DNA of 64,000 nucleotides from Chloroflexota bacterium. GTDB taxonomy: Bacteria; Chloroflexota; Dehalococcoidia; Lucifugimonadales; UBA3495. The notes below the pieces were generated by a model. The model was given only the letters and a program-made list of their open reading frames with translations, was not told the DNA's origin and ran no database searches. The DNA lies in the NCBI GenBank assembly GCA_009840165.1, contig VXOG01000028.1:153937-217936 (forward strand), in the 5' to 3' direction. Shown piece by piece: positions 1-64,000 of the stretch (position 1 is the stretch's first letter; each line of letters opens with the position of its first letter). The position numbers and the translations under genes are program-made.

Positions 1-717
1 GCTGCGCTGGCCGGCGCGCTGGTGGTCGGGCCCCGGCTGGGCAAGTTCCGGCGAGACGGCTCGGCAAGAGCCACACCACCTTCCAACGTGGTGCTGGTAA
101 CTCTGGGCGTGTTCGTCCTCTGGTTCGGCTGGTTCGGATTCAATGGCGGTTCTCAACTGGCGTTGGGTTCAGCCTTTGACGCAGTGGCTATGAGCAACGT
201 TCTGGTCAATACTAACCTGGCGGCGGCGGCCGGGGTGATCACCGCGCTGTCTCTGTCCAGGCTGGTGTTCGGACGGATCGACCTCTTGGTTGGCCTGAAC
301 GGAGGTTTGGCCGGCTTGGTATCGATCACAGCCGGGCCGGACATAGTTCCGCACGCCTGGTCGGTGCTCATCGGCATAGTGGGCGGCGCGATCTGTACCG
401 GCGGGATCAAGTTCCTGGAGATCGTCAAGGTTGACGACGTAGTGGGCGCGGTGCCGGTTCACCTGTTCGCCGGCATCTGGGGCACGATTGCCGTGTGCAT
501 CGCGGCCGGCGGTAACTTCGTTACGCAGTTGATCGGCATACTCTCAATCGGCGCATTCGTGTTCGGCCTGTCCTGGGCGGTCTGGTTCGCCATCGAAAAG
601 ACCATCGGCGTCAGGGTGTCCGAGGTGACGGAGCGGTTGGGGCAAGATACTGCCGAGCTGGGTATGGAGTCCTACCCCGAGTTCGTGCTGATGCCCGAGC
701 CAATGGACGACGACTAG
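1..717 (+). CDS. amt: Ammonium transporter (Amt/MEP/Rh), C-terminal part
   Basis: This is the C-terminal part of an inner-membrane ammonium channel. The frame is open from the first base, so the start lies outside the window; 238 residues remain. Several hydrophobic helices are visible, and the signature VDDVVGAVPVHLFAGIWG begins at about residue 144. It matches the Amt segment that carries the second pore histidine (here about residue 154), although Leu follows the His where Gly is usual. The cytoplasmic tail is acidic and ends in MDDD. A strong terminator follows about 30 bp downstream. No glnK/PII gene follows; whether one precedes it cannot be seen. Confidence 0.93.
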   Translation, partial: AALAGALVVGPRLGKFRRDGSARATPPSNVVLVTLGVFVLWFGWFGFNGGSQLALGSAFDAVAMSNVLVNTNLAAAAGVITALSLSRLVFGRIDLLVGLNGGLAGLVSITAGPDIVPHAWSVLIGIVGGAICTGGIKFLEIVKVDDVVGAVPVHLFAGIWGTIAVCIAAGGNFVTQLIGILSIGAFVFGLSWAVWFAIEKTIGVRVSEVTERLGQDTAELGMESYPEFVLMPEPMDDD

Positions 718-748
718 ACCAATTCCTACGAGACCGCAGCACCAAAGA

Positions 749-774
749 GGGGAGGCTGGTCGGCCTCCCCTTTA
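749..774 (+). terminator. Intrinsic terminator after amt
   Basis: A perfect 8-bp stem, GGGGAGGC at 749-756 with GCCTCCCC at 763-770, encloses a 6-nt loop and is followed by TTTA. It sits 31 bp after the amt stop and before the convergent PrpD-like gene. Confidence 0.8.
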
Positions 775-798
775 TGCTTGGCTGTATCTGGTGCTGGT

Positions 799-2166
799 TC
801 AGCGAACCAAGGTATCCCGGATGGCGGCGCCCACGTTGCCAACCTGCGTCACATCCTGCCACTGCCGGACCGCGTCCTCAACGCGATTCTCCGACAGCAC
901 CAGCCCAACGTTTTCCCGGAACTTGCCGGCGATGTTGTCCATGCCCCAGGGGTTGGCCTGACTGCCCAGGATAGATCCGCGCGCCGTTTCGTGCTCAATG
1001 ACCCGGCCGTCCTTCAGGGTTACCCGGATCGGTACGCCCTTGGATACCGTGCCGCCACCCTGCTCAAACTTGGATTGGACGCGGATGTTCACCCGTTCCA
1101 TCATGTCCGTCACCTCCGTGTCAACAATCTTCTCGTCGGTGAACGTGTCGATGCCTATCCGGCCGTCAACCAGGGCCGCCGCCATGTTGTACTTCGCGCT
1201 GAACTTGCCCTTGAGGTCGCTTTCGGGCTCCTCGTAAAGCATCACCGTCGAAGCGTAGGACTGCACAATCTCGGCGTTGGCCACTTCCTCGTACCCAAAT
1301 TCGTGCTCACGCATCAGGCCCAACACGCTGTCCAGCATGGCGTGGTTGCCGCCGCAGGAGGGGTACTTCTTGATCATCAGCGCATCCTGCACGTGGAAGG
1401 GCTTGCCCAATTTATCGGCCGCTTCCTCCAGGTCCGTGTGTTCGTCCCCGATAACGGTGGCGGTAAACCCGACCGGGTGCTCAAGGATCTGATCGCCGGC
1501 CGTAAATCCCCGTTGCGCGAGCTGGGCCGCCATCACGCCGTCGCGGCAGGTCATGCCTGCATGCAGGGGCTTGGTCATGGTGCCGAAATTGTGGATCACG
1601 CCGCCGGCCATGGAACCCGCCATGCCCAGAGCCATCGTTGTCTGCCCTTCGTCCAGCTTCAAAAGCTTGGCGCACGCAGCCGCGGCAGCCAACCTTCCAA
1701 GGATGGCCGTGCTGTGAAATCCGCGGTGCATCTGCTGACCGTGGTAGTGGGTAGCGTAGTCCACGGCCAGACCGACCTCGCAGCCCACAACGTAAGCCTC
1801 CATGAGGTCGCGCCCGGTGGCCCCGATGCTTTCGCCGAGAGCCAGGAGGGCCGGGAAAATCGCGACTGTAGGATGCCCGAAGCCGCCGAAGTCGTCGTAG
1901 TCGAGCGCGTGGCCCATCGTGCCGTTCACCAGAGCGGCGTTGAGCGCCGAGGTACGTTCTCCGGTGGCCAGAATAGTCGCCTCCTCGGTCCCGCCCAGTT
2001 CGCCGGCATAGCCGCGGATGATGTCGCCCAACTTTTGGGTGGAGCCGGCGAGAATCACGCCCACCAGGTCGAAACAAGACTCATTGGCGACGCGAATAGC
2101 ATCGGGGGGAATATCTTCGTATGTCGTCTCCACAATCCATTTGGCTACTTTTTCAGTCGCGCCCAT
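799..2166 (-). CDS. MmgE/PrpD family protein
   Basis: A 455-residue member of the MmgE/PrpD family, which includes 2-methylcitrate dehydratase, cis-aconitate decarboxylase and many uncharacterised dehydratases. The start at 2166 is chosen because AGGAGG lies at 2176-2181, nine bases upstream; the longer open frame extends into non-coding sequence. Family features include the N-terminal helical stretch (KVAKWIVETTYEDIPPDAIR), the GHALDYDDFGGFGHP segment with its Asp and His residues, and the KYPSCGGNHAMLD segment. It stands alone, with no citrate synthase or PrpB neighbour, so a methylcitrate-cycle role is not supported. The substrate is unknown. Confidence 0.88.
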   Translation of the reverse strand: MGATEKVAKWIVETTYEDIPPDAIRVANESCFDLVGVILAGSTQKLGDIIRGYAGELGGTEEATILATGERTSALNAALVNGTMGHALDYDDFGGFGHPTVAIFPALLALGESIGATGRDLMEAYVVGCEVGLAVDYATHYHGQQMHRGFHSTAILGRLAAAAACAKLLKLDEGQTTMALGMAGSMAGGVIHNFGTMTKPLHAGMTCRDGVMAAQLAQRGFTAGDQILEHPVGFTATVIGDEHTDLEEAADKLGKPFHVQDALMIKKYPSCGGNHAMLDSVLGLMREHEFGYEEVANAEIVQSYASTVMLYEEPESDLKGKFSAKYNMAAALVDGRIGIDTFTDEKIVDTEVTDMMERVNIRVQSKFEQGGGTVSKGVPIRVTLKDGRVIEHETARGSILGSQANPWGMDNIAGKFRENVGLVLSENRVEDAVRQWQDVTQVGNVGAAIRDTLVR

Positions 2167-2310
2167 GGCCTGAAACCTCCTGTCAAAGTGCAGTTCGGTT
2201 GAGAGTGAACAAACGGATTGTAACACTGGGGTGGCGCCTTGGACCGCTCGCCTTGACCATGAACAAGTAGCGTCGTATATTGCCAGACACGAATCCATGC
2301 TGGCGGGAAA

Positions 2311-2585
2311 ATGATGGACAGGCCCAACCATGTCCTGAGATCGGTGTTCAAGATACTGGCGACGTTGTTCTGTTGCCTTCCTATCGGCATCGCTGCCATT
2401 GTCTTCGCCGCGATCGGAATGTCGCGCGAAAGCTCCGGGGACTATGCCGGCGCCGATTCAGCAGCAAAACCTCGATGATACTGATCTGGGTTTCGGTTGG
2501 GGTGAGCCTGGCAATATGGCTGATTTACTTCTTGGTGTTCGTGCTGATCCTGGGCGCTTCGCTGCTTCCTTTCCTGGCATTGTGA
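2311..2585 (+). pseudogene. CD225/dispanin-like small membrane protein, frameshifted
   Basis: The first frame (2311-2478) encodes 55 residues with the dispanin core ILATLFCCLPIGIAAIVFAA followed by a GDYAGA segment, then stops early. The next frame continues with SKTSMILIWVSVGVSLAIWL, the second membrane helix of the family, and stops at 2585. Restoring one A in the A4 run at 2466-2469 joins the two halves into one protein of about 92 residues (SAAKTSMILIW). The break may be a true mutation, an assembly error or a -1 frameshift site. The DUF2752 gene directly downstream supports the identification, since the two families are often neighbours. Confidence 0.7.
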
Positions 2586-2620
2586 CCGTTCGGGTTGACG
2601 CGCCGACGTAGAGACCGCCG

Positions 2621-3163
2621 ATGCACGTCACCCTGGAGCGTCCACATTGGCTGCGATCTCCGTGGGTGTCGGCAGCGTTGTTGGCAGGCGCAGCCGTTGC
2701 GGGCTTGGGGTTCCTGCGCATCGTGGACCCGAGAATCCCCGGAAATTATCCGACGTGCCCGTTCCTGTTTGCAACGGGATGCTACTGTCCCGGCTGCGGC
2801 ACTCTGAGGGCACTGGCATCCCTGTTGGAACGCGACGTCCGATCCGCGCTGGGCTACAACCCGCTGACCGTGCTGGCGTTGCCCGTTCTAGCAGCCCTTG
2901 CCTGTAGCATGTGGTCTGAAAGAGTTGGTTGGCTGGCGCGGTTCCATTTCAACGTGCCGCACTGGGCAGCATGGGCGCTGCTGACGGCGATCTTGGGGTT
3001 CTGGGGATTGCGGAACATCCCTAGTATATCCGTTCGCAATGTTGGCGCCGTAACTCTTCGGTTGCCGCTCATCCGGGCATTTGTTAGACTGCCGGCGTTG
3101 GGCCGGCGTCTGGGTTGGGCGTTGCGGCCACTGACACTACGAAAGCCCAGGAGGTACGGGTAG
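2621..3163 (+). CDS. DUF2752 family membrane protein
   Basis: A 180-residue protein with an N-terminal membrane helix, the signature TGCYCPGCGTLRA at about residues 51-63, then ALGYNPL and two further hydrophobic stretches. The Cys-Pro-Gly-Cys-Gly motif and the NPL motif are diagnostic of DUF2752. Function is unknown; the cysteines suggest redox or metal chemistry at the membrane, which is inference. The C-terminal 50 residues are basic. It follows the broken dispanin gene by 35 bp, and its stop codon directly abuts the ATG of the NIPSNAP gene, so the two are probably translationally coupled. Confidence 0.8.
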   Translation: MHVTLERPHWLRSPWVSAALLAGAAVAGLGFLRIVDPRIPGNYPTCPFLFATGCYCPGCGTLRALASLLERDVRSALGYNPLTVLALPVLAALACSMWSERVGWLARFHFNVPHWAAWALLTAILGFWGLRNIPSISVRNVGAVTLRLPLIRAFVRLPALGRRLGWALRPLTLRKPRRYG

Positions 3164-3781
3164 ATGATTTACGAAGTCCGGACTTACGACCTCAAGCCCG
3201 GCGGTGTGCCCATTTTCGAGGAGGCCTTTGAAAAGGCTCTGCCGCACCGGGAAAAATACTCGAAGCTCGCCGCCTTTTTCCACACCGAAATTGGCCCGCT
3301 GAACCAGGTAATCCACATCTGGCCCTACGAAAGCCTGGACCAGCGGAATGAAGTACGCGCCGAAGCCGGCAAGGACCCGAACTGGCCGCCGGACAGCCAG
3401 GGCACCATCCTGCACATGGAGTCCGAAATCTTCTATCCGGCCCCGTTCATGCGACCCATGGGCGGCGGACAGAAGCAGGGCAACGTGTATGAAATGCGGA
3501 TTTACGAGTACCAGAACGGCGCCATGCCCAAGGTGCTGGACATCTGGGGCGCGGCTATTGAACACCGTGAAAAGTTCTCGCCGCTGGCCGCCGGGATGTA
3601 CAGCGACATCGGCGGGCTGAACAAGTGGGTACACATCTGGCCCTACCAGGACCTGGCCGAGCGGGACAAGATCCGCGCCGAGGCGTCGGCGACGCCGCAC
3701 TGGCCACCGCCAACCCGGGAATTCCTGGTCAACCAGTCAACCAAGGTGCTGGTGCCGGCAAGCTTCTCACCACACGCATAG
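3164..3781 (+). CDS. NIPSNAP family protein with two tandem domains
   Basis: A 205-residue cytoplasmic protein made of two NIPSNAP-type ferredoxin-like domains, roughly residues 1-95 and 107-203. Each has a YE(V/M)R(T/I)Y strand near its start and an (I/V)HIWPY motif, IHIWPYESL in the first and VHIWPYQDL in the second, followed by a WPP motif. Function is unknown for most bacterial members. AGGAGG at 3149-3154 precedes the ATG by nine bases, and the ATG immediately follows the TAG of the DUF2752 gene. The internal repeat points to an old duplication. Confidence 0.9.
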   Translation: MIYEVRTYDLKPGGVPIFEEAFEKALPHREKYSKLAAFFHTEIGPLNQVIHIWPYESLDQRNEVRAEAGKDPNWPPDSQGTILHMESEIFYPAPFMRPMGGGQKQGNVYEMRIYEYQNGAMPKVLDIWGAAIEHREKFSPLAAGMYSDIGGLNKWVHIWPYQDLAERDKIRAEASATPHWPPPTREFLVNQSTKVLVPASFSPHA

Positions 3782-3804
3782 GGACCAAGCACACGATAAT
3801 GATG

Positions 3805-3832
3805 GTAGGGGCGAATAATCATTCGCCCCTAC
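3805..3832. repeat. Palindromic intergenic repeat (GTAGGGGCG type), copy 1
   Basis: Perfect 12-bp arms GTAGGGGCGAAT and ATTCGCCCCTAC flank a 4-nt loop. Relatives lie at 51980-52007 and 52340-52368. It can form a strong hairpin in either transcript but has no T-tract. It is probably a REP- or MITE-like element. Confidence 0.75.
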
Positions 3833-3889
3833 GCTATAATGGGGTTGCAATTCTCTCGATAGTCCTTGAAACGTAAGAGGTCCACCGTA

Positions 3890-4735
3890 ATGAACATCGG
3901 TATCGCAATGTTCGTAACCCCGTCTTCGATAGATGTCGCCGAGCTGGCGCAGGCTTGCGAAGGTCACGGCTTTGAATCCCTCTGGGTTCCCGAGCACCCG
4001 GCCATACCCGCCGGTCCCAAGACGCCCTGGCCGGGGTCGCCCGACGGTGTGATACCGCAGATGTATTACGAGTGCGTTGATCCGTTTGTCGCGTTGGGCC
4101 GGGCCTCCGCAGTCACTTCGACTCTGAAGCTGGGCACCGGAATCTGTCTGGTGCCGGAGCGCAACCCTATACTGTTGGCTAAAGAAATCGCCACCCTGGA
4201 CTATTTCAGCGGCGGGCGTTTCCTCTTCGGCATCGGCACCGGCTGGTTGCGGGAAGAGACCGAGTTGTTCGGCATCGAGTTCGGGCAACGCATCGGGTAC
4301 ACCCGCGAATCAATACTGGCTATGAAGGAACTGTGGACGAAGGAGACCGGCGAGTTCCACGGCAGACACATAGATTTTCCGCCGATCTACTCGTCGCCCA
4401 AACCTGTCCAGAAGCCGCATCCGCCAGTGCTCATCGGTGGGAATGCTCCCAACGTGGCCCGCCGCGTGGTGAGCTGGGGCGACGGCTGGATGCCCAATCG
4501 CATCACGCCGGAACAGCTGAACGAAACCCGTGAGGAGATAGTCCGGCTGGCGCAGGAGGCTGGCCGCGACCCGGACTCGATAGAGGTATCGGTGTTCGGG
4601 CAGCCGGCAGACCCCGAAATCCTGAAGGCATACGAAGACGCCGGAGCCACGCGCGCCATGGTGTTCGCCGACAGCGCGCCGCGCGACGACGCTCTCCGGC
4701 AGCTGGACGACTTCGCCGGAAAACTCCTTGCCTGA
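3890..4735 (+). CDS. LLM-class F420/flavin-dependent oxidoreductase (TIGR03619-like)
   Basis: A 281-residue bacterial-luciferase-fold TIM-barrel enzyme. It begins MNIGIAMFVTPSSID and carries ESLWVPEHPAIP, LGTGICLVPERNPI, the cofactor-side segment FLFGIGTGWLREETELFGI, and KPHPPVLIGGNAPNVARR near the C terminus, all typical of the TIGR03619 group often linked to coenzyme F420. The cofactor, F420 or FMN, cannot be decided here. The ATG at 3890 is preferred over an upstream TTG because AAGAGG lies about ten bases upstream. The gene ends just before a CCCTCTCCC repeat. Confidence 0.9.
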   Translation: MNIGIAMFVTPSSIDVAELAQACEGHGFESLWVPEHPAIPAGPKTPWPGSPDGVIPQMYYECVDPFVALGRASAVTSTLKLGTGICLVPERNPILLAKEIATLDYFSGGRFLFGIGTGWLREETELFGIEFGQRIGYTRESILAMKELWTKETGEFHGRHIDFPPIYSSPKPVQKPHPPVLIGGNAPNVARRVVSWGDGWMPNRITPEQLNETREEIVRLAQEAGRDPDSIEVSVFGQPADPEILKAYEDAGATRAMVFADSAPRDDALRQLDDFAGKLLA

Positions 4736-4739
4736 AATT

Positions 4740-4777
4740 CCCTCTCCCTTCATGGGAGAGGGCTGGGGTGAGGGTGA
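4740..4777. repeat. CCCTCTCCC/GGGAGAGGG repeat, copy 1
   Basis: Inverted arms CCCTCTCCC (4740-4748) and GGGAGAGGG (4754-4762) are followed by a G-rich tail, CTGGGGTGAGGGTGA. A near-identical copy abuts rnpB at 20129-20166. It starts 5 bp after the oxidoreductase stop. Confidence 0.75.
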
Positions 4778-4801
4778 TTTTCACCACAGGATAACACCGC
4801 C

Positions 4802-5197
4802 ATGCTCTCCGAGAACGCAAACACCCTGTCGCTGCGCGATGCCAACCAGCGGTTTTACGATGCCTTCGGGTCGCTGGATCTGGAGCAGATGGATGCCGTT
4901 TGGGAGCAGTCCGAACGGGCGCTGTGCGTGCATCCGGGCTGGCAGCCGATAGTCGGCTGGCCCGATATCCGGCGCTCGTGGCAGGGCATTTTCAACGGCG
5001 CGGCGTTGATGCACTTCAATATCCATTATGTCAACATTGCCATTGAGGGCAACTGTGGGTTCGTTACCTGTGTAGAAAGCATCACCAGCGTGGTGGAGGG
5101 GCAGGCGCAGGGATTCGGTGTACTCGCCACCAACATATTCGTCCGCAACGGCGACGGATGGCTGGTGCTCGTTCACCACGCATCGCCTCGGCTCTGA
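4802..5197 (+). CDS. SnoaL-like / NTF2-fold protein
   Basis: A 131-residue protein of the NTF2-like superfamily. An N-terminal helix (SLRDANQRFYDAFGSLDLEQ) is followed by the typical WEQSERALCVHPGWQPIVG turn, then GWPDIRRSWQGIF, and strands ending in WLVLVHHASPRL. Such proteins are small-molecule enzymes or binding modules; nothing here fixes a substrate. AGGA lies about ten bases before the ATG. The gene ends 15 bp before the ferritin-VIT1 gene and may be cotranscribed with it. Confidence 0.82.
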   Translation: MLSENANTLSLRDANQRFYDAFGSLDLEQMDAVWEQSERALCVHPGWQPIVGWPDIRRSWQGIFNGAALMHFNIHYVNIAIEGNCGFVTCVESITSVVEGQAQGFGVLATNIFVRNGDGWLVLVHHASPRL

Positions 5198-5212
5198 TCT
5201 GCTCTGAGTATC

Positions 5213-6463
5213 ATGTCCTATTCAAGAAGCGCAACGGTCGATATGACCGCCACCGACCGGAACCTGTGGCAAGCCATCGTAGCCGAGGCCATCGCCCACC
5301 TTACCTACACCGCATACGCGCAGAAAGCGCGGGAAGAGGGACATCCGGAAGTCGCTGAAGTATTTGAAGAAATAGCCAGAGCCGAAACGCTCCACGGCCT
5401 CAGCTACCTGAGGCTCGCCGGCGCCGTGGACAGCACCGCCGCCAACCTGGGCAAGGTTATTGAGGGCGAGACCCGGGAATACACCCGCACTTATCCCCGC
5501 ATGATTAACGACGCTATGGCTGATGGCCGCGCCGAAGCGGTGGCAGCGTTCGCCGACGCCATGGAACAGGAAAAGGAACACCAGATAGCCTTTTCCGACG
5601 CCCTTTCTCGACTGCACATCCAAAGCGACGGCGAAGCCGTTGCCCTTCTGGATGATAGCCCTGCGCTGTATCCTCCAGCTGATACGGGCCCAATCCCGAC
5701 AGGAGGCGAACAGCCGACGCTGCCCCTGGACTTGGAGAACTACATCGATGCCGCGCTGGCGTTGGATAAAGAGCCTTTTCGCGTGGCCAACTTGGGACGC
5801 CTCCGCGAAGTGGTGTTCGGCGCTCAGGACGGCATCATCAGCACCGTTGCACTGACCACCTCCGTCGCTATCGCGGTGGGAACGACCGGAACCGTTCTCG
5901 TCGCGGGTCTCGCTGCTGCCGCTGCCGGCATGATCAGCATGGCCGCCGGCGCGTACCTGGGATCCAGGGCTGAGGAGGACGTGCGGGAGGACGCCATCGC
6001 CCGGCAAATCCGGGAGTTGGAAGAGAAACCTGAGGAACAGCTTGCCGAACTGGTCATCCTGTTCCAACGGGAGGGCAACACCTACGATGAAGCGGTGCGG
6101 CTGGCCAACCAGATCGCCGACAACGAATCGCTATGGCTCAGCACCCTGCTGGAGAAGAAACTCGGCATCAGCCCCGACCTGGGCGGCAACCCGCTGAAAG
6201 ACGCCGCCGTGATGTGCGTTTCCTTCGGATCAGCGGCTATCATACCGATCATCCCTTTCCTTTTCCTCAGCGTGGGCTGGACAACCATAGGGTGGTCTAT
6301 AGGGCTTTCGCTGGGCGGCCTCTTCATTCTGGGCTTGGTCAAAGGCCGGCTGGTACAGAAGTCGCCGATCCTCCAGGGATTGGAAATCTTTGGGATCGGC
6401 GCCGTTTCGGCGGCATTAGGTTACGGGCTTGGCGAGCTATTGCCGAGACTACTGGGGTTCTGA
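5213..6463 (+). CDS. Rubrerythrin-like ferritin domain fused to VIT1/CCC1 transporter domain
   Basis: A 416-residue two-domain protein resembling the membrane-bound ferritin MbfA group. Residues 1-150 form a four-helix diiron domain: a first Glu in EAIAHLTYTAYAQKA, EEIARAETLH (ExxH), a Glu in VIEGETREYTRTY, and EQEKEH (ExxxH-like). Residues 190-416 are a VIT1/CCC1 membrane domain with REVVFGAQDGIISTVALTTS, a cytosolic helical segment rich in Glu, and three C-terminal membrane helices. The likely role is iron or manganese handling, with oxidation coupled to export. An alternative ATG at 5243 is possible, because no clear ribosome binding site favours either. Confidence 0.88.
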   Translation: MSYSRSATVDMTATDRNLWQAIVAEAIAHLTYTAYAQKAREEGHPEVAEVFEEIARAETLHGLSYLRLAGAVDSTAANLGKVIEGETREYTRTYPRMINDAMADGRAEAVAAFADAMEQEKEHQIAFSDALSRLHIQSDGEAVALLDDSPALYPPADTGPIPTGGEQPTLPLDLENYIDAALALDKEPFRVANLGRLREVVFGAQDGIISTVALTTSVAIAVGTTGTVLVAGLAAAAAGMISMAAGAYLGSRAEEDVREDAIARQIRELEEKPEEQLAELVILFQREGNTYDEAVRLANQIADNESLWLSTLLEKKLGISPDLGGNPLKDAAVMCVSFGSAAIIPIIPFLFLSVGWTTIGWSIGLSLGGLFILGLVKGRLVQKSPILQGLEIFGIGAVSAALGYGLGELLPRLLGF

Positions 6464-6469
6464 CACGGG

Positions 6470-7372
6470 CTATTCGAACCGGCCCAGTAGCCCCTTCACC
6501 GCCGCCAGGAACTCCGGCGGGTTGTCGCCCTGCACCAGATGGCCGGCGTTGGAGACGGTTACCGTAGTGCAGTCGTAGTGTTCGGCAGCCATTCGCTGCA
6601 TGGTCTCATCGGCAAAGATGTCGCTGAGAGCTCCGCGAACCACCAGCGCCGGGCAATCAATCTGGCGCCAACCTTCCCAAAGTTGCTCCGACGTCCAGGC
6701 CGGCGCGCGGAAGCCCTGGGTGCGTATGACCTTGTCATATTTCCAGGTCCATTTGCCGTCGTTGCGCTGACGGATGCTGTACTTCAAAGCGCCCAGCGTT
6801 TGCTCACGGGAGCGACCGGTATATTCCATGACCCGCTGTGCGAATTCTTCCAGGGTGTCCAGCTCGTCGGGTAGCTCGCGGAAGCGTTGGATGCGATCGG
6901 AGCCTCGGCGCTGGGTTTCCGGGCCGGTGTCCACGATGGTCAAAGACTTGAGCATTCCGGGGTGCTTGGACGCCCACGCCAGGCTGTTGCGCCCGCCCAT
7001 GGAATGGCCCATTAAGTGAAAATCCTTGAGGCCGAGTTCGCCTACTAGGCTCTCCACGTCGCCAACGTAGGCATCGGTGGAATAGTCGCCGCCGGGAGAC
7101 CAGTCGCTATCGCCATGGCCGCGCTGGTCAACCGCGATGATGCGATAATCCACCGAGAGGGGCAGGCTGATAAAGTCCCAGCTATGGGCCTGCTGCTGGA
7201 TGCCGTGAAGCATCAGGATGGTCGGTTTGTCCGAGTCTCCCCATTCCAGGAAGTGTAGATTTAGGCCATTGACCTTAACCTGCTTGTCTTCCGGTTCGTT
7301 CTCCACAGTAAACGGAACCCCAATCTGCCTCGCCGCGTCGTGCAGCGACAGTCCCATGGAATGTGATGCCAT
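6470..7372 (-). CDS. Alpha/beta-fold hydrolase
   Basis: A 300-residue alpha/beta hydrolase. Visible features are the oxyanion loop LHGIQQQAHSW, VDQRGHGDSDW, the nucleophile elbow GHSMGG with the catalytic Ser, an acidic residue in GALSDIFADE, and the catalytic His in NAGHLVQGDNPPEF. This is the hydrolase 1/haloalkane-dehalogenase-like branch; the substrate is unknown. The ATG at 7372 is chosen because AGGAGG lies at 7381-7386. The gene converges on the ferritin-VIT1 gene with a 6-bp gap. Confidence 0.9.
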   Translation of the reverse strand: MASHSMGLSLHDAARQIGVPFTVENEPEDKQVKVNGLNLHFLEWGDSDKPTILMLHGIQQQAHSWDFISLPLSVDYRIIAVDQRGHGDSDWSPGGDYSTDAYVGDVESLVGELGLKDFHLMGHSMGGRNSLAWASKHPGMLKSLTIVDTGPETQRRGSDRIQRFRELPDELDTLEEFAQRVMEYTGRSREQTLGALKYSIRQRNDGKWTWKYDKVIRTQGFRAPAWTSEQLWEGWRQIDCPALVVRGALSDIFADETMQRMAAEHYDCTTVTVSNAGHLVQGDNPPEFLAAVKGLLGRFE

Positions 7373-7428
7373 CCTGATAACCTCCTGGCTCTGATAACGC
7401 GTGCGCCATATTATCACGGCGCGCGCTT

Positions 7429-8142
7429 TTATCGGGAAACATCCTCGCGGTCAAAGATGCGCTGTCGAACCTCAAACACAAACCCCGGCAAAACCGTTTC
7501 GCCGTTCACTGTCTCAGGGTCGTCCAAAACTTCCGGATCAACGCCGGTCCGGTAGATATGTACCCGACGCTGGTGAGGGTCAATCAGCCAGCCGAGTAGC
7601 GCGCCGTTGGCGATGTAGTCGGCCAGCTTGCGCTGCAAAGGAGCGAGTCGGTCACTGCGCGAGCGTATCTCCACCACAAACGCCGGACAGAATGGTAGCA
7701 GCCAGTCCTCGGGCGCAGGATATGGTTCAGGTCGGTTAGCCAATTGCTCCGGCGAGATCCAAGCTGCATCGGGTGCATAACGCTGGCCGTTGGGCAGACG
7801 GATACCCAGCCGCGCGCCGTGCGCTTCGCCGCCATATTCCTCGGCCCAATTCCCCAGAAGTCGGCCGGTTTCCAATTCTTCCCATGAGCCTTTCTGTCTC
7901 TGCATAGGCGTTATCAGCAGCGCTCCATCCGCGTCCAGTTCCAGTTTGCCCACCAGTTCATGGTTGGCGTGATTGAACTCGATCATCCAACGGTCAATCT
8001 CCCGCTCGGAGTATTCCAGGCGGGCCATGAGCTCCAGAATCGGACGGAAGTCAAGAACCAGCGGAGACGGCTCGGGATCGCCGTCAACCCACATGGATTC
8101 CTGAAACGACGAAGGCAGTTCGGTAATCGGCTTGGCAACCAT
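7429..8142 (-). CDS. Uma2-family putative endonuclease
   Basis: A 237-residue protein of the Uma2 (DUF820) family, which has a PD-(D/E)xK nuclease fold. Active-site-like elements are RYAPDAAWIS (the PD motif) and PAFVVEIRSRSDRLAPLQRK with an acidic residue and a distal Lys, followed by GALLGWLIDPHQRRVHIYR, a family hallmark. Its biological role is not established. AAGGAGAG at 8151-8158 supports the ATG at 8142. It begins 5 bp after the stop of the CDP-alcohol phosphatidyltransferase gene and is probably cotranscribed with the inositol lipid genes. Confidence 0.88.
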   Translation of the reverse strand: MVAKPITELPSSFQESMWVDGDPEPSPLVLDFRPILELMARLEYSEREIDRWMIEFNHANHELVGKLELDADGALLITPMQRQKGSWEELETGRLLGNWAEEYGGEAHGARLGIRLPNGQRYAPDAAWISPEQLANRPEPYPAPEDWLLPFCPAFVVEIRSRSDRLAPLQRKLADYIANGALLGWLIDPHQRRVHIYRTGVDPEVLDDPETVNGETVLPGFVFEVRQRIFDREDVSR

Positions 8143-8147
8143 GAGGA

Positions 8148-8780
8148 TTACTCTCCTTCCCGCTCCAAAATGCCCCGGATGGTGAACATGCGCTGGAACA
8201 GTGTGAAGCACGACACGCCCGCGATGACCCATAAGACCCACACCATGATCGGCACCGGGGCCAACCCCTCTACGATGAGACCGGCGCCCAGGATAATCAC
8301 CCGCTCGGTGCGGGTCATGATACCCGAGCGGGTAAAAGCGCCCAGGCCCTCGCCGCGGGCGCGCAGGTACGACACTCCCTGAGAGAACACCAACCCTAAC
8401 AACACCGAAAGCATACTCAGTATGAGTTGACCGGATGGCAGATCGCCCAGCAAATAGTAGATGCCCAAACCCACAAACAGTGAGGCTTCTCCAAGACGGT
8501 CAAACACTGAGTCCAGGAGTGCGCCGAAAGGCGACGCCTTGCCGGTGAGTCGAGCCAGCGCGCCATCGAAGAGGTCCAGGATGCCACCCAGCAGGAAGAC
8601 GACGCCAGCGTATAGCGGCCACCCAAGGGCAACAACAGCCGCCGCCGCCGCACAGATCAAAAATCCGATCAGCGTGATACTGTTGGGCGTCAAGCCAACA
8701 GCATTGAATGCGCGTGCTCCGGGAATCTCGACGTAGCGCAGGACGGCTCCGCGCAATTCCTCTCTACCTGGCAGCGCCAC
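8148..8780 (-). CDS. CDP-alcohol phosphatidyltransferase, probably phosphatidylinositol phosphate synthase
   Basis: A 210-residue integral membrane enzyme with the complete CDP-alcohol phosphatidyltransferase motif; the four Asp are at about residues 69, 72, 90 and 94 (DLFDGALAR then GALLDSVFD). PNSITLIG precedes it. The SYLRARGEGLG and RTERVIIL segments resemble actinobacterial PgsA1/PIP synthase. Together with the inositol phosphate synthase and PimA-like genes, this suggests it joins CDP-diacylglycerol to inositol 3-phosphate. The start is a GTG at 8780 with AGGAGG at 8790-8795, giving a 17-bp overlap with the glycosyltransferase gene. A phosphatidylglycerophosphate synthase cannot be excluded from sequence alone. 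Confidence 0.82.
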   Translation of the reverse strand: MALPGREELRGAVLRYVEIPGARAFNAVGLTPNSITLIGFLICAAAAAVVALGWPLYAGVVFLLGGILDLFDGALARLTGKASPFGALLDSVFDRLGEASLFVGLGIYYLLGDLPSGQLILSMLSVLLGLVFSQGVSYLRARGEGLGAFTRSGIMTRTERVIILGAGLIVEGLAPVPIMVWVLWVIAGVSCFTLFQRMFTIRGILEREGE

Positions 8781-9921
8781 TTCGTTCAGCCTCCTCAATA
8801 CATTGCTGGTAGTAATCCTCAACTCGGGATGCCACTTGCTCCCATCGGAATCGGGCAGCGGCGTCCCTACCGGCTGACGTGAGCCTGACCGACAGGTCTG
8901 GGTTGTCCAGCACGCGCGCCACGGCGTTGACAATGGCAGTCGGATCTCGCGGACCCACCAGCAGACCGTTTCCTTCGTGGAACACAACATCCCGGTACCC
9001 GTCAATGTCGGATGCGACCACAGGAACGCCCGCGGCCATTGCCTCCACCAGCACGACGCCAAAACTCTCACCGCCGGTGGCCGGGCTACAGAATACGTCT
9101 GCGCTGGCGTAGTATCTGGGCAGGTCTTCGTCCGAGACTGCTCCGGTGACGGACACTGAATCGGGGTATTCGGCGTTGATGACACTCAACAGGGTCGCGC
9201 ACTCGCGGTCCGGCTCGCCGGGGCCTACGATGATCAGGCGCGTGTTGTCTCGCGTTCGCCGCAGGGTCGAAAAGGCTTGCAGCAGGTAGCGCAGTCCTTT
9301 TCGCTCGTCCTTGCGGCCAACGAACAGGATATTGATCTTCCCGTCTTTCAGATCCCGTAAGGGCTCAGCACTGGCGAAACGCTCGAAATCAATCCCGTTG
9401 GGAATTACCTGATACGAGTACCCGGGAAAGTGTGGCGATACGAAGGCTCGGGCGGCCGGAGACACTGCGATGCGTCCGTGGAGCCGCTTCTGCCAACGGG
9501 CTACCGCCCGCCGGCACATGCGATAGAGGTGTCTGCGGTCGGAATATGCGTGAAAGGTGCCGACGTTCACCGACCTGGAATGTTGCAGGACCATCAGCGG
9601 CAGCAGGGGAGCCAGCGGTTCGTGGAGATGCACAATGTCGAAGCCTTCCCGACCCATCAACGCCCGCACTTTGGGATACAACCACCAATCAAAGGTGACT
9701 CGGGCCGTGGAACCGCCGGCGGAGAGGGGCACGGACCGGCCCATGGGGATGAATTGTCTGTCGTGCTGATCAACAACGGCCGGGGATTTGGACGGCGAAT
9801 GCGGCGCAATCACGAAGATATCATGCCCCCGGCTGCGCAACTCGGCGGACAACTGGACCACGTGGGAGTTGACACCGCCCGGCCAGGCAAAATCATAGGG
9901 CGAGACCATGGCGATTTTCAT
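8764..9921 (-). CDS. GT4 glycosyltransferase, PimA-like
   Basis: A 385-residue GT-B glycosyltransferase of family 4. The N terminus (MKIAMVSPYDFAWPGGVNSH) closely follows the PimA phosphatidylinositol mannosyltransferase pattern; VGTFHAYSD, IPNGIDFERF, FVGRKDERKG and the nucleotide-sugar site SPATGGESFGVVLVEAMAAG follow. Context between ino1 and the PIP-synthase-like gene suggests transfer of mannose from GDP-mannose to phosphatidylinositol on the inner membrane face. An alternative GTG start at 9927 lies closer to the GGGAGG signal. The donor sugar is inferred, not visible. Confidence 0.85.
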   Translation of the reverse strand: MKIAMVSPYDFAWPGGVNSHVVQLSAELRSRGHDIFVIAPHSPSKSPAVVDQHDRQFIPMGRSVPLSAGGSTARVTFDWWLYPKVRALMGREGFDIVHLHEPLAPLLPLMVLQHSRSVNVGTFHAYSDRRHLYRMCRRAVARWQKRLHGRIAVSPAARAFVSPHFPGYSYQVIPNGIDFERFASAEPLRDLKDGKINILFVGRKDERKGLRYLLQAFSTLRRTRDNTRLIIVGPGEPDRECATLLSVINAEYPDSVSVTGAVSDEDLPRYYASADVFCSPATGGESFGVVLVEAMAAGVPVVASDIDGYRDVVFHEGNGLLVGPRDPTAIVNAVARVLDNPDLSVRLTSAGRDAAARFRWEQVASRVEDYYQQCIEEAERSGAAR

Positions 9922-9953
9922 TGCCACGCCCGCCTCCCCCGGCGTGCGGCGCG

Positions 9954-11057
9954 TCAGCTCCGCGCCGTTACCTGAACGGAATTTATACTGGGATCAGCGA
10001 TGAAGGCTTCAACCATCTCGTGGGCTTCGGCGTCCGTGAACTGGATGGGCGGGCTCTTCATAAAGTATGCGGACGGGCCAAAAACCGCCCCGCTCTGGCC
10101 ATTGTCCATAGCCAGTTTCGCGCACCGTATGGCGTCCACCACGACCCCTGCCGAGTTGGGGCTGTCCCAAACCTCCAGCTTGACCTCCATCTTCACGGGC
10201 GCGCCGCCAAAAACCTTGCCGTCGATGTGGATGTAACACCATTTACGATCCTGTAACCAGGGCACGTGGTCGCTGGGGCCGATGTGTATGGCGTCCGCTT
10301 CAGGCTCTTCGTCCATTTGGCTGGTAACTGATCCGGTTTTGGAAATCTTTTTCGACACCAGGCGGTCGCGTTCCAGCATATTGAGGAAGTCCGTGTTGCC
10401 GCCGAAGTTCAACTGATAGGTATTGTCGATTTCGGCCCCGCGATTCTCCATCAGACGGGTCAGAACCCTGTGGACGATGGTGGCGCCTACCTGAGACTTG
10501 ATGTCGTCGCCAATGATGGGAACGCCGCGCTCTTCAAACCGGCCTCGCCAGTAGTCCTCGCGGGCAATGAACACGGGAATGCAGTTGATCATCGCGCAGC
10601 GGGCATCGAGAATCTGCTCCACGTACCACTTGGTAGCCATCTCGCTCCCCACTGGCAGGTAGTTGATCACTACGTCAACTTCCCGTTCCTTCAAGATGCC
10701 TGAAATGTCGGCGGTGCTGTGGGGAGACTTGACCACAACGTCGGACAGGTAGCGACCGATGCCGTCGTGGGTCATGCCGCGTTCCACCGTCACGCCCAGA
10801 TGGGGCACGTCGGCGAACTTGATGGTGTTGTTGGGCTCGGTGAAAATCGCCTGGGACAGGTCTTTCCCCACCTTGTTGCGGTCAATGTCGAAAGCAGCGA
10901 CAACCTCGATGTCCTCTATGCGGTAGTCGCCGATCCGGTTGTGCATCACGCCCGGTATGGGCTGGTCATCGGGCACTTCGACATACTTGTGAATGCCCTG
11001 GACCAAAGATGAGGCGCAGTTGCCCACACCAATAATGGCAACATTAATCTTGCCCAA
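9954..11057 (-). CDS. ino1: Inositol-3-phosphate synthase
   Basis: A 367-residue NAD-dependent enzyme that converts glucose 6-phosphate to 1L-myo-inositol 1-phosphate (numbered inositol 3-phosphate in the D series). The Rossmann motif [16 protein letters not shown] opens the protein; [44 protein letters not shown] and [20 protein letters not shown] are hallmarks of the short bacterial/archaeal type. The start codon is probably TTG at 11057, because AAGGAGA lies six bases upstream and no ATG fits. It heads a run with the PimA-like glycosyltransferase, PIP-synthase-like enzyme and Uma2 gene. Confidence 0.94.
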
Positions 11058-11208
11058 TTGAGTTCTCCTTGCGGGCTGCCGATGGTCAACTACGTTTATG
11101 TGACGCGATCCAGCCTTTTTTTTCGAGGGAAATACGCTGACAGACAGTCTAACACACCGGCCTGGAAGGCCGCGAAAAACGGCGCGCTTGGGCGAGACGG
11201 CCTAAAGG

Positions 11209-11889
11209 CTAGCCGTCGGCGAAGAACCGGAATATCGCGGTCTCATCGTCGTGCCGGAACCTTCCTCCCCGGAACCGAATGTCCCGGCCCTGCTCGATAT
11301 GCTGATCCACCAGGGCTTTGACTCGGTTTGAGGCTTCTTCCGCATCAGCAGATTCCCGCACAATTTCCATGAGCTCGTCGCCGAGAAGATTGTCGCTGAC
11401 GCCATCGGTGCAGCATACGAGGCGATCCGAGGAGGACAGGTCAACCTCAGTGCGGAATACCGAGAGGCCTGCCTCCGCCCCGACCGCCTTGGATACTCCG
11501 AGGCGAATGAGGCCACCCATGCGCCCGCTGTACTGTTCATAAGCGTCGGGGCGGATCACATAGATGGGGCTGTCTCCGACGGATACGATGTGCAGCCTCT
11601 CGTTGAGATACAGCGCGGCCGAAGCGGTGGTTAGAAGGAACCGCCCGCCGCCCACCTGGTGAAAATCGGTGTTCAACTCCTCAAGTATCGCCACTATGTC
11701 GTCAGGGCCAGTGATATTGGCCTGATTCAAAGCGTCGGCCACGGACCCGCTGGCTTCATCGCCGCCGTGCCCGGTGACGCCGTCAAGCACCACGTCCAAA
11801 AAGTTCCCGTCCCCGAGATCCCTGGTGAGATAGTTGTCCTCACCGTGAGATGTGTTGTCATGAAGTATCGCCAAAGAACCGGTCAGCAT
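11209..11889 (-). CDS. PP2C-family protein phosphatase
   Basis: A 226-residue metal-dependent Ser/Thr phosphatase. The PP2C motifs are recognisable: GEDNY at 16-20, DGVTGHGGDEAS with the metal Asp at about residue 36, VSVGDSPIYVI, CCTDGVSDNLL, and the C-terminal HDDETAIFRF. It begins 37 bp after the stop of a kinase-like gene, so the two probably form an opposing phosphorylation pair. GGAG lies close to the ATG. It is shorter than PrpC/PstP proteins but keeps all the metal-site segments. Confidence 0.85.
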   Translation of the reverse strand: MLTGSLAILHDNTSHGEDNYLTRDLGDGNFLDVVLDGVTGHGGDEASGSVADALNQANITGPDDIVAILEELNTDFHQVGGGRFLLTTASAALYLNERLHIVSVGDSPIYVIRPDAYEQYSGRMGGLIRLGVSKAVGAEAGLSVFRTEVDLSSSDRLVCCTDGVSDNLLGDELMEIVRESADAEEASNRVKALVDQHIEQGRDIRFRGGRFRHDDETAIFRFFADG

Positions 11890-11926
11890 AACACTCCAAC
11901 CCTCGCTGCGTTAAAGACTGTGATAA

Positions 11927-12946
11927 TCACGCAGACAATGCCGTGATCTCGGAGTCTGCGTCGAATTGGTATCTCGCCCAGTGGGTTTCAGTGAGTCGAT
12001 CCAATGCGCTCCTCCAGGCGGCCACCGCCGCGGGGCGATCAGACATTCCGTCGTATCGAATGTTAATTTGCCCCAGACATTCCTGCAAGTGCCCGGCAAA
12101 TTCGACTACCGTGCCATAGCTGCGGGTTCTGACTTTCCCGATGCACACGGAGGCGGCCTCTCGGACATTATCCTCAACCATCCCAAAGGTTCTGAGCAGA
12201 TCGTCGCACTCTTCCTCCAGTGAGATGACCGGGCGTTGATTGTATGGATCGTAATAGCCGGCAGGGTCGGTTGGCGGCAAACTGGGCGCGATATAAAACT
12301 TGAGCATCTCCAGGAAGAAATCGTGAACATCCTGCGGCCCACGATTCGCCACGGTCGTCTCAACCCCATGACCGACCAGTGCGCTGGCATCTACCAGCGA
12401 AATACGGCCGGAACCTGGCGAGTAAAAAACGTTGTGCGGCCCGAGATCCAGCAAGGCATAACCGGCTTCCTGGAAGACTTCCTGCGCGGCCAACAGCTGG
12501 GTCTGCACCGGCCACGGCCCAACGCCAGGAGGAAAGGCCAACGGGTGCAGAGCAAACAGGTTCTGTCCCAAGCCAATAGGGACCCGCAGGATCCGGCTAC
12601 GGGGGTCGCCCACCAGAGGTATGCCAGCCGCGCGCTCTTCCACGCGGACCCGGTACGATTGACCCACGTCGTCGCCGAAATACGCGTCGTGGATGGCTGC
12701 TTCGGTAATACCTAGCACCCGGGGCACCAGGTCGCAATGTATTCCGGCTCTCTCATAAGCCTCCAGCGTCCGACTAGTTCGATCCTCGATAGGGCTGTGC
12801 ATCTGACGGCTGACCGCTTGCGGTGAAGGCCGTTTCAAAACCACCTGCTGCCCGGTTTCCCGGTCAACGGCCGCTCGAACGTCGTAATCGGCGCCACTAC
12901 CCAGTGGCCCTGCCAATTCAAACCGATCCAGTGTCACAGTTTCCAT
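11927..12946 (-). CDS. Divergent protein-kinase-like protein
   Basis: A 339-residue protein with weak but ordered kinase motifs: a glycine loop GPLGSGADYDVRA at residues 13-25, a Lys in QQVVLKR (about 38), a catalytic-loop-like DLGPHNVFY with Asp about 167 and Asn about 172, and LVDAS (Asp about 186) in place of DFG. The N-lobe spacing is compact and the HRD motif is lost. It sits 16 bp after prmA and is followed by a PP2C phosphatase. It may be a protein kinase or a small-molecule kinase of the same fold; activity is unproven. Confidence 0.62.
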   Translation of the reverse strand: METVTLDRFELAGPLGSGADYDVRAAVDRETGQQVVLKRPSPQAVSRQMHSPIEDRTSRTLEAYERAGIHCDLVPRVLGITEAAIHDAYFGDDVGQSYRVRVEERAAGIPLVGDPRSRILRVPIGLGQNLFALHPLAFPPGVGPWPVQTQLLAAQEVFQEAGYALLDLGPHNVFYSPGSGRISLVDASALVGHGVETTVANRGPQDVHDFFLEMLKFYIAPSLPPTDPAGYYDPYNQRPVISLEEECDDLLRTFGMVEDNVREAASVCIGKVRTRSYGTVVEFAGHLQECLGQINIRYDGMSDRPAAVAAWRSALDRLTETHWARYQFDADSEITALSA

Positions 12947-12962
12947 AGCCAGAAAACCCCGA

Positions 12963-13823
12963 TCAGCCGTGGCGACAAAGGATCGTCAGCCAGTCCTCGC
13001 GCTGGCGTATTTCGTCCACCTGGAGGCCAGCGTCCGATACGGCAGAAATCGCCTCGTCGTGTTGATCGACTATGATGCCGGAAGCAACGAACACACCGTC
13101 CGGGGCCAGCAAATCGGGGATCGCGGGAGAGACCAGGCGAATACCCCGCGCGCTGATGTTGGCGACGGCAACATCGTAGCTGCGCCCGCGCGTAACCGCA
13201 CTTGGTATGCTGCCCGATTCAGCGGACACCCGGTCGGAGATTCCGGTGCGGCGGAAGTTTTTCTGAGCCGCACGGACAGCATGTCCGTCAATATCCACAG
13301 CGGTAATGTGCGACGCGCCCAGCTTGGCGGCGGCGATAGTAAGAATGCCCGAACCCGTACCCACATCCAATACCGAGTTGCCTGGTTGAACCAGCTCTTC
13401 CAGCGCCTCCAGGCAGGAGTAGGTGGTGGGATGGTATCCGGTCCCGAATGCCAGCCCCGGGTCCAAATCGATCACCACGTCTCCCGGCTGCGTTTCGTAT
13501 TCGACCCATGAGGGCTTGATAACCAGATTATTCCCCACTCGCAGCAGCGTGAAGTGCTGCTTCCAGGAATCTCGCCAGTCCTCCTCAGCCCCTAGGGGGG
13601 TGATCTCCAGCTCTCCCAACTCGGCAACGCTGGACGCCAACTTAATCCCGACCTCGATGTGGGCAAGTCGCTGACGGGACAGGCCGGGCAGGTAGGAACG
13701 CAGAATTGCGTATTCGCCCGGTTTGGTCTCTACACTCAAACCGTAACCGTAGCGTTCAAAGAGGTAGGAGACCGGTTCCACGTACTCAAAAGGAACGGTG
13801 ATGCTAAGTTCGTGCCAGGACAT
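12963..13823 (-). CDS. prmA: Ribosomal protein L11 methyltransferase (PrmA)
   Basis: A 286-residue SAM-dependent methyltransferase expected to trimethylate ribosomal protein L11. The N-terminal substrate-recognition domain is followed by DPGLAFGTGYHPTT (usually GTGTHPTT), the SAM motif VLDVGTGSGILTIAAAKLGA and the catalytic-region VANISA (usually VANILA). Its ATG overlaps the dnaJ stop as TGATG, so the two are translationally coupled. Length and domain order are normal for the family. Confidence 0.95.
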   Translation of the reverse strand: MSWHELSITVPFEYVEPVSYLFERYGYGLSVETKPGEYAILRSYLPGLSRQRLAHIEVGIKLASSVAELGELEITPLGAEEDWRDSWKQHFTLLRVGNNLVIKPSWVEYETQPGDVVIDLDPGLAFGTGYHPTTYSCLEALEELVQPGNSVLDVGTGSGILTIAAAKLGASHITAVDIDGHAVRAAQKNFRRTGISDRVSAESGSIPSAVTRGRSYDVAVANISARGIRLVSPAIPDLLAPDGVFVASGIIVDQHDEAISAVSDAGLQVDEIRQREDWLTILCRHG

Positions 13824-15109
13824 CAGTCATCGCCAGGTGCGAAGGTGTCCTTGATACGATCAAAGAGACCTTTCTGTTTCTCTTCTCCGGTCTGTTTGCC
13901 TTCCATGGAAGGATCGCCTGCTTCCTGGGTGGAGCTGGCCGCCGGAGGTTCTTCGGTTTCGGCCTGCGGATCGGCAGAATCTCCCGATTTACTCCGGCCT
14001 CGGGATCGAGATTTCGCGGGCCCGGGCGGCGCATTACCGCGATTCTGGAAGGAATATGCCAAGTCTTCCAACAATTGCCGCTGGTACTTGTTGAGGCGCT
14101 GAGGGACGTTCACATCAACCATCACCCTGATGTCCCCGCGCCGGTTGGTCGCGCGACCATCGCGGCGCAATCTGGGTACGCCGTGGCCACGGATGCGGAA
14201 CACTCGGCCGGACTGGGTGCCGGCAGGAATATCCAGAGTAACCTCTTCACCTTCCAAAGTGGGAACCTGCTTGGTAGAACCCAACGCGGCTTCTGCGATG
14301 TTGAGATCCAACCGCAGCAGCAGGTCTTCATCCTCTCGGGCAAACAGGGGGTGTTCCTGTACTCTGACCTGGACGTACAGGTTTCCCGGGGGGCCGCCGT
14401 TGGCGCCGGCATCGCCTTCGCCGGTAATTCGCACTTGCATCCCATCGTTGACACCCGCGGGGATGGTAACGGTACGGGTACGCTGGCGGCGCTCGTAGCC
14501 GCGGCCTCGGCAGTTGTGGCAATGGGTTTCGATATAGCGTCCAGAGCCGTTGCAAGCGGAGCAGGGGGACGTTACGGCGAATTGCCCGAAAACGCTGCGC
14601 TGGGCCCGACGAACCTGACCCGAACCGTTGCAGGTGGTGCAGGTGGAAACTGGAGTGCCGGGTTCGTTGCCAGCGCCGGAGCAGAGATGGCAAGGTTCAA
14701 CGCGCTGGATATCAATGTCGCGTTCGCAGCCGAAGACGGCTTCTTCGAAAGTGAGGTTCAGCCGTTGGGCGATGTCCTCTCCGGTGCGGGGTTGGCTGGC
14801 CGTGCGCGCTCCGCCGCCAAAGAAGGTATCGAAAATATCGCCGAAACCGCCGAACGGGTCGAAGCCGTCGAAAGGCCGGTCACCGCCGCCATTAACGCCC
14901 GCGTGCCCGAAACGATCGTATCGAGAGCGTTTCTCCTGGTCGCTGAGGACCTGGTACGCCTCGTTTATTTCCTTGAATTTATCCTCGGCGCCGGGCGTCT
15001 TGTTCCGGTCCGGGTGGAACTCCATGGCCTTCCGGCGGAAGGCGCGACGGATTTGTTCGTCGTTCGCCGCCCGGTCAACTCCGAGGGTCTCGTAATAATC
15101 GACTGGCAT
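13823..15109 (-). CDS. dnaJ: Chaperone protein DnaJ
   Basis: A 428-residue type I Hsp40 co-chaperone for DnaK. The J domain carries HPD at residues 32-34, followed by a Gly/Phe-rich linker (FDGFDPFGGFGDIFDTFFGG) and four zinc-finger repeats: CHLCSGAG, CTTCNGSG, CSACNGSG and CHNCRGRG. The C-terminal beta domains follow. Unusually, about 70 extra residues follow the core: a Ser/Arg/Lys-rich then acidic, apparently disordered tail that ends in GLFDRIKDTFA, a possible short amphipathic helix. It is the first gene of the dnaJ-prmA-kinase-PP2C operon. Confidence 0.95.
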   Translation of the reverse strand: MPVDYYETLGVDRAANDEQIRRAFRRKAMEFHPDRNKTPGAEDKFKEINEAYQVLSDQEKRSRYDRFGHAGVNGGGDRPFDGFDPFGGFGDIFDTFFGGGARTASQPRTGEDIAQRLNLTFEEAVFGCERDIDIQRVEPCHLCSGAGNEPGTPVSTCTTCNGSGQVRRAQRSVFGQFAVTSPCSACNGSGRYIETHCHNCRGRGYERRQRTRTVTIPAGVNDGMQVRITGEGDAGANGGPPGNLYVQVRVQEHPLFAREDEDLLLRLDLNIAEAALGSTKQVPTLEGEEVTLDIPAGTQSGRVFRIRGHGVPRLRRDGRATNRRGDIRVMVDVNVPQRLNKYQRQLLEDLAYSFQNRGNAPPGPAKSRSRGRSKSGDSADPQAETEEPPAASSTQEAGDPSMEGKQTGEEKQKGLFDRIKDTFAPGDD

Positions 15110-15141
15110 ATTTCTACGTAAAGGTCACAGGTTATGACATG

Positions 15142-15171
15142 ATTATAGCCGAGTGGGGCCAACATCCTCAA
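15142..15171 (-). promoter_or_regulatory. Promoter for the dnaJ operon
   Basis: On the minus strand, TTGAGG (15166-15171) and a perfect TATAAT (15142-15147) are separated by 18 bp. The predicted transcript begins about 25-30 nt upstream of the dnaJ ATG. No CIRCE element is visible between promoter and gene. Confidence 0.6.
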
Positions 15172-15234
15172 CAGTGGACCCAAATCAGACAGCGGAGTCG
15201 TGCGGAGAGCCAACCGGCCCATGGCATCATTAGT

Positions 15235-15251
15235 GTTTGATAGAATCAAAC
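15235..15251. promoter_or_regulatory. Perfect inverted repeat upstream of the cupin gene (possible operator)
   Basis: GTTTGAT at 15235-15241 and ATCAAAC at 15245-15251 form a perfect 7-bp palindrome with a 3-nt centre, ending 34 bp before the cupin start. The centre contains TAGAAT, which could be a -10 element, so a bound dimer would block transcription. This is inference from symmetry and position only. Confidence 0.35.
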
Positions 15252-15285
15252 TCAGCAGGTAAATCGCCCTACAAGGAGGCACGCC

Positions 15286-15624
15286 ATGCCAATCGCCAGG
15301 CTTTACACCGGAAATGACGGCCAATCTCACATCGAGGAGCTGGAACTTGACACGCACCCTGGGTTGGCCGCCATACAGTCAACCACCGGCATAGTGTTTC
15401 GTCGCGTGGAGTCAGGATACTTCAGCGACTGGCACTGCGCTCCCCGCCGCCAGTTCGTCATTACGTTGGATGGCGAGGTTGAAATCGGGCTCGGCGACGG
15501 TTCGGTGCATAGATTTGGTCCAGGGCAGGCCATGCTTGCCGAGGACCTTACCGGGCAAGGTCACACCACCCGCGCGGTGGGCGACGGGCCGCGACTGACC
15601 GCCACAATCCCGCTGGAAACGTAG
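15286..15624 (+). CDS. Small cupin-fold protein
   Basis: A 112-residue single-domain cupin. FSDWHCAPRRQFVITLDGEVEIGLGDG corresponds to cupin motif 1, with fewer metal ligands than the classic form, and HRFGPGQAMLAEDLTGQGHTTR corresponds to motif 2, with one or two His. The ligand and role are unknown. AAGGAGG at 15273-15279 precedes the ATG by six bases. The P450 gene begins 42 bp later, so the cupin may belong to the same transcript. Confidence 0.8.
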   Translation: MPIARLYTGNDGQSHIEELELDTHPGLAAIQSTTGIVFRRVESGYFSDWHCAPRRQFVITLDGEVEIGLGDGSVHRFGPGQAMLAEDLTGQGHTTRAVGDGPRLTATIPLET

Positions 15625-15666
15625 GTACGCGCCATAAACGCGCAGTAGCGTGAGCAGGCGGTCTGC

Positions 15667-17073
15667 ATGACATCCTCGCAAGCCGTATATCCGCCACGGC
15701 CAACGATTGACCGTAAAACCCTGCCGCCGGGGCCTCGCGAGTTGCCCCTGGTAGGGCAGACGCTTCGCTACATGCGGAACCCCATCGGACTGATGCGGGA
15801 CGCCGCAAGGTACGGCGACCTGGTCACGCTGTCCGTCAAGCCCGCCCTGGTGTACCTGGTCAACCACCCCGAGCTGATCAGGGACGTTATCGTTACCCAC
15901 CACCGGAAAATCGAACGCGGCCCCAACACCGAGGTGATGAAGCTGCTCACCGGCAATGGACTCATCACGGCGACCGGCGCAGATCACCTGCGCCAGCGAC
16001 GATTGATCCAGCCCAGCCTGCGGCGGGAGCGCGTCGAGCGGTACGCGGAGACGATGCAGTCCTACGCCGAGTCGCACCAAAACAATTGGACGCACGGACA
16101 GCGGGTTGACCTGGGACGGGAATTATCATTACTGACCCTGCGCATCGTGGTCAAGACGCTGTTCGGAACCCACCTGGCCGATGAGGTGCGCCGGATTGGG
16201 GCGGCATTCGCCCTCAGCAACAACTACATCACCACCCGGGCCAACCAGCCACCCCGGATGCGGAAATTATTCCACCGCCTTCCGTTGCCCTACAGCTTGC
16301 GTTTCAAGCGGGCCCGGGCCGACCTGGACAGCATCATCTATGGGTTGATAGCAGACCGCCGAGATTCCAGCGACCAGAGGGATGATCTTCTCTCCCTGCT
16401 GATGCACGCCCGCTTTGACGATGACAATGGCAAACCTTGTGGAGCAGGATTGACGGACGAGCAGGTGCGGGACGAAACGGTGACGATGTTCGCCGCCGGC
16501 CATGAAACCACCGCCGTAACACTGATCTGGACGTGGTATCTGCTGGCAACTCACCCCGAATTGCAGGCCAGGTTCCAGGACGAGTTGGACGGAGTTATTG
16601 GCGACCGTGCCGCGACGCTGGCTGACCTGCCGAATCTGGCGTTCCTGGACCAGGTGTTGGAAGAAGCGTTGCGGCTCTATCCGCCCATCTGGTTCTGGGG
16701 ACGGATGGCGTTCCAGCCATTCGACCTGGGCGGTTATCAGATCCCTGCTGGCGCGTTCCTGTTGGCTCCGCAGTTGATCGCGCAACGGGACCCAAGATTT
16801 TTCGACGCTCCCCTGGAGTTTCGCCCTGAACGCTGGACTCCGGAGTTCCGGGCCAGCCTTCCCCAGTTCGCCTATTATCCCTTCGGAGGTGGGCCCAGAC
16901 GCTGCATCGGCGATGGTTTTGCGATGATGGAAGCCAAGCTCATCATGGCCACTATCGGACGCTATTGGACCATGCGCCACGACCCCAGACACAAGGCGGA
17001 AATGTTGCCCCTGATCTCCCTGAGGCCGAAGGGCGGGATGCCCATGTTCCTGGAACGCCGCCACCCCGTGTAA
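15667..17073 (+). CDS. Cytochrome P450, first of a tandem pair
   Basis: A 468-residue soluble-looking P450 monooxygenase with no N-terminal membrane anchor. The I-helix oxygen-activation motif FAAGHETTA starts at about residue 275, the ExxR motif is EEALRLYPP, and the heme-binding loop YYPFGGGPRRCIGDG has its thiolate Cys at about residue 413. The proline-rich start LPPGPRELPLVGQ resembles P450s of the CYP4/CYP102 type. No ferredoxin or reductase gene is nearby. The next gene is a close paralogue in the same order and orientation; the substrate is unknown. Confidence 0.93.
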   Translation: MTSSQAVYPPRPTIDRKTLPPGPRELPLVGQTLRYMRNPIGLMRDAARYGDLVTLSVKPALVYLVNHPELIRDVIVTHHRKIERGPNTEVMKLLTGNGLITATGADHLRQRRLIQPSLRRERVERYAETMQSYAESHQNNWTHGQRVDLGRELSLLTLRIVVKTLFGTHLADEVRRIGAAFALSNNYITTRANQPPRMRKLFHRLPLPYSLRFKRARADLDSIIYGLIADRRDSSDQRDDLLSLLMHARFDDDNGKPCGAGLTDEQVRDETVTMFAAGHETTAVTLIWTWYLLATHPELQARFQDELDGVIGDRAATLADLPNLAFLDQVLEEALRLYPPIWFWGRMAFQPFDLGGYQIPAGAFLLAPQLIAQRDPRFFDAPLEFRPERWTPEFRASLPQFAYYPFGGGPRRCIGDGFAMMEAKLIMATIGRYWTMRHDPRHKAEMLPLISLRPKGGMPMFLERRHPV

Positions 17074-17115
17074 GCAAGCTCGCCTTTCAGCCTCGCCGCT
17101 GCCCGGAGGTGAACT

Positions 17116-18513
17116 GTGAACGTCAATACTCTGCCTTATCCGCCGAAACCCGTGATTAACCGGGCTGACCTACCCCCCGGTCCGCGGGAATTGCCCATCG
17201 TAGGGCAGTCCTTCCGCTACGTGTCCGATGTGCTGGGGTTGATGCGCGAGGCCGCCACTTACGGCGACCTGGTTACGGTGTCGGTCAAGCCGGTTCTGGT
17301 GTATCTGGTCAACCACCCGGAACTGGTGCGGGAGCTATTGGTCGTCAACAATCGGAGCGTCGGACGCGGACGCTTGACCGACACGCTGCGATACCTGCTC
17401 GGTATGGGGCTGGTGACCGCAGACGGCCCGCTGCATCTACGCCAACGCCGGCTGATGCAGCCCCAGTTTCACCACCGCCGCATTGAGGGCTACGGCGAGA
17501 TTATGACAGACTTCACGCTGAAGCATGAAGAGCGTTGGCGAGATGGGGACCGGGTTGACATGGCTCAGGAAATGAGCGAACTGACCCTGCACATCGTCGT
17601 CAAAACCCTTTTCGACCTTGAATTAGCCGACACGGTGCAGCGCATCGGGGCCTCTTTTGAGCTGAGCAACAACTACATCAAGGCCCGGGACAATCAACCC
17701 CCTGGCCTCCGCAATCTGTTCCATAGTATGCCGCTGCCTTTCACCCGACTGTTCAAGCGCGAACTCGCCTTCCTGGACCAAACGGTCTATGACCTGATTG
17801 AACAGCACCGACAGTCCGACCGGGAGGGCAGCGACCTGCTCTCGCTGCTGCTGCAAGCCAGGGACGAAGAGGCCGAGAATCCCGAGGACGCCGTGATGAC
17901 CGACCGGCAGCTGCGGGACGAAGTGATAACGCTGTTCGCCGCTGGGCACGAAACTACCGCTATGGCCTTGACCTGGACTTGGTATTTACTGGCTACGCAT
18001 CCCGAAGTACAGGCACGCTTCCACGCCGAGCTGGACGAAACTTTAGCCGGGCGTGTCCCAACGGTGAACGACCTCCCCAACCTCACCTTCACCGACCGGA
18101 TACTCACCGAGTCGATGCGGCTTTACCCGCCCATCTGGTCCACTGGACGGATGGCTTTCCAGCCGATTGAATTGGGCGGTTACCAGATTCCGGCCGGGGC
18201 GGCTTTGGTGTCGCCACCGCTTATCATTCAGCAAGACCCGCGCTGGTTTGACGATCCGCTGGAATTTCGGCCCGACCGTTGGACGCAGGAGTTCCGCGAG
18301 AACCTCCCGGCCTTCGCGTACTTCCCATTCGGCGGCGGGCCACGTCTCTGCATTGGCGAAGGTTTCGCCTGGATGGAGGCCAAGTTGCTGTTGGCAACTA
18401 TGGGCCAGCATTGGAGCATGAGCCACGACCCGAAACACAACATTGAACTTGTGCCTCTGGTATCACTGCGGCCCAAAGGCGGCATGCCGATGCTGTTGGA
18501 GCGGCGGAACTAG
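17116..18513 (+). CDS. Cytochrome P450, second of a tandem pair
   Basis: A 465-residue P450 similar to its upstream neighbour along its whole length, including LPPGPRELPIVGQ at the start and LVSLRPKGGMPM near the end. FAAGHETTA begins at about residue 274, the ExxR motif is TESMRLYPP, and the heme loop YFPFGGGPRLCIGEG places the Cys at about residue 412. The start is a GTG, supported by GGAGGTGA at 17105-17112. A 42-bp gap separates it from the first P450. A tandem duplication is likely; differences in the B-C and F-G regions suggest different substrates. Confidence 0.93.
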   Translation: MNVNTLPYPPKPVINRADLPPGPRELPIVGQSFRYVSDVLGLMREAATYGDLVTVSVKPVLVYLVNHPELVRELLVVNNRSVGRGRLTDTLRYLLGMGLVTADGPLHLRQRRLMQPQFHHRRIEGYGEIMTDFTLKHEERWRDGDRVDMAQEMSELTLHIVVKTLFDLELADTVQRIGASFELSNNYIKARDNQPPGLRNLFHSMPLPFTRLFKRELAFLDQTVYDLIEQHRQSDREGSDLLSLLLQARDEEAENPEDAVMTDRQLRDEVITLFAAGHETTAMALTWTWYLLATHPEVQARFHAELDETLAGRVPTVNDLPNLTFTDRILTESMRLYPPIWSTGRMAFQPIELGGYQIPAGAALVSPPLIIQQDPRWFDDPLEFRPDRWTQEFRENLPAFAYFPFGGGPRLCIGEGFAWMEAKLLLATMGQHWSMSHDPKHNIELVPLVSLRPKGGMPMLLERRN

Positions 18514-18577
18514 CCATTTGCAGCGACCGTTGAGCCTGCGAAAGACACGAGCTCCTTCAAGGCACGGATGGGGTAGC

Positions 18578-18651
18578 TGGCTGCCCCGCCTGGGCTCGAA
18601 CCAGGGCTTACAGCTCCAAAGGCTGACGTGCTACCGCTACACCACGGGGCA
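18578..18651 (-). tRNA. tRNA-Gln (anticodon TTG)
   Basis: On the minus strand a cloverleaf folds: acceptor TGCCCCG pairs with CGGGGCA (7 bp), the D-arm is GTGT/GCAC, the anticodon loop CTTTGGA has TTG at 18617-18619, and the T-arm is CCTGG-TTCGAGC-CCAGG. Discriminator G73 and the U1-A72 pair are typical of tRNA-Gln. CCA is encoded at 18578-18580. A T-T mismatch closes the outer end of the anticodon stem. It lies opposite to the flanking genes. Confidence 0.93.
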
Positions 18652-18746
18652 TCTGGGTAAATTATACCACCCGGCCCGTGCGCCCCGGCGTGCGCTATAC
18701 TGCCGGCATCTACCCGCCAAAGGCGGTTGACGCGGAGTTTGGAAGT

Positions 18747-19700
18747 ATGGAAAGTGTAGGATTTATCGGCTTGGGCAACATGGGCGGCGGCATGTCCGCC
18801 AACATCCAGCGCGCCGGCTATCCCATGATCGTGTACGACCTGCGGGAGGAAGCCGCGCTGCCCCTCCTGGAAGGCGGCGCGCGATTGGCCAACACGCCGG
18901 CCGAAGTCGCCGCAGCCAGTGATGTCACCTTTACCTCCCTCCCCGGACCCTACGAAGTGGAAGCGGTGTCAACTGGAGCGGAGGGCGTGCTGGAGGGCAT
19001 CCGGCCTGGCAGCGTGTACATCGACCTCTCATCCAGCCGGCCCACGCTCATCCGAGAGATTGAACCGAAGTTCCGGGCCAAGGGCTGCCACGTACTGGAC
19101 GCTCCGGTCAGCGGCGGCAAGACGGGCGCGGCATCGGGCAACCTGGCCGTAATGGTCGGTGGTGACCGTGAAGTGTTCGACCGGGTGAAGCCGATCCTGG
19201 ACTCCTTCGGCGACAAAGTCTTCTATGCCGGCGAGGTCGGCGCCGGCAGCGTAGCCAAGCTGGTTCACAACATGATCGGGCACAGTGTCCGGCAGGCCAT
19301 CGCTGAGGGGCTGACGCTCGGGGTCAAGGCCGGCGTTGATCCCGAACCGCTCTGGGAATGCGTTCGGCGCGGCGCGTTGGGGCGCATGTCCTTCCTGCAT
19401 GAGGGGCTGGTCCGCACCATGTTCCGCGGCGAGTTCGAACCGGCAAGTTTCGCGCTGAACCTGGCCCACAAAGACATCTCGCTCGCTACCGAACTCGCCC
19501 GCGAGTACGACGTGCCTATGCCCATGTCCACACTGGCGCAGCAGATTTCCCTCCAGGCCATGAACCGAGGCTGGGGAAATGCCGACAGCAGCAGCACGGT
19601 GCGCCTCCAGGAGGAGCAGGCCGGCGTGGAGGTGCGCGCGCCCCACGTGGACCCGGAGCGTTCGGCCCGGTTCATAACCACGCATCCCGACGCGGAGTAG
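18747..19700 (+). CDS. NAD(P)-dependent dehydrogenase, 3-hydroxyisobutyrate dehydrogenase family
   Basis: A 317-residue beta-hydroxyacid dehydrogenase. The nucleotide motif GFIGLGNMGGGM begins at residue 5, DAPVSGGKTGAASGNLAVM is the family signature, and GSVAKLVHNM holds the catalytic Lys. Members oxidise 3-hydroxyisobutyrate, tartronate semialdehyde or similar acids; the substrate here is not known. The ATG at 18747 places the Rossmann motif at the normal distance, while an upstream in-frame ATG adds a segment unlike the family. The gene ends 30 bp before rnpB. Confidence 0.88.
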   Translation: MESVGFIGLGNMGGGMSANIQRAGYPMIVYDLREEAALPLLEGGARLANTPAEVAAASDVTFTSLPGPYEVEAVSTGAEGVLEGIRPGSVYIDLSSSRPTLIREIEPKFRAKGCHVLDAPVSGGKTGAASGNLAVMVGGDREVFDRVKPILDSFGDKVFYAGEVGAGSVAKLVHNMIGHSVRQAIAEGLTLGVKAGVDPEPLWECVRRGALGRMSFLHEGLVRTMFRGEFEPASFALNLAHKDISLATELAREYDVPMPMSTLAQQISLQAMNRGWGNADSSSTVRLQEEQAGVEVRAPHVDPERSARFITTHPDAE

Positions 19701-19730
19701 ATTCGCCCGAAACTATGCTAGACTCGTTTT

Positions 19731-20123
19731 AGGAGAATGCCGGTCCGGCCGGGTGGCCGCCGCGAGACTGCAAGGTCTCGGGGAGGAAAGTCCGGGCTCC
19801 ACCGGACAGGGTGCTGGGTAACGCCCAGGCTCCGAGGCGTTCGCGCCAAGGGGACGGAAAGTGGCACAGAAACATACCGCCGTCGGCTGCCTAGCAGCAG
19901 CGGTAAGGGTGAAATCGGGCGGTAAGAGCGCCCGGCCACGTGCGGCGACGCACTGGCGGCCAAACCCCACCTGGAGCAAGGCCAAATAGGGGAACCATGG
20001 GCGTCCGGCCCGTTCCCGGGTTGGCTGCTTGACCCCAGCGGCAACGCTGGGGCTAGATAGATGGTCACCGTCCGCCGAGAGGCGGTTACAGAACCCGGCT
20101 TACAGGCCGCCCGGCGTTCTCCT
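19731..20123 (+). ncRNA. rnpB: RNase P RNA (bacterial class A)
   Basis: A 393-nt RNA. Terminal helix P1 pairs AGGAGAATGCCGG (19731-19743) with CCGGCGTTCTCCT (20111-20123). Conserved core segments occur in order: GAGGAAAGTCCGGGCTCC, ACAGAAACATACCG, GGGTGAAATCGGGCGGTAAG, AAACCCCACCTGGAGCAAGG, TAGATAGATGGTCACC and ACAGAACCCGGCTTACAGGC. It is the catalytic subunit that matures tRNA 5' ends. A CCCTCTCCC repeat begins 6 bp after its 3' end. Confidence 0.97.
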
Positions 20124-20128
20124 TAACT

Positions 20129-20166
20129 CCCTCTCCCTTGACGGGAGAGGGTTGGGGTGAGGGTGA
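20129..20166. repeat. CCCTCTCCC/GGGAGAGGG repeat, copy 2
   Basis: Arms CCCTCTCCC (20129-20137) and GGGAGAGGG (20143-20151) are followed by TTGGGGTGAGGGTGA. It differs from copy 1 at 4740-4777 mainly in the loop. It lies directly after rnpB and might help 3'-end formation there, though no T-tract follows. Confidence 0.75.
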
Positions 20167-20210
20167 ACCTCTGCGTCAACCCTCTCCAAATCACCACAAG
20201 GAGCCTCCCA

Positions 20211-20984
20211 ATGGTTAGAACCAATCGTGCCAAAGCCAAACTGCTCGCCGGCGAGATCGCCGTCGGCGGCAGCGTAAACTTCTACGCCCCCATCCTGGTG
20301 GAACTCTACGGCGTGCTTGGATTCGACTGGGTCTGGATCGACTGCGAACACGGGTCGTCCAACGATTCCGAGTCGGAGAACATGATCCGCGCCGCCGAAC
20401 TGCACGACATCACGCCGGTGGTGCGAGTGCCCAACGCCGAACCCTCCACTTTGCTGCGCTTTCTGGACCGGGGCGCCCAGGGACTGATTGTTCCGCACAT
20501 CAACAACCGCACCGAAGCCGAGGCAGTAGCCAAAGCTTCGCATTACTTCCCCATGGGCGACCGGAGCAGCGCCACCGGCGGCCGCACCAACCGTCTGGGC
20601 AGCGGACTTCCGCCGGCGGATTACTACGAGGCCGCCAACCGCGAGACGCTGGTGATCTGCATGGTTGAAACGCCGGAGGCCGTGGCGAACGTCCGCGAAA
20701 TCGCCAGCGTTGACGGCGTGGACGCGATTCTGGTGGGCAGCAGCGACCTCACCCAGGCGATGGGAATGCCCCCACCGGCCGATGTGGATGCCGCCATATC
20801 GCAGGTAATCGACGGCACCCTGGCCGAAGGCAAGATAATTGGCGTCGCCGGCGCCGGCATGACCGTGGACAACGTGGGCCGGTTCCGACAGTTCGCCGAG
20901 CGTGGCGTACACCTGATGTCGGTCAACGTGCAGGACTTTATCCGCCAGAGCGCCGGCCGTTTCCTTGCGGATTTGCGCTCTTGA
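20211..20984 (+). CDS. HpcH/HpaI-family aldolase
   Basis: A 257-residue metal-dependent class II aldolase/citrate-lyase-fold TIM barrel. WVWIDCEHGSSND, PVVRVPNAEPSTLLRFLDRGAQGLIVPH, the metal Glu in CMVETPEAVAN and the Asp in ILVGSSDLTQAMGM match the 2,4-dihydroxyhept-2-ene-1,7-dioate aldolase family. It probably cleaves or condenses pyruvate with an aldehyde; the natural substrate is unknown. The ATG at 20211 is chosen for AAGGAG at 20198-20203; an upstream start would read into the repeat. Confidence 0.9.
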   Translation: MVRTNRAKAKLLAGEIAVGGSVNFYAPILVELYGVLGFDWVWIDCEHGSSNDSESENMIRAAELHDITPVVRVPNAEPSTLLRFLDRGAQGLIVPHINNRTEAEAVAKASHYFPMGDRSSATGGRTNRLGSGLPPADYYEAANRETLVICMVETPEAVANVREIASVDGVDAILVGSSDLTQAMGMPPPADVDAAISQVIDGTLAEGKIIGVAGAGMTVDNVGRFRQFAERGVHLMSVNVQDFIRQSAGRFLADLRS

Positions 20985-21048
20985 TGTCTAGGATGCCCAA
21001 ATCTCCCGTCGTGTCCCAGATGATACAATTACCTTGCGCAACGGCGTT

Positions 21049-21534
21049 ATGATAGATCCGTCAATATTCATAGTGCTGGGTAAAATTCGGCGGGAGTTGA
21101 CCAGGATAGTCGCTCTCGGTCTGTTGCTAACCTATCTTCTGGCGGCATTGGCGGTATGTAGCCGAGACGGCTGTGGTAACGGACTTCAACATACGGTTGT
21201 CAATACTCTGGGTCACGCCAGACCGTATCTGTGGCAAGGCATAGCGTTAGCCTATTTGATTGAATTCACCGGAGGTGTGGTTTCCATGACAATCGGACTG
21301 GCTTGGGATTGGTGGAAAGAGCGTCCTGCCAAAGCCGCTGCCAAAGCTAAGGCAGAAGCTTACGCTGAAGCTTACGCTGAAGCGCAGGTGGAATTTCAGA
21401 CTCAAGCAGCGGAATTTCAAACTCAAGCAGCAGCATATCGTGAACGACTGTTGCGCAACGGAATAGATCCGGACACGGGCGAGCGACTACCCAATTTCAG
21501 CAACGGCGCCAACGCGACCGAAGACCGCGCCTGA
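21049..21534 (+). CDS. Unknown two-helix membrane protein with Ala/Glu-rich coiled tail
   Basis: I do not recognise this 161-residue protein. One membrane helix (IVALGLLLTYLLAALAVC) is followed by a loop with two Cys, then a second hydrophobic segment (LWQGIALAYLIEFTGGVVSM) ending in a Trp-rich edge. The remaining 70 residues are Ala/Glu/Gln-rich, with short internal repeats (AEAYAEAYAEA; EFQTQAAEFQTQAA), likely a cytoplasmic helix or coiled coil. The DNA in that part is itself tandemly repetitive. An upstream TTG at 21034 is an alternative start; no clear ribosome binding site is visible. The layout resembles the protein at 22548-22997. Confidence 0.6.
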   Translation: MIDPSIFIVLGKIRRELTRIVALGLLLTYLLAALAVCSRDGCGNGLQHTVVNTLGHARPYLWQGIALAYLIEFTGGVVSMTIGLAWDWWKERPAKAAAKAKAEAYAEAYAEAQVEFQTQAAEFQTQAAAYRERLLRNGIDPDTGERLPNFSNGANATEDRA

Positions 21535-21583
21535 TCTTAGGCAAGGTTCAACTGCACTCCAGATCCTTGGCTCACTTGGATAA

Positions 21584-22543
21584 ATGAACGACTTGGCCGA
21601 CCGCGTCCTGAGAGGAGAACTCCGGGCGCTCTCGCGGGCGTTGACCCTGTTGGAGCGTGGTAGTCCGGACGCTGGTTCGGTGATGGAGCAGTTGGACCCA
21701 CACACCGGGCGCGGGTACACCGTGGGGATTACCGGGCCACCGGGGGTCGGCAAGAGCACGCTGGTCGATCGGCTTGCCGAGCACCTGCGCGCGCAGGGAC
21801 TCACCGTTGGCATCCTGGCGGTTGACCCCACCAGCCCATTCACCGGCGGCGCGCTGCTGGGGGATAGGATCCGGATGCAGCGGCACTACCTGGACGAAGG
21901 CGTTTTCATCCGCAGCGTCGCCACGCGGGGACAATCCGGCGGGCTGCCCCGCATCGTCAAGAGCATGGTGCGCGTGTTGGACGCCGCCGGCAAAGACGTG
22001 GTGCTGGTGGAAACGGTGGGGGTGGGCCAGACCGAGTTGGGAATCATGGGTGTGGCCGACTCGGTGGTGGTGACGATGACGCCCGAATCCGGCGACTCGA
22101 TACAAACGCTCAAGGCCGGCGTCATGGAGATTGCCGACCTTTATGTCATCAACAAAGCCGACCGGGACGGAGCCAACCAGTTAGCTACGGCTGTCGTGGG
22201 GACGCTCCAGATGGCGGACCTGAGCGACGGATGGAATCCGCAAGTGCTGCTGACGCAGGCTTACGCCAACGTGGGCATCAACGAGTTGTGGGACAGCATC
22301 GGCGCGCATCGGTCGTATCTGACGGACAGCGGCGGGCTGCAGAAGCGGCGCGGCGAACGGCGACGCACCGAGTTCCTCGAAACGGTGCAGGAGGAACTGC
22401 ACCGGCGCATCACGAAGCGTCTATCTGACGACGCGGGGTTGCGAACGCTGCTGGAAAAAATCGAGGAGAAGGCCGCCGAGCCGTATGCCGAGGCGATGCG
22501 CCTGCTGGATGATGACGCCGGTATAGCTGGAGTGATGAATTAA
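21584..22543 (+). CDS. meaB: Methylmalonyl-CoA mutase-associated G-protein chaperone MeaB
   Basis: A 319-residue SIMIBI-class GTPase that loads and protects adenosylcobalamin-dependent methylmalonyl-CoA mutase. The P-loop GPPGVGKS is at about residues 51-58; the B12-chaperone signature DPTSPFTGGALLGDRIRM, VETVGVGQTE and VINKAD (GTP base specificity) are intact. No mutase subunit is in the window, so the partner lies elsewhere. Its need for B12 ties in with the cobalt and cobalamin genes 20 kb away. It lies between two unknown membrane proteins. Confidence 0.94.
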   Translation: MNDLADRVLRGELRALSRALTLLERGSPDAGSVMEQLDPHTGRGYTVGITGPPGVGKSTLVDRLAEHLRAQGLTVGILAVDPTSPFTGGALLGDRIRMQRHYLDEGVFIRSVATRGQSGGLPRIVKSMVRVLDAAGKDVVLVETVGVGQTELGIMGVADSVVVTMTPESGDSIQTLKAGVMEIADLYVINKADRDGANQLATAVVGTLQMADLSDGWNPQVLLTQAYANVGINELWDSIGAHRSYLTDSGGLQKRRGERRRTEFLETVQEELHRRITKRLSDDAGLRTLLEKIEEKAAEPYAEAMRLLDDDAGIAGVMN

Positions 22544-22547
22544 ACCT

Positions 22548-22997
22548 ATGGTCCCTGACTCGCGTCGCGGGGTTGACGGCGATGACTCACTACTGGCATC
22601 GGTAGCCGGTGTTCCACTGACGCGATTGGCCCGGGTGGCGGTGTGCGCGATCTGGGGAGGCTTCTGGTCAGCGCGCGTGCTGCTGACCGATGCCCTGTAT
22701 TATCTACAGCAATTGCAGGTAAAATTGGCTATATCGGACTTGTTGGGCAGCGACCCGGTTGACCAAGCCTTCAGCGTCTGTATGATGTGGCTGACCGTAG
22801 AAGTAATTGCCATAGCGACGAATTTTGTTTCAGGAGGAATCCGTATGCTTATCGCAAAGACGCCGCGTGGGTTCAAGGCAAGCATCGTCGCCGGTGCTAT
22901 TGATGGGCTTTCCCTGGAAGAGCTGGAAGCCATTATTGAAAAGGAACGCAAGGCTCGGCAAGAAAAAGAAGCCAAAACCAAAGTCGAAAAGGACTAG
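22548..22997 (+). CDS. Unknown membrane protein with charged tail
   Basis: I do not recognise this 149-residue protein. A first hydrophobic helix (RVAVCAIWGGFWSARVLL) is followed by a soluble loop, a second helix (AFSVCMMWLTVEVIAIAT), and a C-terminal tail with SLEELEAIIEKERKARQEK ending in Lys and Glu. The tail is probably a cytoplasmic helix. It starts 4 bp after meaB. The helix-loop-helix-charged-tail order resembles the 21049-21534 protein, with an acidic residue inside the second helix of both. No function can be assigned. Confidence 0.5.
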   Translation: MVPDSRRGVDGDDSLLASVAGVPLTRLARVAVCAIWGGFWSARVLLTDALYYLQQLQVKLAISDLLGSDPVDQAFSVCMMWLTVEVIAIATNFVSGGIRMLIAKTPRGFKASIVAGAIDGLSLEELEAIIEKERKARQEKEAKTKVEKD

Positions 22998-23038
22998 CCG
23001 CGTGCTGGCTGTCCCATTATCTGATTATTGGTTCATGA

Positions 23039-23548
23039 CTATGTGGATAGCCGGCGAATCTCCTCGCTTGCCTGGTCGGAAACCCGAAAGTGGCTCAGCT
23101 GCGGATTCAGCGCGTTCTGTGTAAACTTCGACAAAGAATCGCGTGAGAGAGTGCTCACCCAATCGACTTTGCGCACATACCCAAGCTCGTCATCAACCTC
23201 GTTACCTGTTGCGAGGTCAACCCAAACGACGTGTTGGTGCTCAGCGTCGGATTTGGCGATGCCGAAATGGTACAGACGGCGTTGCGGGTCGTAAGTGACG
23301 AGCGTTTCGCCAATTCGAACTTCGCAGGAAAACCGCTTGAGCATACCGACGATGTTCGGAAGCGCGCCGGGATTTTCCTGGGGATAACACTCCCTCAAGC
23401 GTTGTCTGATATTCGCATTGGTATCGGTGGGACGGATGACCCCTATACCCCAACCCAGATATGCGACGTCTTCGTTCAGGAAATGATGTATTACGGTTCC
23501 GTCTCTCCCAGCCCGAATCATCCACATTTTCGTGTTGGGCAAATCCAT
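23039..23548 (-). CDS. Stand-alone N-terminal domain of Mrr-type restriction proteins
   Basis: A 169-residue protein resembling the N-terminal, PUA/EVE-like reader region found before Mrr catalytic domains. It starts with KMWMIRAGRDGTVIHHFLNE and continues with VAYLGWGIG, IRQRLRECYP, GETLVTYDPQRRLYHFGIA and YVRKVDWVSTLSRDSLS. In full-length relatives a PD-(D/E)xK nuclease follows; here the protein stops soon after, at RVSDQASEEIRRLST. GGGAG about eight bases upstream supports the ATG. No nuclease or methylase gene is adjacent, so it may be a remnant or a free-standing reader of modified DNA. Confidence 0.6.
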   Translation of the reverse strand: MDLPNTKMWMIRAGRDGTVIHHFLNEDVAYLGWGIGVIRPTDTNANIRQRLRECYPQENPGALPNIVGMLKRFSCEVRIGETLVTYDPQRRLYHFGIAKSDAEHQHVVWVDLATGNEVDDELGYVRKVDWVSTLSRDSLSKFTQNALNPQLSHFRVSDQASEEIRRLST

Positions 23549-23617
23549 TCTTATCTCCCTGCAAGCCCGATAGATTGCGGGGTACCGGAAGGTAGCCCCT
23601 GCAAATCTCCGTAGCAG

Positions 23618-24529
23618 CTAGTTGCGGCTATCCCCATCCTCATTCGAGCCGTTCGTCTGGCTGCCCCGGTTGCCGCCGCCGTCCTGCTGGTTCATGCTGC
23701 CCATGCCCAGGAAGGGCGAGAGCATGGAGGTGAACTCCATGGGGAAAATGAACTTGGTGGACGGGCTGCTGCCCAGCGATTTGAGAGTGTCGAAGTACTG
23801 GAGGCTCATGGTGCGGGCATCGACGGTGCTGGCCACGTTGTAGATGCGCTCCAGGGCGGTGCTGAAACCCTCGGCGCGCAGGACTGTCGCCTGCTGGTCG
23901 CCCTCGGCTTGCAGGATTTCCGACTCCCGTTGACCCTGCGCCCTCAGAATGGCGGATTGCCGCTCACCCTCAGCCAGGTTGATGGCCGCCTGCCGTTGTC
24001 CTTCGGACTCGGTGATTTCAGCGGTGCGGATTGCGTCGGCGGACTTTTGGCGCTCCATGGCCGCCTTGACTCCGGGAGGCGGGTCCACCTCGTTGATCTC
24101 AACCTGGGACACCTTGACGCCCCAGCGCTCGGTTACCTCGTCCATGCGAATCTGCACGTCGTCGCGGATTCGCTCCCGCTCGGACAGTGTGGTCGCCAGA
24201 TCCATCGCGCCAATGACCGAACGGAGAGTTGCAAACGCGAGGTTGATGACGGCGGCTTCAAAGTTCTGAACTTCAAGCACCGCCCGATCAACAGCGTCCT
24301 CCATCACTCGGTAGTAGATGACGAAGTCCATGTCCACTACCACGTTGTCGGCGGTGATGTATTTCTGCGTAGGCACCCGGGTTACGCGCTCACGCAGGTC
24401 AACCTTAGTGCCATGGTATAGGAAGGGAATGAGGAAGTGCAGGCCCGGTCGCCGGCTGCCGATGTAGGTACCGAAACGCTGGACGACCATGCGCTGATAT
24501 TGCTGAACAACGATTATTCCACTGGCCAT
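23618..24529 (-). CDS. Slipin / SPFH (band 7) membrane protein
   Basis: A 303-residue stomatin-like protein. A short N-terminal hydrophobic segment (MASGIIVVQQYQRMVVQRFG) is followed by the SPFH domain (RPGLHFLIPFLYHGTKVDLR, AVINLAFATLRSVIGAMDL, VEINEVDPPPGVKAAMERQ) and a long Ala/Glu/Gln-rich coiled coil. Slipins form membrane scaffolds. The ATG at 24529 is chosen for AAGGAGG at 24537-24543. Together with the NfeD protease directly upstream it forms the classic slipin-NfeD operon, in which the protease is known in archaea to cut the slipin. Confidence 0.92.
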   Translation of the reverse strand: MASGIIVVQQYQRMVVQRFGTYIGSRRPGLHFLIPFLYHGTKVDLRERVTRVPTQKYITADNVVVDMDFVIYYRVMEDAVDRAVLEVQNFEAAVINLAFATLRSVIGAMDLATTLSERERIRDDVQIRMDEVTERWGVKVSQVEINEVDPPPGVKAAMERQKSADAIRTAEITESEGQRQAAINLAEGERQSAILRAQGQRESEILQAEGDQQATVLRAEGFSTALERIYNVASTVDARTMSLQYFDTLKSLGSSPSTKFIFPMEFTSMLSPFLGMGSMNQQDGGGNRGSQTNGSNEDGDSRN

Positions 24530-24586
24530 GATCAAGCCTCCTTGCTGTCTAGTTTGCGAGGGGTGGAATCAAAGACAATCTTACCA

Positions 24587-26005
24587 TCATTCCTGACCTT
24601 CTACGGTCGGTGGGGACGCGACGAATTCAACGGTGAGCATCAAACCTCGCACTGCGACCACCCGGATTTGACTGCCCTCCCGGATAGTCGCGCCATCGTC
24701 GCTGATGGCGGACCACGTTTCGTCACCCAGGTTCACTATTCCCCTGGGATTCAAAACCCGCGTAACACGCCCGGTTTGCCCCAGGAGATGCCCGGTGGAA
24801 CTGCGTCCGTCACTGTCCGATAACCCCCCTCCGGCAACCACGGCGCGGCGTCCCAACACCCGAGATGAAATGGCCTCGTAGGCGAAATAGCCGGCGATGA
24901 GGGCGAAGAAGCCACCGACGCCCACCAGCACCCAGTGACTCACCGACACGTCGGGGAAGTTTACGGGCACCTCACCGCCACCAAAGCCGCCGAAAAGCAA
25001 CAGGCCGCCGATGACAAGACTAACTACAGCGCCGATTCCTAAAGCTCCGAAGCCGGACACGAAAATCTCCAACACGGCGAGCACGACCGCCAGCGCGATG
25101 AACGCGACCCCTGCCCAGTTGAACGGAAGGTTGCCCAATGCCAGGAATCCCAGGCCAAGACAGATGACGCCGGCGATGCCGGGACCGATAGTGCCCGGTG
25201 TCATCAGCTCGAACACCAGGCCCAGGCTACCCAGGCTGATGAGAAGAAAGGCGATGTTGGGGTTGGCAATGAAATCGACGAACCGCTCGCGCCATTGCAT
25301 CTCGACCTGCTGCAAGTCGTAGTCCGTCAACTCCAGAACACGCTGACCTGAGACGGTGACGACATCCCAGCCGTCCAACTGTGCCAGCAAGTCCGGCAGG
25401 TCATCAGCCAGCAGGTCAATTATGTTGGCCTCCAACGCTTCGGAAGCGGAGTAAGACGCAGCAGTGCGAACGGTTTGCTCCAAGGGGTCAGGGTTTCGGC
25501 CTCGCTCCTCGGCGATGGATCGAATCAACGCGGCCGCGTCGTTGGTCACCTTGTCGGCCAAGGTTTCGCCGATGTCCTCGCCACTGCCGGAGACGGGCGT
25601 GGCCGCCCCGATATTGGAGCCGGGAGCCATGGCGGCGATGTGCCCGGCGGCGGTGATAAAGGTCCCGGCGGAACCGGCCTGAGCTCCCCGCGGCGATACA
25701 AACACCACTACTGGAACCTCGGACTCCAGCAGCGTCTCGACGATTTCGCGCGTGCTGTCGTACAGCCCGCCCGGAGTGTCCAGTTCGATGACCAACAGTT
25801 GCGCGTCGGCCTCAATGGCGGTGGCCACGGCGCGGGCGATGACCCGGGACTTGACCGGATTGATGGTGTCTTCAATCCGCAGAACGAACACTGCCCTGGA
25901 TTGAGCCTCAGCGGGGACAAAGTGCAAGAACGTTCCGAATACGCCGGCGCAGACGAGCGCCGAGCATATAACTAGAACCACAGGATTCGGCTTACGTACC
26001 CGCAT
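24587..26005 (-). CDS. NfeD-family membrane serine protease (long form)
   Basis: A 472-residue protein with a signal-like N-terminal helix, a ClpP-class protease domain (residues about 40-230), four or five membrane helices and a C-terminal OB-fold NfeD domain. LDTPGGLYDSTREIV and SPRGAQAGSAGTFIT (nucleophile Ser in the AGSAGTF segment) plus a Lys in ETLADKVTND fit the Ser/Lys dyad. RVTRVLNPRGIVNLGDETWSA marks the OB domain. It precedes the slipin gene by 57 bp. It probably degrades slipin or other membrane substrates at the periplasmic or outer face. Confidence 0.92.
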   Translation of the reverse strand: MRVRKPNPVVLVICSALVCAGVFGTFLHFVPAEAQSRAVFVLRIEDTINPVKSRVIARAVATAIEADAQLLVIELDTPGGLYDSTREIVETLLESEVPVVVFVSPRGAQAGSAGTFITAAGHIAAMAPGSNIGAATPVSGSGEDIGETLADKVTNDAAALIRSIAEERGRNPDPLEQTVRTAASYSASEALEANIIDLLADDLPDLLAQLDGWDVVTVSGQRVLELTDYDLQQVEMQWRERFVDFIANPNIAFLLISLGSLGLVFELMTPGTIGPGIAGVICLGLGFLALGNLPFNWAGVAFIALAVVLAVLEIFVSGFGALGIGAVVSLVIGGLLLFGGFGGGEVPVNFPDVSVSHWVLVGVGGFFALIAGYFAYEAISSRVLGRRAVVAGGGLSDSDGRSSTGHLLGQTGRVTRVLNPRGIVNLGDETWSAISDDGATIREGSQIRVVAVRGLMLTVEFVASPPTVEGQE

Positions 26006-26072
26006 GATCGATCACCCGGTTTCATCATCGGGCCGAATGCAACGTATGTCAATCGTTGGCGCGGGTGCAATA

Positions 26073-26467
26073 GTGAGCAGGTGAATACGAAAGGATGCAG
26101 GTTAGGCGGTTGCGCTGGCAATCCGAATTGCACAGTAAGGCCGCCCCGGTAGCCGACCGCTGTGCCGGCGAACCTGGTGGTCAGCATCGCCGAAAGCTGA
26201 GGGTTGGCGGCTTAGATTTCGTCCTCAGATTCCAGCGACATTCCCCGGGCGCCAGTGGACGGCTTGGGTCCAGCGGCTCGTGCCAGATTTCCCGCACCAC
26301 GGCGTACACCGGCGGCGACCCGACCCGCAGCAACGCGCCCAGGGGCGGGGCGTGGTGCAGTTCATAGCACTGCACTGCGCCTCGATGCGCTGCGAGTGCG
26401 AAACCTCCACCTCGCCGACGCGCTGCCCAGTCTTTGTGTCCGTCATGGTAATCTCGGCCACCGTCAA
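26073..26467 (-). pseudogene. HAS-barrel domain protein, degraded
   Basis: Reading on the minus strand from 26467, three frames together give one recognisable protein. It starts MTDTKTGQRVGEVEVSHSQR; after a 5-bp tandem duplication (GCACT twice at 26367-26376, plus strand) the frame shifts and continues YELHHAPPLGALLRVGSPPV and PLDPSRPLAP. A second shift near 26245 leads to MSLESEDEI, a TAA, then AANPQLSAMLTTRF, VGY and AQPPNLHPFVFTCS. This order matches HAS-barrel proteins of cyanobacteria and Chloroflexota (LPPQPPRIH...FV...C). At least three lesions make it a pseudogene; an assembly error would not explain all of them easily. Confidence 0.6.
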
Positions 26468-26787
26468 CCCTCGCGCTACTGGATTTTAACACGCAGGCGT
26501 GATGGCAAGCCAGCTCGTTCCCATACTGCGGAAGCAGGGCCCGGAATGTGCAGGTACTCCCTGATCTTTGGAAACTCCGGTTTCGTAAAGTTTCTTTGAG
26601 GTGAACATTGCAGGTTGCCCGTAACATCCCGAAATCGAGCCCCATACCGGAGCCAAAGTGAAACCCGCATCAGCGTCGGGTAGAATTGGCGGAGGTTGGT
26701 TGGCTCAAGCACAAGACAATGAGCCGCCGCCGCTCCCCGGTGTCCAAGCCGCTAATGGGCCCCATCCGGTCAAAGCTAAACCAATGA
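26468..26787. other. Intergenic stretch without recognisable gene
   Basis: This 320-bp stretch lies between the start of the broken HAS-barrel gene and the truncated RCC1/GLUG gene. I see no convincing coding frame, RNA or repeat. It may hold the lost 5' part of the RCC1/GLUG gene, because the downstream frame begins in mid-repeat. Confidence 0.4.
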
Positions 26788-28253
26788 AAGTTTTCGCGCG
26801 GGGTGGCCTGCTGGGGACATGATTGGTCCGGGAAAGGCACCCCGCCGAATGCAACCTTTCAGCAGGTCAGCGCCGGCGGGTGGCATGCCTGCGGGTTAAA
26901 GACTGATGGCGGCGTGGTCTGCTGGGGCGCTGAGGCGCGCGGCAGCGCCGGGGTGGACGGTGGCCAACGGCAAGTTGGCGGTGATTATGACGCCGATGGC
27001 GAAGGCCTGATCGAGGTGTCCAACCTTGCGCAGCTCGACGCCGTGCGGCACGACCTGGACGGCCACGGCTTTCCCGCGAACGAAGCGTCGAGCGTTGCAT
27101 ACTACGCGGCTTTCCCCGATGCCCCAGCAGACATGGGCTGTCCGGCCGACGGCTGTGTGGGCTACGAGTTGGTCGCCAACCTGGACCTCGACGCCAACTG
27201 CAACGTCATGGCCGATGCGGGCGACGCCTAGACGCCTATTGGAACGACGGCGCGGGCTGGATACCCATCGGGGTCGGCGCCGACGAGTTGGGCTCCTCAA
27301 AGTACGACCCATTTGACGCCCTGTTCGACGGCAATGGGCACACCATCGCAAACCTGTACATCAACCGCAAGGGAAGCCGCCACCCGCACGGCTTGTTCGG
27401 ACCAACTGGCGCCGGCAGCCGTTTCCGCAATGTGGGTTTGACGCTAGTTGACCTGGCTGCTGGTAGCAGTGCAGGAGGGTTGGTTGGCAGCAACCGCGGC
27501 ATCATCGAGAAGGGCTACGTAATGGGCGTTGTGACGGGAGAGAACCGGGTTGGCGGCTTGGTTGGATACAACCGCGGCGGGATCATCATCGACAGCTACG
27601 CCTCTGTCGCCGTAGCGGGTACAAGCGAATTCGGTGGCCTGGTCGGGGGCAGCAACGGCATCATCGCCGGCAGCTACGCTGTCGGTGACGTGTACGGGTC
27701 TAATCCCGCTCCACCCGTAGTTGCGGCCGACGAATTACCGCGCCCTAACACGGTGCATCGCTACTCTTGGGGTGGTGGGTTGGTGGGGTCCAACGCCGGC
27801 GTGGTAATGGGCAGCTACGCTACAGGCAAAGTAATCGGAACAAATGCCATCGGAGGGTTGGTAGGTGAAAACGCCGGCCTGGTTACCGACAGCTACGCCA
27901 TGGGGGAAATAGGAGGCGCGAAAGAGGTGGGTGGGCTGATTGGCCGGAACTTCGGTGCGGTGGTCAAAACATATGCCACCGGCAGGGTCTTCTTTGGGTT
28001 TAAGCCTGGCGATTATATTGGCGGCCTCGTCGGAAAGAACGATGGCCTCGTGTACTCCAGTTATTGGGACACCCGAACGACCGGGTTGGAGTGGAGCGAT
28101 GGTGGACAGGGGTATGAGACCGACGAGTTGCAATCCGAGACGGGAGAGGGCTTCATTTACCAGCTTTGGAACTTCATGCTCTGGGATTTTGGCACGTCCA
28201 GCCAGTACCCGGCGCTTAAGTACCGCAGTTTGGACCTAGCAACCCAGAGGTAG
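26788..28253 (+). pseudogene. RCC1-repeat/GLUG-repeat surface protein, truncated and frameshifted
   Basis: The frame opens in the middle of an RCC1-like repeat (VACWGHDWSGKGTPPNATF, then VSAGGWHACGLKTDGGVVCWG) with no start codon. A linker of the type DADGEGLIEVSNLAQLDAVR follows. An 8-bp tandem duplication, GACGCCTA at 27223-27230 and 27231-27238, introduces a TAG and shifts the frame; removing one copy restores GDAYWNDGAGWIPIG. After it come FDGNGHTIANLYINR and seven GLUG repeats of 24-35 residues (GGLVGSN...SYATG pattern), then a C-terminal WD-rich end. Intact relatives are extracellular or cell-surface proteins. The N terminus and signal peptide are missing here. Confidence 0.75.
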
Positions 28254-28439
28254 CCGTTGAGCATCTCTGGTTCGCCGCTTAGCCGCGCTGGCCTGATCAT
28301 GCAACTGGTGTAGGACGTTCCGGCGCATTAGCTCTCGAGTAGCGAAATCGCCTCAATAGTAAGACAGGCCGTTTGACGATGGCAGGGGAGTGCCAATACA
28401 ATGCGGGCAATTCGGACATCAAGAGGAGCGCGAATTTCG

Positions 28440-29300
28440 ATGGATTATCAGTACATCTTGTACGACAAGGAAAGGGTATCGCGGTTTGAGGGCAGTGGGG
28501 ACAGACGACGTGAGAAGGTGGGCCATGTGGCGTTCCTGACGATGAATCGGCCCGAAGTGTTGAACGCGATGAACCGTCAGCTCACCGGCGAGTTGCACGA
28601 CGCCGTCAACGCCGCCAACGAAGACCCGGACATCGGTTGTATCGTGATCACCGGGGCGGACACGCACCCCCGCGTGCCGGCTTTCACCGCCGGGGGCGAC
28701 ATTCACCAGCAGCGCGAAGATCAGGCGGCATTGAACGCAGGGACTTTGACGCGCGATGACATGGACGTCCAATCCTCGAAGCGGCAACGGGGCAGCTACG
28801 AAGTAAGCGCTTCTGCCAAGCCGGTGATTGGGATGATTAACGGGTTGGCCTACGGCGGTGGCGCCGTGTTGTCGTCCTCATTGGACATCCGGATCGGCTC
28901 GGACGCGGCCCGCTTCAGGTTCCTCGCCGCCGCTTATGGCCGGATCAATTCGACCTGGACACTGGTGAACCAGGTAGGTTGGCCCCAGGCCAAGGAATTG
29001 CTGTTCACTGCCCGCATCGTGGAGGCGGAAGAAGCCTACCGCATCGGGCTATTGAACCACCTGGTTCCTGCCTATCGCCTGCGTGAGAAAACGATGGAAG
29101 TCGCCACGCAGATCGCCACCAACGATGTGCCCTCTGTGATAGGGATCAAGCGTCTGCTGCTCCAGCACATGGGGGGGTCGCTGGAAGATCAGTGGGCGAA
29201 CGAAAGGGATTTCACCACCAACGTCCTGCGTGGAACATTGGCGGAAGAAGCGTTCCCTGATTTCCTGGCACGCCGGGGGCGGCCGGTACGGAGTGCCTAG
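28440..29300 (+). CDS. Enoyl-CoA hydratase/isomerase family protein
   Basis: A 286-residue crotonase-fold protein. HVAFLTMNRPEVLNAMNRQL, an oxyanion-hole segment FTAGGDIHQQ, PVIGMINGLAYGGGAVLSS and a C-terminal helix are present. The two catalytic Glu of classical hydratases are not seen where AAYGRINSTWTL replaces the usual P-E-(V/I)-x-L-G-L-x-P-G-G-G-G stretch, so hydration of enoyl-CoA is doubtful; a different crotonase reaction is possible. The ATG at 28440 follows GAGGAG; another ATG at 28401 would add 13 residues. A terminator follows at 29325. Confidence 0.85.
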   Translation: MDYQYILYDKERVSRFEGSGDRRREKVGHVAFLTMNRPEVLNAMNRQLTGELHDAVNAANEDPDIGCIVITGADTHPRVPAFTAGGDIHQQREDQAALNAGTLTRDDMDVQSSKRQRGSYEVSASAKPVIGMINGLAYGGGAVLSSSLDIRIGSDAARFRFLAAAYGRINSTWTLVNQVGWPQAKELLFTARIVEAEEAYRIGLLNHLVPAYRLREKTMEVATQIATNDVPSVIGIKRLLLQHMGGSLEDQWANERDFTTNVLRGTLAEEAFPDFLARRGRPVRSA

Positions 29301-29324
29301 CGGCACCACAATCTGATAAAACGC

Positions 29325-29357
29325 AACCCCTCCCTGTGAACCTTCGGGAGGAGTTTT
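29325..29357 (+). terminator. Terminator between convergent genes
   Basis: CCTCCC (29329-29334) pairs with GGGAGG (29346-29351), extended by AAC/GTT after a C-A mismatch, and TTTT follows. It lies just after the enoyl-CoA hydratase-like gene, before the stop of the opposing gene at 29361. Confidence 0.55.
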
Positions 29358-29360
29358 CGA

Positions 29361-29756
29361 TTAGCGATTTCGGTAACGACGTTGCAAGTGCAGCGGAAGC
29401 AGGTCGGTATCCCCTTCCCAGGCGATGTTTCCCCTGGAATCAATCACTGAGTAGGCTATCGGTTTGCGTGGCGCTGGACTGGTCTGGGCGCTCTTACGGC
29501 GGCGTTCAGGTTGCTCCGCAAGCAGTCCGGTGTCACCTTCCCACGAGACATCGCCGTGGGAATCCACCACGGTATAGGATACGGGCCGTGACGTTACGGC
29601 TTGATCCTCCCGGGGTATGGCATAATCCAGGTAGCGGGTGGTAAGCGTATTGGCGATGGGCTGCACCGGCGACATCACTCGGATCACTATCGGCTGATCC
29701 AGAATATTCTCTATCATCCGGTTAACGCGGTTAATATTGTTCTGTACGATTGGCAC
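29361..29756 (-). CDS. Unknown protein with two copies of a VIDSRGxIAWEGDT motif
   Basis: I do not recognise this 131-residue protein. It contains two similar blocks, PVSYTVVDSHGDVSWEGDTG and PIAYSVIDSRGNIAWEGDTD, about 45 residues apart, separated by an Arg/Lys/Pro-rich linker. The first 45 residues (NRVNRMIENILDQPIVIRV) look amphipathic. There is no signal peptide. A GTG start at 29756 is preceded by GGAGG four bases upstream. It starts 39 bp after hisB and is the last gene of the histidine run, so it is probably expressed with it; a role in histidine synthesis is not shown. Confidence 0.55.
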   Translation of the reverse strand: MPIVQNNINRVNRMIENILDQPIVIRVMSPVQPIANTLTTRYLDYAIPREDQAVTSRPVSYTVVDSHGDVSWEGDTGLLAEQPERRRKSAQTSPAPRKPIAYSVIDSRGNIAWEGDTDLLPLHLQRRYRNR

Positions 29757-29795
29757 GTTTCCTCCATGACGGCGGGAGTAGGACTATAGTATATC

Positions 29796-30413
29796 CTAGC
29801 CATCCAGGGTCCCCTTGGTGCTCGGAACCTGGTCGATGGCACGGGGGTCGGGCTCCACAGCGTCGCGGAGGGCCCGGGCCAGCGCCTTGCACAACGCTTC
29901 AGCCTTGTGGTGAGGACTAACGCCGGCAAGGACTTTGGCATGGAGGTTGATACGAGCTTCAATGGCAAAGGATTCGAGAAAGTGAGCCACCAGGTCGCCG
30001 GACAACGATTCCACCACGCTATCGTTCAGCGTGGTATCCACTACGGTGTAGGGCCGACCACTCCAATCCACAGCGACCATGACCAGTGTTTCGTCCAGAG
30101 GAACTATGGCATGGCCCATCCGACGAATCCCGCGAGGCTCTCCTAGAGCCTGCCCAAAAGCGCGCCCCAGCATGATGGCGGTGTCCTCAACCAGATGGTG
30201 CCAGCCAACGTGGGTGTCGCCCTGGGCCCGCAGGTCTATGTCAAAGAGACCGTGCCGGGCGATCTGGCTGACCATGTGATCCAGGAAACCGTTACCAGTG
30301 TCCACGGCATAACGCCCGGTGCCATCAAGGTCAACGGAAATGGATATGCTGGTTTCGGCAGTTTCTCGCTCCAACGTGGCGGTGCGGACTGCTCCAGCAG
30401 GCGGTGTCGCCAT
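29796..30413 (-). CDS. hisB: Imidazoleglycerol-phosphate dehydratase
   Basis: A 205-residue manganese enzyme that dehydrates imidazole glycerol phosphate to imidazole acetol phosphate. GFLDHMVSQIARHGLFD, HHLVEDTAIMLG, MGHAIVPLDETLV and SPHHKAEALCKALARAL carry the metal-binding His and Glu residues. It has only the dehydratase domain; the histidinol-phosphatase domain of enterobacterial HisB is absent. Its ATG lies 2 bp after the hisC stop, so the two are coupled. Confidence 0.95.
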   Translation of the reverse strand: MATPPAGAVRTATLERETAETSISISVDLDGTGRYAVDTGNGFLDHMVSQIARHGLFDIDLRAQGDTHVGWHHLVEDTAIMLGRAFGQALGEPRGIRRMGHAIVPLDETLVMVAVDWSGRPYTVVDTTLNDSVVESLSGDLVAHFLESFAIEARINLHAKVLAGVSPHHKAEALCKALARALRDAVEPDPRAIDQVPSTKGTLDG

Positions 30414-30415
30414 GG

Positions 30416-31510
30416 TCAGTTCGCCCCTAGAATTTCGCGGAAGCCCGATACCACAGCGTCGGTTTCTTCCGGCTTACCTACGCTGGAACGGATGTAGTCC
30501 CGCAACAGGTCGTTATCGAAATACCGCAGGAAAACCCCTCGCCGGCACATCGCCTCATATACTTCCCGTCCGCGTCCGTCGGGCATTTTGCACAGGATGA
30601 AGTTGGCCTGCGACGGCCAAACGGTGATGCCGGGTATTTCGCGGAGCAAGCGGTACATCCGGGCCCGTTCTTCAACTATGGCATCGACCCGTTCCAGCAG
30701 GTTCCGAGTGTCGGCCAGCGACGCCAGCAAGGCAACCTCGGCGGCAAGGTTGACGTTGTACGGCGGTTTGACGCCCATCATGGTGGCGGCCAGCTCCGGG
30801 TCCATGGCGCCGGCGCCTATGCGGAGGCCAGCAAGCCCGGCCCATTTGCTGAAAGTGCGGAGAACCACCAGGTTCCGGTATTCGGGCAACAGGTGCATCA
30901 GGGTCTGCCCGCAGAAATCGTAGTAGGCTTCATCTGCAACCACCAAAAGGCCGGTGTCCAGCAGAGCTCGGGCTTGGGCTTCGGTAACCAGGTTGCCCGT
31001 GGGGTTGTTGGGGCTGGGGAAGAAGATGGCCTTCGTCCGCTCGGAAATCGCGCCCTTGATGGCCTCGATGTCTATGTCAAAGTTTTCGTCTCTCGGTATT
31101 GAAACAGCCTCCGCGCCGGCGACGTCGGCGGAGAACGAGTACATGCCGAACGTGGGCACCGGGATGATGATTTCGTCCCCAGGAGCCAGGAACATGCGCA
31201 TCAACAAATCAATGATTTCGTCGCTGCCGTTGCCGGCCACGATGTTGGCCTCGGCAACTCCGAGGTATTCGGACAAGGCGGCGCGCAGGCGGCGCTGGTC
31301 AGGGTCCGGGTAATGGTTGTAGTCCCGGAAGGTGCCGAGGGCTTCCGCGACCTGGGGCGAGGGGCCGTATGGATTCTCGTTGCCGTTCAGGCGAATCACC
31401 TGATCCAACGGCACGCCGGCCTCTTCAGCCAGAGTCTCGCTGGGCGATACGCCTTGATAGGTCTTCAGCCGGCTGATGTGGGGCAACAGCAATTCTTCTA
31501 TGTCAGGCAT
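30416..31510 (-). CDS. hisC: Histidinol-phosphate aminotransferase
   Basis: A 364-residue class I/II PLP-dependent aminotransferase acting on imidazole acetol phosphate. RLNGNENPYGPSP near residue 39, NGSDEIIDLL, PNNPTGN, VADEAYYDF and RTFSKWAGLAGLRIG (PLP Lys) are all present. It lies 42 bp after hisD and 2 bp before hisB. AAGGA about ten bases upstream of the ATG is a weak ribosome binding site. Confidence 0.95.
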   Translation of the reverse strand: MPDIEELLLPHISRLKTYQGVSPSETLAEEAGVPLDQVIRLNGNENPYGPSPQVAEALGTFRDYNHYPDPDQRRLRAALSEYLGVAEANIVAGNGSDEIIDLLMRMFLAPGDEIIIPVPTFGMYSFSADVAGAEAVSIPRDENFDIDIEAIKGAISERTKAIFFPSPNNPTGNLVTEAQARALLDTGLLVVADEAYYDFCGQTLMHLLPEYRNLVVLRTFSKWAGLAGLRIGAGAMDPELAATMMGVKPPYNVNLAAEVALLASLADTRNLLERVDAIVEERARMYRLLREIPGITVWPSQANFILCKMPDGRGREVYEAMCRRGVFLRYFDNDLLRDYIRSSVGKPEETDAVVSGFREILGAN

Positions 31511-31552
31511 CGTTCGGCAGTCCTTCTGCGCACTACGGGTTTCGTGGGGTGA

Positions 31553-32899
31553 TTATGGAGCTTTGGCGGCAGCCAAATGGTCCAGACGGGCCTGGACAGC
31601 CCCTGCGTGGCCCGGCAGGCCCTCCGCCTCCGCTATACGAACGGCGGCAGCCCCAAGGGCCGAAAAGTGCTGGGGGCTGAGGCCGACCACAGGCATGGTT
31701 CGTACGAAATGGTGAACACTGAGGGCGGAACTGAAACGGGCGGTTCCACCGGTGGGCATGACGTGAGACGGCCCCGCGATGTAGTCTCCCATCACTTCGG
31801 GCGAGAACTCGCCGAGGAAAAGGCCGCCAGCGTTTCGGATCTGTCCGGCCCAGGCCCAGGGGTCGGCAATCATGAGGCAAAGGTGTTCGGGAGCGATGCG
31901 GTTGGCGACCGCGATCGCTTCGTCAAAATCGTCCACCAGTACGATGCAACCTTGCCTTTCGAGGGAGTGCCGGATGGTATTGGCCCGAGGGTTGGAGGCG
32001 ATTTGCGCGTCCAGTTCGGACTCGATGGCATCCACCAGTTCGTTTGAGTCGGTCACCAGGATCGCAGAGGCCATCGGGTCGTGTTCGGCCTGGGCGATGA
32101 GGTCGGCGGCGCAGAAGACTGGGTTGGCGGTTGCGTCGGCGAGCACGATGGTCTCGGTGGGGCCGAACACGCCGTCGATGTCGACCTGGCCCTGCACCAT
32201 CCGCTTGGCGTAGGCTACGAATACGTTGCCGGGGCCACAGATTTTATCGACCTTTGGAATGCTCTCCGTACCGTAGGCCAGCGCGCCGATCGCCGGCACT
32301 CCCCCGACCTGGTACACCGCATCCACGCCGGCGATCCGGGCGGCCGCTAGAACCGTCGGGTTCAGCGGTTCGTTGCCGCGGCGTGGCGTGGTCAGCGCTA
32401 CCTCCTTGACGCCGGCAACCCGCGCCGGTATCGCGGTCATCAACACGGTGGACGGGTATGCAGCCGTGCCGCCGGGAGCATAGAGTCCGACCCGCTCCAG
32501 CGGGCGCACCAACTCGCCCAATCCGTCGCCTAAATCAACCCAATCACGGGGCAGCGTAGCCTCATGGAACCGCATGATTCGCTCGGCCGCCATCTCCAGG
32601 GCCCGTTTTAGATCGTCGGGAGTCGAACGCCAGGCATCTTCCAGCTCAGACGCCGGGACTTGCAACTCGTCAAGGTCCGCGCCATCCAATAGGTTGGCGT
32701 ACCGACGAACGGCGTCATCGCCTTCGGCTCGAACGTCTCGGAGCATCTGCAGTACCGACGACTCCGGCGTCGCATCGGGCCCGAATAGTTCCCGCGTGCG
32801 CCGCAACGCCTCGTCAGGCAGCGAGGACAAGTCCAGCGGGTCAATGCGGGTGAGGACCGAATCGGCGGCGGTCAATCCGCGAACCTGTTTAAGTTGCAC
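31553..32899 (-). CDS. hisD: Histidinol dehydrogenase
   Basis: A 448-residue zinc- and NAD-dependent enzyme that oxidises histidinol to histidine in two steps. GLYAPGGTAAYPSTVLMTAI, VDKICGPGNVFVAYAKR, the catalytic EH region RIAPEHLCL and GPSHVMPTGGTARFSS are diagnostic. The start is a GTG at 32899, and the first 11 bp overlap the end of the zinc-phospholipase-like gene, indicating translational coupling. Confidence 0.96.
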   Translation of the reverse strand: MQLKQVRGLTAADSVLTRIDPLDLSSLPDEALRRTRELFGPDATPESSVLQMLRDVRAEGDDAVRRYANLLDGADLDELQVPASELEDAWRSTPDDLKRALEMAAERIMRFHEATLPRDWVDLGDGLGELVRPLERVGLYAPGGTAAYPSTVLMTAIPARVAGVKEVALTTPRRGNEPLNPTVLAAARIAGVDAVYQVGGVPAIGALAYGTESIPKVDKICGPGNVFVAYAKRMVQGQVDIDGVFGPTETIVLADATANPVFCAADLIAQAEHDPMASAILVTDSNELVDAIESELDAQIASNPRANTIRHSLERQGCIVLVDDFDEAIAVANRIAPEHLCLMIADPWAWAGQIRNAGGLFLGEFSPEVMGDYIAGPSHVMPTGGTARFSSALSVHHFVRTMPVVGLSPQHFSALGAAAVRIAEAEGLPGHAGAVQARLDHLAAAKAP

Positions 32900-33650
32900 T
32901 GAGATACTCCCGCGCCTGGATTTTCGTTTCTTCGATCACGCGCTGACGATAGTCGTCGATCAACTCGCGAGGGACCCGTTCGTAGATGCGCTCCAGGCTG
33001 CGCGGCATGTTCTCCAGGAACCCATCGACCACCAACTGCACCTCATCGTTGTCCCGGTACATTCGGTTCAGCGCTCGCTTGAGGCGTTCCCAGGTAAAGT
33101 CCCATCCCAGCAGCCTGGCAACCCAACCGCGCCACTCGTCGATCAACTCATCCTGCAGGAATTCCAGCGCCGGCATGGTTTCCACGTTGGAAATAGCAGT
33201 ATGGTGGGTGGACAGACCACCGTTTTCACTGAGCACCACCCGATCCATATCCAACTGAAGGGCACGGTCCCAGATGTGAGCCTCCACCTCGGTATCAGTT
33301 ACGAGATTTGCCGGGTCGAAATGGGGGCGAAACATGGTCGTTATCCACGTCTCATCGGCGACCAAATGGCTCACGTAACCGAGGAGGAACGCCCGGGTTT
33401 CAGGAGCAAGACCATTGTTGGATCCGGCGAGGTGCGGGTGCAACTCAAACATTCTCTGCACACCGGCCCCGACGTGATTCACTGAAAGGTCGGAAAAATG
33501 CGTTCTCGCGCGTTCCCACTTGGTCATGGCCCGGATGTCCGGCGTGGTGGAACCCAGATAAGCCGCGCCGGCGTGATCGTGGGCATAGCCCCAATCGAGT
33601 TCTTCGGCGACCTGCTGGCACAGGTAGATGTGCATCGGGAGGTTAGGCAT
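32889..33650 (-). CDS. Zinc-dependent phospholipase C/P1-nuclease-fold protein inside the his operon
   Basis: A 253-residue all-helical protein of the zinc-dependent phospholipase C family. It starts MPNLPMHIYLCQQVAEEL, with the conserved early His, and carries TTPDIR, RTHFSDL and GYVSHLVADETW, whose His and Asp residues match the metal ligands of the family. The start ATG at 33650 overlaps the hisG stop by 8 bp and its own end overlaps hisD by 11 bp, so it is embedded in the histidine operon. No histidinol-phosphate phosphatase is otherwise recognised in the operon, which makes that a possible but unproven role. No signal peptide is visible. Confidence 0.78.
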   Translation of the reverse strand: MPNLPMHIYLCQQVAEELDWGYAHDHAGAAYLGSTTPDIRAMTKWERARTHFSDLSVNHVGAGVQRMFELHPHLAGSNNGLAPETRAFLLGYVSHLVADETWITTMFRPHFDPANLVTDTEVEAHIWDRALQLDMDRVVLSENGGLSTHHTAISNVETMPALEFLQDELIDEWRGWVARLLGWDFTWERLKRALNRMYRDNDEVQLVVDGFLENMPRSLERIYERVPRELIDDYRQRVIEETKIQAREYLSAT

Positions 33651-34662
33651 ACTCGGCCGGACCCCCGTTTTGCGCGGCGATTCGGGCCATGAATCCGTCA
33701 AACGCCTGGGATTGTCCCTTGAACAGGTAGGACAGCTGGGCGGCGGCAATGTCCACGCCGCCACATTCCCGAAGATGGTCAACCACATCGAGCAATCGGT
33801 TCTTGCGAATCAGCAGGGACACGGCGTACCAGTCCTCTTCCTCGACGCTGAACACGCGGGCGACCGTGGGCCCCTGGATTCCGGCGATTTCGGGCCGCGA
33901 GAGGATCATGGCGCTAACATCTTCCGCGGAGCGCCCCTGCACGTTGGCGGTGATGCGGTAGTAGGGTTCCGACCGCATGTGGGCTTCAAGCATTTCCGTG
34001 AACGATTGCGCCAGGCGGAGGTCGGCGGGGTTCTGGGCCAGCGACACCGGGTTGGCGATGAGGCAGGCTTGTGAGGTCAGTATGGTGCCGCCGTCCAGGG
34101 TTTTCAACCGGTTCTCCCGCAGCGTGGTGCCAGTGGCCGAAAGGTCTGCGATGAGATCGGCGTACCCGGCGATGGGGGCGGCTTCCAGGGTGCCGCTGGC
34201 CGGCACCAGGGTAAAGTAGTTGATGCCACGCTCGAAGAGGTAGCGTCGCAGCAGACGGGGGTATTTGGTGGCGATTCGCAACTGGCGACCGTGGGCGTGA
34301 AACTCCAACGCCAGGTCGGCCAGGTCGTCTATGGACGTAACGTCAAGCCAGGATTCGGGGACGGCCAGCACGTATTCGCAGCGTCCGAACTCCAGGTCCT
34401 CCATCACGGCGACCACCGCGTCATCGTCGTGGCGGTATTCCATCAGCCGGTCCAGCCCGGTGATGCCCATGTCCGCGCTGCCCTCCTCCACCTTGGTGGT
34501 GATGTCGGCGGTGCGCTGAAAGAGCACGTCAATTCCCGGAATCGAAGGAATCAACCCGGTGTACCGGCGCGAGTTGGGGCGGTTGACCTTGACACCACAC
34601 GATGCCAGGAACCGCATTGTCGGCTCGCCCAGTTCGCCGTCGCTTGGAATTACCAGTCTCAA
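33643..34662 (-). CDS. hisG: ATP phosphoribosyltransferase, long form
   Basis: The first enzyme of histidine synthesis, 339 residues from a TTG at 34662. The frame could be extended upstream, but MRLVIPSDGELGEPTMRFL aligns with the normal HisG start. GLIPSIPGIDVLFQRTADI, MGITGLDRLMEY and the PRPP-site signature LIADLSATGTTLRENRL are present. About 100 residues follow the catalytic core, with VEEEDWYAVSLLIRKNRLLD resembling the ACT-like regulatory domain of long-form HisG. It starts 13 bp after the hisZ-like gene, whose presence beside a long HisG is unusual. Confidence 0.9.
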   Translation of the reverse strand: MRLVIPSDGELGEPTMRFLASCGVKVNRPNSRRYTGLIPSIPGIDVLFQRTADITTKVEEGSADMGITGLDRLMEYRHDDDAVVAVMEDLEFGRCEYVLAVPESWLDVTSIDDLADLALEFHAHGRQLRIATKYPRLLRRYLFERGINYFTLVPASGTLEAAPIAGYADLIADLSATGTTLRENRLKTLDGGTILTSQACLIANPVSLAQNPADLRLAQSFTEMLEAHMRSEPYYRITANVQGRSAEDVSAMILSRPEIAGIQGPTVARVFSVEEEDWYAVSLLIRKNRLLDVVDHLRECGGVDIAAAQLSYLFKGQSQAFDGFMARIAAQNGGPAEYA

Positions 34663-34675
34663 ATCGCCACCCGGT

Positions 34676-36094
34676 TCACACCGTGATTGTACGCGAAAAT
34701 TCGGACGCCGAACCAGATCCTGATACGTCCAAAATGGCAACTCCACCTTGAAGACGTATCTCGGCCGCGGCGCGGAGAGCGGCGGCATTGGAGTCGGCGG
34801 CTGCCGGTTTCACCAGAACCGCGTCCGTTGCGGTTGGCTCGCCCATCGGCTCAGGCATCGCGGTCAGCAATGATTCCAGCGTGTACGCGAAGCCCAGAGC
34901 CGGCACGGCGTCGGCGCCGCCCAATGCCATTGCTAACGCATCGTAGCGGCCGCCACCACCGAGGACAGCGCCTGAAGACCCCCCCACAACGTCGAATATG
35001 ATCCCGTTGTAGTACGCAATTCCCCGAGCCAGCGAGAAGTCTATTTCGAGCCGGCCATCCAGCGCGGGCATGTCCGTAACCAACGTGACCAAATCCGTCA
35101 ACCGTTCACAGGCGGCCATGTCCGCGCCGGCGGAGGTTACGATGCCGCGCACCTGGCCCAGGGTATCCGCCGGGTTGCCTCGGACGCGCGCCAATTGGCC
35201 GGCCAGTTCCAGGCCGTTTTCGATTGCGTCGGCAGCGTCGCCGCCACGCAACTTGCGGAGTAGTCGGCTAACGATCTCGTCTGGCGAGCGTCGGCCCAGC
35301 GGGGTTTCCGGAGAACTGTTCCAGCGCATGAATCCGGTCAACACGGCGCGGGCCAGACCGTCGGGGAGGCCGGCTACCGCATCCGCCAAATCCACCTCAT
35401 CAGTGGGCAGGCCCCGGCCGGAGACCAGGTGCAACTCGTCGGCGCGTTGCAGGGTGGCCGCCAGATTATCGGGGCTGTCGCCGATGCGGTTCATGTTGGC
35501 AACGATGAAGGCGCGGGCGCGGTCCGAGAGGCCCACGGTGTCCAGTACGCTGTCCAGCACGTCCAGGTCGGCGAGGCGCACGCGGAAATCGGCGATACCC
35601 AACTCCGCAGGAATCTCGGCGGCCAGCGACAAAAGCTCGGCGTCGGCCAGGATGCTGTTGGAACCGATCAGCTCGGCGCCGACCTGGGTGAACTGGCCGC
35701 TGTTGTCAGCCGGGGGCGGATGGCCCAGGTCGTAGCGGAACACCGGCCCGGCGTATTGCCAACGGACAACCCGGCCGGCCTCCGACTCGCCCGCGGCCTC
35801 GAGGTAGTGCCGCATGATCGCGGAGGTAAACTCCGGGCGCAGGCTGACGGCGTTGGACCCAGGGTCGCTAAACGAATACATCTGCGATGCCAGGTCGCCG
35901 CCCGACTTGCGCAGGAACAACTCGGTGGACTCCAGGATCGGCACGTCCAAATTCAGGTACCCGTAGCGCCGGATAGCCTCAAACAGCCGAAATTGCACGG
36001 CCTGCTTATCACGGTAAGCGGCGTCGGGGAGATCCCGCATACCGGGCAGTCGGCGTACCGGGTTAGCAACAACAGGAGCGGCGGGGGCGATCAT
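34676..36094 (-). CDS. hisZ: HisZ-like ATP phosphoribosyltransferase regulatory subunit (HisRS paralogue)
   Basis: A 472-residue protein with the class II synthetase catalytic fold of histidyl-tRNA synthetase. VSLRPEFTSAIMRHYL, YAGPVFRYD, FSLARGIAYYNGIIFDVV and GGGGRYDALAMALGG follow HisRS order, but the motif-2 loop lacks the usual RQF (GQFTQVG here), LVRGLDYY-type residues are changed, and the anticodon-binding domain is cut short. With hisG next, HisZ is the best call. The -10-like TACAAT at 36103-36108 lies 8 bp before the ATG, so the mRNA may be leaderless. It is the first gene of the his run. Confidence 0.8.
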   Translation of the reverse strand: MIAPAAPVVANPVRRLPGMRDLPDAAYRDKQAVQFRLFEAIRRYGYLNLDVPILESTELFLRKSGGDLASQMYSFSDPGSNAVSLRPEFTSAIMRHYLEAAGESEAGRVVRWQYAGPVFRYDLGHPPPADNSGQFTQVGAELIGSNSILADAELLSLAAEIPAELGIADFRVRLADLDVLDSVLDTVGLSDRARAFIVANMNRIGDSPDNLAATLQRADELHLVSGRGLPTDEVDLADAVAGLPDGLARAVLTGFMRWNSSPETPLGRRSPDEIVSRLLRKLRGGDAADAIENGLELAGQLARVRGNPADTLGQVRGIVTSAGADMAACERLTDLVTLVTDMPALDGRLEIDFSLARGIAYYNGIIFDVVGGSSGAVLGGGGRYDALAMALGGADAVPALGFAYTLESLLTAMPEPMGEPTATDAVLVKPAAADSNAAALRAAAEIRLQGGVAILDVSGSGSASEFSRTITV

Positions 36095-36131
36095 CGCCGG
36101 CTATTGTACCACCTGCGAGTAAATGACAGCA

Positions 36132-36896
36132 TCACGGATGCGCGTTCGCCCCGCCGTCGATGTAAACGGGCTGGCCGCTGGGGTAGTCGCAGTGTGACGA
36201 GCAGAGGTACACCAGCATGGCGGCAAGATCGCGCGGGTGGCCTTTGCGCCGCATTGGGGTGTAGCGAACCAGCAGTTCTTCGCGCTGGGCTTCCAGCGGG
36301 ATGTCTTCCGCCGTGGACCAGCCGGAGCCGACGGCGTTGACGCGAATCTCGCTGCGTCCCCACTCTACGGCAAAGGAACGAGTCAGGGACAGCACCGCCG
36401 CCTGCGTAGCACTGTAGGCCGAGCAGTTGATGACGGCGCGTTCCGCCAGGTTGGAAATCAGGTTGACGATGCGCCCATACTGCTGCGCCAGCATCCACTC
36501 CCCTGCCGCCTGACTGAGCATGAATGTGGCGCGGACGTTGCGCGCGTGCAGTTCGTCCCATTCGTGCAGGGAAATCTCGGCGGCGGGTTTGGCGAAAAAG
36601 CTGCGGGTATCGTTGACCAGAATGTCCACCCGGCCATGGGTAGCGGCGAAAGCAGCTATCACAGCAGCTGCGCCTTCCGGCGTGTCCCACCTCCCGGCGT
36701 ACCCGTGCGTCTCGCCTCCTGTTACCGTGGACACGGCGGCGCGGATGGCATCCATGGCATCAGCATGGCGGGCGACGGCGAAAACGCTCGCTCCGGCCTC
36801 GGCCAGTGCAGCCGCCAGTTGCGGGGTTTCGTCGCCGCCGGACGACGCGACTATGGCGGTGTGGCCGGCAAGACTGTATTCGGCGGGCAGAGTCAT
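36132..36896 (-). CDS. Short-chain dehydrogenase-like protein with altered motifs
   Basis: A 254-residue SDR-fold protein. The cofactor loop normally reading TGxxxGIG is ASSGGDETPQLA, NNAG is replaced by NDTRS, and the active-site YxxxK reads YSATQ, so the catalytic Lys is missing. The Ser of NLISNLAER and the C-terminal PVYIDGGANAHP end are retained. Activity as a normal NAD(P) dehydrogenase is therefore doubtful. It begins 4 bp after the stop of an intact SDR gene. It might be a regulatory or binding partner of that enzyme, or a divergent catalyst. Confidence 0.82.
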   Translation of the reverse strand: MTLPAEYSLAGHTAIVASSGGDETPQLAAALAEAGASVFAVARHADAMDAIRAAVSTVTGGETHGYAGRWDTPEGAAAVIAAFAATHGRVDILVNDTRSFFAKPAAEISLHEWDELHARNVRATFMLSQAAGEWMLAQQYGRIVNLISNLAERAVINCSAYSATQAAVLSLTRSFAVEWGRSEIRVNAVGSGWSTAEDIPLEAQREELLVRYTPMRRKGHPRDLAAMLVYLCSSHCDYPSGQPVYIDGGANAHP

Positions 36897-36900
36897 GTGG

Positions 36901-37710
36901 CTATGGCTCCAGAGCAGCGACCGGAGCATGGCCGGTGGGCGCGATGCCCGAGGCCAGACCTGCCCCGTCCAGGATGAACATTTCGCCGGTCATGTAGTCG
37001 GAGGCGTCGGAGGCCAGGAACACGGCAATGGGCCCCAGATCCTCCGGCTTGCCCAGCTTGCCGGTGGGCAGGAAGTCACCGGATTGCGGCAGCGTGCGGT
37101 TGATCTCCGCGCTCGGGTCTATGGTGGGAATGAACCCGGGAACGATGCTGTTGGCCGTGATACCATACCGCGCCAGGCTGAATGACAGCACGCGGGTGAG
37201 TTGAATCACGCCGCCTTTGGACGTGCAGTACATGTAGATGTCGCGGCCGCCCCGCAGCCCGAAACCGGACGCGACGTTGATAATCTTGCCTTTGCCGGCA
37301 TCGGCCATCGGTTTGGCCGCGGCGCGGGCGCAGTAGAAAGCGCCGTTCAGGTTCACCGACATCGCCGTTTCCCAATCGTCATCGGTGATTTCCCAAATCG
37401 GCTTGAGCACGTTGTCGGCTACCATCGCGGCGTTGTTTATGAGCGCGTCAATGCGCCCGAAGTGGTCTAGGGTCGCCTTGATCAACGCATCGGCGTCGGC
37501 TGACCTGGATACGTCGGTGGGTATGGCAATGGCGTCCTGGCCGGCGGCGATCACCTCGTCACGCGCCGCCTCGATGGGTCCGGGCCGGCGCCCAGCGATC
37601 ACCAAGTTAGCCCCGGATCGAGTGAGGGCGCGCACCATCTCCAGGCCGAGCCCAGTGCCGCCGCCGGTGATGACGACGACTTTTCCGTCCAGGTAAAGGT
37701 TTTCAAGCAT
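36901..37710 (-). CDS. Short-chain dehydrogenase/reductase (SDR)
   Basis: A 269-residue classical SDR with TGGGTGLG, DALINNAAMV, the catalytic Ser in VASGFGLRGG and YCTSKGG (YxxxK). It is similar to glucose/3-oxoacyl-type reductases; the substrate is unknown. The ATG at 37710 overlaps the birA stop by 8 bp, and AAGGAGAG lies at 37721-37728. The C terminus has a short Ala/Pro-rich extension. It is followed 4 bp later by a second, degenerate SDR. Confidence 0.9.
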   Translation of the reverse strand: MLENLYLDGKVVVITGGGTGLGLEMVRALTRSGANLVIAGRRPGPIEAARDEVIAAGQDAIAIPTDVSRSADADALIKATLDHFGRIDALINNAAMVADNVLKPIWEITDDDWETAMSVNLNGAFYCARAAAKPMADAGKGKIINVASGFGLRGGRDIYMYCTSKGGVIQLTRVLSFSLARYGITANSIVPGFIPTIDPSAEINRTLPQSGDFLPTGKLGKPEDLGPIAVFLASDASDYMTGEMFILDGAGLASGIAPTGHAPVAALEP

Positions 37711-38506
37711 TGGCAACCGACTCTCCTTGAACTGTCCGCAGAGTAATGTCTCCGGCAGTCAGGGTCAACAATTGACCGTCGTCGGTGCGCAGCAGCAGGT
37801 TGCCATGCTCGTCAACGTCCTCAGCCAGGCCGGCATTGCTGACGTCGTGGTGCGTTACGACAACGCGCTGACCGAGAGTGCCCAGCCAGCGCCGCCATTC
37901 GGGTATGGGCGAGCGTCCGCGCCGCAGGTCCAGGTACAGCGCGTCCATGTGCTGCAAGGTGCGGCGCAGCAACTCGGACCGATCAACCTCCGAGCCGGCC
38001 AGGTCATTGAGGCTGGCCGCGGTTTCCGCAGTTTCCGGGTCTGCCGATACGTCCAACGCAACGTTGACGCCGACCCCCACCACTGCGTGTTCGATGCGCG
38101 CGCCGGACAGCGCGCTTTCCGCAAGTATGCCGGCGACCTTGAGGCCGTCAAAGGTTATGTCATTGGGCCACTTGATGGCTGGGTACAACCCGGCCACCTG
38201 CCGAATCGCGCGAGCCACCGCAACGCCGACCAACGGGCTGAGCAATGGCAGGGTGGTCGCGTCGGGTCGGAAGAGGACGGAGAAGTACAGGTTGCCGGCG
38301 TCGGACACCCAGCGGCGACCGAGGCGGCCCCGGCTGGCGCTCTGGGTTTCGGCGACTACCACCGCTCCCTCATCCGCGCCTTCGCGGGCCCACTGCGCGG
38401 CGTCGTCCATGGTGGAGGCGGTGGACTGGTAGTAGCGGGCACTCCGCCCGATGATGGCCGTGTAGAGGCCGGTACGGAGCATTCGGGCGACAGTGGAAGG
38501 GGCCAT
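37703..38506 (-). CDS. birA: Biotin--[acetyl-CoA-carboxylase] ligase
   Basis: A 267-residue biotin protein ligase that attaches biotin to carboxylase carrier proteins. STASTMDDAA, the biotinoyl-AMP loop SASRGRLGRRWVSDAGNLYF, IKWPNDITFDGLKVAGILAE and VVGVGVNVALDV are present, followed by the SH3-like C-terminal domain. The DNA-binding helix-turn-helix of E. coli BirA is absent, so it is probably a pure ligase. It overlaps the SDR gene by 8 bp and lies 15 bp after the HEPN-like gene. Confidence 0.93.
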   Translation of the reverse strand: MAPSTVARMLRTGLYTAIIGRSARYYQSTASTMDDAAQWAREGADEGAVVVAETQSASRGRLGRRWVSDAGNLYFSVLFRPDATTLPLLSPLVGVAVARAIRQVAGLYPAIKWPNDITFDGLKVAGILAESALSGARIEHAVVGVGVNVALDVSADPETAETAASLNDLAGSEVDRSELLRRTLQHMDALYLDLRRGRSPIPEWRRWLGTLGQRVVVTHHDVSNAGLAEDVDEHGNLLLRTDDGQLLTLTAGDITLRTVQGESVANA

Positions 38507-38521
38507 TGAAAAAAGCGATAG

Positions 38522-38971
38522 TCAGGCTTGTTCAACCCATTCCGCGAACGATTCGCCGCCGGTGTACTGGTCCGGCAAGAGGCTCCAAAGAATCTCCAGT
38601 AGCGGCCGCACCTTCTCCAAGGCCGACGCTGCACGATACGGGGTCATATAAACCTCGTAGAAATTGCCATGCAACTGCTCCGCAGCGCTCAGTCCGTCGT
38701 AGATGACGTCGATTTGCGCCGGCGATTCCTCGGCCAAGGCGGTGATCACTTCCTGGATGGCGACATGATCATAGTGTTCCCAGCCGCGCAGGGTGGCGAC
38801 GGCTTTGGTCAGTTGGGCCACCGTGCCCCAGCCTTTCTCACCGGCTTGACACAGATCACCATCGTCCATATGCGCGGGCCACTTTGACCAGTAGTCGCGC
38901 GCTTGCGTGGTGTGCTTGCGGATGCGGGCGTCCCGACGTGCCGGGGGTTCGCGTCTGATTCGAGGCGGCAT
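38522..38971 (-). CDS. PaREP1/HEPN-like helical protein
   Basis: A 149-residue helical protein. YWSKWPAHMDDGDLCQAGEK followed by GWGTVAQLTKAVATLRGW resembles the PaREP1/HEPN-superfamily pattern of an acidic helix, QAxEKGWGAVA and a second helix, then LHGNFYEVYM. The classic HEPN RNase motif (RxxxxH) is not clearly present. The N terminus is very basic (RREPPARRDARIRKH). It lies between glyQS (17-bp gap) and birA (15-bp gap). It could bind RNA or be a small helical adaptor; no function can be assigned. Confidence 0.6.
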   Translation of the reverse strand: MPPRIRREPPARRDARIRKHTTQARDYWSKWPAHMDDGDLCQAGEKGWGTVAQLTKAVATLRGWEHYDHVAIQEVITALAEESPAQIDVIYDGLSAAEQLHGNFYEVYMTPYRAASALEKVRPLLEILWSLLPDQYTGGESFAEWVEQA

Positions 38972-38988
38972 GATGATAGCAGTATAAC

Positions 38989-40308
38989 CTACCAGCCGTG
39001 ATCGTAGCGGTCTTGCAGGATGTCGAGCAAGTCGTCGATGGGGATGCGTTCCTGGGCCATGGTGTCGCGGTCGCGGATGGTGACGGCCTGGTCGTCCAGC
39101 GTATCGAAATCGACGGTTACGCAGTAGGGTGTGCCGATTTCGTCCTGCCGGCGGTAGCGCCGGCCGATGCTCTGCGCGTCGTCGAACTGGGCGCGGAAAC
39201 GCCGGCGCACCAGGTCGTACACCGAGCGGGCCGTGGGCGCGAGGCGAGCGTTGCGACTCAACGGCAGCACCGCCACGGTTACCGGCGCAATGGCCCGGTG
39301 GAAGTGCAGCACGGTGCGAGTATCGTTGCCGTCGGGTTCCTCGTCGTAACTGTCCAGCCAGAAAGCGAGGGTGGCGCGGTCAACGCCGCCGGATGGCTCG
39401 ATCACGTAGGGCAGGTAGCGCTCGTGGATTTCGTCGTCGAAGTAGGTCAGGTCTTCGCCGCTGAATTCCTTGTGCCGGCCCAGGTCGAAGTCGGTGCGGT
39501 CGGCAATGCCTTCCAGCTCACCCCAACCCCAGGGGAAACGGTACTCGATGTCGTAGGTCGCCTTGGCATAGTGAGCCAACTCGTCGCCGGCGTGTTCGCG
39601 GAGGCGCAGGTTCTCGGCGCGGATGCCGTAGCTCACGTACCAGTCAAAGCGGTCTCTCACCCACTGGTGCAGCCATTCCTCGTCGGTGCCCGGCTTGACG
39701 AAGAACTCGATCTCCATCTGCTCGAACTCGCGGGTGCGGAAAGTGAAGTTGCCGGGGGTGATTTCATTGCGGAACGCTTTGCCGATCTGGGCGATGCCGA
39801 AAGGCAGTTTCTTGCGGGTCGCCGTCTGCACGTTCTGGAAGTTGACGAAGATTCCCTGAGCGGTTTCAGGCCGCAAAAATACCTCGGAGCTGGACTCCTC
39901 AACCGGCCCCATGAAGGTGCGGAACATCAGGTTGAACCGGCGGGGCTCGGTGAAGTCTCCGCCACATTCGGGGCAATTTTCGGTCTCCAGTTGGTCCTGT
40001 CGGAAGCGACGGTGGCACACGCGGCATTCCACCAACGGGTCACTGAAATTCTCCACGTGGCCGCTGGCTTCCCACACCCGGGGGTGCATCAGGATGGCGG
40101 CGTCCAGGCCCACCACGTCGTCGCGCTCGGACACGACGGAACGCCACCAGGCTTCCTTGACGTTGCGCTTGAGTTCCACGCCAAGAGGCCCATAGTCCCA
40201 GGTTGATCCTAGTCCCCCGTACACCTCGCTGGACTGAAAGACGAAACCCCGTCGCTTGGACAGGGAAAGGATTTTATCCATATCGGCGTAGGGCAGAGTG
40301 CGCGGCAT
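38989..40308 (-). CDS. glyQS: Glycyl-tRNA synthetase, dimeric type
   Basis: A 439-residue class II synthetase that charges tRNA-Gly. The N terminus ([23 protein letters not shown]) and [12 protein letters not shown] fit the alpha2 type; CRVCHRRF and NCPECGGDF form a zinc knuckle; [36 protein letters not shown] and [18 protein letters not shown] are motifs 2 and 3. GAGGAG lies five bases before the ATG. The anticodon domain is complete. Confidence 0.96.
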
Positions 40309-40340
40309 CGTGGCTCCTCGCGGTCAAAGTTGGGATTGAA

Positions 40341-42404
40341 TCATGTTACCACAGGGGCCGCTTCCACCTCTCCCGGCAACTCCCGGCGTACGGCGTCGGC
40401 AAGGCTTTCGGCGGCCAGGTCGTCCAGCTTGATGTAGCGCGCAGACATGGCATCGGCAATGCCCTGCGCCAACCCCAGCTTGATGAAGTCCTGCTCGGTG
40501 TCCACGACCGCGGCGGGGATTTTCGCCTCGGCAATCATCGTCGCAAGGTTCTGCACCTCATCGTCCTGGGACGCCAGTCGGGTCAATTGGTCTCCCGCAA
40601 GCGAAACGTTGGCCCGCCCGTCGGACAGCAGGACGAGCAGCGGAAGTACGTCCCGGTCCTTGAGCTTCTCGGTTTCCAGGGTTTCCATGGCCAGATACAG
40701 GGCGCGCGCCAGCGGGGTTCGTCCGCCGGTGGGCATTTCCTGGAGGAACCACTGCGCCATTTCGACACTGTTTGTGGGCGGCAGCAGGAGTTCGGCGCCG
40801 GTTCCCCGGAAGGCGATCAGGCCCACCCGGTCGCGCCGCTGGTAGGCATCCAGGAGCAGAGACATTACCGCGCCTTTGACGGCAACCATGCGCCGTTGCG
40901 CCCCCATGGAGCCGCTGGCATCGACGACGAACAGGATCAGCGATCCGGTGTGAGTCTCTCTGACTTTCTCGCGGACGTCCCACGGCTCGATGAGCAGAGC
41001 GGACGTATCACAGTCCGCAGCAGTGCGGCGGGATTGCTGATAAGGCGCGGCGGCTCGCAGGGTAGCGTCAAGGGCCAGGTCGGAGGCCGTGCCTTCCGGA
41101 ACGCGGGCGCCGACGTATCGTCCTACCGACGTGCCGCTGACGGTGGTGGCGCGACGCCCGGACGAGCGGCGGGCGCGGCGGTCGGGCGGCTGAACCTGGA
41201 GGTTCTGGACAGCGTAGGGGTCGCCAACCTCGAACCACTCGTCGCCGAGAGCGGCGTCCGCAGAATCATCGGCTTCGTCGTCGGGCGGATCGGGTTCTCT
41301 ATCGCTATCGTCGGTGGGGTCTTCGTTGCTGGAATCGTTGTCGGCGGACGGCTCACGGTCCCGTTGCTGATTCTGGAAATCCTCCAGCATATTGTCCAGC
41401 TGTTCGGTGACCAGGTGCGGCTGTTGGAACGGCTGGCGACGCTGCCGGTGCAGCAGTGCCATTAGCGCCGCTTCACGCACGTCTTCCACGTCAACTACCG
41501 TTCGGCCCTCGTAGGCGGCGATGGTGCTGGCGGTTTTGTACATCACGATGTCGCCGCGCAGCCCGTCCACCTGGTACTCGGCGCAGATGTCGGTAATCAG
41601 CTCCAAGATGTCATCCGGGACTATCACCTCCGCGAGCAGTCGCTGGCTGGAGAGAAGGCGGTCCCGTTCCTCCTGCTCCGCTTCAGCCCAACCATCCATA
41701 AAATCGAAGGGCGCGGCCTCAAAAGCCATCCGCCGGCGCACCACCTCACGGCGTTCGGCTGGCTCGAAAACTCCATCGACCTCCACGGCCAGGCCAAAAC
41801 GGTCGAGAAGCTGAGGCCGAAGGTCGCCCTCCTCCGGGTTCATGGTGCCAACCAGCATGAACTCTGCGGCATGGCTGACGGATATGCCCTCGCGCTCAAC
41901 GTAGTTGCGACCCATTGCGGCCGCGTCCAGCAGAACGTCCACCAGGTGGTCGTTGAGCAGGTTCACCTCGTCAATGTAGAGAATGCCACGATGAGCGGCA
42001 GCAATCAGCCCCGGCTCAAAGTTCTTCTCCCCGGACTTGATAGCTTGCTCAATATCCAGCGATCCGACCAATCGGTCCTCGGTAGCCCCTACCGGCAGAT
42101 CAACGATCCGCACCTGCCGGGCCGATGCCCCACCGGCGCGGACTGCTTGCTGGCACCATTGGCATACCTCTTGCGGGTTTCCGGGCTGGCAACTGTAGGA
42201 GCAGCCGGGCACCACGGGAACCTGGGGAAGCAGCGCGGCCAGCGACCGCACGGCGGTACTTTTGGCGGTTCCCTTTTTGCCGCGCACCAGCACGCCGCCG
42301 ATGCGCGGGTTGATAGCGTTGAGCAGCAACGCCCGCTTCATGGGCGTTTGCCCGACGATTGCGGTGAACGGGAAACGAGGCTCCCGCAGGGTTGGCTGAG
42401 TCAT
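40341..42404 (-). CDS. ChlI-ChlD-type chelatase subunit (AAA+ and VWA domains fused)
   Basis: A 687-residue protein with an AAA+ ATPase resembling Mg-chelatase subunit I (FPFTAIVGQTPMKRAL; P-loop GKKGTAKS at 42-49; ILYIDEVNLLNDHLVDVLLD), a Pro/Asp/Glu-rich linker and a von Willebrand factor A domain with MIDAS motif DASGSMG. Such fused I-D proteins drive metal insertion with BchH or CobN. CobN is encoded 1.8 kb upstream in the same run and no BchH is seen, so cobalt insertion into the corrin ring is the likely job. It begins 12 bp after cbtA. Confidence 0.9.
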   Translation of the reverse strand: MTQPTLREPRFPFTAIVGQTPMKRALLLNAINPRIGGVLVRGKKGTAKSTAVRSLAALLPQVPVVPGCSYSCQPGNPQEVCQWCQQAVRAGGASARQVRIVDLPVGATEDRLVGSLDIEQAIKSGEKNFEPGLIAAAHRGILYIDEVNLLNDHLVDVLLDAAAMGRNYVEREGISVSHAAEFMLVGTMNPEEGDLRPQLLDRFGLAVEVDGVFEPAERREVVRRRMAFEAAPFDFMDGWAEAEQEERDRLLSSQRLLAEVIVPDDILELITDICAEYQVDGLRGDIVMYKTASTIAAYEGRTVVDVEDVREAALMALLHRQRRQPFQQPHLVTEQLDNMLEDFQNQQRDREPSADNDSSNEDPTDDSDREPDPPDDEADDSADAALGDEWFEVGDPYAVQNLQVQPPDRRARRSSGRRATTVSGTSVGRYVGARVPEGTASDLALDATLRAAAPYQQSRRTAADCDTSALLIEPWDVREKVRETHTGSLILFVVDASGSMGAQRRMVAVKGAVMSLLLDAYQRRDRVGLIAFRGTGAELLLPPTNSVEMAQWFLQEMPTGGRTPLARALYLAMETLETEKLKDRDVLPLLVLLSDGRANVSLAGDQLTRLASQDDEVQNLATMIAEAKIPAAVVDTEQDFIKLGLAQGIADAMSARYIKLDDLAAESLADAVRRELPGEVEAAPVVT

Positions 42405-42416
42405 TGCAACGCCCGA

Positions 42417-43202
42417 TCAGGTGGCGGCCACGCCCGACTGCGGATACGCGTGGAGGTCACGCTCGCGGTAGATGCGGTAGCCGACGGTGGCGAAGGCAAT
42501 GCCCATCCAGAGCAGGAAATGCCCGACGGCGGTGAAAGTGCGGAACAAGATGGTCAGACCCGGCGGCAGCCACTCGGGCGCAGCATCACGCACGCTGGGG
42601 ACAGCGTAGGCCAGCAGCAGGGCGACCACCGCGTAAGCGATCCCGACGCCGGCGTAACGGATCCAACGGCCGCCACCCTCCGAACTGCGGTTGACCAGAC
42701 CCACGCCGTAGATCACCAGGGCAACCGCGACGCCGGAAACAAACATGAACAGGAACTGGAAGCCCTGGCGCGCCAGCAACGTACTATCTTCGCCGATGCC
42801 CGGCGGATTGAGCGGGAACTTGAGCTGGGCGTACATCGACACGCCCCAGAAGCCGAGCAGACCGGCGACGGCCGCCCAGGCCCAGGGGCTCCAACCGGGC
42901 GTCGCGTTGCGCATCAGATGATAGAGGCCCGCGAAAATTGCTCCAAAGAGGATCCCGATCACCGCCAGGCCAAAGCTCATTCCGATCCGCTGTACACCCA
43001 AGCTGGTCAGAAACGCCAGCGGCAGGGGATCTTCTTCTTCAGCCTCGGCCAGCTGCTCGGCGCAACCGGCACGGTCTCTGTCGCAGCCTTCCAACTCAAT
43101 CGCCCATTCCATCACGGGCACATTGAAGATGTTCATGTAAGCAGCGACCAAAAGCCCCACTAAGACTCCCATTACTATAGAAGTGGATAAAATACGCGTC
43201 AT
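42417..43202 (-). CDS. cbtA: CbtA-family cobalt transporter subunit
   Basis: A 261-residue membrane protein with about six helices. The start MTRILSTSIVMGVLVGLLVA, an acidic periplasmic loop (CDRDRAGCAEQLAEAEEEDP), GYxR-like LHAYPQSGV end and overall length fit CbtA. CbtA and CbtB are predicted cobalt uptake components found under B12 control. GGGAGG at 43209-43214 precedes the ATG. A terminator separates it from cbtB, so expression may depend on read-through or a separate promoter in 43203-43371, where I see no clear one. Confidence 0.85.
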   Translation of the reverse strand: MTRILSTSIVMGVLVGLLVAAYMNIFNVPVMEWAIELEGCDRDRAGCAEQLAEAEEEDPLPLAFLTSLGVQRIGMSFGLAVIGILFGAIFAGLYHLMRNATPGWSPWAWAAVAGLLGFWGVSMYAQLKFPLNPPGIGEDSTLLARQGFQFLFMFVSGVAVALVIYGVGLVNRSSEGGGRWIRYAGVGIAYAVVALLLAYAVPSVRDAAPEWLPPGLTILFRTFTAVGHFLLWMGIAFATVGYRIYRERDLHAYPQSGVAAT

Positions 43203-43371
43203 GGAGTACCTCCCGATGCAAATCTGTCTGGTCAGGTTCACCAGCCGAAAATCAGCCAGTTTTGGTAAAAATGGCGAAACCACTCAGGCAGATTCGCGGC
43301 GCACTCCTCCTAACGCTTCTACAGCGTTCGCGCAGCGAAAAACGCCAGATGTGAGTCCGGAATCCCGGACG

Positions 43372-43408
43372 AAAAAGCCGGCCCGTACCCCATGGGTGTC
43401 GGGCCGGC
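43372..43408 (-). terminator. Intrinsic terminator after cbtB
   Basis: On the minus strand GCCGGCCCG (43400-43408 complement) pairs perfectly with CGGGCCGGC (43377-43385 complement), a 9-bp GC stem, followed by five T (43372-43376 complement). It begins 8 nt after the cbtB stop and lies before cbtA. Confidence 0.8.
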
Positions 43409-43416
43409 GCTGGTGC

Positions 43417-43617
43417 TTAATGGCACATGAACGCGACGTGGCGCGCGTGGTGGAAGAACTCGTGGACAGTGGTCAGGATGCCGGGGGCTCCGATGGAAGC
43501 GGCGTGGACTCCACCGTCAACGTAGCCGACCAGGTACAGGGCAATGGCGCCAACGACGAGCCACGGCGCCCATGCTGCCGTATCGGTGGCGGAAAGGAAA
43601 CGGTTGAAGATACCCAT
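43417..43617 (-). CDS. cbtB: CbtB-family cobalt transporter subunit
   Basis: A 66-residue single-helix membrane protein. A hydrophobic segment (WAPWLVVGAIALYLVGYVDG) is followed by the CbtB C-terminal metal-binding signature EFFHHARHVAFMCH, with four His and one Cys. It is too small for most gene finders. GAGGAG seven bases upstream supports the ATG at 43617. It stands between the ChuX-like gene and a terminator. Confidence 0.88.
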   Translation of the reverse strand: MGIFNRFLSATDTAAWAPWLVVGAIALYLVGYVDGGVHAASIGAPGILTTVHEFFHHARHVAFMCH

Positions 43618-43734
43618 GTTTTCACTCCTCTTTGTGGTGATAGACGCTTTACGTCGTATCAATAGCAGGCATTGTAGTACCTTGCCGAGGGTTGCACAAT
43701 ACCGGCAGGCGGACAATATCGCCAGAAGCGTGGC

Positions 43735-44145
43735 TTAACGCTCGACGAAAATCAGGTCGTCCTCCTTCCCGACCCAGCGGTCGCGCGCCTCTTCAAACGC
43801 GCGCAACTTTTCGGGCTGCAATTCAGTGCGCTTTTCGTCGTCATCCAGGTACGGATTGGGAAAGTAACAGCGCACCAAAGTATCGTCCCAATTGTGGGAA
43901 AACCGGACGTAATAGGATTTTAATTCGCCGTGGCTGGTGGCCTCAACAAACTGGATTCCGTCGATTTGCTCCAGCTGGAGGTGGAAGTGCCAATTGTCGG
44001 CCTCAATCGTGGCCCAACCACGGTGCACTTCAGGCTCCCTGATGCCGTGGGCGTGGTTCTCGCTGACCACGGAACCGCCACCCACTACCCACATCATGTT
44101 GGGGTCGCTGGTCAGTTCCTTGAGCAAGTCCAGAGTGTATTCCAT
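43735..44145 (-). CDS. ChuX/HutX-like small protein in the cobalamin run
   Basis: A 136-residue protein with no recognised exact family. The block GWATIEADNWHFHLQLEQID, with VRFSHNWDDTLVRCYFPNPY after it, resembles half of the HemS/ChuX fold (IKAENCTHIALIER, FFNKEGSAMLKIFLGRD), which binds heme-like tetrapyrroles. HFHL supplies two candidate His ligands. AGGAGG eight bases upstream supports the ATG at 44145. It starts 16 bp after cobN and is followed by cbtB, so a role in corrin handling or cobalt delivery is plausible. The fold assignment is tentative. Confidence 0.5.
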   Translation of the reverse strand: MEYTLDLLKELTSDPNMMWVVGGGSVVSENHAHGIREPEVHRGWATIEADNWHFHLQLEQIDGIQFVEATSHGELKSYYVRFSHNWDDTLVRCYFPNPYLDDDEKRTELQPEKLRAFEEARDRWVGKEDDLIFVER

Positions 44146-44161
44146 AGCGTTACCCTCCTGC

Positions 44162-47100
44162 TCACGTAGCGGGCGCCTGGTTTCGCATTGCGCCGGCTTC
44201 CTGGCGCGCTTCAATATCGGTTTCCAGGTCCAGATACATCTGCCGCAGTTGCTCCAGCATCTCCGGCGGCGGGTCTTCCCACAGCCCTCGTTGCACCGCC
44301 TCCAGCAGCCGCTCTACGATACCACGCAGCGCCCAGGGATTGCTCTGCCGGAAAAATTCCTGCATGTCTGGATTCAGGACGTATTCTTCCGTAACGTCCT
44401 CATACATCCAGTCTTCGATAACCTGCGCCGTGGCATCATACCCAAACATGTAATCTACGGTGGCGGCAAGCTCGAATGCGCCCTTGTACCCGTGACGCTG
44501 CATTGACTGCATCCACTTGGGGTTGACCACGCGACTGCGGAAGACCCGCCGCGCCTCGTCCTGCAAATCGCGGACGCGAGCGCGGGTCGGGTCGCTGCTG
44601 TCGCCGAAAAACTGGCGCGGGTTGCGCCCGGTGAGGGAGCGCACGGTGGCGATCATACCGCCGTGGTACTGCATGTAGTCATCGCTGTCGAACACGTCAT
44701 GCTCGCGGTTGTCCTGGTTTTTGGCCGCGATGACGATCTGCCCGAACCGCGTGCGGAATTCGTTGCGGGCCGTAACCCCGAAGTCCTGCCGCGAGTAGGC
44801 GTATCCACCCCAGGCGGTGTACACCTCGGCAAGGTCGTGAACCGATTCCCAGTTGCGCTCATCAAGCACGCCCAGGATGCCCGCGCCGTATGATCCGGGC
44901 TTGCTCCCGAAGATCCGGAACAGGGCCGGGTTTCCGGCGCTTTCGGTAGTCTCTTCGTCCGGCGCAGACGCGCGGCGTTCGGCGTCTTCCCGCACGTGCT
45001 TGACCACGAAATTCTGGTCGGCCGATTCGTCCTGCGCTGCTGCCAGCGCCACTGCCTGGTCAATCAGGTAAATGAGATTTGGGAAGGCATCCCGGAAGAA
45101 TCCGCTGATGCGAACCGTGACGTCAATTCGGGGCCGGCCAAGCTCCGCGATGGGAATAATCTCCAGGCCACTGACTCGCCGGCTCTCCGCCTGCCATACG
45201 GGTTTGACACCCAGCAGGTACAGTATCTGAGCGATGTCGTCGCCATGGGTGCGCATGGCGGAAGTTCCCCAGACCACGACGCCCACCATCTCCGGGTACG
45301 CGCCCTCTTCGTCCAGGTATTTCTGCAACAGCGCGTCACCCAGCGACTTCCCAACATCCCACGCGGTGGGCGAGGGCAGCGCGCGCGGGTCCACCGAGTA
45401 GAAATTCCGGCCCGTGGGCAGCACGTTGACCATACCCCGCGTGGGCGCGCCCGACGGTCCGGGCGGAACGAATCTCCCCTCCAGACCCCGTAGCAGGTTG
45501 TCAATCTCATCGGTGGTGCGCAACAGTGAAGGGTAGATATGCTGTCCTACGTAGGACAAAACACTCTCAGTGCGCGGATCCGGTTCGCCGAGGATGTCAG
45601 CGACAACAGGAGATATGAGATGCGCCGCAAAGCCGTCGTCGCACAGCCGCTGGTAAGCCTGCCGACACATGGCTTCCAAAGCTTCGATCACGTCGCCGGA
45701 GTTGCGGATAGGCGCGTCGCCGTCTGAGCCGGCTAGCGCGGCCGGCGCGCTGCCATTGACTGCTGCCGCCGGGTTTTCCAGCAGGTCGTAGTAGTCGTAG
45801 CCCAACGCTTCGGCCAGAGCGCGGCGGAGGCTGGGCACGGCGCCGTTGTCCAGCCGGGTCAACGCGCACAGCAGCCCCACCATCTGCTCGGAGGTGGGAG
45901 GTTCGCCCAGGGTATGCAGCCCGTCCTTGATCTGCGCGTCCTTGATTTCACAAAGGTAGCCGTCGATTTCCAGCATGAACTCGCCGAAGTCGTCGGGCTG
46001 CTCGTCAACGCCCAGGTCACGGTGCAATTCCGCCTGCTGCACCATTTCCCAGATCTGGGCCTCCAGCGTGGGGAGTTTACCCGGATCAAGGGTTTGGCAT
46101 TGGTAATGTTCGTCCATCAACTGCTCCAGCTTCGCGATGTCGCCGTAGGAGTCAGCGGTGGTCATGGGCGGGATGAGATGGTCAATGATGGTGGCGTGGG
46201 TGCGCCGTTTCGCCTGGGTTCCCTCGCCGGGGTTGTTCACGATGAAGGGGTAGAACAGTGGAATGTCGTCCAGGGCAACCTCGGGGTAGCAGGCGGCCGA
46301 CAGGCCGACGCCCTTGCCGGGCAGCCATTCCAGCGTCCCGTGTTTGCCGATGTGGATCATCGCGTCAGCGCCGAACACGTCCCGGATCCAGCGGTAGTAG
46401 GCGATGTAGTGGTGCGTCGGAGTCAGGTCGGGGTTGTGATAGACCGATATGGGGTTCTCGCCGAAACCCCGGGGCGGCTGCAGCCCCACGAACACGTTGC
46501 CCATGGGCACGCCGGCAATGGCCAGTTGATCGCCGATCCGGTACACCTGGCCCGGCAAATCGCCCCAGGCCTCTTGCAGTTCGGCCCGTACCGACGCCGG
46601 GAACCCGGCGTACCATTGCGCATACTGCCGCCGCTCGACGTGTCCCGCCGCCAGCCGCAGCTGCTCTTCAGTCAACGTATCGGTGTCGTTGCTGCAACGT
46701 TCGATGATCCGCTGCACCAGCTCGTCCCCGTCAGCGGGAATGTCCTCAACCCGGTAGCCGGCGGACTTGAGCGCGTGCAGCAGGTTGATAGCGGAGGCCG
46801 GGGTATCCAGGCCCACCGCGTTGCCGATGCGGGCGTCTTTCGTGGGGTAGTTGCTCAGGATGATGGCGATGCGCTTGTCGGCGTTGCTCTTGCGTCGCAG
46901 GGCGGCGTGCCGGGCGGCCAGACGCGCCAGGTGATCCATGCGGTCGGGTTGCGGGACGTAGCGTTGCATCCGGCCGGCCGACAACCCGTTGGCGCCGGCG
47001 CCGGTCTCTTCCTTGAAGGACACCGGAACCGTGATGATTCGCCCGTCGAATTCGGGGAACGCGACGTTCATCGCCGTGTCAATGGGGCCCAGGCCCAGCG

Positions 47101-48058
47101 AGCTTTCCTCCCATTCCGCGCGGCTGCCGGTGCTCACGATACCCTGGATGATGGGCACGTCCAGCTTATCCAGCAGTTCCTGCGACCAGCCGGTCGCCAC
47201 GGTTGCTCCGGTTCCGCCTTGCTGGTGGTCGAGATCGCTCATGGCCAGGCCCATGGTGTTGACGATGCAGTCCACCCGCGGAACGCCGGCCGCGTCAACC
47301 ATGTACTCGGTGAGGGTGTGGCCTCCCTCCTCGTCGCCTTCCTCGGGTTGATGCTTCAGGCTGTACGAAAAAACGGGCAGTACGTTCACGTCCTGCGCTT
47401 CCAGCCGGGCGATAAGGTCATCCACGAACGCCAGGTTGCCGCTCATCCAGTGGGCGCGGTAAAAGAGCGCTCCGATTGACGGGCGACCCTGCTTGAACCG
47501 ATTCGCCATGTACTCCGCGACGCCCGTGCCTTCAGGGACTTCCGGGTGATACACACCTTGCCACGGCATGGGCGCCGGCGCTTCGTGTCCGTAGTCGGCG
47601 CCGAGGTAGGTATCGGCGAGGAACAGGAACAGGTTGCGGAAGTTGAGCACGCCGCCGCGCATCAGGTAGGAAAATACGGTTTCCACCTCGGCAACCGGAG
47701 CGGTGCAGGCAGTAACCAGGTCTTCGTCCCATTCCTGGTGGCCGGGGCACGCGATCAACGGGATGCCGTTGGCGCGGCAGATTTCCACCAGCGGCTCGAA
47801 TACGTCGCCTAGCGCGCGCCGGCCGCCCAGCAGACGTAGCACCACCGCCGAGGAAGCGCCTACCGCCTGCAAAAGCTCCTCACGAGCGGAGGCGGCGGAC
47901 TCCCCCTCACCCTCCAGCGACACCGGGTTACAGGCGTACACGCTGACGCCGTCGCCCCAGGGCATCCCGACCAACGCGCGTTCAGCGGTCAGAATGTCGG
48001 TATCGGCAGTCGTCACCAATACGATGGTGGCAGTATCGGTCGGGGTTTGAGTAGTCAT
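44162..48058 (-). CDS. cobN: Cobaltochelatase CobN subunit
   Basis: A 1298-residue CobN/BchH-type catalytic subunit, a normal length for the family. In order: the N-terminal domain with RPSIGALFYRAHWMSGNLAF, the central segment QPPRGFGENPISVYHNPDLT and HIGKHGTLEWLPGKGVGLS (porphyrin site region), VVWGTSAMRTHGDDIAQILY, RIDVTVRISGFFRDAFPNLI and the C-terminal WMYEDVTEEY. It inserts cobalt into hydrogenobyrinate a,c-diamide with ATP help. The ATG at 48058 lies 2 bp after the cbiE stop. The partner AAA/VWA subunit is probably the gene at 40341-42404. Confidence 0.95.
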   Translation of the reverse strand: MTTQTPTDTATIVLVTTADTDILTAERALVGMPWGDGVSVYACNPVSLEGEGESAASAREELLQAVGASSAVVLRLLGGRRALGDVFEPLVEICRANGIPLIACPGHQEWDEDLVTACTAPVAEVETVFSYLMRGGVLNFRNLFLFLADTYLGADYGHEAPAPMPWQGVYHPEVPEGTGVAEYMANRFKQGRPSIGALFYRAHWMSGNLAFVDDLIARLEAQDVNVLPVFSYSLKHQPEEGDEEGGHTLTEYMVDAAGVPRVDCIVNTMGLAMSDLDHQQGGTGATVATGWSQELLDKLDVPIIQGIVSTGSRAEWEESSLGLGPIDTAMNVAFPEFDGRIITVPVSFKEETGAGANGLSAGRMQRYVPQPDRMDHLARLAARHAALRRKSNADKRIAIILSNYPTKDARIGNAVGLDTPASAINLLHALKSAGYRVEDIPADGDELVQRIIERCSNDTDTLTEEQLRLAAGHVERRQYAQWYAGFPASVRAELQEAWGDLPGQVYRIGDQLAIAGVPMGNVFVGLQPPRGFGENPISVYHNPDLTPTHHYIAYYRWIRDVFGADAMIHIGKHGTLEWLPGKGVGLSAACYPEVALDDIPLFYPFIVNNPGEGTQAKRRTHATIIDHLIPPMTTADSYGDIAKLEQLMDEHYQCQTLDPGKLPTLEAQIWEMVQQAELHRDLGVDEQPDDFGEFMLEIDGYLCEIKDAQIKDGLHTLGEPPTSEQMVGLLCALTRLDNGAVPSLRRALAEALGYDYYDLLENPAAAVNGSAPAALAGSDGDAPIRNSGDVIEALEAMCRQAYQRLCDDGFAAHLISPVVADILGEPDPRTESVLSYVGQHIYPSLLRTTDEIDNLLRGLEGRFVPPGPSGAPTRGMVNVLPTGRNFYSVDPRALPSPTAWDVGKSLGDALLQKYLDEEGAYPEMVGVVVWGTSAMRTHGDDIAQILYLLGVKPVWQAESRRVSGLEIIPIAELGRPRIDVTVRISGFFRDAFPNLIYLIDQAVALAAAQDESADQNFVVKHVREDAERRASAPDEETTESAGNPALFRIFGSKPGSYGAGILGVLDERNWESVHDLAEVYTAWGGYAYSRQDFGVTARNEFRTRFGQIVIAAKNQDNREHDVFDSDDYMQYHGGMIATVRSLTGRNPRQFFGDSSDPTRARVRDLQDEARRVFRSRVVNPKWMQSMQRHGYKGAFELAATVDYMFGYDATAQVIEDWMYEDVTEEYVLNPDMQEFFRQSNPWALRGIVERLLEAVQRGLWEDPPPEMLEQLRQMYLDLETDIEARQEAGAMRNQAPAT

Positions 48059-48060
48059 GT

Positions 48061-48759
48061 TCAATCGTGGTCTCCGGCGGGCCTGGGGAACACCATTATG
48101 GAAAGGTCGCTGAATTCGTCGGGCAGCCGGGCGCATTCAGCCAGCGTGCCGTCCCAGCGCTGCTCATCGGGCAGGCTCAGTCGTTGGAACACGGTAACGG
48201 GATGCTCAGGGTCTGCGCCGTCGGAGATCGCGTTGGCCGCGATGCCGGGAGGCATGAAATCGAACGGGCGTGGCAGCAGGATGACGTTACGCCGGCCCTC
48301 CTGCAACGTTTCCACCAACTCGCCCAACTCCGAACCGCGATCCCATCGCTGGTGCAGCGTGATGAACAACGATTCTTCGAGGGAAATGCCGGCGCGGGCG
48401 CATGCGATCTGCACGCTGCTGACGCCGGGTACCAATTTCACCGTATCGGCGCGCCGACGGACCCGATTGAGTAACTCTTTGACGGATACGTTGAGGTCGC
48501 CCCACACGCAGACCACGCAGGATTTGCCCTGCTGCGCCTGCTCCTGGGCGTAGTCCAGCACTGCCTCCTGGTCGCGGTAGGCCATGGGGTGCACTTCGGC
48601 TCCCCCGGTGTGACCCGCCACCACGTCCAGCACGGTCTTGAAGCCCACCACCAGGTCAGCGTCAAGGAGAGCTTCCCGACCCTTGATGGTCAGGAACTCG
48701 GGGTCGCCTGGCCCGACGGCCACGACGGTCATTGTGATGCCGGTATCGGCGGTGGTCAT
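48061..48759 (-). CDS. cbiE: Cobalt-precorrin-7 C5-methyltransferase-like protein (CbiE)
   Basis: A 232-residue tetrapyrrole methylase. VVAVGPGDPEFLTIKGREAL begins at about residue 12, followed by LLDADLVVGFKTVLDVV, VCVWGDLNVSVKELLNRV and LVPGVSSVQIACARAGISLE, in the CbiE pattern. The family methylates C5 of the corrin ring; the CbiT decarboxylating partner is not present here. An in-frame ATG at 48732 is an alternative start, since neither has a clear ribosome binding site. It is the first gene behind a cobalamin riboswitch. Confidence 0.85.
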   Translation of the reverse strand: MTTADTGITMTVVAVGPGDPEFLTIKGREALLDADLVVGFKTVLDVVAGHTGGAEVHPMAYRDQEAVLDYAQEQAQQGKSCVVCVWGDLNVSVKELLNRVRRRADTVKLVPGVSSVQIACARAGISLEESLFITLHQRWDRGSELGELVETLQEGRRNVILLPRPFDFMPPGIAANAISDGADPEHPVTVFQRLSLPDEQRWDGTLAECARLPDEFSDLSIMVFPRPAGDHD

Positions 48760-48788
48760 CTGGTATGTCCGTTATAGCGTACTGAACG

Positions 48789-48819
48789 AAAAACCCTGGC
48801 ATATTTGCTCAGCCAGGGT
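48789..48819 (-). terminator. Riboswitch-controlled intrinsic terminator
   Basis: On the minus strand ACCCTGGC (complement of 48812-48819) pairs with GCCAGGGT (complement of 48793-48800) across an 11-nt loop, followed by a run of T to 48789. It lies between the cobalamin aptamer and the cbiE start, so it is probably the expression platform. Confidence 0.75.
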
Positions 48820-48922
48820 CGTAAACGTCACCAAGTGGTGGAGAGGGCATTGGTGCAAACCGATGAACGGCTCAATGCCTCGCGGAAAGACCCTGTTGGG
48901 CGCAGAGCGGGATCCAAGGCAA

Positions 48923-49096
48923 CACCGGGCAGGTCTCCTGGCTTACGGCTCCAAGCCCTGCCGACGCCTTCCCGCCTTCCGCTACTCGCGGTGGCAGTGG
49001 CAATTCGCCGGCCGGCTCCCCGTTTACAGTGGCGCAACCGCGACGGACTTTCACCGTCTTCCCAATTAAGCCGAACTTGGGTTATGGCGCCCGGTG
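48923..49096 (-). promoter_or_regulatory. Cobalamin riboswitch
   Basis: The minus strand contains the B12 box AGCCAGGAGACCTGCC (complement of 48928-48943) and upstream core segments GGGAAGACGGTGAAAGTCC and GCGGTTGCGCCACTGTAA. P1 is closed by CACCGGGC (complement of 49089-49096) and GCCCGGTG (complement of 48923-48930). Binding of adenosylcobalamin should favour the terminator at 48789-48819 and switch off cbiE, cobN and the genes behind them. Confidence 0.95.
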
Positions 49097-49672
49097 TATC
49101 ATTTTCAAGTTTTAAGCGCGCACGATGCGCCTCAACAATGTAGCCCTACCGGGAACGGTTGTCAACGGGAAATTCGCCTCACGCTTAACCGCTTTCGCCA
49201 TAACTTTCACCGCGAGTCCGCCTCTGGCCGACGTGGCTATCTCGACGCCAGCCGCCAATTCGCAAGCCTCCGGCGCCCCACAAGTCGTTTCACTTCCGGC
49301 GCATGTCAATCCGATGACATTTCCCCCTTGCCCCCAAGCCTCACTCGCTCCTACCCTTATAACTGTCAACTCCACCATCTTCCTCACCAAAAGCCACCCC
49401 TTGATCAACCAGCCTCTGTCATTGCGCGTCTGCCTCTGGCGGAAGTGGAGATCCCGCCGTCAGCCGTCAATCCTGACCTCCAAATCCGCTCGCCAGCCCG
49501 CCCGATCCCCTCAAATAGCCACCAGAACCGCCCAATCCACCACCATTCACCCCCGCGAACCTGTCCATAGCCCTCTCAAATGAAAGGAAATGAACGGATA
49601 TGACCGGAAAATCCTCAATCCTGATAATCCTCTAATCCCGCGAATCCTGATTCTGACAATTTCGAGGTAACC
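49097..49672. other. Intergenic stretch with a phased AATCCT repeat
   Basis: No convincing gene is seen in these 576 bp; an open frame at 49125-49583 (plus) has an erratic, Pro/Ser/Thr-rich composition and no family resemblance. The strand is unusually C-rich. The last 65 bp hold five AATCC units (49610-49652) just upstream of a small gene. Promoter elements for the minus-strand riboswitch transcript probably lie at its left end. Confidence 0.5.
49610..49652 (+). repeat. Phased AATCCT repeats
   Basis: Five units beginning AATCC occur at 49610, 49617, 49626, 49634 and 49643, spaced 7-9 bp, with the two AATCCTGAT units being the best match. Similar AATCCTG-type repeats are known from intergenic DNA of environmental bacteria. 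They end 20 bp before the 49673 start. Confidence 0.55.
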
Positions 49673-50005
49673 ATGACCATCTCCCAACTCCGCCGTCGCA
49701 TCGACGCCCTCAAACTCAAATTCGCCCGGGAACTCGCCATCATCAAGCTCCGCCGCATCGCCGAAGACGTCACCGACGACTGGACGCCTTCCGAACCCCC
49801 GGAACCGTCCGAGGTCATCCAGCGCATCGTCAAAGCCGGCTTCCGCCTCCCCACCTTCACCCGCTTGCACCGCTACCTCGACGACGTCCGACGGGGAGGT
49901 GAAGTTCCCTACCCCAACACCATGGTGCTTAGTCTCCTGCCCTGGGCTGAAAACGACCGCTACTTCCCGTTACTCCGCTGGGATCTTCCCTCCCAAACCC
50001 CGTAA
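49673..50005 (+). CDS. Unknown small protein
   Basis: I cannot name this 110-residue protein. A basic helix (MTISQLRRRIDALKLKFARE, then LAIIKLRRIAEDVTDDW) is followed by a Pro/Glu-rich turn, a helix with VIQRIVKAGFRLPTFTRLHR and a C-terminal LPWAENDRYFPLLRWDLPSQ. It looks soluble and partly coiled-coil. GAGG five bases upstream supports the ATG. The phased AATCCT repeats directly upstream and the isolated position suggest it may travel with that repeat; this is inference. Confidence 0.55.
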   Translation: MTISQLRRRIDALKLKFARELAIIKLRRIAEDVTDDWTPSEPPEPSEVIQRIVKAGFRLPTFTRLHRYLDDVRRGGEVPYPNTMVLSLLPWAENDRYFPLLRWDLPSQTP

Positions 50006-50145
50006 CGATGGACATTTCCCCAAATGGGTACGCGTGGGGGAAATTTGACTGTCGAAGGCCGGGGCTGCGTTAGAGACGGAAAAAGCGGTGCTACACTAGA
50101 ACCTATATTAGATTAATAGCAGGCGATGCCTGCCAGGAGAGACCC

Positions 50146-51969
50146 ATGGAAAATACCGGGATGACAGTCTTGAAGATCCTGGGCGCGATAATTGCCGTGG
50201 TCATCGTGGCCGCAATCGCCGTAGGACTGGGGATGTACTTCCGTCTGATTCCAATACCGGGGCCGATCCTGGCCCTGCTGGTGGACGCAAAGGAGCCGGA
50301 ATACTCCGCACGCTACTACCCGTCGGATACCATCGCCTACGGTTGGATCACGCTGGTCCCTGGCGAGGGCCAGGTCGGAGAAATGGAGGCCATTTGGGAA
50401 AGATTCAACGAGTATCCCGGTTTCCGCGATCTGGTGGACGAATTGAAGATTGATTTCCTGACCGAAACCGGCATCGATTTGGACGAGGAAATCCATCCGT
50501 GGATCGGCCCCGAAATCTCGGCAGGACTGATCGACTTTGACCTTGACCAGGAGCTGCCATCTGCGGCAATAACCATCCAGGTGCGCGATGAGGACGCGGC
50601 AAGGAACTTCCTTGAGAAATGGCGTGAGTACATGGAGGAAGAAACAGGTGCCCGGTTCGACACGGGTTCGCACCGTGGCAACACTACCTGGGTGGACGAC
50701 TCGGAACACCAGGCTTATGCACTAACTAACGATTGGCTGGTGTATGCCACCAACGAGTCGGTTCTACATTCCGTGCTGGACCGCATGAACGGTGACGCGG
50801 ACGATTCGTTGGCCGACGAGGTCAAATTTCAAGCCGCGCGGGCAGCGTTGCCGGAGCGCCGCTTTCACTCCGGGTACGTTGACTACCAACAGGCTCTCGA
50901 TTTGCTCGGCGACGCTGCCGGCGGGTTCGGTCCCGTCGTGCCCGGAGCAATCGGCCCGGCAACATTCGCTGAAAGCGCCCCGGAATGGGTAGCCATGTCG
51001 GGGAGTTGGGTAGAGCGTGGCGTCGTGGTTGAGATGGTATCTCCCACCGTCACCGATTTTGGCCTTGAGGTGAGCGAGCTGCGCGACCCGGCGCTGCTGC
51101 TGCCCGACGACACGCTGGGATTCATGGCCGCCGGCTTCGACCCGAACGTTGACAACTGGCGCAAGGCGCTGGCGGAGTATTACCTCCGAGACGTGTTGCC
51201 CGACCCCTATCTGTTGGACGAGATCAACAGCAATCTGGCCGGTATGACTCCCGACGGAGCGCCACCGTTTGACAATGACGCTACGCTGGCGGATGCTCTT
51301 GACTTGGGTTTTGACCTGGCGGAGCAATTCACCGGCATCGACCTGGAAACGGATTTCTTCGGACACTTGGCCGGCGAAATGATAGTAGCCGTCAACGAGT
51401 TCGACTTCGAGGCCGTATCCGATGACCCGGAGGCCAACCCCGTTGACGCGACGCTAATGCTGTCCTACCTGGAGGAAGGCGAGGACGGCTTGGCCGACAC
51501 TATGGACGAAGTGGCGGGCTTGCTGGAAATGCACGTTGGACTGACGGCCAACCGAACTGACGTAGGAGCGGAAAGGGAGGCCATCATCTTCGATCCGGGC
51601 GTCTTGGGGATGATGATGGGCGGAGAGATTGCCTATCAGCCCGGCTACGTGCTGCACAACCAGTACCTGACCATCGGCACTACGGTAAAGGCGCTGTCAA
51701 GCATCATCGCCCGCCAGGAGGTAGCAGGCGCCAACCTCGCTTCGGACGCCGAATACCAACGGGCTGCCAGCCACCTCATGGCCGACCGGCAGTTCCTGGG
51801 TTACGTCAACGTCAACAGTATCGTGAATCAACTGGACGCGGACGACCTCGGCATCGAAGCGGAACGGGTCCGAGTGATGCAAGAGGGGATTGGCGTAGTG
51901 GCATTCAGGTCCACTTTGGGAACGGAGCACAGCCGTACCGTTGCGGTGTTAACGCTGTTGCCGGAATAG
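50146..51969 (+). CDS. DUF3352 family membrane-anchored protein
   Basis: A 607-residue protein with an N-terminal membrane helix (ILGAIIAVVIVAAIAVGLGM) and a large extracytoplasmic domain of alternating beta and helix, of the DUF3352 type. Typical pieces are YYPSDTIAYGWITLVPGEGQ, ITIQVRDEDAARNFLEKW, YALTNDWLVYATNESVL and DDTLGFMAAGFDPN. The protein is strongly acidic. No enzymatic motif is seen; the family has no established function. AGGAGA six bases upstream supports the ATG. It is followed by a palindromic repeat and a convergent gene. Confidence 0.8.
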   Translation: MENTGMTVLKILGAIIAVVIVAAIAVGLGMYFRLIPIPGPILALLVDAKEPEYSARYYPSDTIAYGWITLVPGEGQVGEMEAIWERFNEYPGFRDLVDELKIDFLTETGIDLDEEIHPWIGPEISAGLIDFDLDQELPSAAITIQVRDEDAARNFLEKWREYMEEETGARFDTGSHRGNTTWVDDSEHQAYALTNDWLVYATNESVLHSVLDRMNGDADDSLADEVKFQAARAALPERRFHSGYVDYQQALDLLGDAAGGFGPVVPGAIGPATFAESAPEWVAMSGSWVERGVVVEMVSPTVTDFGLEVSELRDPALLLPDDTLGFMAAGFDPNVDNWRKALAEYYLRDVLPDPYLLDEINSNLAGMTPDGAPPFDNDATLADALDLGFDLAEQFTGIDLETDFFGHLAGEMIVAVNEFDFEAVSDDPEANPVDATLMLSYLEEGEDGLADTMDEVAGLLEMHVGLTANRTDVGAEREAIIFDPGVLGMMMGGEIAYQPGYVLHNQYLTIGTTVKALSSIIARQEVAGANLASDAEYQRAASHLMADRQFLGYVNVNSIVNQLDADDLGIEAERVRVMQEGIGVVAFRSTLGTEHSRTVAVLTLLPE

Positions 51970-51979
51970 CGGCCAAAAC

Positions 51980-52007
51980 GTAGGGGCGAAAGATCATTCG
52001 CCCCTAC
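51980..52007. repeat. Palindromic intergenic repeat (GTAGGGGCG type), copy 2
   Basis: Arms GTAGGGGCGAA (51980-51990) and TTCGCCCCTAC (51997-52007) are perfect 11-bp inverted repeats around a 6-nt loop. It lies between the convergent DUF3352 and MoaD-like genes. Confidence 0.75.
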
Positions 52008-52038
52008 CCTTTCGCTACGCTGAATATCCGCTCTCTCC

Positions 52039-52308
52039 TCAACCCCCGCCGATGGCCGGCAGGAAGTGCATTTCGGCATCCTCACTGACCCGTTCCATCA
52101 GACCGAGCTGGCTCACGTCGCCATCTACAATTACGGCAAGACCCGGGGTTAAGTCGTCCAGTTCCTCGTCGTAGAGCAGCTCTTTGATGCCGGGGTGCAT
52201 CCGCTCCAGGTTGTTGATGACTTGGCGGACGGTAGCACCTTCCACCTGCACCCGGTCGGGAGCTCCGGTGATGCGCTGCATTTGTGCGGGTATCCAAACG
52301 TCGGGCAT
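52039..52308 (-). CDS. MoaD/ThiS-like sulfur carrier protein
   Basis: An 89-residue ubiquitin-like protein ending in the Gly-Gly needed for thiocarboxylation (LPAIGGG). VQVEGATVRQVINNLERMHP and LAVIVDGDVSQLGLMERVSE fit the beta-grasp fold. It could supply sulfur for molybdopterin or for another pathway. It starts 66 bp after the molybdenum hydroxylase gene stop, with a palindromic repeat between them. GAGG about nine bases upstream supports the ATG at 52308. Confidence 0.85.
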   Translation of the reverse strand: MPDVWIPAQMQRITGAPDRVQVEGATVRQVINNLERMHPGIKELLYDEELDDLTPGLAVIVDGDVSQLGLMERVSEDAEMHFLPAIGGG

Positions 52309-52339
52309 TGTCAGTTCCCTCGAAATGTCAACCTTGCTG

Positions 52340-52368
52340 GTAGGGGCGGGTTTCAAACCCGCCCCCAC
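52340..52368. repeat. Palindromic intergenic repeat (GTAGGGGCG type), copy 3
   Basis: Arms GTAGGGGCGGGTTT and AAACCCGCCCCCAC pair with one mismatch around a single C. It is a variant with a longer G-run and lies between the MoaD-like and the molybdenum hydroxylase genes. Confidence 0.7.
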
Positions 52369-52374
52369 GTTACG

Positions 52375-54699
52375 CTAACTGCCGTTCTTCTCCCAGAGCG
52401 CTTCCAGGACGTTGCCCGGGTTCATAGGCAGCACGGTCAGGCGGACGCCGATGGCGTCGTAGATCGCGTTGGCGATGGCCGCCATGGGAGGCACAATCGG
52501 CACCTCGCCGACGCCGCGCACGCCATAGGGGTGGTTGGGGTTGTCAACCTCAACGATGCAGGTGTCGATCATGGGCAGGTCCAGGCTGGTGGGCATCCGG
52601 TAGTCCAGGAAGCTGGAGTTGACCATGTGGCCCTGATCGTTTGTGTAATACTCCTCGTTGAGCGCCCAGCCGATGCCCTGCACCGCGCCGCCCTGGATCT
52701 GCCCTTCCACGTAAGACGGGTGGATCGCCTTGCCGGCGTCCTGCACGGCGGTGTAGCGCACGATCTCAACCTTGCCGGTGTCCTCATCAACCTCCACGTC
52801 AACGATGTGAACGCCGATGCACGGGCCGGCTCCGCCGGGGTTGACGCCGCCACGTCCCACGATTGGGCCGCCGGTTGGCACCTGGCGGGCGGCAAGCTGC
52901 TGGAAGGTCATCTGCAACTGGTCATCGGCTCGGTGCTTGAGAACACCGTCTTCAAACTCTACCTCCTCCGGCTCCACTTCCCAGATGCGAGCTGCGCGGG
53001 CGATCATCTGCTGCCTGATGTCCTGGGCGGCGGTGTAGGCGGCGAAACCGGTCTTGAAAGTCACGCTGCTGCCGCCGGTGTTCGAGGTGAAACCGATGCT
53101 GTCGGTGTCGCCAATCTGCGGGTTAACGTCCTCGACGGGTATGCCCAACACCTCGGCCAGCTGCTGGGACACGGAGGCGCGGGTGCCGCCGATGTCGGGC
53201 GAGCCCTCGGTAAGGGTGACCGTGCCATCGGGGTTGACCAACGCAACGGCGGCGGACGGGCCGGTATTGTTGCCCCAAAATCCCGAGGCGACCCCGCGTC
53301 CACGTCTCTTGCCATCCTTGCCGGCAGTGTAGTGCGGGTGCGCCTTGGTCGCTTCCAGGGTTTCGACGTATCCAACCTTGGGAGTGAGCGGGCCGGTGGG
53401 ACGCCGGGTGCCTTCCTTGGCGCTGTTGATCAGGCGCAGGTCGATGGGGTCGATACCCAACTTTTCGGCCAGTTCGTCTAGCGCGACTTCCACGCAGTAA
53501 GCCGCCGCCGGGGAGCCGGGGGCGCGGTAGGCCGCGGTCTTGGGCCGGTTGACCACGATGTCATAGCCCTCGATCCAGGTGTTGGGGATGTCGTAAGCGG
53601 CCAGCACGCAGTTGGCGGCGCCTGGCACAGGCGAACCGGGGAACGCTCCCGCCTCAAAGATCAGGTGAACTTCGGCGGCGGTGATTTTGCCGTCGCTGGT
53701 GGCGCCGATCTTGCAGGAAATCTCGGTGCCGGAGGTCGGCCCGGTGGCCTCAAAGACCTCGGTGCGGTTCATGGCGAGCTTGACGGGCGCGTGGGCTTTG
53801 CGAGCCAGCAGCGCGGCGACCGGCTCCATGTACACGGCCAGCTTCGCGCCGAATCCGCCGCCGATTTCCATGGGAATCGCCTTGACCTTGGATACCGGAA
53901 TGCCCACCAGCCTGGCGGTGTGGTCGCGGACCGTAAAGTGTCCTTGGCTGCTGGACCAGATGGTAAGGTTGCCGTCGTCGTGCCACATGGCCGTCCCTGC
54001 GTGCGGCTCGATGTAGCCCTGGTGAACGGCGGATGTGGAAACGCTGCGCTCGACCACCACGTCGGCGTCGGCGAAACCGGTGTCCATATCGCCCATGCGG
54101 AACTCGAAGTGGTTCGCGATGTTCGTGCCCGTGGAGGCGTCGTCGTCATCAAGGACTCCGCCGGCGCGGGTGGCCGCAGAATGCCCGGCCGCCAGCCGCT
54201 CGTGAACCAGCGTTGCATCATCGGCCATCGCTTCGCGGGCGTGCATCACCGGGGGCAGGACCTCGTACTCCACCTCGATCCGGGACAGGGCTTCCTCGGC
54301 GAGGTGCGCGTTGACCGCAGCGACGGCGGCGATGGCATGGCCCTTGTACAGCGCCTTGTCCTGGGCCATGATGTTGTTGCTCAGGAACTTGAAGTTGATC
54401 ATCGCGCCTTCCGCCAGGTCAGACGCCCGGCCGGTGGGTTCCACGATGTCGGCGCCGGTCACGACGGCGCGGACGCCGGGCATGGCCTCGGCCTTGCTGG
54501 TGTCAATCGACTTGATGCGCGCGTGAGCGTGGGGGCTGCGCAGAACCTTCCCGTAGAGCATGCCGGGCAGGTTGAGGTCGGCGCTGTAACGGGCCAGCCC
54601 GGTTACTTTATCGGCGCCGTCGTGGCGCACCGGGCGGGTACCAACGACCTTGTACTGCTTGTCGCTGGTCAGGACCATGTTGGGCGTGTAGTCCGGCAT
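52375..54699 (-). CDS. Xanthine-dehydrogenase-family molybdopterin-binding subunit
   Basis: A 774-residue large subunit of the molybdenum hydroxylase family. RHDGADKVTGLARYSADLNL, RSPHAHARIKSID, the Mo-site segments SSQGHFTVRD and GGGFGAKLAVYMEPVAALLA and the C-terminal GVGEVPIVPPMAAI (catalytic Glu) are intact. No FAD or [2Fe-2S] subunit gene is adjacent, so the electron partner is elsewhere. The substrate is unknown. GGAGG eight bases upstream supports the ATG at 54699. It is divergent from the BKACE gene and may share control with it. Confidence 0.93.
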   Translation of the reverse strand: MPDYTPNMVLTSDKQYKVVGTRPVRHDGADKVTGLARYSADLNLPGMLYGKVLRSPHAHARIKSIDTSKAEAMPGVRAVVTGADIVEPTGRASDLAEGAMINFKFLSNNIMAQDKALYKGHAIAAVAAVNAHLAEEALSRIEVEYEVLPPVMHAREAMADDATLVHERLAAGHSAATRAGGVLDDDDASTGTNIANHFEFRMGDMDTGFADADVVVERSVSTSAVHQGYIEPHAGTAMWHDDGNLTIWSSSQGHFTVRDHTARLVGIPVSKVKAIPMEIGGGFGAKLAVYMEPVAALLARKAHAPVKLAMNRTEVFEATGPTSGTEISCKIGATSDGKITAAEVHLIFEAGAFPGSPVPGAANCVLAAYDIPNTWIEGYDIVVNRPKTAAYRAPGSPAAAYCVEVALDELAEKLGIDPIDLRLINSAKEGTRRPTGPLTPKVGYVETLEATKAHPHYTAGKDGKRRGRGVASGFWGNNTGPSAAVALVNPDGTVTLTEGSPDIGGTRASVSQQLAEVLGIPVEDVNPQIGDTDSIGFTSNTGGSSVTFKTGFAAYTAAQDIRQQMIARAARIWEVEPEEVEFEDGVLKHRADDQLQMTFQQLAARQVPTGGPIVGRGGVNPGGAGPCIGVHIVDVEVDEDTGKVEIVRYTAVQDAGKAIHPSYVEGQIQGGAVQGIGWALNEEYYTNDQGHMVNSSFLDYRMPTSLDLPMIDTCIVEVDNPNHPYGVRGVGEVPIVPPMAAIANAIYDAIGVRLTVLPMNPGNVLEALWEKNGS

Positions 54700-54817
54700 C
54701 GGCAATTCCTCCGTGAAACTTCTGAACAGGCAAATGAGATGCCGGAAACGGCGCGGCAGGCAGCCCCGGCGGGCCTATGATAGCATAGCCAACCAAATAA
54801 GACAGAGGCAGAGTAGT

Positions 54818-55705
54818 ATGGACACCATCATTATCAAAGGATGTTTGAACGGCAGCCGGGGGCGAGAGCACAATCCCAACGTACCCTGGACTCCCGAAGA
54901 AGTTGCGCAGGAAGCAGTGCGATGCTACGAGGCGGGCGCGTCCATCGTGCATATCCACGCCCGCACGCCGGACGGGGGCATCAGCTACGACCCCGCCTGG
55001 TACGCCCAGACCGATGCCATGATCCGCGCTCAGTGCGACCTGGTGCTCAACCACACCACGGCCCGCCAGGCCCACGTGCCGGTGGAAGCCGTCACCCGCT
55101 ACCTGCTGGAAACACCACAGCCGGTGGAGATGGTATCCCTCAACCTGGGCATGGGTGTCCGGTGGGCTGCGGATCCCGAAACCGGCCGGCGACGGACCGT
55201 GATTTCACCCAACTCATTCGAGGACATTACCGCGACGCTGGACGCCTGTTATCAGCGCGGAACGTTCCCCGAGCCTGCGGTGCATGACATGGGCGACGTG
55301 AACAACGCTTTCACCCTGATGCAGGAGGGCTACATCAAGGACACTCGGTATTTCCTGGTGGAGCCGGGGGCGCACTGGGGTGACGGCCGGCAGGCCATGG
55401 TCGGCTCGCCACGCAATTACACGCTCATCGCAGAAACCATCCGCGAGCGATACCCCGAATCCACATGGCTGACTCACAGCAGCCTGGGCCAGACTTTCCC
55501 GCTGTGCGCCATTGCCATCGCCACCGGCTACCACATCCGTGTCGGGTTCGAGGACAGCCCATACCTGCCCAACAACCCACAGCCCAAATCCAACGCCGAG
55601 TACATCGAGTGGGCGGTCACCATGGCCCGGCTGCACGGCCGGGAGCCGGCCACTCCGCAGCAGGCGCGGGACATGCTGGGCCTGAATCCGTACCCGGAGG
55701 CCTAG
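54818..55705 (+). CDS. BKACE-family beta-keto acid cleavage enzyme
   Basis: A 295-residue TIM-barrel enzyme of the 3-keto-5-aminohexanoate cleavage family, which condenses a beta-keto acid with acetyl-CoA and cleaves it. IIIKGCLNGSRGREHNPN, WTPEEVAQEAVRCYEAGASI, the zinc motif VHIHAR, EMVSLNLGMG and WLTHSSLGQTFPLCAIAIAT fit. The ATG at 54818 places the first strand at the normal position; AGAGG lies upstream. The beta-keto acid substrate cannot be read from sequence. It converges on the rhomboid gene with a 15-bp gap. Confidence 0.9.
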   Translation: MDTIIIKGCLNGSRGREHNPNVPWTPEEVAQEAVRCYEAGASIVHIHARTPDGGISYDPAWYAQTDAMIRAQCDLVLNHTTARQAHVPVEAVTRYLLETPQPVEMVSLNLGMGVRWAADPETGRRRTVISPNSFEDITATLDACYQRGTFPEPAVHDMGDVNNAFTLMQEGYIKDTRYFLVEPGAHWGDGRQAMVGSPRNYTLIAETIRERYPESTWLTHSSLGQTFPLCAIAIATGYHIRVGFEDSPYLPNNPQPKSNAEYIEWAVTMARLHGREPATPQQARDMLGLNPYPEA

Positions 55706-55720
55706 CGCCAAGCTAATTCA

Positions 55721-56539
55721 TTAATCAATGCGCCGCCCACGCCAGTATTGCGTGGGCTGCCCGTAGTCTCCGTCGCTTCCCCAATACCCGCCGGCCGGAC
55801 CCGACGGCCGTCGAAACATCCTCACCACCAAGCCCACCCCAGCGCCGACCACGAAGCCACCTATGTGGGCGAAGAATGCCGTGCTCACCTGGTCGCTGAC
55901 GCCGATGGAGAGCAAGCCCTGAATGGTTTGCAAGCCGAACCAGATCAGGAGCAGCCACACGGCACGCAGCTCAACCACAGTAATGAGGAAGTAGATGATT
56001 AGCGTCCGAATGCGGTTGCTCGGATACAGCAGCAGATACGCGCCCATCACGCCGGAAATCGCACCGCTGGCGCCAACCAGCGGGGTCTGCGACGCCGGGT
56101 CAATGATGTAGTGGGCCAGCGTGGCCAATACGCCGGCGACAAAGTAAAAAACGAGGTACTTGACGTGGCCGAACGTGTCCTCAATGTTGTCGCCGAACAC
56201 CCACAGGAACAGCATATTGCCGACAAAGTGCATGAGTCCGCCGTGGATGAACATGCAGGTGAGCAACGTCCCCCAGGTGGGAAATGGGGTAGCGATGCTG
56301 ATGCTGCCGGCTCGTCCCAATCCCAGGGTCTCAAATCCCCGCCCGGACGTCAGCTCGGCGGGTATAAAGCCGTAGGTCAGGAAGAAGGCGTAGATGTCGA
56401 GGTTGCTGCCGCCGAAAAGGAACCCGAATCCGCCGACCCCGATCTCATAGAGGAAAACGAGGGAATTAAGGCTAAGCAGGGCGACGTTTACGAAAGGGAA
56501 TGTCCCTCGATAACGCCCCGCATCGGCGATTGGAAGCAC
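55721..56539 (-). CDS. Rhomboid family intramembrane serine protease
   Basis: A 272-residue membrane protease with six or seven helices. MFIHGGLMHFVGNMLFLWVF is the family signature, GASGAISGVMGAY holds the catalytic Ser, and AHIGGFVVGAGVGL holds the catalytic His. A short cytoplasmic C-terminal tail rich in Gly, Tyr and Arg follows. It begins 2 bp after the cytidylate-kinase-like gene stop. Its substrates are unknown. Confidence 0.92.
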   Translation of the reverse strand: MLPIADAGRYRGTFPFVNVALLSLNSLVFLYEIGVGGFGFLFGGSNLDIYAFFLTYGFIPAELTSGRGFETLGLGRAGSISIATPFPTWGTLLTCMFIHGGLMHFVGNMLFLWVFGDNIEDTFGHVKYLVFYFVAGVLATLAHYIIDPASQTPLVGASGAISGVMGAYLLLYPSNRIRTLIIYFLITVVELRAVWLLLIWFGLQTIQGLLSIGVSDQVSTAFFAHIGGFVVGAGVGLVVRMFRRPSGPAGGYWGSDGDYGQPTQYWRGRRID

Positions 56540-56541
56540 GG

Positions 56542-57249
56542 CTAGACGGGCGCTCCTGCGATGTCCTCGGCGGCGTGCTCGATGATCTCGGCGGCGGTGC
56601 TCTGGGAAATGCGCCCTATGTTGAGCATGAGGTGGAACTTGGTGGGATCGTTGGCGTTGGCGCGGAAAAACTTGCGATAGAAAGTCACCCGGGCGTTTTC
56701 CAGGTCTTCCGCGTAAGCGCGTGCCTCATCGTTGGAGAACATTTCCCGTTTGGCCATGGTGTCTATGCGAACGTCCATAGGAGCCACCAGTCCCACATGG
56801 ACCACGCCGGGAGTGTCCGCCAGTATCATGTTGCTGCCGCGCCCGATGATTACCACGTCGCCGCCCTCGGACAGCTCTTTGATCACGGAAGTCGTCGCGT
56901 CAATGAACGCCCGGTCGTGCACCGGGGAAGTGGCCGCCGCGTCCGACACCAGTTCGGTGTACGCCTCGGCCGGCAGCATTTCGATGCCTCGCCCAAAGTA
57001 CGGCTCCGCGCCGGCGCCGGCGACCGCTGAGCGTTCCAAAACGCCCTGCATGAAACGGGCCACCTTTTCGCGGAAAGGTACCACCCGCTGCTCTTTTTCG
57101 ATCAGTTGGCCTATCGGTGATCCGACCAAACGCGCCGCTTCAGAGAATATGTAGCGGTCCACGTAGTTGATCCCCAGGTTCTGGGCCACCAGATGGCCGA
57201 TTTCCAGGGTGCCGCTGCCTATGACCCCGTTGATGGTGATGACCGGCAT
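56542..57249 (-). CDS. Cytidylate-kinase-like protein
   Basis: A 235-residue P-loop protein of the cytidylate-kinase-like family. The N terminus ITINGVIGSGTLEIGHLVAQ follows the family pattern ITISREYGSGGREI but with GSGTLEI at the phosphate loop, and YVDRYIFSEAARLVGSP and VVIIGRGSNMILAD fit later segments. The middle region (RFMQGVLERSAVAGAGAEPY) is less conserved. Function is uncertain; members may phosphorylate nucleotides or act as sensors. GGAGG seven bases upstream supports the ATG. It lies 2 bp before the rhomboid gene. Confidence 0.8.
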   Translation of the reverse strand: MPVITINGVIGSGTLEIGHLVAQNLGINYVDRYIFSEAARLVGSPIGQLIEKEQRVVPFREKVARFMQGVLERSAVAGAGAEPYFGRGIEMLPAEAYTELVSDAAATSPVHDRAFIDATTSVIKELSEGGDVVIIGRGSNMILADTPGVVHVGLVAPMDVRIDTMAKREMFSNDEARAYAEDLENARVTFYRKFFRANANDPTKFHLMLNIGRISQSTAAEIIEHAAEDIAGAPV

Positions 57250-57279
57250 AGTTTTTCCTCCAACCCCACTGCACGCCGG

Positions 57280-57867
57280 TTACGCGCCGTACTGAGCCAG
57301 CACCCGGCTGCGCCGGCGGTGGTACTCGTCAGTCAGAAGGCCCATGGCAAAGGAGTCGTACCAGTTGCCGTCCTTGCGGTGCGTCCGGCGCAGGTGCCCT
57401 TCCAGCACAAACCCCAGGTGGCGGAACATTTGCAGCGCGTGCTCGTTATACTCCGGCACGTCCACCCAGACGCGGTGCAACTCAAGGCTGTCAAAGGCTT
57501 CGTCCAGCATGGCCACCAGCGCCGCCGTTCCGTAGTGATGGTGCCAGAGGTCCTTGCGTCCGATCAGGATGAACAGTTGCGCTTCTTCTAGGGGCCATTC
57601 CACCAGCAGTTGACCTTCGCCGATATGAGCCTCATCCGTGGAATAGATTGAATAAATGCGGCGTTCGTCCTGGCTGAAGATTTGATGCCACTCGTCGTCT
57701 CCGGCTTCCTGAACGCGCTCTGGCACGTACCCGATGTGGAGGGCGTGCCCGTCCGAATCGTCCGTCCCATACCAGAGGGAACTGACTTCAGGATCGCGCA
57801 GCCAATCGCGAACCCGGCCGACGTCATTTCTTGAGACATCCGTAGTGAGGCTAACCTGTGGAAACAT
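57280..57867 (-). CDS. GNAT-family N-acetyltransferase
   Basis: A 195-residue acetyltransferase. WYGTDDSDGHALHIGYVPER, FILIGRKDLWHHHYGTAALV (acetyl-CoA binding loop region) and LEGHLRRTHRKDGNWYDSFA match the ribosomal-protein-alanine-type branch that acts on a small molecule or protein N terminus. The substrate is unknown. GAGGAGG six bases upstream supports the ATG at 57867. A perfect -10 TATAAT lies at 57946-57951 (minus), though no good -35 is seen 17 bp upstream. Confidence 0.85.
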   Translation of the reverse strand: MFPQVSLTTDVSRNDVGRVRDWLRDPEVSSLWYGTDDSDGHALHIGYVPERVQEAGDDEWHQIFSQDERRIYSIYSTDEAHIGEGQLLVEWPLEEAQLFILIGRKDLWHHHYGTAALVAMLDEAFDSLELHRVWVDVPEYNEHALQMFRHLGFVLEGHLRRTHRKDGNWYDSFAMGLLTDEYHRRRSRVLAQYGA

Positions 57868-57968
57868 GGCCGTCCTCCTCAAAGTACAATCGCAATTCGC
57901 GGTCGATTTCCAACCGGGTACCGCGTATAGCTCTCGAATAATGCGATTATATCACGGCCCCATGTCAA

Positions 57969-58001
57969 GAGACGGAACGGGTGATTGGCCCGCCCCGTCT
58001 C
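57969..58001 (-). terminator. Hairpin after the DAHP synthase gene, possible terminator
   Basis: On the minus strand GAGACGG (complement of 57995-58001) pairs with CCGTCTC (complement of 57969-57975), with extra G-C pairing inside. There is no T-tract after it, so termination activity is uncertain. It lies 44 bp after the DAHP synthase stop. Confidence 0.35.
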
Positions 58002-58045
58002 ATAAGCGTACCGAGCGGCCGAAAACCGCCCCGTACTATGGGTGG

Positions 58046-59119
58046 CTAATCGGCCGCGACGGCCGCTTCTCGCCCCAGCTTGTCGTAGGCCCATTCCAGC
58101 AGATCCACCGTTTCATCCCACCCGATGCAGGAGTCGGTAATCGAAATGCCGTAGTCGAGTGTCGCGGGATCGGGGCCGAGTTTCTGGGCGCCGGCATTGA
58201 TGTTGCTTTCCAGCATCACGCCAACCAGGTTGTCGTTGCCTTCCAGGCGCTGGGTGACAACGTCCTCGAAAGCGATGTGCTGGCGGGTGTGGTCTTTGTT
58301 GGAATTGCCGTGGCTGCAATCGACTACCATGTTGAGGGGCGCGTTGGCCTTGCGCAGGGCGTCCTCGGCGACGGCGATGGAGCGAGCGTCGAAGTTGGTG
58401 CCGCTGCGTCCGCCGCGCATCACCAGGTGGCAGTTTTGATTACCGCGGGTTTCAACGATGGAGGCCTGTCCATCGTGGTCGATACCCAGGAACGCCTGCG
58501 GCGTGCCGGCCGCTACCAGCGCGTCAACCGCAGTTTGCGGGTCGCCGTCGGTGCCGTTCTTGAATCCGACGGGCATGGAAAGGCCGGACGCCATCTGCCG
58601 GTGAATCTGGCTCTCGGTGGTGCGGGCACCGATAGCGGCCCAGGTGACCAGGTCGGCCACGTATTGCGGGACGATGGGGTCCAGGAATTCGGTGGCCGAG
58701 CAGAGTCCTGCCTCGGCTATCTCCATGAGCAACCGACGCGCCCGGTGCAGCCCATCCTCAATCTGGTAGGTGTCGTTGAGGTTAGGGTCATAAATCAGAC
58801 CTTTCCAGCCCACGGTGGTGCGCGGCTTTTCAAAGTAAACCCGCATCACGACCATGATGCGGTCGCTGAGCTGCTCCGCCAGCGGCTTAAGCCGTTCGGC
58901 GTAGTCCAGCGCGGCGGCATGGTCATGGATTGAGCAGGGGCCCACGATCACGGCGAAACGCTCATCCTCGCGGTTGAGAACCGCTTCGAGCTGCCGGCGT
59001 CCCTCCAGGACCGTCTGTTCAGCGGCGGTACTCAAAGGAATCCGAGCCTCCAGTTCCGATGGTCGAATCAGCGCGTTGTTGCTCATTACGTTTACGTCCT
59101 TGGCCGGTGAGATTGCCAT
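58046..59119 (-). CDS. aroG: 3-deoxy-7-phosphoheptulonate synthase (DAHP synthase), type I
   Basis: A 357-residue enzyme that condenses phosphoenolpyruvate with erythrose 4-phosphate, the first step of aromatic amino acid synthesis. VIVGPCSIHDHAAALDYAER, KPRTTVGWKGLIYDP, LCSATEFLDPIVPQY, VMRGGRSGTNF and DCSHGNSNKDHTRQ are hallmarks of the AroG/AroF/AroH type; two Cys/His metal ligands are kept. AGGAGG six bases upstream supports the ATG at 59119. It lies behind a leader-peptide attenuator at 59170-59367, which should make its expression respond to Phe and Tyr supply. Confidence 0.95.
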   Translation of the reverse strand: MAISPAKDVNVMSNNALIRPSELEARIPLSTAAEQTVLEGRRQLEAVLNREDERFAVIVGPCSIHDHAAALDYAERLKPLAEQLSDRIMVVMRVYFEKPRTTVGWKGLIYDPNLNDTYQIEDGLHRARRLLMEIAEAGLCSATEFLDPIVPQYVADLVTWAAIGARTTESQIHRQMASGLSMPVGFKNGTDGDPQTAVDALVAAGTPQAFLGIDHDGQASIVETRGNQNCHLVMRGGRSGTNFDARSIAVAEDALRKANAPLNMVVDCSHGNSNKDHTRQHIAFEDVVTQRLEGNDNLVGVMLESNINAGAQKLGPDPATLDYGISITDSCIGWDETVDLLEWAYDKLGREAAVAAD

Positions 59120-59169
59120 TTTGTCCTCCTGCATTGATGACCTTGACCGCTCCGACTGTGCGTTTAATC

Positions 59170-59203
59170 AAAAAGGACTTCAGCCTCGATCCGGCTGAAG
59201 TCC
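59170..59203 (-). terminator. Attenuator terminator before the DAHP synthase gene
   Basis: On the minus strand GGACTTCAGCC (complement of 59193-59203) pairs perfectly with GGCTGAAGTCC (complement of 59175-59185) around a 7-nt loop, followed by five T (59170-59174). An alternative structure uses the same left arm: CCGGCgtgTGAAG (59235-59247 complement) can pair with CTTCAGCCGG (59191-59200 complement). Confidence 0.82.
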
Positions 59204-59226
59204 TGTCCTGGTGGTTTTCACGAAGG

Positions 59227-59331
59227 CTATCGGGCTTCACACGCCGGATTCACGCTGACCGGGCGGCGGTAAGCGTAAAAGTAAAACGGGCGGCAATAAC
59301 CGACAGTGATGTGACCGTTGGCGGAAACCAT
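59227..59331 (-). CDS. Phe/Tyr leader peptide of the DAHP synthase gene
   Basis: A 34-codon open frame from ATG at 59331 to TAG at 59227, not in any large gene. Residues 16-21 are Phe-Tyr-Phe-Tyr-Ala-Tyr, with another Tyr at 12 (MVSANGHITVGYCRPFYFY). The ATG lies exactly 7 nt after the -10 hexamer, so the transcript should start at or near the A, leaderless. Its last third overlaps the antiterminator. Such a peptide lets a stalled ribosome sense charged tRNA-Phe and tRNA-Tyr. Confidence 0.72.
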   Translation of the reverse strand: MVSANGHITVGYCRPFYFYAYRRPVSVNPACEAR

Positions 59332-59338
59332 GACGGAA

Positions 59339-59367
59339 ATCCTACGCCGCGACCGGGCGGTTGTCAA
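59339..59367 (-). promoter_or_regulatory. Promoter of the leader peptide-DAHP synthase unit
   Basis: On the minus strand a perfect -35 TTGACA (59362-59367) and -10 TAGGAT (59339-59344) are separated by 17 bp. The -35 overlaps the trpA stop codon. The first base 7 nt downstream of the -10 is the A of the leader-peptide ATG. Confidence 0.7.
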
Positions 59368-60179
59368 CTACGCCCGGCCAGTTCTGCGACCACTTTGGCG
59401 CCACGGGCGGCTGCCCCTTCGTGGGGGCCGTCTCCCAGGGCGCGAACGAGGACGCTACCCACGGCGGCTCCATCGGCCCGCTGGCCCACATCGAGAACGT
59501 GCTCACGGTTGGAGATGCCGAACCCGATAGCGATGGGCAAATCGCTGTATTGACGAACTCGGCTCGCCAAGTCCAGGCCTTCACTCGATACCTGGGACCG
59601 GACACCGGTCACGCCGGTTACACTGATGCAATATACGAAACCGCTGCCGATTTCGACTGCTTGGGCAATACTTTCGTCGGTGCTGGTGGGCGCCAACAGA
59701 GGAATCAGGTGAATACCGTATGGGGCCAGTTCAGCAACCAGCGAGCCGGCCTCCCCGACGGGCAGATCGTGAATAATCAGGCCATCCACCGTGGCATCCG
59801 CGCACGCCGCCGCGAAGCGCCGTAAACCGTAGGAAATCAAACTGTTGTAGTAGCCTATTAATATCAACGGCGTGTCGCCGATAAGGGGTCGCAGGGACCG
59901 GGCGGTGTCGAGGCAATCCTGCGGCGTGATGCCGTTCTGTAGTGCCGCAAAACTTGACTCCTGAATGACCGGTCCTTCTCCGATGGGGTCGCTGAAGGGA
60001 ACACCCAACTCAATCGCGTCGGCGCCAGCAGCAACCAGGTGAGGCACGATATCCATAGCGGCATCACGGTAGGGATGACCAACGGTCACAAACATCAACA
60101 ACGCGGGGCGTCCTTCAGCTTCTGACGCAGCGAATTTGGCAGCAATGCGGTCGGTGTTGGTAATCGATTCGGTAGCCAT
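59364..60179 (-). CDS. trpA: Tryptophan synthase alpha chain
   Basis: A 271-residue TIM-barrel enzyme that cleaves indole-3-glycerol phosphate. ALLMFVTVGHPYRDA, the Glu of ELGVPFSDP, LILIGYYNSLISYGL, GLIIHDLPVGEA and AIGFGISNREHVLDVG are conserved. The second catalytic acid, Asp in the usual LADGP, is Glu in PIGEGPVIQ. trpB is not in the window, which is unusual. The gene begins 39 bp after cysC; its stop codon overlaps the promoter of the next unit. Confidence 0.93.
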   Translation of the reverse strand: MATESITNTDRIAAKFAASEAEGRPALLMFVTVGHPYRDAAMDIVPHLVAAGADAIELGVPFSDPIGEGPVIQESSFAALQNGITPQDCLDTARSLRPLIGDTPLILIGYYNSLISYGLRRFAAACADATVDGLIIHDLPVGEAGSLVAELAPYGIHLIPLLAPTSTDESIAQAVEIGSGFVYCISVTGVTGVRSQVSSEGLDLASRVRQYSDLPIAIGFGISNREHVLDVGQRADGAAVGSVLVRALGDGPHEGAAARGAKVVAELAGRS

Positions 60180-60218
60180 GTCATGCCTGTGCCACAGTTG
60201 AAGTTAAAACAATCTAGC

Positions 60219-60845
60219 CTACCGCTGCGTTGGTGTCCAGTCTGAGGCCACCAGCCGAATATCCGCCAGGTACGACATGATGCCGTCCATACACTCGGTC
60301 GGGGTCAAGCGTCCCGTATCCATAGTGAGCTCCGGATTTTCCGGGCGCTCGAAGGGCGAGTCTATACCCGTGAAATCAACGATCTCTCCGGCCCTTGCTC
60401 TCCGGTAAAGACCCTTGTTGTCTCGCTGCTCGCACAATTCCAGCGGAGCGTCCACGAACACCTCGATGAAATTGCCGGCAGGAAACAGGCTCCGGGCAAA
60501 TTCTCGATCAGCCTCAAAGGGCGAGATGCAGGCAACCAAAGAAATCAACCCAGAGTCGTAAACCAACCTGGTCACCTCAGCCATCCGCCTGACGTTTTCC
60601 CGACGGTCTTCGACTGTGAATCCCAAATCCCGATTCAGCCCATGCCGCAGATTGTCGCCGTCCAGAACATAAGCATGGTATTCCAGGTCGTACAACTGCC
60701 TGGCGACCAAATTTGCCAGCGTGGTCTTGCCAGCCCCGGACAACCCTGTGAACCACATGACAAAGGGTGCCTGTTTGAGCAGTTTCGCGCGATCGGAGGT
60801 TGTTACGGCGTAGTTTTGCCAAACCACATCGTGTTGAATGGCCAT
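60219..60845 (-). CDS. cysC: Adenylylsulfate kinase
   Basis: A 208-residue APS kinase that phosphorylates adenylylsulfate to PAPS in sulfate assimilation. WFTGLSGAGKTTLANLVARQ holds the P-loop, followed by VLDGDNLRHGLNRDLGF, ENVRRMAEV, ACISPFEADRE (the Ser that takes the phosphate-like position) and FIEVFVDAPLELCEQRDNKG. The ATG at 60845 is chosen because GGAG lies nine bases upstream and the N terminus then matches the family; an ATG at 60860 is possible. A perfect TATAAT lies at 60877-60882 (minus). Confidence 0.93.
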   Translation of the reverse strand: MAIQHDVVWQNYAVTTSDRAKLLKQAPFVMWFTGLSGAGKTTLANLVARQLYDLEYHAYVLDGDNLRHGLNRDLGFTVEDRRENVRRMAEVTRLVYDSGLISLVACISPFEADREFARSLFPAGNFIEVFVDAPLELCEQRDNKGLYRRARAGEIVDFTGIDSPFERPENPELTMDTGRLTPTECMDGIMSYLADIRLVASDWTPTQR

Positions 60846-60923
60846 CTGCGACTGCTCCATACGAATTGCGCGCGGAATTATACCCCAGCAATCAAGACGC
60901 GAGCATTCAAAACAGCCGCCCGG

Positions 60924-61655
60924 TCACAGGCCGAAAATGATTCCCAAGGTGGCGACAAGGTTCTGAGCGCCGTGGACAAATACGCCAGGCCACAATGACC
61001 CGGTCTGCCAGTAAAGCGAGCCGAGCAGCAGGCCGGTGATGAAAACCGGCACCATCACGGCCGGCTGGAAATGCATTCCGGCAAACACCGCCGCCGATAC
61101 TACGATCCCCGGAGTCACGCCCCAGCGGTTGATCAGTCCTCTGAGCAGAAATCCCCGAAAAAAAACCTCTTCTGCAAAAGGTGTCAACACCGCCAGCGCT
61201 ATGACGGTCAAAATCGCGAGCCCTCCGGGAAGCAACAGATCTCCCGGCAAGTCTGGCGGAATTAAGTAATCAAGACCCAACGCAGTGACCGCCATCAGAT
61301 ACAGTTGTACGCCGCCCAGGCTCGCTCCCAGGACGAACACGACGGAAATCGATACCTGCCACCAGGGCCTGTTGGGACGTTTCAACCCGTAAAGCCTCGG
61401 CTCAAGCGGCCATGCCCGGGTAGTCAGAAGCCATACTAGCGCCAACTGTACTATCGCCAGGAGCGCGGCGCCAATTACGGTTGTTACCGACAGCGGCAAC
61501 AGAACGGCAAGCAACGACGTCAGGATCGCGGACGGTATCAGCGCCATTACGCCCAAAGCCGGAGGGACCAGGCCCCACGTCCCTCTTCCGTCCGCAGCAG
61601 CGTCGCGTTTCCCGCATTGTGAAGTCATAGCATTGATCAATGGTAGCTGAATCAT
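60924..61655 (-). CDS. CPBP-family intramembrane protease
   Basis: A 243-residue membrane protein with six or seven helices and the Abi/CPBP motifs FAEEVFFRGFLLRGL (EExxxR), FAGMHF and VFVHGAQN. These are glutamic-type intramembrane proteases, or may have other roles such as prenyl-protein processing or immunity. The start at 61655 is preferred because a TATACT -10-like element lies 9 bp upstream (61665-61670), suggesting a leaderless mRNA, and earlier codons lack membrane or family character. It is divergent from gatC. Confidence 0.85.
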   Translation of the reverse strand: MIQLPLINAMTSQCGKRDAAADGRGTWGLVPPALGVMALIPSAILTSLLAVLLPLSVTTVIGAALLAIVQLALVWLLTTRAWPLEPRLYGLKRPNRPWWQVSISVVFVLGASLGGVQLYLMAVTALGLDYLIPPDLPGDLLLPGGLAILTVIALAVLTPFAEEVFFRGFLLRGLINRWGVTPGIVVSAAVFAGMHFQPAVMVPVFITGLLLGSLYWQTGSLWPGVFVHGAQNLVATLGIIFGL

Positions 61656-61775
61656 CACGGAAATAGTATAGCCCATGCCATTTGTTTCATTGCCAACGAT
61701 GCCGGCTTGCGCGATAATGTTGCGTGCGCACCCGATTTCAGGACACCAAAAGCAACCGGTGCGCCGCGGGGCGCT

Positions 61776-61979
61776 ATGTCGGGCGAGAACAATTCCGCTA
61801 TTTCCGAGCAGGCTTTTCTCAGAATCGCGGCGGCCACCGGCCTTGATATTTCTGACCGGGAGCACATGGCTGACCTGCGCGGTCGAGTCTCGCTGATGCG
61901 TCAGGGCTTGGAGCGACTGTACGAAATCGACGTTTCTGGCGCGGAATCTCCCTCGGTGTTCGTCCCAGAGCGCGAGTAG
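61776..61979 (+). CDS. gatC: GatC-like amidotransferase small subunit
   Basis: A 67-residue protein with the GatC shape: a helix (ISEQAFLRIAAATGLDISD), a second helix (DLRGRVSLMRQGLERLYEID) and a short extended tail that would wrap around GatA (SVFVPERE). It is shorter than most GatC (about 95 residues). The amidase gene starts 44 bp downstream. The pair may be an amidotransferase pair or a GatC-like partner of a stand-alone amidase. No clear ribosome binding site is visible. Confidence 0.7.
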   Translation: MSGENNSAISEQAFLRIAAATGLDISDREHMADLRGRVSLMRQGLERLYEIDVSGAESPSVFVPERE

Positions 61980-62023
61980 CGCCGTGAATACGCAGCTGCT
62001 CGTCGCTGTCCCAGAGGTCTCCT

Positions 62024-63436
62024 ATGCCAGAAACCGAACTTCATTACATGTCAGCTTGGGAGTTGTCCGGTCTGATTCGCGACCGCCGAATTTCTCCCGT
62101 TGAGGTTGTTGAAGCCTGTCTGGAGCGGATCGAAGCCACCGAACCGACCCTGAACTCATTCATAACCGTGCTCCCGGAGCAGGCTCGGGCCAGCGCCGAA
62201 CGGGCGGATCAGGAGATCAGCCGGGGCAACTATCGCGGACCGCTCCACGGCATACCCGTGGGTTTGAAGGACCTGTTCGAGACCGCCGGCGTCCGAACCA
62301 CTTCGGGCACGCGCATCTACGACAACTACGTTCCCTCGCAGGACTGCACAGTAGCCGCTAATTTCAGCCAGGCCGGCGCCGTCCTCATCGGCAAACTCAA
62401 CATGCACCCGCTGGCCTTTGGCCCCACCGGCGAGAATGGCGATTACGGCCACATGCACAACCCCTGGAACCCCGAGCGCATTACCGGGGGATCCAGTGGC
62501 GGCAGCGGCTCTGCGGCAGCCGCCGGACAATGCCCTATTACGATGGGCAGCGACACCGGCGGCAGCGTGCGGATTCCTGCGGCCCTGTGCGGCATCGTGG
62601 GGTTGAAACCCACCTACGGCAGAGTGAGCCGGGCTGGACTCACTCCCCTTTCCTGGTGCCTGGACCATCCCGGCCCAATGGTTCGCACCGTTGAAGACGC
62701 AGCGTTGACCATGAACGCCATCGCCGGGCGGGATCCACGTGACCCTGCCACCGCAGACGTTCCGGTTCCGGACTATACCGAAGCGCTCACCGAGGACATA
62801 CGCGGCCTGCGTATCGGCGTGGTGAAGGAATATTTTGAGAGCGAGATCGATTCCCGGGTGGCGGAGCTGGTGCATCGGGCCATATCCGAACTGGGCGAAC
62901 TCGGAGCGGAGATAGTGGAAGTTTCCCTGCCGCTGTATCAGTACGCTCAGCCGATCAGCAACGCGATACTCAGCGCCGAAGCTACCGCTGCCCACCGGGA
63001 CATCCTGCTCAGTGACGGCGACAAACTGTACCTGCAAGTCCGGGACCGGCTCGAAGAGGGGCTGTTCATCACCGCAGCCGAATATCTGCGAGCGCAGCAA
63101 GCCAGACAGGTCTTTTGCGCCCATGTCGCGGAACTTCTGAAAGACGTTGACCTGCTGGCCGGGCCGGTGGAACCCGTAACCGCCCCGGAGATCCTGGCAC
63201 GGAGGATCGATGTTGGCGGTGAATTGTTGCCGGCGGTGCCGTTGCTGACCAAGTACACACGGGTGTACAACATTACCGGCTCTCCGGCCATATCGGTGCC
63301 CTGCGGATTCGCCGATGACGGCTTGCCGGTGGCCTTGCATCTGGCCGGACGCAACTTCGACGAGGTCACCGTGTTGCGCGCCGCGTATGCGTACCAGCAG
63401 GCTCACGACTGGCATCACCAGCGTCCGCCGCTATAG
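62024..63436 (+). CDS. gatA: Amidase, GatA-like
   Basis: A 470-residue amidase-signature enzyme. GPLHGIPVGLKDLFETAGVR (catalytic Lys), ERITGGSSGGSGSAAAAGQC and MGSDTGGSVRIPAALCGIVG (cis-Ser and nucleophile Ser) form the Ser-cisSer-Lys triad. Sequence and neighbours fit glutamyl-tRNA(Gln) amidotransferase subunit A, but a broad-specificity amidase is possible because no gatB is in the window. GAGG six bases upstream supports the ATG. Confidence 0.88.
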   Translation: MPETELHYMSAWELSGLIRDRRISPVEVVEACLERIEATEPTLNSFITVLPEQARASAERADQEISRGNYRGPLHGIPVGLKDLFETAGVRTTSGTRIYDNYVPSQDCTVAANFSQAGAVLIGKLNMHPLAFGPTGENGDYGHMHNPWNPERITGGSSGGSGSAAAAGQCPITMGSDTGGSVRIPAALCGIVGLKPTYGRVSRAGLTPLSWCLDHPGPMVRTVEDAALTMNAIAGRDPRDPATADVPVPDYTEALTEDIRGLRIGVVKEYFESEIDSRVAELVHRAISELGELGAEIVEVSLPLYQYAQPISNAILSAEATAAHRDILLSDGDKLYLQVRDRLEEGLFITAAEYLRAQQARQVFCAHVAELLKDVDLLAGPVEPVTAPEILARRIDVGGELLPAVPLLTKYTRVYNITGSPAISVPCGFADDGLPVALHLAGRNFDEVTVLRAAYAYQQAHDWHHQRPPL

Positions 63437-63477
63437 AAAACACCCATACTTATCGTAAGGGAAATCAAAAACCGATT

Positions 63478-64000
63478 GTGATTACTGCCGTTACATTTGA
63501 CCTTTGGCAAACCTTGATCCTTGATAACCGGGAACTGGGGTTGCAACGGGCTCAAGCCCGGTTGGACGGCGCTCGGGAAACCTTGCTCAGCCACGGCGTC
63601 GATTACAATCCCGATCACATCAGAGAGGCGTATCGGGGTTGCTATCGGGCCTGCCGGGCGGTCCGTAACGACAATAAAGACGTGAGTTTTCGCCGGCAGG
63701 TGGAAATCTTCATCGACCTGATCGAAGATGGCTTATCCAATCGATTGCCCGAATCTGCCGTAGCCGAAATTGAACGCAGCTATGCTGAATCTTTTTTTGA
63801 CTATCCACCTCGATTCCACGACTCCAGTCAGCAGACGTTGGAGGCAGTACGTAGCATGGGCCTGAGCATCGGGCTGATTTCCAACACGGGAATGACACCA
63901 GGCTACACGTTTCGGGAATTTCTACAACAGCACGGTCTCCTCCAGTATTTCGCCGTCCTGACCTTTTCCGACGAAGTGCTGTTGGCGAAACCCTCCGACG
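63478..64000 (+). CDS. HAD-family hydrolase, cut by the window edge
   Basis: A GTG-started frame runs off the right edge with 174 codons visible. Motif I is VTFDLWQTL (DLWQT in place of DxDGT), motif II is GLISNTGMTP, and TFSDEVLLAKPSD looks like the region before motif III (the Lys). The cap domain is helical. It is a haloacid-dehalogenase-type phosphatase or dehalogenase; the substrate is unknown. The start is weakly supported by AAGGGA 14 bp upstream. Confidence 0.82.
   Translation, partial: MITAVTFDLWQTLILDNRELGLQRAQARLDGARETLLSHGVDYNPDHIREAYRGCYRACRAVRNDNKDVSFRRQVEIFIDLIEDGLSNRLPESAVAEIERSYAESFFDYPPRFHDSSQQTLEAVRSMGLSIGLISNTGMTPGYTFREFLQQHGLLQYFAVLTFSDEVLLAKPSD

Follow-up and report, generated by a model that had tools for sequence, protein, structure and literature searches.

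We propose that aroG, a DAHP synthase gene, is subject in this Chloroflexota bacterium to ribosome-mediated attenuation of the trp/his type, exerted by a leaderless Phe/Tyr leader peptide that would respond to charged tRNA-Phe and tRNA-Tyr; we put the probability of this reading at about 86%. The element lies on the minus strand of the window, the whole 64,000-nucleotide stretch of DNA that was analysed.

Between trpA and aroG, the minus strand carries in succession TTGACA, 17 nt, TAGGAT, 7 nt, an ATG, a short open reading frame and a terminator. The -35 hexamer TTGACA (59362-59367) contains the TGA stop codon of trpA (59366-59364), and the -10 hexamer TAGGAT occupies 59339-59344; promoter, overlap with trpA and ATG are all found where the original prediction had placed them. 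The presumably leaderless ORF (59227-59331) runs from the ATG at 59331-59329 to a TAG stop at 59229-59227 and encodes the 34-residue peptide MVSANGHITVGYCRPFYFYAYRRPVSVNPACEAR. Translation confirms the announced Phe-Tyr-Phe-Tyr-Ala-Tyr cluster (FYFYAY) at residues 16-21, to which residue 12 adds one extra Tyr. Within the ORF, shortly before its stop, lies the 5' strand of the antiterminator, CCGGC-gtg-TGAAG (59235-59247). As had been claimed, it pairs through 10 bp and a 3-nt bulge with CTTCA-GCCGG, made of the left arm of the terminator and the first bases of its loop. The terminator stem-loop itself (59174-59204) has 12 bp and a 7-nt loop and is followed by a U-tract (59170-59174) whose first U doubles as the last base of the stem; the perfect 11-bp stem with T5 described before at 59170-59203 was thus essentially right.

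Profile matches identify both neighbours: the downstream gene encodes an AroFGH-type DAHP synthase (TIGR00034, 464.6 bits; cut-off 173.2), and the upstream gene is trpA (TIGR00262, 225.4 bits; cut-off 102.35). The aroG gene spans 58046-59119 on the minus strand. Its ORF opens at 59134, and translation probably starts at the ATG at 59119, preceded by AGGAGG at 59130-59125, rather than at the longer ORF start; the same start was implied by the folding range chosen in the original prediction. The assembly (115 contigs, 96% complete) holds a single match to the window's DAHP synthase. A simple scan of 10 kb is unconvincing on its own, since promoter-like and terminator-like sites appear there at chance frequency (3 versus 3.1 in shuffles and 10 versus 8.6, respectively); the promoter of the aroG leader has the joint best score and its terminator the longest stem listed. 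Elsewhere in the window are a cobalamin riboswitch (48911-49109, minus strand, 104 bits), a class A RNase P RNA (19740-20118, plus strand, 260 bits) and a tRNA (18581-18651, minus strand).

In the proposed mechanism, RNA polymerase would start at the leader AUG or within a few bases of it, and a ribosome would load on the 5' end of the RNA without a Shine-Dalgarno sequence. When Phe- or Tyr-tRNAs are scarce, it would stall in the FYFYAY cluster, leaving 59247-59235 free to pair with the left arm of the terminator, and the polymerase would read into aroG. With charged tRNAs, the ribosome would reach the stop codon and cover 59247-59235, the terminator would form and transcription would end.

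Searches for the DAHP synthase protein covered 60 relatives and 234 genomes of the same order and gave matches in 36 and 172 of them, respectively. The sample consists of 127 oriented loci from 127 genomes; with the exception of L021, which came from the search of 60 relatives only, all belong to the 172 matched genomes. A leader was called where a strong sigma-70-type promoter, a -10 box ending no more than 12 nt ahead of the start codon and an aromatic cluster occurred together. By this definition leaders were found at 54 of the 127 loci, a share that overstates that of the whole order because the roughly 46 matched genomes outside the set appear to come mostly from family f36 (0/29 within it). 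The same call was made at 0 of 127 reverse complements and in 3 of 2540 dinucleotide shuffles, confirming that the arrangement recurs far beyond chance. The leader loci are spread over 24 of 59 genera and 11 of 25 families, in which the Phe/Tyr codons and both hairpins reappear with compensatory changes, as the original prediction would have it for homologous loci. The remaining 73 loci gave no leader call, among them all those examined in families f36 and f19 (0/12 in the latter). The aromatic cluster alone, taken as at least 5 F/Y/W per 8 residues in the best short ORF of the upstream 410 nt, is present at 61 of the 127 loci; the corresponding counts are 2 of 127 for the reverse strand and 14 of 635 for shuffles.

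The leader recurs at 12 of the 13 loci from the window's own genus; the one without it, L127, encodes a divergent DAHP synthase (51% identity), and a further, fourteenth genome gave no match to the protein. Across these 12 loci there is hardly any change in the TTGACA hexamer (identical in all when aligned), in the codons TTTACGCTTACCGC, in the antiterminator strands or in the terminator, and the -10 box reads TAnnAT in every case; the promoter spacer and the N-terminal codons, by contrast, vary. The trpA gene lies upstream in 10 of the 12. Among the 35 leader loci of the whole set that have 1200 nt or more of sequence upstream, it was found at 14 and gave no hit at the other 21; the element is therefore not bound to trpA.

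The 54 leaders comprise 1550 residues, including 132 Phe, 216 Tyr and 24 Trp; this abundance of Phe and Tyr and the scarcity of Trp make Tyr and Phe the likely signals. Some peptide ends are also conserved (EAR in the window's genus, AGEGLV in several relatives). They overlap the paired RNA strands, however, and so do not necessarily imply a functional peptide.

The distance between the -10 box and the start codon predicts a leaderless start. It measures 3 nt at two loci, 4 nt at two, 6 nt at one, 7 nt at nine, 8 nt at five, 9 nt at fifteen, 10 nt at nineteen and 12 nt at one, so that the box ends 6-10 nt ahead of the start in 49 of the 54. As transcription usually begins 6-7 nt past the -10 box, the prevailing spacings of 7-10 nt predict a 5' UTR of about 0-4 nt, which leaves no room for a Shine-Dalgarno site. 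This suggests that in most leaders the 5' UTR is very short rather than strictly zero. Nor would a leaderless start be universal, as the -10 box and the start lie 26 nt apart at two loci of genus g12. Within the window's genome, the pattern TTGACA-16..18-TAnnnT-5..9-ATG has 10 matches, compared with 0 for a reversed control; a looser version has 22 compared with 10. Leaderless genes have been reported in 4 of 12 Chloroflexi genomes, at about 4.7% of genes, according to a 2011 survey (PMC3160421).

All but two of the 54 leader loci yielded a terminator (52 loci), with a median energy of about -20.1 kcal/mol and a median distance of 25 nt past the leader stop. Folding of the window's leader yields the two competing forms separately. 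When the last 9 nt of the right arm are left out, the antiterminator is the minimum-energy form at -27.5 kcal/mol, and a fold begun 5 nt past the ORF gives the terminator at -26.9 kcal/mol (z -5.4). If both hairpins are offered in 95 nt, the terminator is favoured at equilibrium (-35.7 kcal/mol); the antiterminator must therefore act co-transcriptionally, ahead of the synthesis of the right arm. For the leader as a whole the fold reaches -65.2 kcal/mol (z -5.1), its antiterminator strand being paired with upstream codons in a pairing that spans the stop codon.

Taken singly, the window's antiterminator exceeds chance only to a moderate degree: an equally good fold is reached by 11 of 200 shuffles, and 16 of 200 do as well in a duplex-energy test. 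Moreover, 11 of 54 foreign terminators pair better with this leader than its own, and for three other loci of the genus (L006, L007 and L008) 102, 105 and 164 of 200 shuffles, respectively, match the antiterminator. The strength of the case is thus comparative. Where a terminator is present (55 loci), the mean energy of the antiterminator duplex is -20.5 kcal/mol; it is -13.6 if the ORF segments are shuffled and -16.2 if genomes exchange their terminators.

Covariation was counted on 22 loci outside the window's genus, picked as alignable; the genus was aligned apart, its nearly invariant strands being uninformative in this respect. In these 22 loci the antiterminator has a covariation score of 0.238 versus 0.167 in shuffles and 32 double-changed cells versus 16.6, each equalled by 0 of 500 shuffles. 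Five measures were taken in all, and two did not exceed the shuffles in the same loci: pairs with a double change (11 versus 9.4; 123/500) and further pair types (23 versus 25.4; 462/500). Sliding the partner strand by 1-3 columns lowers antiterminator pairing from 69% to 24-50% and reduces both the covariation score and the number of double-changed cells. The terminator is 92.7% paired, with a score of 0.417 versus 0.234 and 31 double-changed cells versus 10.3 (0/500 shuffles).

In a set of 52 loci, the antiterminator's 5' strand begins a median 13 nt downstream of the final aromatic codon in the cluster, and its own end falls a median 5 nt short of where the stop codon ends. A strand so placed would be free beside a stalled ribosome and covered at the end of translation, which matches the classical attenuation logic invoked in the original prediction; geometry, conservation and covariation across the order all support it. 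A third hairpin is detectable at some loci: the codon cluster can pair with the antiterminator strand to form an anti-antiterminator, and at 20 of 52 loci this pairing is better than in 95% of shuffles, where 2.6 such loci are expected. In the window, 108 of 200 shuffles do as well by duplex energy, although the full-length minimum-energy fold does contain such a pairing.

Four other explanations were weighed. The attenuator could be real without being leaderless, its transcript starting farther upstream (for instance by read-through from trpA) and the ORF being translated in another way, such as from the weak Shine-Dalgarno-like AGGA in the -10 box. This AGGA stands 8 nt before the ATG in the window, and the 26-nt spacing at the two g12 loci would suit such a reading as well. 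Yet AGGA is present in only 3 of the 12 genus loci, the other -10 boxes being TAGCAT, TACGAT, TAACAT or TAAGAT, and the leader loci without trpA speak against read-through. As the 6-10 nt spacing is kept at nearly all of the called leader loci and the controls are almost empty, we regard a start farther upstream as unlikely. A simpler account would combine an ordinary trpA terminator with a chance small ORF and a constitutive aroG promoter. The position of the element directly behind trpA fits it, as does the chance frequency of promoter-like and terminator-like sites over 10 kb, but the conservation statistics and the 21 of 35 leader loci lacking trpA speak against it, as does an alternative hairpin that covaries; we leave it practically no weight.

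The two other explanations accept a regulatory leader and differ in what is sensed. The nascent peptide, through motifs such as FYFYAY or YYYFTG, might block the ribosome or bind free Phe or Tyr in place of codon starvation; TnaC is a loosely comparable case of peptide arrest with Trp. A Y/F-rich core followed by FTG is indeed common to several families. However, the N-termini diverge, the aromatic core itself varies (FYFYAY, FWFYAY, YYYYFF, YYYF) and those 3' codons that are conserved fall on the paired RNA strands, as codon sensing together with RNA pairing predicts, which makes peptide arrest quite improbable. A T-box or another riboswitch could sense the amino acid or the tRNA directly, but the ORF nearly fills the leader. 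A search of the leader region against Rfam, T-box included, gave nothing at the gathering threshold and, with permissive filters, only a chance hit of 9.7 bits (E 4.4); direct sensing by RNA is thus barely credible. Attenuation by a leaderless Phe/Tyr leader peptide remains our preferred reading.

Many loci of families f36 and f19 (L055, L060, L079, L089, L102, L104, L110, L125, L181) have another ORF upstream of aroG instead of the leader. Its aromatic C-terminus is conserved (LFTRRGSxSYSYR, LFTYGRSYRS or LFTSxRPYTYSG, each directly followed by the stop), no obvious terminator accompanies it, and it perhaps encodes an arrest peptide or serves translational control. By eye, several of these ORFs lie directly behind the apparent end of a chorismate mutase gene.

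A phylum-wide search for DAHP synthase gave matches in 47 of 301 genomes, and 28 loci were inspected, two of them from the same order and one nearly without upstream sequence. By inspection, one Chloroflexota locus of family f101 (L235) has, roughly 380-240 nt upstream of the match, a leaderless-looking leader that contains a WYRYAYF cluster; its apparent GTG start lies 7 nt past a TTGACT-18-TACACT promoter, and a terminator-like hairpin follows. Four others (L243, L244, L247 and L248) likewise appear to have aromatic leaders, with starts farther from the promoter; those of family f80 (L244, L247, L248) share a YFWFSYFA core and a C-terminal GK...LP.RGF motif. Beyond the phylum, inspection revealed aromatic leader ORFs with terminator-like hairpins before DAHP synthase in a Pseudomonadales MAG (L182; FFWFGFYYFFEK, followed by the stop) and in a Deltaproteobacteria MAG (L183; YRYYYCYYYTC).

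Among the nine other TTGACA-TAnnnT-ATG matches in the window's genome, two are Cys-rich leaders. The leader MQSSCKTVAFCTCSCPRTLGAGLP (with CTCSC) precedes a gene of the nitrite/sulfite-reductase family and is followed, by inspection, by a terminator-like hairpin (L210, positions 1501-1700, G000:C73:103128). The leader MLPTRRLILTCACPGT, with a less clear hairpin by inspection, precedes moeB/thiF and a cysteine synthase gene (L213, positions 1501-1650, G000:C84:37814). A gene for an Rrf2-family (CymR/IscR-like) regulator adjoins the latter leader. With a Cys leader defined by a promoter, a start within 12 nt and at least 3 Cys per 8 residues, one is present at 22 of 30 loci of the reductase-family gene (a set that covers L210 and L258-L284), the window's genome included, and in 0 reverse complements and 0 of 1160 shuffles; one of the 8 loci without it (L271) has almost no upstream sequence. 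All 13 same-genus reductase loci with upstream sequence carry TTGACA-17-TATAGT-8-ATG. At moeB, at least 2 of 30 loci have a Cys leader with 3 or more clustered Cys, a lower bound, as the moeB leader of the window's genome has fewer Cys and is itself missed.

A wider view, to which we would give even odds, is that this Chloroflexota lineage makes general use of leaderless leader peptides to sense amino acids, Phe/Tyr before aroG and Cys before the nitrite/sulfite-reductase-family gene and the moeB-cysteine synthase pair, and that these peptides are parallel to the actinobacterial ones or as old. Loading on a 5'-terminal AUG would then replace Shine-Dalgarno loading in coupling the first ribosome to RNA polymerase, and in the sister families without the leader the ORF just upstream of aroG, with its conserved aromatic C-terminus, would have taken its place.

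To our knowledge, leaderless leader-peptide attenuation is known mainly from Actinomycetota; if our main reading is true, it extends to another phylum, which is mostly uncultured. The comparison provides a covariation-supported family of about 50 natural variants. As their start-codon spacing is held while most else drifts, they form a natural data set on 5'-terminal AUG loading, one that bears on how a ribosome might load quickly enough to follow RNA polymerase across about 160 nt. It also offers a testable regulatory rule for organisms without cultures. Altogether, the original prediction is supported in both its observations and their interpretation; what we add is the order-wide family, the spacing statistic, the covariation, a third hairpin detectable at some of the loci and the Cys parallels.

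This kind of attenuator is already known; its membership in Chloroflexota appears to be new as far as the literature was searched, with good comparative support. The original prediction knew of no such leader in Chloroflexota, and likewise no leader-peptide element of this type was found described in the mainly open-access literature searched on Chloroflexi, Chloroflexota or Dehalococcoidia. The available text of a 2005 attenuator prediction for Actinobacteria mentions no aro attenuator (PMC1262725).

The nearest known analogue appears to be aroR-aroF of Corynebacterium glutamicum, which proves to be the FYF leader that the original prediction had mentioned upstream of a DAHP synthase gene in Corynebacterium. 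The attenuator was reportedly first described by Neshat et al. in 2014. The FYF leader peptide AroR is reported to precede aroF, with transcription depending on stalling (PMC11802643, PMC4046766, PMC3890552), and Phe limitation is reported to act and Tyr limitation not (PMC11802643). Both systems place a Phe-Tyr-Phe leader peptide ahead of a DAHP synthase gene, and stalling raises transcription, as is predicted here; they differ in phylum, and the Chloroflexota cluster is longer and richer in Tyr. The peptides are too short and too divergent to show common descent.

Like the proposed aroG attenuator, trpL, pheL and pheST of Escherichia coli work with mutually exclusive hairpins and an intrinsic terminator, but their leaders carry Shine-Dalgarno sites, in contrast to the presumably leaderless aroG leader. 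These E. coli attenuators, too, have a leader with cognate codons (PMC11802643). A further difference is that in E. coli the DAHP synthase genes aroF and aroH are under the control of TyrR and TrpR (PMC11802643).

Mycobacterial polycysteine leaderless short ORFs have been presented as amino-acid-responsive attenuators (Canestrari et al. 2020, cited in PMC9031893); they run parallel to the Cys leaders in the window's genome. Mycobacterial cys upstream ORFs were reported to lack conserved terminator hairpins (PMC1262725). The Chloroflexota leader, in contrast, has an intrinsic terminator.

A further parallel is the ilvBNC attenuator of C. glutamicum, said to have been described by Morbach et al. 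in 2000. Its transcript begins one nucleotide from the start codon of the IlvL leader, without a ribosome binding site, and follows a three-hairpin logic (PMC11857589). The aroG leader would resemble it in its predicted start at or near the leader AUG, in the presumed absence of a ribosome binding site and in a putative three-hairpin logic; ilvBNC differs in its Ile/Val/Leu codons, in being a branched-chain operon and in belonging to Actinomycetota.
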